36,654 bases of DNA from Pseudomonadota bacterium (GTDB lineage Bacteria > Pseudomonadota > Alphaproteobacteria > Sphingomonadales > SMXR01), in the NCBI GenBank assembly GCA_022574255.1, contig JACZSK010000017.1, forward strand, positions 1 through 36,654, in the 5' to 3' direction. The position numbers were made by a program, and so were the translations under genes. Shown in pieces: positions 1-36,654 of the stretch. The stretch's first letter is position 1. The number at the start of each line of letters is the position of its first letter. The notes beneath the pieces were generated by a model. It made no database searches and had not been told where the DNA came from. It was given only the letters and a program-made list of their open reading frames with translations.

Positions 1-114
1 CTCGGATAGATTGCTATTCCTCTCCGCTTTCTCCTTGTTACGGCCCATTTTGGCCCTGGGCCTTAGCCCTCAAAAAGGGGGGGCACAGCCCTCACCGGGA
101 ATTGAGTCCAGACC
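1..114. other. left-edge non-coding stretch, weak terminator-like hairpin
   Basis: No gene is visible before the stop codon of the first TPR gene. On the minus strand, just past that stop, GGGC (88-91 complement) and GCCC (81-84 complement) can form a short 4-bp hairpin followed by a run of C and then five T (complement of 72-76). This could be a weak intrinsic terminator for the TPR gene, but the stem is short and separated from the T run. Confidence 0.3.
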
Positions 115-1941
115 CTAGCCCGGCACGCCGTCGAAGGGCGCGGTCATGCGATATTCGTCGGAATAAAAACGGAATGTGCCGTGCCAGGTGTAGGAGGGGA
201 ACAGGGCGACCAGGCCGGGCACCGGCCGCACGGCCTTGGCAATGATCTCCCGCTCCGGCCCCAGGTCCAGGCCGCTCTCGCCGAATTTGACCCAGCCCTG
301 GCGTTCAGGATCATCCTCGGTAATCGAGGACGGCACTTCAATATATGTGGGTCCGGATATCCAGCCCGCGGGATGCACATGGTTGACATGGAACCCTTCT
401 GATTTGAGCCGCACCGACCATGACCCGGTGAAGCGGAAGGCGTTTGTCTTGCGGCCGAGGAACGGATGGTCGGGATCATCGGGAAGGGCGCGAACATAGG
501 CCATCACCTGGGCATCCAGCGCCTGGCGCAGTTCCTGTATTTCCTTCACCGGCTTGTGCAAAAGCCGCCCCTGGGTCTGGGTTCCGCCCAGCAATGTCTG
601 GTCCAGCGGTTGGGTCGTGGTGCGGTGCATGGAAATCAAAACCTCTTTGAGCCGTTCCAGGAAATGCTCCAGGTTATCGTACCCCGGCGGCGTTTCCATC
701 ATGCGGGCCTGCACGAAGGTATCATAGTCGTTGAGCCAGGCTTCGCGCTCATCGCCGAGAAAACGCCAGCAGAGCCCCCGGTAGGCCCACATAAGCTGCT
801 CGTAGGGGTTCTCTGCTTCCACCGCTTCCAGATGCTCAAGCGCCAGGCCATAAGCGGCATTGCGAATGAGCATCCGCGCGTAATCCAGGCGAATGTCCTG
901 ATCGCGGGGGGCCATGCGAATGGCATTCTCGAAATTGCGCTCGCTGGCGTTTTCATTGCCCAAAGCGGCCTCGGCGCGCCCCAAGCGATGATAAAGACCC
1001 GCGTGCTCCCCGGTTTCCGCCAGACCCGAGACCAGCACGTCGCGCGCCGCCTCGACATCACCGGACAATTCCAGGGACTTCGCATAGGCGACCCTGAGTT
1101 CCGCCGATTGACCGGCCCGTTTGATGGCCGGGGGATAGGACAGGGTGAATTTGTCATGTTCGCCGAATTCCCAATAATACTGGTTCAGCGTTTCATGGGC
1201 GGGAATGTAGTCGGCCTGAATTTCAATGGCCTTTTCATAACCGGCGATGGCCGCTGGCGCATCGCCCTTCTCATAGAGCGCGTTGGCCATATTGTAATGC
1301 ACTTCGGGAATGGTCGGGTCGAGCCGCAGGGCCTTGATGAACCATTCGACCGCCTCGCCGGGCCGCTCGGCCAGCTTCAGCGTCACACCCATATTGTGGA
1401 TTGCCTTCAGATAACTCGGCTGGATTGCCAGCGCCGCCTGGTAATTCTTTATGGCCTCGTCGTATTCCTCAAGCTCCTTATGCACAATCCCCAACGCGTT
1501 CAGGCTGTGCACATCTCCGGCATTCAGGTCCAGAGCGGCGGTCAACGAGGCACGGGCCTCATCCAGCAAGCCCATTGTTGTCTGCACCAGGCCCAGGTTG
1601 CGCCAGGCCTCCTGGTAATCCTTGTTCAGGGATACGGCCTTCGTATAAACCTCCAGCGCGTCTTCGCTGCGCCCCTGGCCAGACAGCAAATTGCCCAGAT
1701 TGTTCAGCACATGGGGCTGGTCGGGCGCCACCGCCAGCGACCGCAGCATCAGGCGCTCGGCTTCCGCCTCGTCGCCTTTCTGGCGATGGATCAGCCCCAG
1801 GAACTGAAGGGCGTTCGGCTCATCGGCATTAATCACCAATGCCTGCCGGCAGGCCTGCTCGGCGGCGGCCAGGTCGCCACTCTGCTGGGCGCTCAGCGCC
1901 TGGCGTAACAGCGACTGCATCTCTTGCTGGGCAACGGCCAT
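115..1941 (-). CDS. TPR-repeat protein with C-terminal 2OG-Fe(II) oxygenase domain (paralogue 1)
   Basis: The 608-residue protein begins with about seven consecutive 34-residue TPR units (residues 8-245), followed by more degenerate helical repeats to about 400. Its C-terminal ~110 residues look like the 2OG-FeII_Oxy_5 family. Visible motifs are FHVNHVHPAGW (about 517-527), the distal His in PSYTWHGT (His587) and an Arg in EYRMTAPFD (Arg598). These fit the two-His/acid-like iron site and the 2-oxoglutarate-binding Arg of that superfamily. TPRs normally bind peptides, so a protein or peptide hydroxylase is plausible, but the substrate is unknown. There is no signal peptide or membrane segment, so it should be cytoplasmic. 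The ATG is preceded by AGAGG. The next gene upstream is a paralogue of nearly identical length 78 bp away, implying tandem duplication. Confidence 0.85.
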   Translation of the reverse strand: MAVAQQEMQSLLRQALSAQQSGDLAAAEQACRQALVINADEPNALQFLGLIHRQKGDEAEAERLMLRSLAVAPDQPHVLNNLGNLLSGQGRSEDALEVYTKAVSLNKDYQEAWRNLGLVQTTMGLLDEARASLTAALDLNAGDVHSLNALGIVHKELEEYDEAIKNYQAALAIQPSYLKAIHNMGVTLKLAERPGEAVEWFIKALRLDPTIPEVHYNMANALYEKGDAPAAIAGYEKAIEIQADYIPAHETLNQYYWEFGEHDKFTLSYPPAIKRAGQSAELRVAYAKSLELSGDVEAARDVLVSGLAETGEHAGLYHRLGRAEAALGNENASERNFENAIRMAPRDQDIRLDYARMLIRNAAYGLALEHLEAVEAENPYEQLMWAYRGLCWRFLGDEREAWLNDYDTFVQARMMETPPGYDNLEHFLERLKEVLISMHRTTTQPLDQTLLGGTQTQGRLLHKPVKEIQELRQALDAQVMAYVRALPDDPDHPFLGRKTNAFRFTGSWSVRLKSEGFHVNHVHPAGWISGPTYIEVPSSITEDDPERQGWVKFGESGLDLGPEREIIAKAVRPVPGLVALFPSYTWHGTFRFYSDEYRMTAPFDGVPG

Positions 1942-1978
1942 GCAACACCAACCTCTGGAGACTTCAATATTCTATATT

Positions 1979-2008
1979 ATTATAGATCGAACAGGGAATA
2001 CGGGCGAA
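1979..2008 (-). promoter_or_regulatory. candidate sigma-70 promoter of TPR-oxygenase 1
   Basis: Reading the minus strand, a perfect TATAAT (complement of 1979-1984) lies 37 bp upstream of the ATG. A weak -35 TTCGCC (complement of 2003-2008) sits 18 bp further upstream. The -10 lies inside an AT-rich inverted repeat (TCTATA, TTAT, TATAGA at 1971-1986). The weak -35 keeps confidence low. Confidence 0.38.
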
Positions 2009-2019
2009 TCACGCGCGCG

Positions 2020-3849
2020 TCAAACCGGATGTGCGTCCATCGGAGTCGTCATCCGGTACTGCTCGGATTCGAATGGTATGGTGCCATGCCACATATAGGA
2101 GGGAAAGATCGCATTCAGCCCCACGACCGGCTTGACCCAGACATGGACCTTGTCCCGGGGTGGTCCAAGATTGAGGCCGCTTTCACCAAAATGCACCCAG
2201 CCTTCGTGGTCCGGGTCGTCGTCTCGTATCACATCCGGCACTTCAATATAGGTCGGCCCGGATATCCAGCCCGCCGGATGGCTGTGGTTGATATGAAAAC
2301 CCTTTGAGCGAAGGCGTACCGACCAGGACCCGGTGAAGCGGAAGCCTTTCTTCTTGCGCCGGCACAACGGATGCGTGGGATCGTCAGGCAGGGCATCTAT
2401 ATAAAGGCGGACATTCCGCTCAATCGCCCATTTAAGATCCTGAATTTCCTTGATCGGCTTGTGCAGCAGCCGGCCCGGTGTTTGCGTGCCACCCCGAACG
2501 GTCTGCTCCAGCGGATGCTGACGCGTTCGATGCATCTCTATCAGCACTTTTTTCAGTTTCGAAATGAAATGCTCCAGGTCATCATAGCCCTCGGGGACAT
2601 CGATCATGCGGGCCACCAGATAGCGGTCGTAGTCGTTGAGCCAGGCCTCGCGCTCGTCGCCCAACAGGCGCCAGCACATGCCCTTGAACGCCCACATTTC
2701 CTGGTCGTCGGGGTCTATTTTTTCCTCGACATATTCCATCTGCTCAAGGGCCTGCTGGTATTCGCCGATGGTGATCAGCACCTGCGCGTAGTCAATGCGA
2801 AACCTTCTTTCGTCGGGCTGGCCCTCGATGGCCTCCTTGAAATGTTGAACCGCTTCGTCCACCCATTGGAGATTGTAGAGGACGCGCCCGATGCGGTGGT
2901 GGATGCAGGGTGCCCCGCCCACATCCTTGAGCGCCAGGTCGAGAATCTCAAGCGCCTCTTCGTTCTTGCCGGACAGTTCCAGCGAACGCCCATACTCGGC
3001 TCTCAGTTCGGGCGAAAGCGGCGCCCGCTTGATCGCCGGCTCGAAGGACTTTGCAAATTTGTCGGCCTCGCCGGCCTCCCAGTAATACTGGTTCAGCGTT
3101 TCATGGGCGTCCATGAAGTCGGGCTGAATATCTATCGCGGTCTCGAAACCATGGATGGCTTCAGCGACCTTGCCGCACTCGTAATGCGCATTGGCCCTGT
3201 TGTAGTGAATTTCCGGCACATCCGGCGCCAATTTCAGCGCCTTGTCATACACCTCGATGGATTCCTCGAGGCGCTCGGCAAGCTTCAGGGCCAGCGCCAG
3301 ATTGTGCAGCACCTTGTAATTATCGGGCTCGAGCTCCAATGCCTGGTGGAACGCTTCAATAGCTTCATCCAGCTGATCGACATATTTGTGGGCAATACCC
3401 AGCGCGTTGAGAAATCTGGGGTCGCGCGGATTTCTGGACACCGCCTTCTTGTGGGATTCGATGGCCTGATAATGGCGGCCTGTGGCCACTTCCAGCAGCC
3501 CCTTGTTAAACCAGGGATCGGCGAAGAGCGGGTCCAGACGCGTGGCCTCATCATAACTCTTCATTGCCACATCGGTCTTGCCCAGCGCCGCCAGGATATT
3601 TCCCAGATTGTTATGGGCTTGCGGTTGGTTCGGCACGATATTGAGAGCCATGCGGATGCGCTTGGCGGCCTCCTCAAGATCGCCGCTCTTTTTGAAGACC
3701 AGCCCAATAAGGTGCAGTGCCTCCACCTGCCGGGGCTCGCCTGCCAGGATTTCATTGCAGCTTCTCTTGGCCCGGGCCGGGTCACCACTTTCAAGCGCCC
3801 CCACCGCCTCCTGAAGCAACTCCACGACCTGCTGCTGGGCAAGCGCCAT
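2020..3849 (-). CDS. TPR-repeat protein with C-terminal 2OG-Fe(II) oxygenase domain (paralogue 2)
   Basis: This 609-residue paralogue of the downstream gene shares the same architecture: an N-terminal TPR array and a C-terminal oxygenase domain with FHINHSHPAGW, PSYMWHGT (His588) and QYRMTTPMD (Arg599). The frame is open for another 105 codons upstream. The ATG at 3849 (MALAQQQVVELLQ) is chosen because it aligns with the start of the paralogue (MAVAQQEMQSLLR), gives an almost identical length and has GGAAAG just upstream. The longer version would overlap the neighbouring gene. Conserved stretches near the oxygenase domain (for example GDEREAWLNDYD and GRLLHKP) are shared by both copies. Substrate unknown; the enzymatic role is inferred from motifs. 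Confidence 0.85.
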   Translation of the reverse strand: MALAQQQVVELLQEAVGALESGDPARAKRSCNEILAGEPRQVEALHLIGLVFKKSGDLEEAAKRIRMALNIVPNQPQAHNNLGNILAALGKTDVAMKSYDEATRLDPLFADPWFNKGLLEVATGRHYQAIESHKKAVSRNPRDPRFLNALGIAHKYVDQLDEAIEAFHQALELEPDNYKVLHNLALALKLAERLEESIEVYDKALKLAPDVPEIHYNRANAHYECGKVAEAIHGFETAIDIQPDFMDAHETLNQYYWEAGEADKFAKSFEPAIKRAPLSPELRAEYGRSLELSGKNEEALEILDLALKDVGGAPCIHHRIGRVLYNLQWVDEAVQHFKEAIEGQPDERRFRIDYAQVLITIGEYQQALEQMEYVEEKIDPDDQEMWAFKGMCWRLLGDEREAWLNDYDRYLVARMIDVPEGYDDLEHFISKLKKVLIEMHRTRQHPLEQTVRGGTQTPGRLLHKPIKEIQDLKWAIERNVRLYIDALPDDPTHPLCRRKKKGFRFTGSWSVRLRSKGFHINHSHPAGWISGPTYIEVPDVIRDDDPDHEGWVHFGESGLNLGPPRDKVHVWVKPVVGLNAIFPSYMWHGTIPFESEQYRMTTPMDAHPV

Positions 3850-4025
3850 CCTGCTGATCTTTCCAGATTCTGAAACCGGCGGGAAGCATACCAGAGGAAA
3901 ACGGCGGCGGTCAGCCACCAGCCGGCAGGCTGTGACAATTTGCCCCAACCGTCTTTTGAACCCGAATTGATGTGTCTGCCGCCCACCCGGCCGCCCTGGT
4001 GCTATTGCGCAGGTGGGAACAGCGG

Positions 4026-4613
4026 CTACTTTATGCGCTTCACGCGCAGCCGCAGTTTCTTGCCGGGAACCCTGAAGTAAAAACCGGCCACCGGCGCCTT
4101 GCTTATTTCCGCTGCAAAATTCTGCTTGCTGAATCTCACCCGCTTGGCGTTGACCTGCCGCCATATCTGCCCGTCACTGGTGCGAAAGGTCCATTTCCCG
4201 CTTCTGCCGAGCGTTGCCGACACGATCTGGACGGTCAGGGTTTCAATCCCCTTCTTCTCCTTGACGTATGCGGGCTGGCCAAAATCGCGGCGCTCGGCGG
4301 CGGCGTCAGGGATCACCGCAGCAACGGATGGTGCCGCAGCAACGGATGGCGCCGCAGCAACTGCTGGCGCCGGCGCCGCATCGCCGCTCTCCAGCGCGTC
4401 ATAGCAACGGTAGCGGGCTTTGCGTTTCTCGATCCGCCGGCAGACCAGAATTCCCTCCTGCATGGACTGCGCATCCACGGACTGCGCATTTACAGCGCCC
4501 GCCCCGGGCAAGGCCATGAACAGAGGCAGGCTGAACAGAAGCGCGGCCAGCAAAGGCGCCAATGCGGCGCGCTGTGCCGGCCAATTACAAATGTTTCCGA
4601 TTGTTGCTGTCAC
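4026..4613 (-). CDS. exported protein of unknown function
   Basis: The 195-residue product has a long N-terminal region ending in a hydrophobic stretch (LAPLLAALLFSLPLFMALP) and small residues typical of a signal peptide, so it is probably periplasmic. The mature part has a CRRIEKRKARYRCYDAL segment, a Cys-Arg/Cys-Tyr-Asp pattern seen in several poorly characterised exported proteins. Next comes an Ala/Pro-rich linker coded by an 18-bp triplicate repeat, then a basic C-terminal beta-rich segment (GKWTFRTSDGQIWRQV to the end) with many Lys/Arg. No family is firmly recognised. The start is a GTG with a weak ribosome site, so the exact start is uncertain. It is transcribed in the same direction as clpB and the TPR genes but has its own good promoter. 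Confidence 0.7.
   Translation of the reverse strand: MTATIGNICNWPAQRAALAPLLAALLFSLPLFMALPGAGAVNAQSVDAQSMQEGILVCRRIEKRKARYRCYDALESGDAAPAPAVAAAPSVAAAPSVAAVIPDAAAERRDFGQPAYVKEKKGIETLTVQIVSATLGRSGKWTFRTSDGQIWRQVNAKRVRFSKQNFAAEISKAPVAGFYFRVPGKKLRLRVKRIK
4318..4371. repeat. 18-bp tandem repeat, three copies
   Basis: Three adjacent 18-bp units (4318-4335, 4336-4353, 4354-4371) start with GCAGCAAC and end with GGTGCC or GGCGCC. The first two differ at one base and the third has diverged. They encode the Ala/Pro/Ser/Val linker of the exported protein on the minus strand and keep the frame, so copy-number change would alter linker length without a frameshift. Confidence 0.85.
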
Positions 4614-4669
4614 GGACGCACCATTTCGTTGGGGTATCGGCAGAGGCCAATACGGCTGATGATGCGCCG

Positions 4670-4698
4670 AATATGGATTCCACCGGCGAGCCTGTCAA
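4670..4698 (-). promoter_or_regulatory. sigma-70-type promoter for the exported protein gene
   Basis: On the minus strand a perfect TTGACA (complement of 4693-4698) is followed after exactly 17 bp by CATATT (complement of 4670-4675). The start codon lies about 57 bp downstream of the -10. It lies between the clpB stop and this gene, so the gene need not depend on clpB transcription. Confidence 0.55.
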
Positions 4699-4741
4699 TG
4701 TTATGGAAGCAGTGTATTGGGTTGCGCGGACCGGGCAGATC

Positions 4742-7354
4742 CTATGCCGCTGCCTCGCGGCCGCCCGCCCCGCTGGAATTTCTCACATCCAGCGTCAATC
4801 CGTCTCTGTTGGCGCCAACGGTCACAGTATCGCCATCGGAGACATGGCCTTCCAGAATGGCCTGGGCCAACTGGTCCTGCAGCTGCTTCTGGATCACCCG
4901 CTTCAGGGGCCGCGCACCATAAACCGGGTCATAACCCTCGTCGGCCAGCCTGGTCCGGGCGCTTTCTTCTAATACGAGCGTGATCTTGCGGTCTTCCAGC
5001 AGGCCCTGCAGCCGCGCGATCTGGATATCGACAATGCTGGTCATCACATCGCGGCCGAGGCGCTGGAACAGGATTATCTCGTCCAGACGGTTGAGGAATT
5101 CCGGGCGGAAGGCAGAGCGTACCTTTTCCATCACGCTGTCACGCGCCACGCTAACATCGGCGTCTTCAGGCAGGTTGGCGAGCAACTCGCCGCCGAGATT
5201 CGAGGTCAGGATAATCAGCGTGTTGGAGAAATTCACCGTGCGGCCCTGCCCGTCGGTCAACCGCCCGTCATCCAGCACCTGCAGCAGCAGGTTCAGCACA
5301 TCGGGGTGGGCTTTTTCAACTTCGTCGAACAGCACCACCTGATAGGGCCGGCGGCGCACGGCCTCGGTCAGCGTGCCGCCCTCCTCGTATCCCACATAGC
5401 CCGGCGGCGCCCCGATCAGCCGGGCAACCGCGTGGCGCTCCATGAATTCGGACATGTCAATGCGCAGCATGGCGTTCTCGTCGTCGAACAGAAATTCAGC
5501 CAGCGCCTTGGTCAGTTCGGTCTTGCCAACGCCGGTGGGGCCAAGAAACAGGAATGAGCCCAAAGGCCGGTCGGGGTCTTGCAGGCCAGCGCGGGCGCGA
5601 CGCACCGCGGCGGAGACCGCCTGAACCGCCTCCTGCTGCCCAACCACCCGTTTGGCCAGCTCGTCTTCCATATGAAGCAGTTTTTCCTTCTCACCCGCCA
5701 GCATCCGGTCCACCGGAATGCCGGTCCAGCGCGATACAACAGAGGCGATGTCTTCGGCGCTGACTTCCTCGTTCAGCATGGCGCCCTTCTGGTGCACCGA
5801 GGCCTCTTCAATGCGCGTCTCCAGGTCGGGGATAACGCTGTATGTCAGCTCGCCGGCATCGGCCAGATCGCCCGACCGCTGGGCGCGGTCCAGCGCATTC
5901 CGCGCCGTATCCAGCTTTTCCTTGAGCTTCTGCAGACCGGCAATCTTGTCTTTTTCCTTTTGCCAGCGCACCGTCAGAACCGCGGATTCCTGTTCCAGCC
6001 CGGCCAGGTCGGTTTCCAGCTTTTCCAGACGATCGGCGCTTGCCTTGTCGTTTTCGCGGGTCAGCGCCTCGCGCTCGATCTTTAGCTGCATGATGCGCCG
6101 GTCCAGCTCGTCAATGGCCTCGGGCTTGGAATCCACCTCCATGCGCAGGCGGCTGGCCGCCTCATCCATCAGGTCGATGGCCTTGTCCGGCAAAAAGCGG
6201 TCAGAGATATAACGGTTCGACAGCGTCGCCGCGGCAACAATGGCGCTGTCGGTAATCCTTACCCCGTGATGCAGGTCATATTTTTCCTTGAGGCCGCGCA
6301 GGATCGAAATGGTGTCCTCGACCGACGGCTCGAGCACCATGACCGGCTGAAAGCGTCGCTCCAGTGCCGCGTCCTTCTCGATATTTTTGCGGTATTCGTC
6401 CAGCGTGGTGGCGCCAATGCAATGCAATTCGCCGCGCGCCAGCGCCGGCTTCAACAGATTCGAGGCGTCCATGGAGCCTTCCGCCCGGCCGGCGCCGACG
6501 ATGGTGTGTATCTCATCGATGAACAGCAGCACTTCGCCTTCGGCAGCACGGATTTCTTCGAGAACGCTTTTCAGGCGCTCTTCAAACTCACCGCGAAATT
6601 TGGACCCGGCGATCAGCGCACCCATGTCCAGAGACATGATGCGCTTGTTCTTCAGGCTTTCCGGCACATCACCATTGACGATCCTCAGGGCAAGCCCCTC
6701 GGCGATGGCGGTCTTGCCGACGCCCGGCTCGCCAATCAGCACCGGGTTGTTCTTGGTACGCCGCGACAACACCTGAATGGTGCGGCGGATTTCCTCGTCG
6801 CGGCCGATCACCGGGTCCAGCTTGCCGTTCCGCGCCGCTTCGGTCAGGTCGCTGGCGAATCGCTTCAGGGCCTCGTAGGTGTTTTCAGCGGTGGCGCTGT
6901 CGGCGGTGCGGCCCATGCGCAGGTCCTCGATTGCGGCGTCAAGTCCCGGCGCGGTGACCCGCGCGTCTTTCAGGATTTTCGCCACTTTGATGCCGTTCGC
7001 ATGCACCAAGGCCAGCAACAGCCGCTCGACGGTGACGAATTTGTCCCCGGCCTTGGCGGCCAGCTTCTCGGCGCTTGCAAAAATCCGGGCGGTATCGGCG
7101 TCGAGACGCAACTGGCCGGAGCCGGCGCCGGAGACTTGCGGCTGTTTGCCCAATTCTTCCTCAACGGCCTGCAATATGGCCTGCGAATCGCCACCGGTGG
7201 CGGTGATCAGATTGGCCGCCAGGCCCCGCTCGTCATCCAGCAAAACCTTCAGGATATGTTCGGGCATAAACTTCTGGTGGCTGGACCGGATGGCCAGCGT
7301 TTGCGCTGACTGGATCAGGCCGCGCGTGCGCTCTGTATATTTCTCGAATTCCAT
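4742..7354 (-). CDS. clpB: ClpB, AAA+ protein disaggregase
   Basis: This 870-residue protein has the full family length. ClpB is a hexameric ATP-driven disaggregase that works with DnaK in the cytoplasm to rescue aggregated proteins after heat stress. In order it has an N-terminal Clp repeat domain (about 1-145), a first AAA+ module with Walker A GEPGVGKT and Walker B LLFIDEIH, and a coiled-coil middle domain (about 400-520, rich in Glu/Lys/Leu). A second AAA+ module follows, with GPTGVGKT and [13 protein letters not shown], and ends in [15 protein letters not shown]. The middle domain separates it from ClpA/ClpC. The ATG is preceded by GGTGAGGGG. A heat-shock promoter lies just upstream. Distal neighbours on the same strand include prmC and prfA, as in many alphaproteobacteria. 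Confidence 0.98.
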
Positions 7355-7419
7355 GACCCCTCACCGTAATTGAAAACCTTTAACCGCTTATGTACCGGCC
7401 CTTCCCGCCTGCCACATGC

Positions 7420-7447
7420 ATATAATGTTGCATTTTCGCAACACAAG
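7420..7447 (-). promoter_or_regulatory. sigma-32 (RpoH) promoter of clpB
   Basis: On the minus strand CTTG (complement of 7444-7447) is followed after exactly 17 bp by ATTATAT (complement of 7420-7426). This matches the alphaproteobacterial RpoH pattern CTTG-N17/18-CYTATNT at all but the first position of the -10. It lies about 65 bp upstream of the clpB ATG. The spacer contains the inverted repeat TGTTGC-N6-GCAACA (7426-7431 and 7438-7443). Another, CGCAGA-N7-TCTGCG (7451-7456 and 7464-7469), lies just upstream of the -35. Confidence 0.7.
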
Positions 7448-7542
7448 GGACGCAGAGAAAATTTCTGCGCCGGGTCGATTAGTGGAATTTTCTGGAGTGA
7501 TCACAGAAGGCCGGGTCTGGCGGCATATCCGGATCAGGCAGA

Positions 7543-8313
7543 TCAGGCGGCGGTTTCCTCGCCAAACTTCACCGGGCCGGGATTTTCAGAAGCTTCGGCT
7601 TTGGTCTCTTTTTTGACTTCTTTCTTTTTCACGGGCTCTTTTTTTGTCTCAGCTTTTGCCTGGTCAGGTTTTTTATCGGCCCTGCCCTTGCCCTTGGCCT
7701 TGTCCTCGCTGGGCGCCTCGGATTTTGCCTCTACAGGAGCTTCGGCTGGCTCTTGCGCGTCCGGCTTGCCGGTATCCTTGGCGGAATCAGCCGCCGCTTC
7801 GGCATTGCCCGATTCTGCATTGCCTTGAGCGTCCTGCCCGGACTCGGAAGACTGCTCGGCCTTCACGGACTCGCCGCCCTGCCGCCTCTGCCTGTCGCTA
7901 TTTTTGCCCCCGGACCGTTGGCCGCCAGCTTGCTGGTCTTTGTTGCGGCTGTTGCGGCTGTCGCGGCCATCCGCCTGTTCACTGGAATCCCTGGCCGGAC
8001 CGTTGGCCTTGCCGGAGTTGTCGCCCCTTGAGCCGGACGTCTCATTGACGACGCGCTGATAATGATCCGAAAACTGGAAGTATTGCTCGGCCTGCACCCG
8101 GTCACCGGCCTGCATGGCATCGCGGGCCAGGTTGCTGTATTTCTCAAGCTGCTGCTTGGCGTTGCCGCGAACCTTGGGCTCGGACCGGTTTCCCTGTCCG
8201 CCTTGACCGCCTTGACCGCCTTGACCGCCACGCCCACCGTGCCCGCCTTGTCCACCACCCCGTCTGGGGTTGCCACGGCCTCGGTTTCGCCGATTCGACT
8301 GAGAATGATTCAT
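7543..8313 (-). CDS. DUF4167 domain protein
   Basis: The 256-residue, highly charged, low-complexity protein starts with a basic Arg/Gly-rich segment (NRRNRGRGNPRRGGG) and Gly-Gly-Gln repeats. The compact conserved core (about residues 45-95, KQQLEKYSNLARDAM and QAEQYFQFSDHYQR) matches the alphaproteobacterial DUF4167 family. A long disordered tail rich in Glu, Ala and Lys follows. The RG-rich start suggests RNA binding, which is inference. The position between prmC and clpB is the usual one in alphaproteobacteria. The ATG has only a weak ribosome-binding site. Confidence 0.88.
   Translation of the reverse strand: MNHSQSNRRNRGRGNPRRGGGQGGHGGRGGQGGQGGQGGQGNRSEPKVRGNAKQQLEKYSNLARDAMQAGDRVQAEQYFQFSDHYQRVVNETSGSRGDNSGKANGPARDSSEQADGRDSRNSRNKDQQAGGQRSGGKNSDRQRRQGGESVKAEQSSESGQDAQGNAESGNAEAAADSAKDTGKPDAQEPAEAPVEAKSEAPSEDKAKGKGRADKKPDQAKAETKKEPVKKKEVKKETKAEASENPGPVKFGEETAA
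8198..8224. repeat. 9-bp tandem repeat in the DUF4167 gene
   Basis: Three perfect consecutive copies of CCGCCTTGA (8198-8206, 8207-8215, 8216-8224), followed by a partial copy, encode part of the Gly-Gly-Gln tract on the minus strand. The unit is a multiple of three, so slippage would change tract length in frame. Confidence 0.9.
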
Positions 8314-8587
8314 ACTATGTTCGATTTTCTATTCGCTGAGCGTCCAACACACGGGCAATTCCCTAAAATCACCGCAGGCACTTACCTTTGCCTGTTCCGG
8401 GACTTGTTTTTCCTGGGAACCCCTTGGCAGGCCGCCTCTGCGGCCCGCATCCTCGCTTGCTTCAGCGCCAGCGAGCCTAGCCGTATTGCCGGGGAAATCC
8501 AAGCCAATTCTGTGCCACAAAGATTAATTATTCATTGCCCGGCGCACCCGCCGCCGCGCCGCCATTCCGCACTGTTTTCGCCGCCGG

Positions 8588-9478
8588 CTATGCGGCCACA
8601 CTGGCGCTGATCACGCGCGGCACGCCCGCCAGGTCTTTATAGTGCCCATGAACCCCAAGCCCGTGATCCTCCAGTATCTTTGATACTTCTTTTTCCTGCC
8701 CGGCGCCGAGCTCGAGAAAGACCAGACCGTCCGGCGTCAAATAGTCGCAAGCCCTGGCGGCGATTTGCCGGTAAGCCCGCAGACCGTCAGCGCCGCCATC
8801 CAGCGCCGCGCGGGGCTCGAACGCAGCGACTTCAGGCGCCAGCCCGGCGATCTCGCCAGATTCTATATAAGGCGGGTTCGAGAGGATAACATCAAAGCGC
8901 GGTGACCAGTCGCCGGCGTCAAGCGCGCCAAACCAGTCGCCCTCGCGGAACTCCGCCCGTTGCCGCAGGCCAAGCCGGCGGGCGTTTTCACGCGCCGCAA
9001 CAACCGCCTCGGGGTCGCAATCAACGCCGATGCCGGCAGCCCCGGGCATCTCGCTGAGCAGCGCCAGCAGCAGGCAGCCGGAGCCTGTACCCAAATCCAG
9101 TATCCGCAACGGGCGGGCGTCATGTGCCGCGCATTCCTGCAAAACCGCCGTGACCAGGGTCTCGCTGTCGGGCCGGGGCACCAGCGTCGCCGGGTTGAGG
9201 GCAAACTCAAGACTCCAGAATTCCCTGGTGCCAATAATTCTCGCCACCGGCTCCCGTGCGGCGCGGCGCGAAACCAGCGCCTCGAAGACGTCCATCTCCC
9301 CGGCCTGCAACTGGCGATCGGGGGCAAGGAATACTTCCTCGCGCGTCAGGCCCAGCGCATGGGCCATCAGTAATTCGGCGTCCAGCCTTGCGCTCTCCAC
9401 GCCCGCGCCGGCCAGCCGGTTCGCGGCTTCCACCAAGGCGGAGCTCATATTCCAGTTGATCACCACCTGGGCTGTCAC
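8588..9478 (-). CDS. prmC: PrmC/HemK, release factor glutamine methyltransferase
   Basis: The 296-residue enzyme uses S-adenosylmethionine to N5-methylate the glutamine of the GGQ motif in release factors, raising their termination efficiency. An N-terminal helical domain (about 1-90) is followed by the Rossmann methyltransferase fold with [16 protein letters not shown] (SAM loop). The diagnostic [11 protein letters not shown] motif then contacts the substrate glutamine. The GTG start overlaps the prfA stop by 4 bp (GTGA), so translation is probably coupled to that of its own substrate, RF1. An in-frame ATG ten codons later is the alternative start. The 274 bp downstream of the stop show no convincing gene. 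Confidence 0.97.
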
Positions 9479-10560
9479 AGGTCCTCTTCCATCTGGGCCA
9501 GCAATCCCGCCTGGTGATCGTCAATCAGCGCCGCGACGATCTCGCCCAGCGCCTCGCCGGCCAGAACCTGATCCAGCTTGTGCAGGGTCAGGTTGATGCG
9601 ATGGTCGGTGACGCGCCCCTGGGGGAAATTATAGGTACGGATGCGCTCCGAGCGGTCACCCGAGCCCACCTGGCCGCGCCGCGTCTCGGCCCGTTCGGCA
9701 TCTATAATGGCCCGCTGGTGCTCATAAAGGCGCGCGCGCAGCACCTTCATGGCCTTTTCCTTGTTCTTGTGCTGCGATTTTTCGTCTTGCTGCTGAACCA
9801 CGATGCCGGTGGGCAGATGGGTGATGCGCACCGCGCTGTCGGTGGTGTTGACCGATTGGCCACCGGGGCCGCTGGCGCGGAAAATATCAATGCGCAAATC
9901 CTTGTCCTCGATCTTTACATCCACTTCCTCGGGCTCCGGCAACACCGCAACGGTGGCCGCGGAGGTGTGGATGCGCCCGCCCGATTCGGTGGCCGGCACG
10001 CGCTGCACACGGTGGACGCCGGATTCGAATTTCAGCCGGGCGAAAACGCCCTTGCCCGATACAGCCGCCACGGCTTCCTTTACGCCGCCCACGTCACCGG
10101 CTGAAAAGCTGAGTATTTCCATTTTCCAGCCCTCCACTTCGGCAAAGCGCTGGTACATGCGAAACAGGTCGCCGGCAAACAGCGCCGCCTCGTCGCCGCC
10201 CGTACCGGCCCTGATTTCAAGAATGGCGGAGCGATCATCGGCGGCGTCCCTGGGCAACAGCAGCAACGACAAGTCGCGCTCCAGACCGGGCAGGCGCTTC
10301 TTCGCTTCGGTCAGTTCCTCAGCCGCCATGCTGCGCATTTCGGCGTCGCTCTCCGCTTCGCCGGACATTTCTTCCAGCTCGGTGATTTCCTGGCGCAGAG
10401 CCTTCAGGGCTTGAGCGCCCTCGATCACCGGACCCAGATCAGAGTATTCCTTCGACACCGCAACGAATTTCTCGGAGCCAAGCGCCGCCGGGTCCGCAAG
10501 CTGATGCTGCAGAAAATCATACCGATCAAGGAGCTGCTCAATTTTTCCGTCCGGAATCAT
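9475..10560 (-). CDS. prfA: Peptide chain release factor 1
   Basis: RF1 recognises UAA and UAG stop codons and triggers hydrolysis of the finished peptide on the ribosome. From the ATG at 10560 ([14 protein letters not shown]) the product is 361 residues, the usual family size, and GGGATAGAG lies just upstream. A 28-codon in-frame extension upstream looks non-homologous and is rejected. The codon-recognition loop carries the RF1-type PAT tripeptide in [16 protein letters not shown]. The catalytic GGQ is in [15 protein letters not shown]. Its partner methyltransferase gene prmC overlaps the 3' end. hisS lies 96 bp upstream. Confidence 0.98.
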
Positions 10561-10656
10561 TTCTCTATCCCGCGTTTGCCTCCGCGTTTGCCGGGCCAAT
10601 ATCCCGTTCCGGCCCGAACATATCGCCCGGGCCGCGAATTGCACATCAAAAATCAG

Positions 10657-11913
10657 CTAATTTTCAGGCGCCAGTTCGTCCGCCAGCTTTTCCACCAGAT
10701 CATCCAGGGCCACTTCGCGCTGATTGCCGCTGTCCAGGTCGCGCAGCGAGGCAACGCCTTTCGCCAGCTCGTCGTCGCCCAGAATGACCGCCACGCGGGC
10801 GTTGATGCGGTTGGCGCGCTGCAGGCGTTTCTTGATGTTGCCACGAAAGGCGGTATCGACGGCCAGACCTCTTAACCGCAAATCATGGGCAATGGCAAGG
10901 GCGCGGGCCTCTGCCTCATTCCCCAATGGCACCATGGCGATGGGCCGCACCTGCGGCGGCGTCTCGTCCAGCAGCATGGCGAGGCGCTCAATCCCCGCGG
11001 CCCAACCGACCCCCGGCGTGGGCGGCCCGCCCAGTTGTTCGATCAACCCGTCGTAACGGCCGCCGCCGATCACCGTGCCCTGGGCGCCCAGTTCGGTGGT
11101 GATAAACTCAAAGGCGGTGTGGCAATAATAATCCAGCCCGCGCACCAGATGGTCGTCCTGAAGGTAAGCAATATCCAGCGCATCCAGCCCGGCCTTGACG
11201 GCGCCGATAAAGTCGGCGGACGCCGTATTCATATGGTCGCTCAGCTTCGGCGCATCGCCCAGAAGCGCGCGGTCGCCGCGATCTTTTGAATCCAAAATCC
11301 TCAGCGGATTCTTGTCCAGCCGGATCTTGCTGTCGTCGGACAGCTTGTCTTTATGGTCGGAGAAATACGCCACCAAAGCCGCACGGTACGCCTTGCGGCT
11401 GTCCATATCGCCGAGGCTGTTGAGGTGCAATTCCACCTTGCCGGCCAGGCCGAGATCTTCAAGAAGCTGCTGGCCCAGTGCAATAATCTCGATATCAGCG
11501 CCGGCGTCGGCGGCGCCAATGACCTCCACGTCCAGTTGGTGAAACTGGCGGTAGCGGCCTTTCTGCGGGCGCTCGTAGCGAAACATCGGGCCGTAGCCGT
11601 AGAGTTTCGACACTCCGAATTGCTGCATGCCTTCCGAGATATAGGCGCGGGCTATGCCGGCGGTATATTCGGGCCTGAGGGTAATTTCCTCGCCGCCCCG
11701 GTCCGTGAAGGTATACATCTCCTTCGAGACCACGTCCGAGGCCTCGCCCAGGCTGCGCTTGAACACCTCGGCAAATTCAAAAACCGGCGTGCTGATTTTG
11801 CTGTAGCAGAAGCGCTGGGCAACGCCGATGAAGGCGCGGATGACATGCTCCATGCGCCGGGCCTCGTCGCCCCAGATATCGCGGGTGCCGCGCACCGGCT
11901 GAAGTTTCGCCAC
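10657..11913 (-). CDS. hisS: Histidyl-tRNA synthetase
   Basis: This 418-residue class II aminoacyl-tRNA synthetase charges tRNA-His in the cytoplasm. Visible signatures are the N-terminal PVRGTRDI, the class II motif 2 region MFRYERPQKGRYRQFHQLD, the histidine-specific VRGLDYY and GGGRYDGL, and a C-terminal anticodon-binding domain (about residues 325-418). The start is GTG with AGGA placed about 8 bp upstream. It lies 26 bp after ispG, and the ispG-hisS order is conserved in many proteobacteria, so the two are probably co-transcribed. Confidence 0.98.
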   Translation of the reverse strand: MAKLQPVRGTRDIWGDEARRMEHVIRAFIGVAQRFCYSKISTPVFEFAEVFKRSLGEASDVVSKEMYTFTDRGGEEITLRPEYTAGIARAYISEGMQQFGVSKLYGYGPMFRYERPQKGRYRQFHQLDVEVIGAADAGADIEIIALGQQLLEDLGLAGKVELHLNSLGDMDSRKAYRAALVAYFSDHKDKLSDDSKIRLDKNPLRILDSKDRGDRALLGDAPKLSDHMNTASADFIGAVKAGLDALDIAYLQDDHLVRGLDYYCHTAFEFITTELGAQGTVIGGGRYDGLIEQLGGPPTPGVGWAAGIERLAMLLDETPPQVRPIAMVPLGNEAEARALAIAHDLRLRGLAVDTAFRGNIKKRLQRANRINARVAVILGDDELAKGVASLRDLDSGNQREVALDDLVEKLADELAPEN

Positions 11914-11939
11914 TGTCTATCCTGTCACTGTAGCGACAA

Positions 11940-13091
11940 TCAGGAAGCCGCTTTAAGGGTGTTTTCCGGTTCGCCAGCGGCCTCTGCCGCCTCTGCCTCT
12001 GCCTCCAGTTCCTTCGCCTTGGCCTCGACCAGCTCAACAATATGATCGACCAGGGTTTCGTCGGTAATCTTGTGGTCGGTGACCCCCGACAGATAAACCA
12101 TGTGATTGCCCCGGCCGCCACCGGTCAGGCCGATGTCGGTCTCGCGCGCCTCGCCAGGGCCGTTGACCACGCAGCCGATGATCGAGAGACTCATGGGCGT
12201 GGTTATATGCGCCAGCCGCTCTTCCAGGGTCTCGACCGTCTTGATGACCGGGAATGCCTGGCGGGCGCAGGACGGGCAGGAGATAATCTGCACACCCCGG
12301 TGCCTGAGGCCCAGCGATTTGAGAATTTCAAAGCCCGCTTTCACTTCTTCCTCGGGCTCGGCCGACAGCGAGACGCGGATGGTATCGCCCAGCCCGGCCC
12401 ACAGCAGCATGCCCATGCCGATGGAGGATTTCACGGTGCCGCTCTTCAGGCCGCCCGCCTCGGTGATGCCCAGATGCAACGGGCAATCGATGGCATCGGC
12501 CAACCCCTGATAGGCGGCTACCGCCAGGAACACATCGGATGCCTTGACGCTGATCTTGAACTCATGGAAGTCGTTATCTTCCAGCAACTTGGCATGATTC
12601 AACGCGCTTTCAACCATGGCCTCGGGGCAGGGTTCGCCGTAACGCTCGAGCAATTTTCTCTCCAGCGACCCGGCGTTGACGCCGATGCGCATGGAACAGC
12701 CATTGGCCTTGGCGGCGCGCACCACCTCGCGCACCCGCTCAGCCGAGCCGATATTGCCGGGATTGATCCTGAGACAGGCAGCGCCAGCGTCCGCCGCTTC
12801 CAGCGCGCGTTTATAATGGAAATGAATGTCCGCAACGATGGGCACGTTCGCGGCGCGGCAAATCTCGCGCATTGCCGCCGTTGAGTCTTCGTCGGGGCAG
12901 GACACGCGCACAATATCGGCGCCGGCTTCCTCCAGCCGCCTGATCTGGTCAATGGTGGCGCCGGGATCGCTGGTCAGCGTGTTGGTCATGGATTGCACAC
13001 TGATCGGCGCGTCGCCGCCAACCGGCACGTCGCCAACCATGATTTGCCGGCATTTCCGGCGCTGGATATCGCGATATGGTCTGACGCTCAT
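11940..13091 (-). CDS. ispG: IspG, 4-hydroxy-3-methylbut-2-enyl diphosphate synthase
   Basis: IspG converts methylerythritol cyclodiphosphate to HMBPP, the penultimate step of the MEP isoprenoid pathway, using a [4Fe-4S] cluster. From the ATG at 13091 ([13 protein letters not shown]) the protein has 383 residues, normal for the compact bacterial form. A 40-codon extension upstream is open but unlike the family. It shows the N-terminal TIM barrel ([27 protein letters not shown]) and the cluster-binding part with [10 protein letters not shown] and [10 protein letters not shown]-terminal tail of about 30 residues rich in Glu and Ala is extra. The gene lies between rodZ and hisS as in many proteobacteria. 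Confidence 0.97.
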
Positions 13092-13228
13092 GGCGGTAGA
13101 GTATCCTGGGTCATATGTCGACGGGCGCGGGCCAGCGCATCCGCGCGTTGCCGCCCGCTCTTCGGCCCTAAAATGGTGAATGACGCCCCGAATGGCAAGA
13201 AGAAAGGGCAAGGGAAAGGGTAAGAGAA

Positions 13229-13252
13229 AGGCGGCACCATAAAGAGCCGCCT
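13229..13252 (-). terminator. hairpin with T-rich tail after the rodZ-like gene
   Basis: On the minus strand AGGCGGC (complement of 13246-13252) pairs with GCCGCCT (complement of 13229-13235) across a 10-base loop, followed by TTCTCTT. It lies 31 bp beyond the rodZ stop and before ispG. It could terminate or attenuate read-through between them. The tail is not a pure T run. Confidence 0.48.
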
Positions 13253-13282
13253 CGTTTCGCCTCGCTCAATCGGTGAAAAAGA

Positions 13283-14257
13283 TCAGAGCGCGCCACCCGC
13301 CGACAGCCGCCGGGGGTCGAGCAACACCGAGCGCACCACAGCGCCTTTTTCGCCCAGCGCCGCCAGTTTCCGACCGTTTATTGTCAGTTCCAGGCCACCC
13401 GCATTGCTTGTGGTGAGGCGCAGGCCCGGAATTGCCGGGGGCGTGTAACGCTCGCCGGAACGAATAATGCCTTCCATCAGCAGATGCTCGTCCTTGTCGG
13501 TAATCATCACCCAGGTATCCTGCAGAGCGAGGATCTGAATCCCCGACGACCTGCCCTCATAGGGGGTGATTGCCTCCGGAATGCTGGCCGCGGCGGACTT
13601 GACAACGCTTGAGCGCTCTTGCGGGCGCGGTTGCTCAATCGGCTCGCTGGCCACAGGGGTCGCGGGCTCGGCCGCACTGGTCGCGACCTGGGCCGCGCCC
13701 TCATTTGCCGAGGCCAACTGGTAGACCGGCTCAGCCATTTTCTCGACCGGTGATTCGGTTGATTCCACATCCTCTGCGGCAATGATTTCGGACTTTGTTG
13801 ACGAATCGGGCGAATCACCCTGAACCAGCGCGACCAGACGCGCCGGCGGCGCCGGCACCAAATTCGCCTGGGCAATGCTGTCGCCAGAGAGTGCGGACCA
13901 GCCCATATAAATACCGACCAGGGCCAACGAACCGCTGACCAGAACCGACAGCGCCGGAATACCTGTCTCGGGAAGGGGCTCGGGAAAATGCAACTGCGGC
14001 GTCATATCCACATCGCCATATTTCAGACGATAAGCATGGCACAGCGTATCCGCATCAAGCCCCAGCCTGACGGCATAAACCCTTAAGAATCCAATGGCAT
14101 AGGTGGGGCCGGGCAGGTCTTCCGGCCGGTTTTCCTCGAGCGCCAGAAGCTGGCGCCTGGAGATGCAAAGTTCTGCGGAAATAGGCGCAATCTGGTGCCC
14201 CAAGGCCTCGCGGGCCACCCTCAGCTCTTTACCGACATTGATCAAGAGTTCGCTCAC
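13283..14257 (-). CDS. rodZ: RodZ-like cytoskeletal membrane protein (HTH + TM + DUF4115)
   Basis: The 324-residue protein has the RodZ layout: an N-terminal helix-turn-helix domain (about 8-85, with GKELRVAREALG and SRRQLLALEENR), one membrane segment (about 104-126, IPALSVLVSGSLALVGIYMG), a Pro/Glu/Ser-rich linker and a C-terminal DUF4115-type beta domain (from about 240, LQDTWVMITDKDEHLL). RodZ links the MreB filament to the elongasome through the membrane. Neighbourhood with ispG and hisS supports the assignment. The start is GTG with a very good AGGGGGT eight bases upstream. Because HTH-DUF4115 proteins vary widely in sequence, the symbol is assigned from architecture and synteny. Confidence 0.85.
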   Translation of the reverse strand: MSELLINVGKELRVAREALGHQIAPISAELCISRRQLLALEENRPEDLPGPTYAIGFLRVYAVRLGLDADTLCHAYRLKYGDVDMTPQLHFPEPLPETGIPALSVLVSGSLALVGIYMGWSALSGDSIAQANLVPAPPARLVALVQGDSPDSSTKSEIIAAEDVESTESPVEKMAEPVYQLASANEGAAQVATSAAEPATPVASEPIEQPRPQERSSVVKSAAASIPEAITPYEGRSSGIQILALQDTWVMITDKDEHLLMEGIIRSGERYTPPAIPGLRLTTSNAGGLELTINGRKLAALGEKGAVVRSVLLDPRRLSAGGAL

Positions 14258-14480
14258 GAACTCGACCCCCTACAAATTCTGCTTCCGGCGAAGTCCTGTT
14301 TTCGCCTGAAAATTCCTGCCAATTCCGACGCCTGTGACCAGACATTATCCGGTCGGGTCCCGTTCTTTTTTTCTTGACCCGTATTTTAACCAACACAAGT
14401 CAACAGGAACTTAACGATTGGAGTCAATTGAAAAGTTTTGGAACCAATAACTTGGCCGCTAAAGCTTGAGTCTAATCACA

Positions 14481-16742
14481 CTAAATCGGTATATGCCGTT
14501 CTTCCGCATAGGCTTTCAGAATGTCCCTGAGGGAATGCTCGGGCGAGGACAGGAGCGGCCGGAGAAAGGATGAGAATTCGCCCAGGTCGAGATTGCGCAA
14601 CATCATTTTCACCGGCCCGATCGAGGGCGGCGAAATAGACAACTTGGTCAGACCCAATCCGATCAGCGCCATGGCTTCCAGCGGGCGGCTGCCCATCTCG
14701 CCACAGAGCGTAACCGGCACTTTCGCCGCGTTGCATTTCTCGGATACCGAGTGAATGAAGGAGAGAGCGGCCGGTGACATGAGGTCATACCGGTTGGCCA
14801 GTTTCGGGTTGCCGCGGTCGCTGGCGAAGAAGAACTGCATCAGGTCATTGGTGCCAATCGACAGAAAATCCGCGATCTCCAGCAGCCTGTCGAGCTGCCA
14901 GGCCAGCGCCGGAACTTCAAGCATGGAGCCTATTTTGACTTCCCTGGGCAGCTTCTTGCCCAGTTTCTCCATCCGCGCCACTTCCGCTTCGACGATTTCC
15001 CGGGCCTGCATGAATTCGCTGATATCGGCGACCATGGGAAACATAACGTAGAGAACGCGTCCGATTGCCGCGGTCAGGAGAGCCCTGATCTGATAGCGCA
15101 GCAGCGCCGGCCGGTCGAGCGCCAGGCGGATGGCGCGCCAGCCCAGCGCCGGATTATCCTCTTCCACATAGGGCAGGAAAGGCACGCGCTTGTCGCCACC
15201 GATATCGAGGGTGCGGAACACCACGGGGCGGTCGCCGGCAGCCTCCAGCACTTGGCCGTAAATTTCGGTCTGTGCCTTCATGCGCGGCAGGGTGGAAGAC
15301 ACCATGAACTGAAATTCGGTGCGGAACAGGCCGATGCCAGCCGCATTTGTGGTCTCCAGACTGGCCAGGTCAATGAGCAGGCCGGCATTCATGTAAAGGT
15401 CTATGGCAACGCCGTCCTTTGTGACCGCGGGCAGGTCACGTTGCGCCGCATATTCGGCGGCCAGCTCCTGCCTCCCGGCCAGACTCTCGGTATAGGCCCG
15501 GTCCAGGTCATCGGTCGGTCGAATGCAGACGCGGCTCATATCGCCATCGACAATCACCCGGTCGCCGTCCGCAAGCCTGTCGCCCAGCCCGGGCACCCGG
15601 CCAAGCATGGGAATACCCAGCGCCCGCGCCACAATGGTCACATGGGCGGTGGGCGAGCCCTCTTCCAGCACCACGCCTTTTAGATATTTGCGGTCGTAAT
15701 CCAGCAGTTCGGCAACGCCTATGGCGCGCGCGATAATGATCGAAGGCTCGTGCAATTGCTGGTGCGCATGCTCGCCCGAGTAGCCCAGGATAATACGGAT
15801 CAGCCGGTTCGACAGGTCTTCCAGATCGCTGAGCCGTTCCCGCAGATAGGGGTCGCGGGTCTGGGCCATGCGGGCGCGGATGTCCTGCTGGGCGCGTTCG
15901 ACCGCGGTCTCGGCGGTCAGCCCCGAATCCACGGCCTCGACCATGCGTTCCTGCCAGCCGCGGTCGTAGGCAAACATCTTGTAGGTCTCGAGTATATCGT
16001 GGTGTTCGCCGGCCAGGGGCATATCGCTGGCCACCAGCATGCGGTCCAGCCCCTCGCGCAGCTGCGTGATGCCGTCGGCCAGGCGCGCCTGCTCGACATC
16101 GATATCCTCGGCAACCAGATGTTCTATGTCGATCTTGGGCTCGTGAAACACCGCGACGCCGGCGGCGATGCCATCGGCCAGCGTCAGCGCCTCCAGCGTC
16201 ACCGGCTCATAGGGGTCTTTCCCGGCACCGCTCAGTTCCTTGGGATCGATCAGCTCGCCCGACCCCATCAACTCGGCCAGCACCATGGCCACGGTCTGCA
16301 CCGCCTCGACTTCCTCGCCGGTATAATGGCGCTGGGTCTCGTTCTGCACGATCAGGGCGCCAACGACCAATCCGTTGCGGATGATCGGCACGCCGAGGAA
16401 GGAATGATAGACCTCCTCGCCGGTCTCCGGCAGATAGACATATTTGGGATGCGCGGAGGCCTCGGGCAGGTTCAGCGGCACACCACTCTCGGCGATCAGG
16501 CCGACCAGCCCCTCGCCGACTTTCAGGCTGGTCTTGTGCACCGCCGCCTGCTTCAGGCCCTGGGTGGAGAAAAGCTCAAGCCGGTTGCCCGGCCGCACCA
16601 GATAGACCGAGCAGACCTCGGCCACCATGTTGCGGGCGATCTCCTGCACCACCCGATCAAGGCGCTCCTGCCCGCTGCCGGGCCCGGCCATAACCCGGTG
16701 CAATTGGCGTAGCAACAGCCTTGGACGGCTTGCCGAAACCAT
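14481..16742 (-). CDS. ptsP: PtsP, nitrogen-PTS enzyme I (EI-Ntr) with GAF domain
   Basis: The 753-residue protein takes phosphate from phosphoenolpyruvate and passes it to NPr, starting the regulatory nitrogen phosphotransferase chain. An N-terminal GAF domain (about 20-165), the site where glutamine/2-oxoglutarate sensing is known in the family, distinguishes it from sugar-PTS enzyme I. The EI part follows, with phospho-His367 in GSPTAHVTIVARALG, and the PEP-binding barrel ends in TLCGEMGSRPLEAMALIGLG with the catalytic Cys. A strong AAGGAG precedes the ATG. No ptsO or ptsN gene lies in this window. It lies 37 bp after the nitronate monooxygenase gene, so lysC, that gene and ptsP may form one transcript. 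Confidence 0.96.
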   Translation of the reverse strand: MVSASRPRLLLRQLHRVMAGPGSGQERLDRVVQEIARNMVAEVCSVYLVRPGNRLELFSTQGLKQAAVHKTSLKVGEGLVGLIAESGVPLNLPEASAHPKYVYLPETGEEVYHSFLGVPIIRNGLVVGALIVQNETQRHYTGEEVEAVQTVAMVLAELMGSGELIDPKELSGAGKDPYEPVTLEALTLADGIAAGVAVFHEPKIDIEHLVAEDIDVEQARLADGITQLREGLDRMLVASDMPLAGEHHDILETYKMFAYDRGWQERMVEAVDSGLTAETAVERAQQDIRARMAQTRDPYLRERLSDLEDLSNRLIRIILGYSGEHAHQQLHEPSIIIARAIGVAELLDYDRKYLKGVVLEEGSPTAHVTIVARALGIPMLGRVPGLGDRLADGDRVIVDGDMSRVCIRPTDDLDRAYTESLAGRQELAAEYAAQRDLPAVTKDGVAIDLYMNAGLLIDLASLETTNAAGIGLFRTEFQFMVSSTLPRMKAQTEIYGQVLEAAGDRPVVFRTLDIGGDKRVPFLPYVEEDNPALGWRAIRLALDRPALLRYQIRALLTAAIGRVLYVMFPMVADISEFMQAREIVEAEVARMEKLGKKLPREVKIGSMLEVPALAWQLDRLLEIADFLSIGTNDLMQFFFASDRGNPKLANRYDLMSPAALSFIHSVSEKCNAAKVPVTLCGEMGSRPLEAMALIGLGLTKLSISPPSIGPVKMMLRNLDLGEFSSFLRPLLSSPEHSLRDILKAYAEERHIPI

Positions 16743-16779
16743 GACGACTCCTTGGGGTCACAACCCCGAGCTTGACCGA

Positions 16780-17826
16780 CTAGGCCCCGCGCCCTTCGAG
16801 AAGAACAGAGGCCTGCTGAACAAGCTCGGCCAGAATATCGCTGACCGGCTCTTCGCGGGTCACCAGCCCTACGCATTGCCCCGCCATCATCGAACCGGTT
16901 TCCACATCGCCGTCGATCACCGCGCGGCGCAGCGCCCCGGCCCAGAAACGCTCGATCACAAGCTGCGCCTCTTTCTGGTCCAGCTCGCCGGCATCAAAGC
17001 GCGCGATGGTCTGGCGCTGTATTTCCATGAATTTCTCGGTGCCCTCGTTCTTCAGCGCCCGCACCGGGATAACCGGAAAGCGGGCGTTAAGCTGCACCGT
17101 GGTTATGGCGTCGCGGGCCGGTGCCCGGATGAAGGCTTTCTTGAATTTCTCATGGGCAATCGATTCGTCGGCGCAGACCAGCCGGGTGCCCAGTTGCACG
17201 CCGGCCGCGCCCATCTCCAGATAGCTGGCGATGGTCTCGCCGCGACCGATGCCGCCGGCCACGAAAACCGGAACTGCGTCCACATGGGGGAGAATTTCCT
17301 GGACGAGAACGGCGGTCGATACGGGCCCGATATGCCCGCCCGCCTCGGAACCTTCGATAACCAGGGCATCGACACCCGAGCGGATCAGTTTTTTCGCCAG
17401 CACCAGCGCCGGCGCGAAACAGATGACCTTCGCCCCACCGTCCTTGATTTTCTGAATAGCGGCGCTCGAGGGCAGGCCACCGGCCAGCACAACATGGCTG
17501 ACATGGGCGGCGGAACATACGTCGATCAGCTCGTCCAGGTCGGGATGCAGGGTGATCAGGTTGACGCCGAAGGGCTTCCCGGTCATCTCCATTGTGGCGG
17601 CAATTTCGGCCTTCAGCAGATCCGGTGTCATGCCGCCGCAAGCGACGACGCCAAAGCCGCCGGCGTTTGAAATGGCGGAAACCAGATGGCGCTCGGAAAT
17701 CCAGGTCATCGCCCCGCCCATGATGGCCAGATCGCAGCCGAGGAACGCAGAGCCGCGCTGCCATAGAGCGTCGAGCCGCTTGCGGCCCTTGGTGAAAGTT
17801 CCGGGCATGTTGCTGACTTCATTCAT
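16780..17826 (-). CDS. Nitronate monooxygenase family FMN enzyme
   Basis: The 348-residue TIM-barrel flavoprotein resembles nitronate monooxygenase/2-nitropropane dioxygenase-like enzymes, which oxidise alkyl nitronates with O2. Visible features are LGCDLAIMGGAMTWIS near the start, AISNAGGFGVVACGGM, VIEGSEAGGHIGP (the conserved EAGGH segment near the flavin) and the phosphate-binding PVFVAGGIGRGETIASYL. Sequence alone cannot separate true nitronate monooxygenases from related enoyl reductases such as FabK, so substrate specificity is open. The gene starts 9 bp after lysC and is probably co-transcribed with it and ptsP. Confidence 0.88.
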   Translation of the reverse strand: MNEVSNMPGTFTKGRKRLDALWQRGSAFLGCDLAIMGGAMTWISERHLVSAISNAGGFGVVACGGMTPDLLKAEIAATMEMTGKPFGVNLITLHPDLDELIDVCSAAHVSHVVLAGGLPSSAAIQKIKDGGAKVICFAPALVLAKKLIRSGVDALVIEGSEAGGHIGPVSTAVLVQEILPHVDAVPVFVAGGIGRGETIASYLEMGAAGVQLGTRLVCADESIAHEKFKKAFIRAPARDAITTVQLNARFPVIPVRALKNEGTEKFMEIQRQTIARFDAGELDQKEAQLVIERFWAGALRRAVIDGDVETGSMMAGQCVGLVTREEPVSDILAELVQQASVLLEGRGA

Positions 17827-17835
17827 CGGCCTTGC

Positions 17836-18843
17836 TCAAGCTCCCTGATTTTTCGTATGCGGTACGGATTCCAGCCCAAAAACACTATGCAACGCACGCA
17901 CCGCGCTTCTTATAGCCTCCGGGGGCACTTGGGCAACAATCTTGACGTCACTTTCCGCACCAACCTCTGCCGATATGCCCTCGCTGGCCAACGTATCCAT
18001 CAGTATTCGCCTTATGGCGGGGTCGGCGCCAAGCCCGGCGCCAATCAGCGCCAGGCTCGACATGTCCTCGGCGCAGGCAATGCCCCTGACCGTTGGTCCG
18101 CTGTCATTACCCGGGGCGGCTGAGAGCAGCGTTCCGGGCTGCCGGTCAAAGCTGGAGAGCACGCGAACGGTAACGCTCTCCCGGGCAGCCAGCTCAACGG
18201 CCCGGGGTTGCAGCACGCGGGCGCCCATCGACGCCATCTCCAGCATTTCCCCATAGCTCACCCGGGCCAGCTTGCGCGCGCCAGGCACCATGTTGGGATC
18301 GGCGGTATAGACACCAGGCACATCCGTATAAATGTCGCAGCGCTCAGCCTTTATGGCGGCGGCAATGGCCACGGCGGTCAGGTCTGAGCCACCGCGTCCC
18401 AAAGTGGTGATGCGGCCATCGCGGCCCAGGCCCTGAAAACCGGTGATAACAGGCACCCCCCCGGCGGCCAGCTCCTGCTCGACCGCCTTGCAGTCGATGC
18501 CGTCAATGGTGGCGGCGCCGTGCTTGCCTGCGGTGCGGACGGGCAGCTGCCAGCCGGTCCAGGAACGCGACGGTATATCCAATGCCTGAAGGGCCATCGA
18601 AAAAAGCCCGGCTGTGATCTGCTCGCCCGCAGCCAGCACCGCGTCGCGTTCAGCGGGGTCGGGCGCATCCGTTACCTTGTCGCAGCGCGCGGCAAGCTCC
18701 GCGGTCATGCCGCCCATGGCCGAGACAACCACAACCACTTCATCGCCGGCAGCAACGGCCTCCGCCACTTTGGCAGCGGCGTTGCCGATGCGGTCCGCGT
18801 CGCCTATGGACGTGCCGCCGAATTTTTTGACAAGTCGTGCCAA
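17836..18843 (-). CDS. lysC: Aspartokinase, shortened C-terminal regulatory region
   Basis: Aspartokinase phosphorylates aspartate, the entry step to lysine, threonine, methionine and diaminopimelate synthesis. The catalytic domain is complete: KKFGGTS at residues 6-12, [38 protein letters not shown] and [15 protein letters not shown]. The whole protein is only 335 residues against about 400-410 usually. After [12 protein letters not shown] the sequence jumps to what aligns with the second ACT domain ([11 protein letters not shown] to [12 protein letters not shown]), so roughly 65 residues of ACT 1 are missing. TTG at 18843 is chosen because AAGGAG lies 8 bases before it and [12 protein letters not shown] matches the family. 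A GTG three codons earlier overlaps that AAGGAG itself. Confidence 0.93.
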
Positions 18844-18893
18844 TGGTGACACTCCTTAAACGGGATTTCCCGCGACTGGTAAAGACGCCCGTA

Positions 18894-18922
18894 TTCATAG
18901 TTTTTCGCCGCCCGCTAGGCAA
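18894..18922 (-). promoter_or_regulatory. candidate lysC promoter
   Basis: On the minus strand TTGCCT (complement of 18917-18922) is followed after 17 bp by TATGAA (complement of 18894-18899), each four of six matches to sigma-70 consensus. It lies about 50 bp upstream of the lysC TTG start, in the divergent lysC-ubiG interval. Confidence 0.4.
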
Positions 18923-18962
18923 GGGCCAACCGGGCAGGAACAATATCGGAAAGAGAAGCATC

Positions 18963-19751
18963 TTGGCCGCAACCCCCATAGACCCCTCGCACAGCGCCGG
19001 GAACGGCAGCGAGAGCAGCGTCGACGATGAGGAAATCGCCCGCTTCGAGGCGATGGCCGACAAATGGTGGGATCCGGAGGGGGACTTCAAGCCCCTGCAT
19101 CGGCTAAACCCGGTGCGCGTTGGCTATCTGCGCGACAAGGTTACCGCTCATTTTGGCAGCGATGAAAACGCGCCAACACCTTTCGCCGGCCTGCGCATAC
19201 TGGATATCGGCTGCGGCGGCGGCCTGCTGGCCGAACCAATGGCGCGGCTGGGGGCCCAGGTTGTTGGCGCCGATGCCGGCGAGGCCAACATCCGCGTCGC
19301 CAGGCTGCATGCGGCAAGGGCGGGGCTGGACATCGACTATCGCCACACCACCGCCGAAGCACTGGCTGAAGCGGGTGAAAAGTTTGACGTGATCGTCAAT
19401 ATGGAAGTGATCGAGCATGTTGCCGACGTCGGGGTTTTCCTGGGCGCCTGCGCGGCCCTGCTGGCCAGCGGTGGCGCCATGGCCATTTCAACCCTGAACC
19501 GAACGCCCAAGTCCTATGTGGCGGCGATTATTGGTGCGGAATATCTGCTGCGCTGGCTGCCCCGGGGAACCCATAACTGGCGGAAATTCGTCAAGCCGTC
19601 GGAACTGGCCGACGCCCTGGCCCATGCCGGACTGCGCCTGAGCGATATCCGGGGGCTGGAATATAATCCTTTTGGCCAAACCTGGTCGCTGGGCCGCGAT
19701 ACCGGCGTCAATTATGTGGGATTCGCGGTTCACGCAGGGTCGGAGAACTAG
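18963..19751 (+). CDS. ubiG: UbiG, ubiquinone biosynthesis O-methyltransferase
   Basis: UbiG performs both O-methylations in ubiquinone synthesis using SAM. The family N-terminus is seen as [32 protein letters not shown] (given here only as the pattern [11 protein letters not shown] and LHRLNPVR), followed by SAM loop [18 protein letters not shown] and MEVIEHVAD. The frame is open back to 18837, which would overlap lysC. The TTG at 18963, eight codons before the conserved acidic start, has GGAAAGAG a few bases upstream and gives 262 residues, close to the normal size. The gene is divergent from lysC across 119 bp. Its stop overlaps the stop of the convergent DUF1178 gene. Confidence 0.95.
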
Positions 19752-20260
19752 GCGTCGCTGCGCCCCGCCTTGCGGCTCAGCGGCAGCGGGAATACATCAA
19801 TCCCCTCATCGCTCAACTCGTCGGATTCTTCAAGCGTCGCCTCGCCGTATATGCCGCGCTCCTTGGCCTCGCCATAATAGATTTTGCGGGCTTCCTCGGG
19901 AAAACGGTCACCGACATATTCGCAGTTTTCTTCCACATGGCTGCGTACATTTTTCAGCACCTCATCCAGCTGCGATTGCAATTCCTTGGGCAAGGAGGTG
20001 ACGCCAAAGGTGCCACCCGGATTATTGCCGCCGGATGCCGCCTCATCACCATCACGGCTCTGGATAGCCGGATGCCGCTGCTGGCTGCGATTGCCCTTGG
20101 CCCTCAGGTTGGGCGCCATCAAGGCCTTGGTTATATCGACGCTGCCGCAATAGGGACACTCGATCTCGTCATAGGCCAGTTGCTCGGCGTAATGGTCGCT
20201 GGAGCGGAACCAAGCCTCAAACTCGTGATCCAGGCTGCATTTCAGGTCAAAAACAATCAT
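19748..20260 (-). CDS. DUF1178 protein
   Basis: The 170-residue protein matches the DUF1178 family: it starts [18 protein letters not shown] and carries the zinc-ribbon-like IECPYCGS pair followed by [10 protein letters not shown]. Its role is unknown; the cysteines suggest metal binding. The middle is a variable polar linker and the C-terminal half has the acidic [26 protein letters not shown] segment (key residues [15 protein letters not shown]). Its ATG overlaps the nitrilase-family stop by one base (TAATG), showing tight coupling. The comF-grxC-nit-DUF1178 string is a common alphaproteobacterial operon. Confidence 0.92.
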
Positions 20261-21075
20261 TAAATTTCATCCAACAAACGCGTGTGCTTCAGAGATGGGA
20301 TGCTGCGTCGTACCCTGTCAACCTGCTTAAGGTCAAGCTTTGCGTAAGTCACGCCTACAGGGGTGCCGCCATCGGCGAGAATCCGCCCCCAGGGATCGAT
20401 GGCCAGGCTATGGCCAAAGGTGCGTCGCCCGCTGGGGTGGATGCCGGTCTGCGCCGGAGCAAGAACGAAACAGCCGGTCTCAATGGCCCGCGCCCGCAGC
20501 AATATATGCCAGTGCGCCTCGCCGGTCGGGCGGGTAAAAGCCGACGGCACGGTGAGAATCCGCGCCCCTGCTTCGGCCAGCTTTCTGTAGAGATAGGGAA
20601 AGCGCAGGTCATAACAAACGGTCATGCCGATACCGCCCCAGGGGGATTCGGCGACCACCGCGCGACTGCCCGGCTGGTAATTCTTCGATTCGTGATAATT
20701 CTCGCCGCCGGGCAGGCTCACGTCAAACATATGCGCCTTGTCATAGCGGGTGACAATATTGCCATCGGGCGCGATCAAAAAAGAACGGTTCGCCAGCTTG
20801 CCGTCGCCCACCTGCACCGCCAGCGAGCCGAGCAGTAGCCAGATGCCCTCCTCGCGCGCCACCGCGGTCAGCGCACGGAGGGTCTCGTCGTCCTCTTCGG
20901 CGACCGCCAGATTGAAAAGCTTGCGTGTATTGGTTTCCATGAAGCCGGTATTTTCGGGCGTCAGCACGAACTCGGCGCCAGCACCGGCGGCCTCGCGCAC
21001 CAGCGCCGAAACCGTGGCAATATTCCCGGCTATATCGGCAGAGGCACAAAGCTGGATGAGAGCAATCTGCAGCAA
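20260..21075 (-). CDS. Carbon-nitrogen hydrolase (Nit/omega-amidase-like)
   Basis: The 271-residue nitrilase-superfamily amidase has the Glu-Lys-Cys triad: Glu in FVLTPENTGFM, Lys in TRYDKAHMFDV and Cys in GMTVCYDLRFPYLYR. By closeness to the Nit1/Nit2 group, likely substrates are deaminated glutathione or alpha-keto acid amides, that is, metabolite repair in the cytoplasm. This is family inference. The start is taken as TTG at 21075, three bases after the grxC stop, with GGGAG about seven bases upstream and overlapping the end of grxC. The adjacency to glutaredoxin fits a glutathione-repair theme. Confidence 0.92.
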   Translation of the reverse strand: MLQIALIQLCASADIAGNIATVSALVREAAGAGAEFVLTPENTGFMETNTRKLFNLAVAEEDDETLRALTAVAREEGIWLLLGSLAVQVGDGKLANRSFLIAPDGNIVTRYDKAHMFDVSLPGGENYHESKNYQPGSRAVVAESPWGGIGMTVCYDLRFPYLYRKLAEAGARILTVPSAFTRPTGEAHWHILLRARAIETGCFVLAPAQTGIHPSGRRTFGHSLAIDPWGRILADGGTPVGVTYAKLDLKQVDRVRRSIPSLKHTRLLDEI

Positions 21076-21078
21076 AAA

Positions 21079-21339
21079 TCAGCTCCCGGTCAGGATGGCA
21101 TCAAGTTCGCCCAGACTCTCGAGGCGGTAAAGCTCGTCGCAATCGCCAATATGCCGGCCATCGACAAAAATCTGCGGCACCGAACGGGCGCCGGCGGCGC
21201 GCTCGATCATCTCAACGCGCTTGACCGGGTTCAGGCTCACGCCGATTTCGGTGTAGGCAACGTTTTTCGCTTTCAGCAGCGCCTTTGCCCGATAGCAAAA
21301 GCCGCACATCATGCTGGTATATATTTCTACCTCGGGCAT
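21079..21339 (-). CDS. grxC: Glutaredoxin 3
   Basis: The 86-residue thioredoxin-fold protein reduces disulfides with glutathione. It has a dithiol active site CGFC in MMCGFCYRAKALL, the cis-Pro segment SVPQIFVDGRHIGDCDEL with the GSH-binding TVP-like loop (SVP), and nothing else. A GTG one codon earlier is possible, but ATG at 21339 with AGGA upstream gives the family start. It lies 44 bp after comF and 3 bp before the nitrilase gene, so it sits within one operon. Confidence 0.95.
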   Translation of the reverse strand: MPEVEIYTSMMCGFCYRAKALLKAKNVAYTEIGVSLNPVKRVEMIERAAGARSVPQIFVDGRHIGDCDELYRLESLGELDAILTGS

Positions 21340-21386
21340 CACCTTGTTTCCTGTAATTTTCTTCGCTTTATCGCCTTGGGCCAGTC

Positions 21387-22235
21387 TTATATAGCGCTGG
21401 CGGCGGGCCGGACAACCCGTGCCAGCGCCAACAGGGTGATCTGGGCCGCCCCGGCGCGCTTTAAAACCCGCGAACAGGCTTCAGCCGTGGCGCCGGTTGT
21501 CATCACGTCGTCGATCAAAAGAATGTGACGACCGGCAAATATCTCGCCGGCGCCCTCGCGCAGCGAAAAAGCCGCGCGCATATTGCGAAATCGCTGGCGG
21601 GCGTTGAGCCCCGCCTGGCTGGGGGTGTGCTTGTGGCGCACCAGGTCCAGCAGGTTTACCGCGATGCCCGTTTCCCGGCCCATCGCCGCGGCAATCAACG
21701 CCGACTGGTTATAGCGCCGCCGCCACAGCCGCCTGGGGTGCAGGGGAACCGGCAGGATCATGCTGTTCACAAGTTCCTGCGGGCCGGCAAGGCGCGCCAG
21801 CCAGCGCGCGAAAGCTCTGGTCCCCGCCGTGCGGTCGCGGTGCTTGAAGCCCAATATCAGGCGGCGGCTGAATTCGTCATACCGGAGCGCCGCGCGCGCG
21901 ACGTCGAAGACCGGCCTGCGGCGCAGGCAGCCGCCGCACAGGTTCCCGCGATGGTCGGCCTCGCCATAGTCGTTCCTGCCCGGAGAGAATTCGAAAGGGT
22001 AACCGCAGAGCGCACATTGGGGGGCGCTTATGAAGGTCAGTTTGCCCCAGCAATTTCCGCACAAGTCGCCTTGCTGGGCGACCCCGGCACCGCAATCAAA
22101 ACAGCGGGGCGGCAGCAGCACATCAACCAGCCGTCCGGTAAACTGCCCGCTAAGAGCAAGACCCCGGAGAACCGCCTCGCCGAAAACTGCCCTGTCTTTG
22201 ATTGCCCCGTCGAACGGCACCCGACACGCCCCCAC
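21387..22235 (-). CDS. ComF family phosphoribosyltransferase-like protein
   Basis: The 282-residue protein has an N-terminal double zinc-ribbon (CFDCGAG, CGNCW, CALCGYP, CGGCLRRRP) followed by a phosphoribosyltransferase fold ending in HILLIDDVMTTGATAEAC, the PRPP-binding loop. ComF is required for DNA uptake in competent bacteria, but alphaproteobacterial homologues occur in many non-competent species and their role is unclear. The start is GTG with AGGGG seven bases upstream. There is a stretch of about 30 residues before the first Cys motif. First gene of the comF-grxC-nit-DUF1178 operon, divergent from the methyltransferase gene. Confidence 0.92.
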   Translation of the reverse strand: MGACRVPFDGAIKDRAVFGEAVLRGLALSGQFTGRLVDVLLPPRCFDCGAGVAQQGDLCGNCWGKLTFISAPQCALCGYPFEFSPGRNDYGEADHRGNLCGGCLRRRPVFDVARAALRYDEFSRRLILGFKHRDRTAGTRAFARWLARLAGPQELVNSMILPVPLHPRRLWRRRYNQSALIAAAMGRETGIAVNLLDLVRHKHTPSQAGLNARQRFRNMRAAFSLREGAGEIFAGRHILLIDDVMTTGATAEACSRVLKRAGAAQITLLALARVVRPAASAI

Positions 22236-22371
22236 TATGTGCCCCTGATTCTCCCCCCGATTGTACGGCGGGGCGAGGGATCAGGCGAGTCCTGATATGT
22301 CCGCCCCATATGCCAGTGCAAGGCAACGGCATACCCTTTCCAGAGGTCGCCGCCCGTGCCATATGGAGGGC

Positions 22372-23298
22372 ATGAGCCAGGCGGGTAACATGCAGGTTTT
22401 TGACCGCGCTTTGCTGCGCCGGCGGCGGCGGCGCGCGGCGGCGGGGCTCGGAGATCACGATTTTTTATTCACCGAAGTCGCGGCGCGGCTGCGCGAGAGG
22501 CTGGGCGAAGTTCAGCGGTCGTTCTCCTCGGTGCTGGAAATGGGCTCGCGCCGGCCGGTCATCGAAGACTTCAGCGGCAAGGGCGGCGCCATGGACCGGC
22601 TGGTGCGCAGCCATTTCGGCGGCGGCGATGCGGCAGGCAGCGGTGCAGCAACCCCTGTAACTGCCCTGGAAGCGGACGAAGAGGCATTGCCTTTTGCCCC
22701 GGACAGCTTTGACCTGGTGGTCTCCAACATGGCGCTGCACTGGGTCAACGACCTGCCCGGCTGCATGATACAGGTGAACAGGGTGCTCAGGCCCGACGGA
22801 TTGTTCCTGGCGGCGATGCTGGGCGGCGAAACACTGAAGGAAATGCGCGCGGCGCTGATGCATGGGGAAATGGAGGTCGAGAACGGCGCCAGCCCCCGGG
22901 TCTCGCCCTTCGCCGACATCCGCGATATCGGCAACCTGCTGCAGCGGGCGGGCTTTGCCCTGCCCACCATCGACCGCGATGAAATTACCGTCAGCTACCG
23001 CGACATGTTCCATCTTATGCACGAGCTGCGCGGCATGGGCGAGACCAACGCGGTGCTGGCCCGGCGCAAAACGACGCTGCGGCGCGACACATTGATGGCG
23101 GCGGCGCGCTATTACAGCGACAATTTCACCGCCGGGGATGGGCCCGGGGATGGGGAAGGGGACGGGCGCATCACCGCCACCTTTAACGTGCTTTATATCA
23201 CCGCCTGGGCGCCGCACCCCGACCAGCCGCAACCCTTGAAGCCGGGCAGCGCCACCACCCGGCTGGCCGACGCGCTGGGTGTAACGGAGCGGAAATGA
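22372..23298 (+). CDS. NDUFAF5/BioC-like class I methyltransferase family protein
   Basis: The ~308-residue protein resembles NDUFAF5, the mitochondrial complex I assembly factor: VFDRALLRRRRRRAA near the start, then LEADEEALPFAPDSFDLVVS, ALHWVNDLPGCM, GLFLAAMLGGETLKEMR, SPFADIRDIGNLLQRAGF, and LRRDTLMAAARYY. NDUFAF5 hydroxylates an arginine of a complex I subunit; whether the bacterial form does so is unknown. The usual SAM glycine loop is poor here, reading SVLEMGSRRPVIEDF where LDLGCGxG is expected. The start is uncertain: ATG at 22372 is used, with ATG at 22390 the alternative. A GGAGGG at 22365-22370 is too close to the first. It is convergent with mutT. Confidence 0.87.
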   Translation: MSQAGNMQVFDRALLRRRRRRAAAGLGDHDFLFTEVAARLRERLGEVQRSFSSVLEMGSRRPVIEDFSGKGGAMDRLVRSHFGGGDAAGSGAATPVTALEADEEALPFAPDSFDLVVSNMALHWVNDLPGCMIQVNRVLRPDGLFLAAMLGGETLKEMRAALMHGEMEVENGASPRVSPFADIRDIGNLLQRAGFALPTIDRDEITVSYRDMFHLMHELRGMGETNAVLARRKTTLRRDTLMAAARYYSDNFTAGDGPGDGEGDGRITATFNVLYITAWAPHPDQPQPLKPGSATTRLADALGVTERK

Positions 23299-23320
23299 TC
23301 CGGGTCAACCGGCTCGAGAG

Positions 23321-23773
23321 CTAAAGCTGTCGCTTGAGCCTTTCCACCAAAGGACGGTCGGCCGGTGGCATGTTATATTCGTCCATCGCCGCGGGACGCA
23401 CCCATGCCAGCGCCTGTCCTTCACGGGGATGTGGCGTGCCTTGCCAGCGGCGGCAGACATAGAGCGGCATATGCAGGCGAAAGTCCTCGTAATCATGCGC
23501 CGCCGTGGCCGAGAGAGACAGATCGGCAAGCTCAATTACAATGCCGAGTTCCTCGCCAAGCTCGCGTATGAGCGCCTTCCCGGCGGTCTCGCCATCCTCC
23601 AGCTTGCCGCCGGGAAATTCCCAGAGCCCGGCCATGGCTTTGCCCGCCGGACGCTGGGCCAGCAAGACCCGGCCCTCTGCGTCGACCAGCGCCACCGCCA
23701 CCACATGCAGGACCGGCAGCGCGATTTTTTCGTCAGTGCCTGTTTTGCGGGGAGGTTCGCCGGGATCTGCCAT
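23321..23773 (-). CDS. mutT: MutT-type Nudix hydrolase
   Basis: The 150-residue protein has a perfect Nudix box: GGKLEDGETAGKALIRELGE then ELG, which positions the Mg-binding glutamates. The MutT subgroup (8-oxo-dGTP pyrophosphatase, prevents A:C transversions) is suggested by the short length, LAQRPAGKAMAGLWEFPGG before the box and the C-terminal MPPADRPLVERL. The symbol is by family resemblance. The ATG has only a weak ribosome site. It converges with the NDUFAF5-like gene with 22 bp between stops. Confidence 0.93.
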   Translation of the reverse strand: MADPGEPPRKTGTDEKIALPVLHVVAVALVDAEGRVLLAQRPAGKAMAGLWEFPGGKLEDGETAGKALIRELGEELGIVIELADLSLSATAAHDYEDFRLHMPLYVCRRWQGTPHPREGQALAWVRPAAMDEYNMPPADRPLVERLKRQL

Positions 23774-23983
23774 GACTGATATCCAGACTCATTAAGCGCT
23801 TCAGATTCGGCAAGCGGCCTGTTGAGGCCGGTCATAGCAATTTCCGCACCGCCGCGCCAGTCGATTTTTATTTTAACCTACTGAATTATATAAGTTTTTC
23901 AGGAAAACCCTCGCCCATTAACGGCGATCTTCAGTCTTTTTTAATAAAAAATTGAAAAAATATGGCAAATGCCGGAATGACCA

Positions 23984-24000
23984 CTTCAGATCAACTGAAG
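23984..24000 (+). promoter_or_regulatory. hairpin just upstream of the pilin ribosome-binding site
   Basis: CTTCAG (23984-23989), a 5-base loop ATCAA, and CTGAAG (23995-24000) form a perfect 6-bp stem directly next to the Shine-Dalgarno GGAAAGGA (24001-24008). Such a stem could modulate translation or mRNA stability. The AT-rich interval from 23870 to 23970 upstream contains several T and A runs and probably holds the promoter, but no clear -35/-10 pair was found. Confidence 0.4.
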
Positions 24001-24014
24001 GGAAAGGACGCAGG

Positions 24015-24239
24015 ATGCTTGGGATTTTTGCCAAATCATTTGCCCGCTTCTGGAAAAACCAGAAAGGCGCAACAGCTATTGAGTATGGCCTCATCGCCGC
24101 GCTGATTTCGCTCGGCGCCCTCGCCGCATTTAGCGCGGTGGGCGATTCACTGAGCACCGTTTTCTCGAGTCTCAACAACGATATTGAGGACGCGACCCCC
24201 GGCGGTAGCGGCAACGGCGCTGCGGACGTTAACCCGTAG
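24015..24239 (+). CDS. Flp/Fap-type pilin (type IVb prepilin)
   Basis: The 74-residue protein is the major subunit type of tight-adherence (Tad) pili. It has a short basic leader (MLGIFAKSFARFWKNQKG) and the prepilin-peptidase site G|ATAIEYGLIAAL, where the Glu-Tyr after cleavage are characteristic. A hydrophobic helix and a short Gly-rich tail follow. ATG at 24015 is preceded by AAAGGA. The gene stands alone: no cpaA-F/tad genes are visible nearby, so its assembly machinery, if any, lies elsewhere. Confidence 0.92.
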   Translation: MLGIFAKSFARFWKNQKGATAIEYGLIAALISLGALAAFSAVGDSLSTVFSSLNNDIEDATPGGSGNGAADVNP

Positions 24240-24300
24240 GCTGACGGCATTCACTCATCTGACCGGATTTCGCGGACCGCTGCTCGCGCGGCGCGGCGCG

Positions 24301-24546
24301 CTATGCGCTGGCGGCTGCCGGCTCTTGCGATTCATCTTCGCTTCCTGGGTTACCGACCGGCGTCGCGAATTTCCGGCAAAGCTCTGCCAGGGTGCGCCGC
24401 GCCAGACCTGCCTCGCGTTGCAGGTGCCGCAGTTCCTCCAGATCGCTTTCCTCGGCGTCGTGATATTGCTTGAGGGCAGCTTCGATGGCCTCGTCCAGTT
24501 GGTCGAGAAAGTCAAAATGGCCTTTAAATCGCTCCTTCGGCGTCAT
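24301..24546 (-). CDS. small conserved-looking protein of unknown function
   Basis: The 81-residue protein starts MTPKERFKGHFDFLDQLDE and consists of charged amphipathic helices (EAIEAALKQYHDAEESDLEE), followed by an LARRTLAELCRKFATP segment and a Glu/Ala-rich tail. A textbook AAAGGAG lies 7 bases before the ATG, and the acidic helical composition is unlike noise, so it is very probably real. No signal peptide or membrane segment is seen. No function is recognised. It is convergent with the pilin gene and divergent from secA. Confidence 0.72.
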   Translation of the reverse strand: MTPKERFKGHFDFLDQLDEAIEAALKQYHDAEESDLEELRHLQREAGLARRTLAELCRKFATPVGNPGSEDESQEPAAASA

Positions 24547-24818
24547 TGCCGGCTCCTTTCAATTCTTGAGTGGAGATATTCACTGCCAATACATTCCAAG
24601 AAACGTGCCAAAGCCGGTGGATAGAGCTTAACCCGTTGATTTATTGATATTTTTCGCCCAAAGGAGCCATAACCCGCCGCCCGATAAAACCCCGGGCGCG
24701 GCAAGAATTGCCGCTTTTCCATGGCTTTGCGGCAAGTGCCGACCGGTATTGCCCCGGTATCGGGCGGGGGGTGGCCGCCCGGGCCCCCAGAGGCGCGGAA
24801 ATAGTGGCCCCGGTGTGG

Positions 24819-24847
24819 TTGACACGGCCCGGTCGCGCCCTTATCTC
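24819..24847 (+). promoter_or_regulatory. candidate secA promoter
   Basis: A perfect TTGACA (24819-24824) is followed after 17 bp by TATCTC (24842-24847), which matches TATAAT only at three positions. The predicted transcript would start around 24854, inside the first of two 24-bp repeats, and have a leader of about 125 nt to secA. Confidence 0.45.
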
Positions 24848-24890
24848 TGCTGCGTCTGCAGCCCGGATCTCTGCTGCGTCTGCAGCCCGG
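24843..24890. repeat. two perfect 24-bp tandem repeats, each a hairpin
   Basis: Copies at 24843-24866 and 24867-24890 are identical. Each contains GCTGC-GTCT-GCAGC, a 5-bp stem with a 4-base loop, so the leader could form two identical hairpins or one alternative longer structure. They lie 90-138 bp upstream of the secA ATG. Confidence 0.9.
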
Positions 24891-24980
24891 AGATTCGCCG
24901 TAAATGCCTGACAATTAATGAGGGTCTGAACCCAAACACCGGGCCGTCTTGATCGAATGACGGCGGCAAAGGAACAGTGA

Positions 24981-27716
24981 ATGCTTGGTATCGGCGCTAT
25001 CGCCAAGAAAGTCTTCGGCACCGCCAACGACCGCCTGGTCAAGCGGCATCTGAAGGCCGTCGAGGATATCAATGCGCTGGAGCCGGATTTCGAAAAGCTT
25101 TCCGACGAGGCGCTGCGCGCCAAGACCGACGAATTCAGGAAGCGCCACAAGGACGGCGAGAGCCTGGACGCGTTGCTTCCGGAAGCCTTTGCCGCGGTGC
25201 GCGAAGCCGCCAAACGCACCCTGGGCCAGCGCCATTTCGATGTGCAGATGGTCGGCGGCATCGTATTGCACCAGGGTGAAATCGCCGAGATGAAAACCGG
25301 CGAGGGCAAGACCCTGGTGGCGACCCTGGCGGTTTATCTGAACGCCCTGCCCGGCACCGGCGTTCACGTGGTGACGGTGAATGATTATCTGGCGCGGCGC
25401 GATGCCGGCTGGATGGGCCAGATATACGAATTCCTGGGGTTGAGCGTGGGCGTTGTCGTGCACGGCCAGACCGACGATGAGAAGCGCGAAGCCTATGGAT
25501 GCGACGTAACCTACGGCACCAACAACGAGTACGGCTTCGATTATTTGCGCGACAATATGAAATTTTCGCTGGAGGAAATGACCCAGCGGCCATTCAATTA
25601 CGCCATTGTCGATGAAGTGGATTCGATCCTGGTGGACGAGGCGCGCACGCCGCTGATCATCTCGGGCGCCACCGAGGACAAGTCGGATCTTTATATCGCG
25701 GTCGACCGGATCATCCGCCAGCTGGACGAAGAGGATTACGAGAAGGAAGAAAAGAACAAGTCGGTGACCTTGTCCGAGATTGGCACCGAGCGGATCGAGG
25801 GCATCCTGCAAAAGGCCGGGCTGCTGCACGACCAAAACCTCTATGACTACGAGAATACCGCCATCGTCCATCATGTGAACCAGGCGCTGAAGGCGCAAAA
25901 GATGTTCGAGAACGACAAGGACTATATCGTCAACGACGGCAAGGTCATCATTATCGACGAATTTACCGGCCGCATGATGGAGGGCAGGCGTTATTCGGAC
26001 GGTTTGCACCAGGCGCTGGAAGCCAAGGAGGGTGTGGAAATCCAGTCCGAGAACCAGACCCTGGCCTCAATCACCTTCCAGAATTATTTCCGCATGTATC
26101 CCAAGCTGGCGGGCATGACCGGCACCGCAGCCACCGAGGCGCAGGAATTCGCCGATATTTACGGACTGCCGGTGGTTGATATCCCGACCAATGTGGATGT
26201 CAACCGCACCGACGAGGAGGATGTCTTTTACCGCACCGCGGAAGAGAAGTTCCGCGCCATCGTTGAGGATATCAAGGAATGCCAGAAGCGCGGCCAGCCC
26301 ATTCTGGTGGGCACGGTGTCGATCGAGAAATCAGAGCATCTGTCGGATATCCTGAAAAAAGCCAAGGTCAAACATAATGTGCTGAATGCCCGCTACCATG
26401 AGCAGGAGGCCCAAATCATTGGCCAGGCAGGCCAGCCCGGGGCGGTGACCATTGCCACCAACATGGCGGGCCGGGGCACCGATATTCAACTGGGCGGCAA
26501 TCTGGACATGCGCATTGCCCAGGAAGCCGCCGAGATTGAGGATGAGCGCGAGCGTGAAAAGAAGATTGAAGAGATCAAGGCGGATATCGAGGAAAAGAAA
26601 AGGCAGGTGATCGATGCCGGCGGGCTGTATGTGATGGCCACCGAGCGTCATGAAAGCCGGCGCATCGATAACCAGTTGCGCGGTCGGTCGGGGCGCCAGG
26701 GTGACCCGGGAAAATCAAAATTCTATCTCTCGCTGCAGGACGACCTGATGCGCATCTTCGGCCCAGAGCGCATGGACAGCATGCTGCTGAAGCTGGGAAT
26801 CGAGGAAGACGAGGCCATCATCCATCCCTGGATCACCAAGGCCATTGAGAAAGCACAGCAGAAGGTCGAGGCGCGCAACTATGATATCCGCAAGAATCTG
26901 CTGAAATTCGACAATGTGATGAACGATCAGCGCAAGGTCATTTACGAGCAGCGCATCGACATCATGAGTGCCGACGAGGTCTCGGAGACCATCGTCGACA
27001 TGCGCCAGGAGACCATCCACGAAATGGTGATCGCCCATGTGCCGCCCAAGACATACCCCGACCAGTGGGATGTGAACGGGCTGGGCGTGGAGGTGAAAAG
27101 GGTGTTTGGCATGGACCTGCCGCTCACCGAATGGGCCGGTGAAGAGGGCGTGGAGGAAACCGTGCTGATCGAGCGCATCTCCGACGCGGTCAACACCAAG
27201 ATGGAAGAAAAGGCCGCGCGCTACGAAAAAATATGGCCGATGCTGGAAAAAAGCCTGCTGCTGCAGGTGGTTGACAGGGACTGGAAAGACCATTTGTCGA
27301 TCCTGGAGCAGCTGCGCCAGGTGGTGGGGCTGCGTGCCTATGCCCAGCGCGACCCGCTGAACGAATACAAGACCGAGGCTTTCGCCATGTTTGAATCGCT
27401 GCTGGTGCATGTGCGCGAGCATATCGGTGAGCTGCTGGCCCATGTGGAAATCCGCACCGAGCAGGCGCCCGAGCAACTGGCGCCCCAGCCGCAGGAAATG
27501 ATAGAGCACCACACCGACCCGCTGACCGGCAAAAACGAGCTGGCACCGGCGGGCGCAGGTGCCGCGCCCCAGGGCGCTGTTGGCCCGATCATGAACCGCG
27601 CCGCCGAAGACCAGATCGATCCGCAGAATCCCCAGACCTGGGGCAAGGTGCCGCGCAACGCCCCCTGCCCCTGTGCCTCGGGGCGCAAATACAAGCATTG
27701 CCACGGCCGCTTTTAG
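24981..27716 (+). CDS. secA: SecA, preprotein translocase ATPase
   Basis: SecA drives secretion of unfolded proteins through SecYEG with ATP. The 911-residue protein is full length. The DEAD-like nucleotide-binding domain 1 shows Walker [13 protein letters not shown] (about residue 105) and Walker [18 protein letters not shown], then the preprotein cross-linking domain. NBD2 has [19 protein letters not shown]-like residues and [15 protein letters not shown], and [19 protein letters not shown]-terminal linker follows. The end [18 protein letters not shown] is the zinc-binding SEC-C motif (CxCx8CH) used for SecB and membrane binding. AAAGGA lies nine bases before the ATG. It stands apart from the argJ-mutT group usual in some relatives. 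Confidence 0.98.
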
Positions 27717-27802
27717 GGCGCGCCACATTTAAGCGGCGCATAGCGGAGCATGGATTGTCGCCGCATCGCCGGTTACCGACGAATTGATTGAGGAGAGGAA
27801 GG

Positions 27803-28405
27803 ATGGGCTTTCTGCCTTCGCTGCCTGAAAAAACCAACCTGTCGGATGTTTTCAAGGCCTACCCCAAGGGCGTCGCGCATCTCATGCGCTATCACGATGC
27901 CATCCTGCGTTCCCCCTCGCCTTTTACCATCGGTGAGCGCGAGCTGATCGCCGCCCTGGTGTCGCGGCTGAACGGCTGCGAATTTTGCAGCAATGCCCAT
28001 ACTTTTTACACCGAGAGCTACGGCATGGCCGAGGGCCTGGTGGATGATGTGGTCGAGGATATTGCCGCCTCCGATGCGCCGGAAAAGATGAAGCCGGTTC
28101 TGGCCTATGTGAAGAAGCTGACGCTGGCCCCGGCAACCGTTTCCCAGGGCGACGTGGACGCCATGCTGGACGCCGGCTGGCCGGAAGAAGCGGTACATGA
28201 CGCGGTGGTGGTGACGGCGCTGTATAATTTCATGAACCGGTTTATCGAGGGCACCGGCGTCGACCCCTTCACCGACGATTATGCCAAACGCTCGGCCCGC
28301 GTGCGCAAGCGGCCCATCGAGCAGCGCCTGAAGCTGAACGAAGACCATTTAGGCGACGACAACTACACCAAATACGGCCGCATGCTGGGCATTATCGAGG
28401 ATTGA
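27803..28405 (+). CDS. AhpD-like peroxidase-related protein
   Basis: The 200-residue protein belongs to the carboxymuconolactone decarboxylase/AhpD superfamily. The active-site signature is ERELIAALVSRLNGCEFC followed by SNAHTF, with the CxxC pair and His that in AhpD carry out thiol-dependent peroxide reduction. The length and the extended C-terminus resemble uncharacterised peroxidase-related proteins (TIGR01926 type). No physiological partner is visible. Start ATG 27803 is preceded by GAGGAGAGGAAGG. It follows secA by 86 bp and converges with the histidine kinase gene. Confidence 0.88.
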   Translation: MGFLPSLPEKTNLSDVFKAYPKGVAHLMRYHDAILRSPSPFTIGERELIAALVSRLNGCEFCSNAHTFYTESYGMAEGLVDDVVEDIAASDAPEKMKPVLAYVKKLTLAPATVSQGDVDAMLDAGWPEEAVHDAVVVTALYNFMNRFIEGTGVDPFTDDYAKRSARVRKRPIEQRLKLNEDHLGDDNYTKYGRMLGIIED

Positions 28406-28441
28406 GCTGGGGCACGCCGAGGTGCGGCTGCTTCCGGCGGG

Positions 28442-30367
28442 CTACCGCGAAATCGGCAATAGGATCGAAAAAATTGCCCCGTCCGGGCCGTTCGTGGCGG
28501 TGATCGTGCCGCCCATATCGCGGATAATGCCGTAGGAGATGGAAAGCCCCAGCCCGGTGCCCTGTCCCACTTCCTTGGTGGTGAAGAAGGGCTCGAAAAT
28601 GCGCTCCAGCAGAGCAGGGTCTATGCCGCCCCCGGTATCGCCGATTTTGAGCAAGATCTGATCGCCGGTCGCCAACTGGCTTGTGGATATATGGATTTTC
28701 CCGGGATTGCCGGGGCTCCTGCCCAGCGCATCCTGGGCATTTCCAAGAAGGTTCAGCAGAACCTGCTCCAACTGCACATGGTGGCCGCGAACAGCGGGGC
28801 ATTCCGGGTCGAGATCGATTTGCACATCTATATTGGCCAGTCTCAACTGTTCGCCGATCAGGCCCAATGCGTCGTGAACGACCTTGCAAGTGTCAATATC
28901 CCTGGCTTCGCCGCTGGCCGGCCGGCCAAAAATTCGCATATGGTCGATGACCTGCGCGGCGCGTCTGGTCTGAGCGTGGATTCGCTCAAGCTTGCTGACA
29001 AGATAATCCTCATCAAGGTTGCCTTTTTGGGCGCGGCGGATGAGATTTTCCGAAGCCATCCCGATTACACTCAGCGGCTGATTTAATTCATGCGCCACGC
29101 CGGTGGCCATTTCACCCAGGGTCGCCAGTTTCGACGATTGAACAACCTGGGCCTGCAATTGCCGCGCCTCGGTTACGTCCCTGAACACCACAACGGCGCC
29201 GAGCCTTTCACTGCCCTTCTGGATGGGGGTGCTGAGATACTCGACCGGAAAACTGGTGCCGTCCTGGCGCCAGAAAACTTCGTCCAGGACCTTCTGGACC
29301 AGACCTTCCTTACAGGCCAGGTAGATATTGCAATCCTCGACCGGATAAACCGTGCCATCCATTCTTGTGTGATGTATCAGGGCGTGAGCATTGTGGCCGA
29401 TCATGTCGGATGTCTCCAGTCCCAGCATTCTGCAGGCCGCCGGGTTGACAAAGGTGCAATTGCCCTCAAGGTCGACGCCGTAAACGCCCTCGCCTGCTGC
29501 GTCCAAAATCATGTCAGAGAATTCTTTTTGCTCGCGCAACTCGTTGGTGCGCTGCCTCACCCGGTCTTCCAGATCGGCGTTGAGTTCGCGGATTTCAGCC
29601 TCGGATTTTTGCAGGGCGGCCTCTGCCTTTTCACGCAACAGGATCGGGGCGCTGATATAGCGAAACAAAAAAGTGCTGACGAAAAGAATCAGCAGGGCGC
29701 CGACCGCGCTCAATACCACCGCCTGCAGGAAAGGCTGGCGCACTTCCGCCAGGTCGACCTTGGCGACGAAACCGAAATTCAACACCCCAACCGGCGCATA
29801 ACCGGCCAGAACTTCCACGCCGCCATAATCAAGGGCCGTGACCGTGCCCGACTGCCCCTCGAGGGCAAGGCGCATGGGCTCTGCCAGGTCCGAGTCCCAG
29901 GATACCATGGCCTCCGATTCGCCAGACTCAAGCTGCCTGATGATGAAAGATATATTATCGCCGGTGCGGCGGCCGATCACGAACTCCCCGGTCTCACCAA
30001 AGCCCTCGTGCTCGCCAAAGGCTTCAAAGATTTGCACCATTGTCGCGGCTTCGGCCCCTTCCGGATGGTCATTTCCAGAGTATTTGCGATCAAACCGGGC
30101 CACCGCCTCGATCATATGCGCCTGCTGGCGCGCCATGCCGGCAAGACGAACTTTTTCGGCATCCAGAGCCGCGCCGTAAAGCGCCCAGACCGACAATCCG
30201 GCCACCGAAAGCGCCACGAAAGCCATGATCAGAACCAGAATAAAGAGGCGTGCTTTATCGCTGAGAGGAGTTGCCGGGATGTCGGGGGTCACGATGCTGG
30301 CTTGTTCCTTGCTGGTTCCGGGCTTCGTGGGCCCCCAGGTGTTGCTTCTTGGTATTTTTACCGTCAT
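28442..30367 (-). CDS. membrane sensor histidine kinase with PAS domain
   Basis: The protein is about 641 residues from ATG 30367. It has a first membrane segment (about 40-62, LFILVLIMAFVALSVAGLSV), a ~165-residue periplasmic sensor region, a second segment (about 220-245), a short coiled coil and a PAS domain (about 290-400, with DCNIYLACKEG). The kinase core has H-box GVAHELNQPLSVIG (His426), N-box LLNLLGNAQDAL, DTGGGI, FEPFFTTKE and GTGLGLSISYG. No receiver domain is fused and no response regulator gene lies next to it, so its partner is unknown. The start is uncertain: ATG 30367 lacks a good ribosome site, and GTG 30292, with AAGGAA about 12 bases upstream, is an alternative. Confidence 0.92.
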   Translation of the reverse strand: MTVKIPRSNTWGPTKPGTSKEQASIVTPDIPATPLSDKARLFILVLIMAFVALSVAGLSVWALYGAALDAEKVRLAGMARQQAHMIEAVARFDRKYSGNDHPEGAEAATMVQIFEAFGEHEGFGETGEFVIGRRTGDNISFIIRQLESGESEAMVSWDSDLAEPMRLALEGQSGTVTALDYGGVEVLAGYAPVGVLNFGFVAKVDLAEVRQPFLQAVVLSAVGALLILFVSTFLFRYISAPILLREKAEAALQKSEAEIRELNADLEDRVRQRTNELREQKEFSDMILDAAGEGVYGVDLEGNCTFVNPAACRMLGLETSDMIGHNAHALIHHTRMDGTVYPVEDCNIYLACKEGLVQKVLDEVFWRQDGTSFPVEYLSTPIQKGSERLGAVVVFRDVTEARQLQAQVVQSSKLATLGEMATGVAHELNQPLSVIGMASENLIRRAQKGNLDEDYLVSKLERIHAQTRRAAQVIDHMRIFGRPASGEARDIDTCKVVHDALGLIGEQLRLANIDVQIDLDPECPAVRGHHVQLEQVLLNLLGNAQDALGRSPGNPGKIHISTSQLATGDQILLKIGDTGGGIDPALLERIFEPFFTTKEVGQGTGLGLSISYGIIRDMGGTITATNGPDGAIFSILLPISR

Positions 30368-30558
30368 CGGCAGGGGTCGCCGACAGGCATTGTGCAGGGG
30401 CCTATATATGCCGAAACGAATATGCGGCAAGTTCCCCGGGGCATAATGCCGGGCGCCACAATTCCGCCAAATCCCTGAACTCCAACTGAACGCGCGCATC
30501 ACGCCCGGTTCAGCGGCTGGACCCTACATTCTCCCTGAGATCAATCGAGGAGAGAGCC

Positions 30559-30786
30559 ATGGACCGCAAGAACCTGTTATCCGCGATCATCACCGCCGCG
30601 GCGCTGACAACGCTATTCATATACGCGAATCTTGCCTGGGCCGATGCCGGGGCGGAACAGCGCGGAAACGAGGTTGATGGCGGCATACGCAATGCCCTGC
30701 GCACCCTCGAGCGGAGCGGCCAATTTTCCCGCCTGCCCGCGGAAGTTCCCGGACTGTCGCCTGGCCCGCGCATAACGGCGCGTTAA
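30559..30786 (+). CDS. small exported protein of unknown function
   Basis: The 75-residue protein has a signal peptide (MDRKNLLSAIITAAALTTLF then IYANLAWA, cleavage likely after AWA) and a mature part of about 45 residues with no cysteines and a Pro-rich end (LPAEVPGLSPGPRITAR). AGGAG lies six bases before the ATG, which supports real translation. It is 49 bp before the 312-residue exported protein and probably in the same operon. Function unknown. Confidence 0.68.
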   Translation: MDRKNLLSAIITAAALTTLFIYANLAWADAGAEQRGNEVDGGIRNALRTLERSGQFSRLPAEVPGLSPGPRITAR

Positions 30787-30835
30787 GGCCGTCGGGCCTA
30801 TGCTGGGGTCGAGAGCAACCTGTTGGGGAAAAGCC

Positions 30836-31774
30836 ATGTTTATGTCGCGTATCCTGATCCTGCCAGTAATCGTCGCCGGGCTGGCTTTGGCCGCCACCGG
30901 CGCCACCGGAACCGCCTCGGCCAACGACGGCGCGCAGCGGGAAAGGGGCATGGACCATCTGGCCAATCATCTGCTGGAAGTCATCGAGGAAGCGCATCAT
31001 AACCCGGCCCTGCTGGATCACGCGTTCTTTGAATCCATGGCGACCTTCGAATCCGACGACTACCTGCATCTCGCCTTTTACAGGGCGCTGCCCGGGATAA
31101 ACTGGTACCGCAATCACGATGCCCGCAATTGGGCGCTGGTCAATCAGCCCCATTATTACCATGACTTCCTGGAAGCCAATGAGGTGACCGTGGCCGTGCT
31201 GGTGGACAGCAACGACGCGCATGTGGCGTCAATGGTTGCCGACAGGGTCGCGTCGAGCCTTCCGCCGCATGCTGTCTACAGCAATGATCCGAATTACGCC
31301 GATATCGTTGTTTCGCTCAGGCTGGGCGACATGGAACCGCAATACCGCGAGAAAAGCCGCAAGGCCAAGCGCAAAAAATACAAGAAGGCCTACCGCAGCA
31401 AGCCGCCGGTCGAGGAGCAGGTCCATTACGCCAATTATACCAAGGTGAAAGAACGTGTGAGTGTGGCCCTGTCTTACGAGCTTGAAATCAGCGCCGGGCA
31501 ACAGCGCATTTCGCTGGAGCGCGCAAGCATGACGTTCCGTGAAAGCTTTTCCTATGGCGTGGATTTTCAGGCTTACGGCCCCTCCGGCACGCTCCGGAAC
31601 GTCCCCTGCCCGTCGAAGAAGCTGCGCAAGCTGATGGAACGGGATGTGGAGACACGGAGGTCTGAGATCGCCACGCGGCTGGTCGGTCTGGCGGCCGCCC
31701 GGGTTGCCACAATGGTGGATTATGACGCCCTGCCGCTGCGCAGCGAGATGCCTAGGGTCCGGAATTCCTTATGA
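30836..31774 (+). CDS. exported protein of unknown function with a basic patch
   Basis: The 312-residue product begins with a signal peptide (MFMSRILILPVIVAGLALAA, cleavage likely after TASA), so it is probably periplasmic. The mature part has an N-terminal helical stretch rich in His and acidic residues (DHLANHLLEVIEEAHHNP), then an aromatic region (FYRALPGINWYRNHDARNW). Around residue 190 there is a strongly basic patch (REKSRKAKRKKYKKAYRSK), followed by a beta-like segment (RVSVALSYELEISAGQQRIS). No family was recognised. ATG at 30836 is preceded by GGGGAA at good spacing; a second ATG two codons later is possible. A strong terminator follows the stop. Confidence 0.75.
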   Translation: MFMSRILILPVIVAGLALAATGATGTASANDGAQRERGMDHLANHLLEVIEEAHHNPALLDHAFFESMATFESDDYLHLAFYRALPGINWYRNHDARNWALVNQPHYYHDFLEANEVTVAVLVDSNDAHVASMVADRVASSLPPHAVYSNDPNYADIVVSLRLGDMEPQYREKSRKAKRKKYKKAYRSKPPVEEQVHYANYTKVKERVSVALSYELEISAGQQRISLERASMTFRESFSYGVDFQAYGPSGTLRNVPCPSKKLRKLMERDVETRRSEIATRLVGLAAARVATMVDYDALPLRSEMPRVRNSL

Positions 31775-31778
31775 AGAG

Positions 31779-31802
31779 GGCGGCGATTTCACCGCCATTT
31801 TT
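31779..31802 (+). terminator. intrinsic terminator after the exported protein gene
   Basis: GGCGG (31779-31783) and CCGCC (31792-31796) pair across an 8-base loop, followed at once by ATTTTT. It begins 5 bases after the stop codon. Confidence 0.72.
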
Positions 31803-31981
31803 CCTCCCCGATTACCTCTTCCGCATTTGCGCAAGTGGCTGCTCATGTCGGCTTTGGCGATGGAGAGGATGATCGGAAATGAAGAGATGCGGTGCCCCGG
31901 ACAGGGACCACCGCACCCCATCGTGCTACGCCCTTGGCCTATGAGGAAACCAGAACGTGAAACAAGACTAATTTAATCTGT

Positions 31982-31996
31982 TTAATAAATGGTTAA
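31982..31996. promoter_or_regulatory. CtrA-type box TTAA-N7-TTAA
   Basis: TTAA (31982-31985) and TTAA (31993-31996) are separated by exactly 7 bases, the consensus of the cell-cycle regulator CtrA. The second half continues as TTAACCAT within a 12-bp perfect palindrome ATGGTTAACCAT (31989-32000). A third TTAA lies at 31973-31976. The site is in the convergent interval between an exported protein gene and nrdB, so its target gene is not obvious. A 5-bp hairpin GCGCC-GCA-GGCGC (32018-32030) next to nrdB may be its terminator. Confidence 0.48.
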
Positions 31997-32035
31997 CCAT
32001 GAATAACGCCGCCAGATGCGCCGCAGGCGCGCCCT

Positions 32036-32995
32036 CTACTCGAATGCCTCTTCCCATGTCCCCTGCGTGGCGGCCTTGGAATATTCCGTGGCGCGGCTCT
32101 CGAAGAAATTGGCATGCTCGACCGCGTTGAGCATGGTGTCGAGCCAGGGCAGCGGGTTTGTTTCAACCCGGTAAATCGGCTGCAGGCCCAGTTGCATCAG
32201 CCGCCGGTCGGCGATATAGCGCAGGTACTGCTTGATTTCATCCGCCGCCAATCCCTCGACCGGACCCATTTCGAAGGCCAGGTCGACGAAGGCGTCCTCG
32301 TGGCCGATGATGGTCTCGCAGGCTTTGTACAGGTCGCGCTGCAACTCCTCATTCCAGATTTCCGGGTTCTCCGAAACGAAAGTGCGGAACAGCTTGATGA
32401 TGCTGTCACAATGCAGCGATTCATCGCGCACCGACCAGGAAATGATCTGGCCCATGCCGCGCATCTTGCCGAAACGCGGGAAATTCAGCAGCATGGCAAA
32501 AGACCCGAACAGCTGCAGCCCCTCGGTGAAGGCGCCGAAGACCGCCAGGGTCATGGCAATGCCCTTCAGCGACTTGGTGTCGAACTGCTGCATGTAATCA
32601 TATTTGTCGCGCATTTCCTTGTAGCGCAGGAAGGCGGAATATTCCGCTTCAGGCATGCCAATGGTATCCAGAAGATGCGAATAGGCGGAAATATGGATGG
32701 TCTCCATATTCGAGAAGGCCGACAGCATCATCTGTATCTCGGTTGGCTTGAACACGCCGGCGTAATGCTTCATGTAGCAATTGTTGACCTCGATGTCGGC
32801 CTGGGTGAAGAAGCGGAAAATCTGGGTCAGCAGGTTGCGTTCCGGCTCGCTCAGATTATTGCGCCAATCCTTCACATCGTCGGCCAGCGGCACCTCTTCA
32901 GGCAGCCAGTGAACCCGCTGTTGGGTCAGCCAGGCCTCATAGGCCCAGGGGTAACGAAAAGGTTTGTAAACCGGATTTTCGGTCAACAGTGTCAT
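32036..32995 (-). CDS. nrdB: Class I ribonucleotide reductase, small (R2) subunit
   Basis: R2 holds the di-iron cofactor that generates the tyrosyl radical for ribonucleotide reduction. The 319-residue protein shows the ligand set of a class Ia-type R2: NMETIHISAYSHLLDTIG contains Glu, His three residues on and the radical Tyr seven residues on. TEGLQLFGSF and SVRDESLHCDS supply the remaining Glu and Glu/His. There is no N-terminal ATP-cone. The C-terminal tail ends TQGTWEEAFE and would dock R1. The ATG has AGGA upstream and follows nrdA by 44 bp, so the two are co-transcribed. Confidence 0.95.
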   Translation of the reverse strand: MTLLTENPVYKPFRYPWAYEAWLTQQRVHWLPEEVPLADDVKDWRNNLSEPERNLLTQIFRFFTQADIEVNNCYMKHYAGVFKPTEIQMMLSAFSNMETIHISAYSHLLDTIGMPEAEYSAFLRYKEMRDKYDYMQQFDTKSLKGIAMTLAVFGAFTEGLQLFGSFAMLLNFPRFGKMRGMGQIISWSVRDESLHCDSIIKLFRTFVSENPEIWNEELQRDLYKACETIIGHEDAFVDLAFEMGPVEGLAADEIKQYLRYIADRRLMQLGLQPIYRVETNPLPWLDTMLNAVEHANFFESRATEYSKAATQGTWEEAFE

Positions 32996-33039
32996 TGCGG
33001 GCGTTCCTGATTCTTCTTATTTCGGCCACTCTCGCCCGG

Positions 33040-34953
33040 TCACTGGCAAGACAGGCATTCCTCGTAATTGTCGTCTTCACTTGCCCCCGTGCCCGCCACG
33101 GCGGCGATCCCGGCACTGGCGGCGGCAATGGGAATTTCAATGTCGTCCGGCAAAGGCAGCGGCAGCGGCAAGCCGCTTCCATTGCCATTGGTGTGGACAA
33201 AGGTCGTCGTGGTCTGGGTGGCCACAACTTCGGCCCGCTGGATTGATTTCGAGCGGCAGTAATACAGGCTTTTCAGGCCCTGCTTCCAGGCCTGGAAATG
33301 AATCTGGTGCAGGTCGCGCTTGTGAACATCGGCGGCCAGGAAAATATTCACCGATTGCGCCTGGCTGATCATCGGCGCGCGATCGGCGGCCAGCTCAACA
33401 ACCCAGCGCTGGTCGATCTCGAAAGCCGTCTTGAAGACATCTTTTTCATGGGCGTCGAGAAAATCCAGATGCTGAACCGACCCTTCGTTGACGGTGATCG
33501 AACTCCACACGCTTTCGTTGTTCTCGCCCTTTTTCTCCAGCAGCTTTTCCAGCGCCTGGTTGCGCACATTGTACGAGCCCGACAGGGTCTTGTGGACGAA
33601 TGAATTGCCGGCGATGGGCTCAATGCCCGGGCTGGCGCCGCCACAGATGGTGGAGATCGAAGCCGTCGGCGCGATCGCGGTCTTGTTCGAGAAACGCTCC
33701 ATGATGCCGTAATCGGCGGCATCGGGACAGGCGCCGCGCTCTTCCGCCAGCGTTATGGAGGCGGCATCGACGCCTTTCTTTATCAGGCTGAAAATCTTGT
33801 TGTTCCAGACTTTGGCCATGACCGATTCCATGGGCACGCTCTTGGCCTGCAGGAAGGAATGGAAACCCATCACCCCCAGGCCGACGCTGCGCTCGCGCAT
33901 GGCGGCATATTTCGCCTTGGCCATAACATCGGGCGCGCGCTCTATGAAATCCTGCAACACGTTGTCGAGGAAACGCATGACGTCTTCGATGATATATTCG
34001 TTGTCCTTCCAGGTCTCGAAATGATCCAGGTTCAGCGACGACAGGCAGCAGACCGCGGTGCGTTCGTTGCCCAGATGGTCGGTGCCCGTGGGCAGGGTAA
34101 TCTCGGCGCAGAGGTTCGACGTTCTCACCGTCAGCCCGGCCAGCTTGTGATGCTCGGGAATCTGCCGGTTCACGGTATCGGAAAAAATCAGATACGGCTC
34201 GCCGGTCTCGATGCGCGCGGTCAACAGCCTGATCCACAGGCCACGCGCCGAAATGGTGCGCAACGGGGTATGGTCCTTGGGGCTGACCAGCGCCCAGTCC
34301 TCGTCTGCCTCCACAGCGCGCATGAAGGCGTCGGGCACCAGCACGCCGTGATGCAGGTTTGGCGTCTTGCGGTTGGGGTCGCCCCCCGTGGGCCGGCGAA
34401 TTTCGCAGAATTCCTCAATTTCGGGATGACTGACCGGCAAATAAACCGCCGCCGAGCCGCGCCGAAGTGAGCCCTGGCTGATTGCCAGGGTCAGCGAATC
34501 CATGACCCGCACGAAAGGCACGATGCCGGAGGTCTTGCCGTTGGCGCCGACCTTTTCGCCGATTGAGCGCAGGTTGCCCCAGTAAGAGCCGATGCCGCCA
34601 CCCTTGGCCGCCAGCCATACGTTCTCTGTCCACAGGTCGACGATGCTCTCCAGGCTGTCGTTGGCCTCGTTGAGGAAACAGGAAATGGGCAGGCCGCGCT
34701 TGGTGCCGCCGTTGGACAATATCGGGGTTGCCGGCATGAACCATAATTTGGAAATATAATCATACAGGCGCTGGGCGTGGGCCGCGTCATCGCCGTAATA
34801 GCTGGCGACGCGGGCGAATATATCCTGGTAGCTCTCACCGGGCAGCAGATAGCGGTCTTTCAGCGTCTCCTTGCCGAAATCGGTCAGCAGCTTGTCGCGG
34901 CTGCGGTCAATGGTGACCGGCGCGCCATGCTCAAATTGTGTGACTTCAAACAC
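33040..34953 (-). CDS. nrdA: Class I ribonucleotide reductase, large (R1) subunit, no ATP-cone
   Basis: R1 converts NDPs to dNDPs. Visible motifs are PILSNGGTKRGLPISCFL (redox Cys), SNLCAEITLPTG (catalytic-thiyl Cys), AVCCLSSLNLDHF (redox partner Cys), LYYCRSKSIQRAE (radical-transfer Tyr pair) and the C-terminal CLSCQ pair that regenerates the active site. GTG at 34953 with AAGGG upstream gives 637 residues. The E. coli form has 761 because it carries an N-terminal ATP-cone, which is absent here. The open frame extends upstream to 35067 but looks non-homologous. It is the first gene of the nrdAB operon; its regulatory region contains NrdR and DnaA boxes. Confidence 0.96.
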   Translation of the reverse strand: MFEVTQFEHGAPVTIDRSRDKLLTDFGKETLKDRYLLPGESYQDIFARVASYYGDDAAHAQRLYDYISKLWFMPATPILSNGGTKRGLPISCFLNEANDSLESIVDLWTENVWLAAKGGGIGSYWGNLRSIGEKVGANGKTSGIVPFVRVMDSLTLAISQGSLRRGSAAVYLPVSHPEIEEFCEIRRPTGGDPNRKTPNLHHGVLVPDAFMRAVEADEDWALVSPKDHTPLRTISARGLWIRLLTARIETGEPYLIFSDTVNRQIPEHHKLAGLTVRTSNLCAEITLPTGTDHLGNERTAVCCLSSLNLDHFETWKDNEYIIEDVMRFLDNVLQDFIERAPDVMAKAKYAAMRERSVGLGVMGFHSFLQAKSVPMESVMAKVWNNKIFSLIKKGVDAASITLAEERGACPDAADYGIMERFSNKTAIAPTASISTICGGASPGIEPIAGNSFVHKTLSGSYNVRNQALEKLLEKKGENNESVWSSITVNEGSVQHLDFLDAHEKDVFKTAFEIDQRWVVELAADRAPMISQAQSVNIFLAADVHKRDLHQIHFQAWKQGLKSLYYCRSKSIQRAEVVATQTTTTFVHTNGNGSGLPLPLPLPDDIEIPIAAASAGIAAVAGTGASEDDNYEECLSCQ

Positions 34954-35181
34954 CCCGGCTTTTCCCTTCACGAAGCACCGCCAAAATCTGCCGAAAAACC
35001 CTTTAAAACCAGTCCCGAACGCCCAGAAAACAGAGCCTCCCGGGCAGGAAGGCAACCCCTGCTCCAACTAAATCAATTCTGATCCAGACCCACAATCAGA
35101 CTGCGATGGGCAATCTAACATATTGAAATATATACCAGATTTCCTACGCTTGCCCCGGTTGACCCCCAAGGCGTGGAAGCG

Positions 35182-35211
35182 AGTATGCAGTGCTTTTTCC
35201 CCCGGCGTCAA
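35182..35211 (-). promoter_or_regulatory. candidate nrdA promoter
   Basis: On the minus strand TTGACG (complement of 35206-35211) and CATACT (complement of 35182-35187) are 18 bp apart. The -35 falls inside the proximal NrdR-type box, a repressor arrangement. Transcription would begin near 35175, giving a leader of about 220 nt. Confidence 0.45.
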
Positions 35212-35252
35212 GATGCTGTGTGACAAAATCGTAAAATCACTACATCTTGTGG
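35206..35252. promoter_or_regulatory. pair of NrdR-type boxes upstream of nrdA
   Basis: Box 1 is 35206-35221 (CGTCAAGATGCTGTGT) and box 2 is 35237-35252 (TCACTACATCTTGTGG). Compared with the known acaCwAtATaTwGtgt palindrome, box 2 matches 12 of 16 positions and box 1 10 of 16. They are 31 bp apart centre to centre, the spacing usual for tandem NrdR boxes. NrdR is a zinc/ATP-cone repressor of ribonucleotide reductase genes. Confidence 0.62.
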
Positions 35253-35279
35253 ATAAGAGCGGGGGAAACCTGTGGAAAA
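35248..35279. promoter_or_regulatory. DnaA boxes upstream of nrdA
   Basis: TGTGGATAA at 35248-35256 is a perfect DnaA box (TTATCCACA on the other strand). TGTGGAAAA at 35271-35279 differs from it by one base. The first overlaps NrdR-type box 2 by five bases. In E. coli DnaA also binds near the nrdAB promoter, so replication-linked control of this operon is plausible. Confidence 0.62.
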
Positions 35280-35403
35280 GGGTGGAAAAGTTAATTTCCC
35301 GCGTCCTGATGTAACCCGCACGGACGGGCCGCAAGCGCCTCGACCTCCCGGATTGTTTGTTGCCAGCCTTGTCCGGAGGCCCGAAAAAGAGTATCAGTGA
35401 CTC

Positions 35404-35432
35404 TTGGGGTTGTGTTGTAAAGAAGTAATAAT
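35404..35432 (+). promoter_or_regulatory. candidate promoter of the small peptide-lipoprotein pair
   Basis: TTGGGG (35404-35409) and AATAAT (35427-35432) are 17 bp apart. The -10 is a five-of-six match; the -35 is poor. A GANTC site (GACTC, 35399-35403), the methylation target of CcrM, lies directly upstream. Confidence 0.38.
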
Positions 35433-35453
35433 CGCGGCTAAGGGGAGTCGCTA

Positions 35454-35627
35454 ATGTTACGCGCAATGGCAGCCTTGCTGATTGCAGCCATCTTTGCAAC
35501 TATACCAGTCGGCCTGCCGGCAAATCCATTGTCGTCGGAAAATACCCAACAAAGCCCACTGGGACTGGAGACGTCCAGCGTGCTTGAAATGGTTGCAATG
35601 ATAGTTGACGGTGAAAACAGCCAATGA
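35454..35627 (+). CDS. 57-residue exported peptide of unknown function
   Basis: This short gene encodes a signal-peptide-like start (MLRAMAALLIAAIFATIPVG) and a short polar mature part (NPLSSENTQQSPLGLETS then SVLEMVAMIVDGENSQ). AAGGGGAG lies six bases before the ATG, the strongest ribosome site in the area. Its TGA overlaps the ATG of the next gene by two bases (ATGA), which indicates translational coupling. No family is recognised. Confidence 0.68.
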   Translation: MLRAMAALLIAAIFATIPVGLPANPLSSENTQQSPLGLETSSVLEMVAMIVDGENSQ

Positions 35628-36016
35628 AATCGCAGGGATATGCCGCGATTTTGCCTGCAGTGGGCCTTCTTCTTGGCCTGACCGCCTGCGGTTCTGACCG
35701 CATATTGGGCGATAGTGCCGCAGACCGGGACGATTTCTCGAGCTGCGTGAACAAGGCGTGCTTTGCTAGCCTCAGGTCCATCCGGCTGATCGAATCCGAA
35801 CCACAGAACAACGGCGCCGAAAAGGTGATCTACGCGACATGGTCTGGCACAATCTGGAAAAATCACATCTTCGTGGACCCCAAGCAACCCCGTTATCTTT
35901 ATTTCGAGGCGCAATTTGACGCCAGCGGCTCTGTCTCACGCATCACGGTGGGGGAACCGGTTTGCTTCTTTAACGACAACTATGAGCGAAACTGCATAAT
36001 TCAGGCCGCAGAATAG
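35624..36016 (+). CDS. lipoprotein of unknown function
   Basis: The 130-residue product has a lipoprotein signal peptide (AILPAVGLLLGLTAC, lipobox LTAC, Cys22), so it is probably anchored in a membrane facing the periplasm. The mature part has four further cysteines (SSCVNKACF, VCFFNDNYERNC), which could form two disulfides, and a beta-rich middle (EKVIYATWSGTIWKNHIFVD). Function unknown. The start overlaps the stop of the 57-residue gene as ATGA. The sequence immediately after its stop looks like part of another protein frame. Confidence 0.8.
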   Translation: MKSQGYAAILPAVGLLLGLTACGSDRILGDSAADRDDFSSCVNKACFASLRSIRLIESEPQNNGAEKVIYATWSGTIWKNHIFVDPKQPRYLYFEAQFDASGSVSRITVGEPVCFFNDNYERNCIIQAAE

Positions 36017-36104
36017 GCTGATCCAGTCCGGAAGAACGGCGCCGCACTGGCCTGCGGGCGCTAATGCCGCTTGGTCGCGGGCGCATGTATGCTGCTACGC
36101 CGAC

Positions 36105-36632
36105 TTGGTTTATCCGATCCAAGCCCTTTCACATTACTACCAGCGAACCGGCGACGAGAACGCCATCAGCGTAGCCAAGCGTTGCGCGGAACGAATGTGC
36201 TCGTTGCAGGGGCCGGCTGGGCAATGGTGGTGGCACTATGACGCCCGATGCGGAAGGGTGTTGGAAGAGTTTCCCGTCTATGCCATTCACCAGGACGCGA
36301 TGGGTCCGATGGCCTTGCTGGACCTACAGGCTGCCTGCGGCGTCGAGCACCGACACGCCTTGGAGCAGAGCCTGAACTGGCTCACTCATTCGCCGGAACT
36401 CAACGGCACGCTGATCGACGAGGAAGCGGGCGTGGTGTGGCGAAAGGTAGCCCGGCACGAGCCGGGTAAGCTCGTACGCTCGATTCAAGCGGTGGTGAGC
36501 CGGGCGCACCCAGCCCTGCGGGTTCCCGGGCTTGGCAGCGTGTTTCGCCCCGGCCGGGTTGACTGGGAGTCGCGTCCCTACCACTTCGGCTGGCTTCTGT
36601 ACGCATTGGCGCCAAGGCGGTTCCCACGATGA
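36105..36632 (+). CDS. probable 5'-truncated polysaccharide-type alpha-helical protein (3' part)
   Basis: From TTG 36105 the frame encodes 175 residues, but protein-like sequence extends upstream in the same frame to about 36018 (reading RLIQSGRTAPHWPAGANAAW, then SRAHVCCYADLVYPIQAL), right after the lipoprotein stop and without a good start codon or ribosome site. The segment QGPAGQWWWHYDARCGRVLE, VYAIHQDAMGPMALLDL and RPYHFGWLLYAL recalls uncharacterised all-alpha proteins found in exopolysaccharide or glycosyltransferase clusters, which I remember as being much longer. This suggests the N-terminal part is missing, by deletion or by an assembly junction. Its TGA overlaps the next start codon. 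Confidence 0.6.
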   Translation: MVYPIQALSHYYQRTGDENAISVAKRCAERMCSLQGPAGQWWWHYDARCGRVLEEFPVYAIHQDAMGPMALLDLQAACGVEHRHALEQSLNWLTHSPELNGTLIDEEAGVVWRKVARHEPGKLVRSIQAVVSRAHPALRVPGLGSVFRPGRVDWESRPYHFGWLLYALAPRRFPR

Positions 36633-36654
36633 CTGTCATGGAAGCACCTCTGAA
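36629..36654 (+). CDS. start of a further gene, cut by the window edge
   Basis: ATG at 36629 overlaps the TGA of the preceding frame (ATGA) and reads MTVMEAPL to the window end. Eight codons are too few to identify it. The coupling suggests an operon with the preceding frame. Confidence 0.45.

Follow-up and report, generated by a model that had tools for sequence, protein, structure and literature searches.

The nrdAB operon of E. coli is controlled by both NrdR and DnaA (PMC12176259, PMC8203912, PMC11317965). NrdR that is loaded with dATP plus ATP or ADP binds boxes that lie approximately three turns apart (PMC9110341, PMC12176259, PMC12051234); the NrdR tetramer binds two boxes, introducing a kink of almost 90 degrees into each of them (PMC9110341, PMC12176259), and a linker of 15-17 bp is required between the boxes (PMC12051234). 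E. coli DnaA prefers pairs of boxes that are 2 or 3 bp apart (PMC11317965), and it can act on nrdAB as an activator and as a repressor (PMC8203912). The matching of dNTP supply to replication initiation is not settled; in Caulobacter, high dNTP levels are reported to delay entry into S phase, an effect that is unexplained (PMC12186491). The locus described here is a compact promoter with bases that seem to be recognised both by the dATP sensor and by the initiator.

The stretch of DNA that was analysed (the window; 36,654 nucleotides) is the whole of one contig (G000:C19) of a 3.07-Mb draft genome. It encodes, on the minus strand, the alpha subunit of a class I ribonucleotide reductase (nrdA, 33040-34953; NF006577 above cut-off) and, 3' of it, the beta subunit (nrdB, 32036-32995; NF007186 above cut-off, with a PF00268 match). 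Alignment with relatives placed the nrdA start codon at the GTG at 34953. A Pfam domain search revealed no domains in NrdA other than the barrel and all-alpha domains, and no ATP-cone in either NrdA or NrdB. Since both subunits are devoid of the ATP-cone, NrdR would carry more weight: no allosteric dATP brake is apparent on the class I enzyme, and dATP feedback would rest on NrdR. A first-pass annotation had proposed combined control by NrdR and DnaA in front of nrdAB, a proposal that depended on the genome having an nrdR gene. This gene was present (TIGR00244 over cut-off), its product having a Zn-ribbon and an ATP-cone, and the genome also encodes dnaA (PF00308 match), with the box-reading signature DHTTV.

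The sole promoter-like match in 34900-35500 was a sigma70-like TTGACG-18-CATACT on the minus strand (35182-35211), in which the -35 TTGACG (35211-35206) and the -10 CATACT (35187-35182) are 18 bp apart; a scan of the same interval identified no second sigma70-like promoter on either strand. Transcription of nrdA is predicted to start near 35175, which would give a leader of approximately 222 nt. The leader had no Rfam match to an RNA element. On its minus strand, at 35035-35053, GCCTTCCTGCCCGGGAGGC forms a hairpin resembling a terminator, with a run rich in T after it; this is a possible attenuator or a product of chance. A separate contig of the same draft (G000:C59:1-131, L201) opens with a 131-bp, 98.5% identical copy of 35166-35296, spanning the promoter and the DnaA array, after which unrelated DNA follows; this copy may reflect a strain mixture, a rearrangement or a real duplication.

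Two NrdR boxes lie over and upstream of this promoter on the minus strand. A matrix scan returned the distal box, CCACAAGATGTAGTGA (35237-35252), as the best NrdR site in the window and the proximal box, ACACAGCATCTTGACG (35206-35221), as the second best, the latter being the weaker of the two at 9.7 bits. They are 31 bp apart, start to start, as the first-pass annotation had reported, with a 15-bp linker. The pair was the top 31-bp pair in the window, with a score of 26.1 bits compared to 4.7 for the next, and this score was matched in none of 200 first-order Markov windows (mean maximum, 7.6). The matrix was set by hand from the consensus acaCwAtATcTwGtgt, such that scores near the threshold should not be over-read. 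The -35 TTGACG constitutes the final six bases of the proximal box, in line with the earlier claim that this box covers a candidate -35. The region has the sequence features of an NrdR operator: two 16-bp palindromes, separated by a linker within the 15-17 bp range, over the RNA polymerase site upstream of a ribonucleotide reductase operon.

Weaker NrdR-type pairs with 31-bp spacing were also observed in the window genome before nrdR (G000:C2, near 22391; L001, L203) and before nrdJ (G000:C55; L013). There was no perfect DnaA box near either of these pairs, so within this genome the combination of NrdR and DnaA sites is specific to nrdAB.

A perfect DnaA box, TTATCCACA (35248-35256, minus strand), shares five bases (35248-35252) with the distal NrdR box, in agreement with the overlap that had been noted previously, and these five bases include the GC pair that is conserved in NrdR boxes. 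A further DnaA box, TTTTCCACA (35271-35279, minus strand), lies beyond it; the first-pass annotation was correct as to its presence, although the spacer measures 14 bp and not the stated 15 bp. The two strong boxes are therefore separated by a 23-bp step, or two turns, with a poor DnaA-like site between them, TTTCCCCCG (35260-35268, minus strand; 6/9 match), whose function in the window is doubtful. A weaker site, TTTTCCACC (35281-35289, minus strand; 8/9 match), was absent from the earlier account. The word TTWTCCACA occurred only twice in the window, both times upstream of nrdA, and 59 times in the 3.07-Mb genome, compared to 16 times for the reversed control word; the window word count, together with conservation, places the consensus DnaA boxes at this promoter above background. 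The box TTTTCCACA recurred at the same or the next offset in G002, G013, G019, G039 and G058, and the offset of TTTCCCCCG was occupied by a perfect DnaA box in G001, G058 and G094. Pairs of boxes that fit the 2-3 bp rule of E. coli were present in G001, G058 and G019, and not clearly in the window.

The DnaA boxes sit between divergent genes, with a 57-aa ORF at 35454 and a predicted small protein at 35624 on the plus strand, which would suit boxes that serve these genes or merely titrate DnaA. This explanation was considered very improbable: no plus-strand promoter-like site was found in 34900-35500, and the distance of the boxes from the nrdA operator is maintained even though the upstream neighbours vary among relatives.

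On this architecture, the probable reading is that nrdAB has an NrdR-repressed promoter whose distal operator is contested by DnaA and NrdR, with DnaA raising expression near the time of initiation. NrdR on both boxes would cover the -35 and repress nrdAB. DnaA would occupy the upstream boxes, the best of which extends into the distal NrdR box, and binding of DnaA to TTATCCACA would be incompatible with binding of NrdR to the kinked distal box. Such mutual exclusion is likely, because the overlap includes the conserved NrdR GC pair and NrdR kinks its box by approximately 90 degrees (PMC9110341). Because NrdR depends on the two boxes together, DnaA might serve as an anti-repressor, with DnaA occupancy weakening NrdR and raising nrdAB expression around initiation, whereas at high dATP levels NrdR would win. 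Competition of this kind might couple dNTP supply to replication initiation, as the first-pass annotation had proposed. The analysis establishes the sequence architecture, its uniqueness, its conservation and the presence of nrdR and dnaA; the binding of each protein, the exclusivity, the direction of the effect and its timing are inferred from these.

Relative to the inferred nrdA start, the DnaA sites have their centres some 75 to 110 bp upstream, a position from which direct activation by DnaA is also possible. Alternatively, both proteins might act at nrdAB without competing, with DnaA as a co-repressor or an independent activator, or bound together with NrdR on another face. Sites upstream of the -35 are in a possible activator position, and in E. 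coli nrdAB is repressed by DnaA when the level of DnaA-ATP is high (PMC8203912). Joint action of this type nevertheless appears unlikely, since the overlap contains the conserved NrdR GC pair, NrdR distorts its box strongly (PMC9110341), and the offset of the overlap is fixed among relatives. Because activation as well as repression of nrdAB by DnaA is known in E. coli, the DnaA effect may have either sign here.

To place the overlap among relatives, comparison-set families (f1 and f3-f8) were used, with genomes designated by G numbers. All seven family members that have an nrdA upstream region keep the CATACT -10, a distal box at 31 bp and a proximal box carrying TTGAC, which in one of them reads TTGCG. 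Across the order a tandem NrdR pair at 31 or 32 bp was found in f1, f4, f6, f7 and f8, and more weakly in f3; the large family f5 has a different layout. A DnaA box at the same 5-bp overlap (offset -4 from the distal box) was present in seven of the nine species of f1 and f7 as TT[A/G]TCCACA: as TTATCCACA in the window genome (G000), G003 and both f7 species, and as the weaker TTGTCCACA in G001, G002 and G004. It was lost in two species of one genus of the window genome's family and was sporadic elsewhere (G058 of f4 and G041 of f6). The expectation that the boxes would be conserved in close relatives was thus upheld for the promoter, the NrdR boxes and most of the DnaA overlaps. The two species without the interlock, the three with the weaker TTGTCCACA, the 14-bp gap between the strong boxes and the ability of E. 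coli DnaA to repress nrdAB weigh against the reading of DnaA as a competitor that raises nrdAB expression; at the same time, the intact, weak and lost forms are natural variants that offer a ready-made comparison.

These alignments also bear on whether the operator is one for NrdR only, with the DnaA box a chance extension of an NrdR arm. The bases CCACA are common to both motifs, so an NrdR arm that starts with CCACA needs only TTAT in front of it, and consistent with chance such an extension was missing throughout f8 and from most of f4. Within f1 and f7, however, TT[A/G]T stood in front in seven of nine species, compared to a frequency of 4.9% for TT[AGT]T in their flanks (binomial 2e-8, assuming independence of species, which does not hold). 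The four DnaA-only bases agreed in six to seven of the nine species, compared to three to five for most other flank columns, and the flanks around the overlap box were otherwise scrambled; in the NrdA tree f1 and f7 grouped with moderate support (89/88) and on long branches. Furthermore, the second upstream box, TTTTCCACA or TTATCCACA, owes nothing to NrdR. Chance extension by TTAT was rejected as the main reading on the basis of conservation, and an NrdR-only operator is considered quite unlikely. In three Sneathiella-type genomes (L024, L026 and L027), TTTTCCACA instead joins a CCACAAG..GTTGACG element on the -35 side.

DnaA-like sites within 70 bp upstream in f1, f7 and f4 were all in one direction (20 forward, none reverse), a same-strand array that the first-pass annotation had missed. 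They lay mostly at offsets -16, -26/-27 and -37 to -39, which are steps of 11-12 bp, the same step as that of E. coli boxes 2 or 3 bp apart (PMC11317965). The observed power of this periodicity was reached in 10 of 500 shuffles, and the spacing is suggestive only. A second DnaA/NrdR composite, in the opposite orientation, was observed in G001 (L008) approximately 500-540 bp upstream of nrdA.

A perfect alphaproteobacterial LexA-type word, GTTCN7GTTC, was observed upstream of nrdA in all 28 genomes of f4 and all six of f6 (for example, L099, L072 and L070), and in none of those of f1, f3, f7 and f8; the only LexA-like match in the window was GTTCGGGACTGGTTT at 35020-35006. This distribution suggests SOS control of nrdA in f4 and f6, two families that for the most part lack the DnaA interlock.

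The composite word TTDTCCACAWNATNTNG was sought in 385 genomes of the class Alphaproteobacteria and matched in 88 of them. Inspection of 71 matching places assigned 14 to gcrA (six families), six to the region before nrdJ (four families) and one to dnaA, the other 50 being at other or unidentified genes. The full pattern, a DnaA box with both NrdR boxes, occurred among the 385 only in the window genome and one other, where it was not at an identified nrd gene; the exact layout is therefore bound to its lineage. Upstream of nrdJ, which encodes a class II reductase, a DnaA box was fused to an NrdR-type box in four other families (L193, L194, L195, L305, L310 and L311).

Upstream of gcrA, two NrdR-type boxes spaced by exactly 31 bp were found in 16 of 28 genomes, which were the best family matches and not a random sample; other spacings from 17 to 45 bp gave zero to six. 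Counting 32 bp, the figures were 17 of 28 genomes and 12 of 20 families, compared to two of 1120 simulated regions and one of 202 control pieces. Examples include L248, L249, L255, L261, L262, L264, L266 and L184-L189, and some pairs are interlocked with TTATCCACA. The gcrA gene of the window genome itself has no tandem NrdR-type pair. An interlock at the gcrA, dnaA, nrdR or nrdJ loci of this genome was considered and rejected, since none of them contains a perfect DnaA box. No paper connecting gcrA with NrdR was found in the open-access literature. The fusion of an NrdR box with a DnaA box may, tentatively, be a recurrent alphaproteobacterial device at nrdAB, nrdJ and the master cell-cycle gene gcrA. 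If this is true, the dATP-sensing NrdR would oppose DnaA at several S-phase promoters, such that the dNTP level would gate the cell cycle directly. The gcrA recurrence is a lead that places the nrdAB finding in a wider pattern, and its occurrence in other Alphaproteobacteria may bear on the reported delay of S phase by high dNTPs in Caulobacter (PMC12186491).

When compared to known systems, the locus resembles E. coli nrdAB in having tandem NrdR boxes with a 15-bp linker over the promoter and DnaA boxes nearby (PMC12176259, PMC8203912, PMC11317965). It differs in that the E. coli NrdR boxes are at and downstream of the promoter, whereas those of the window are at and upstream of the -35, and in that the two E. 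coli DnaA boxes are 3 bp apart, compared to 14 bp for the strong boxes here; no report of NrdR and DnaA sites with bases in common at E. coli nrdAB was found. The use of DnaA as a transcription factor in Alphaproteobacteria would be shared with Caulobacter, in which DnaA controls gcrA and other genes needed for S phase, ribonucleotide reductase being a proposed target (PMC8203912); the papers found describe no involvement of NrdR there. As at Salmonella nrdDG, an NrdR box overlaps the site of another regulator, and competition was proposed there (PMC2892513); in that case the partner is FNR and the gene encodes the anaerobic reductase, whereas here the partner is DnaA and the enzyme is the class I reductase. 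No description of NrdR and DnaA sites with bases in common was found in the open-access literature. The base-level interlock of the two sites therefore looks new, while dual control of nrdAB by NrdR and DnaA is already known from E. coli.
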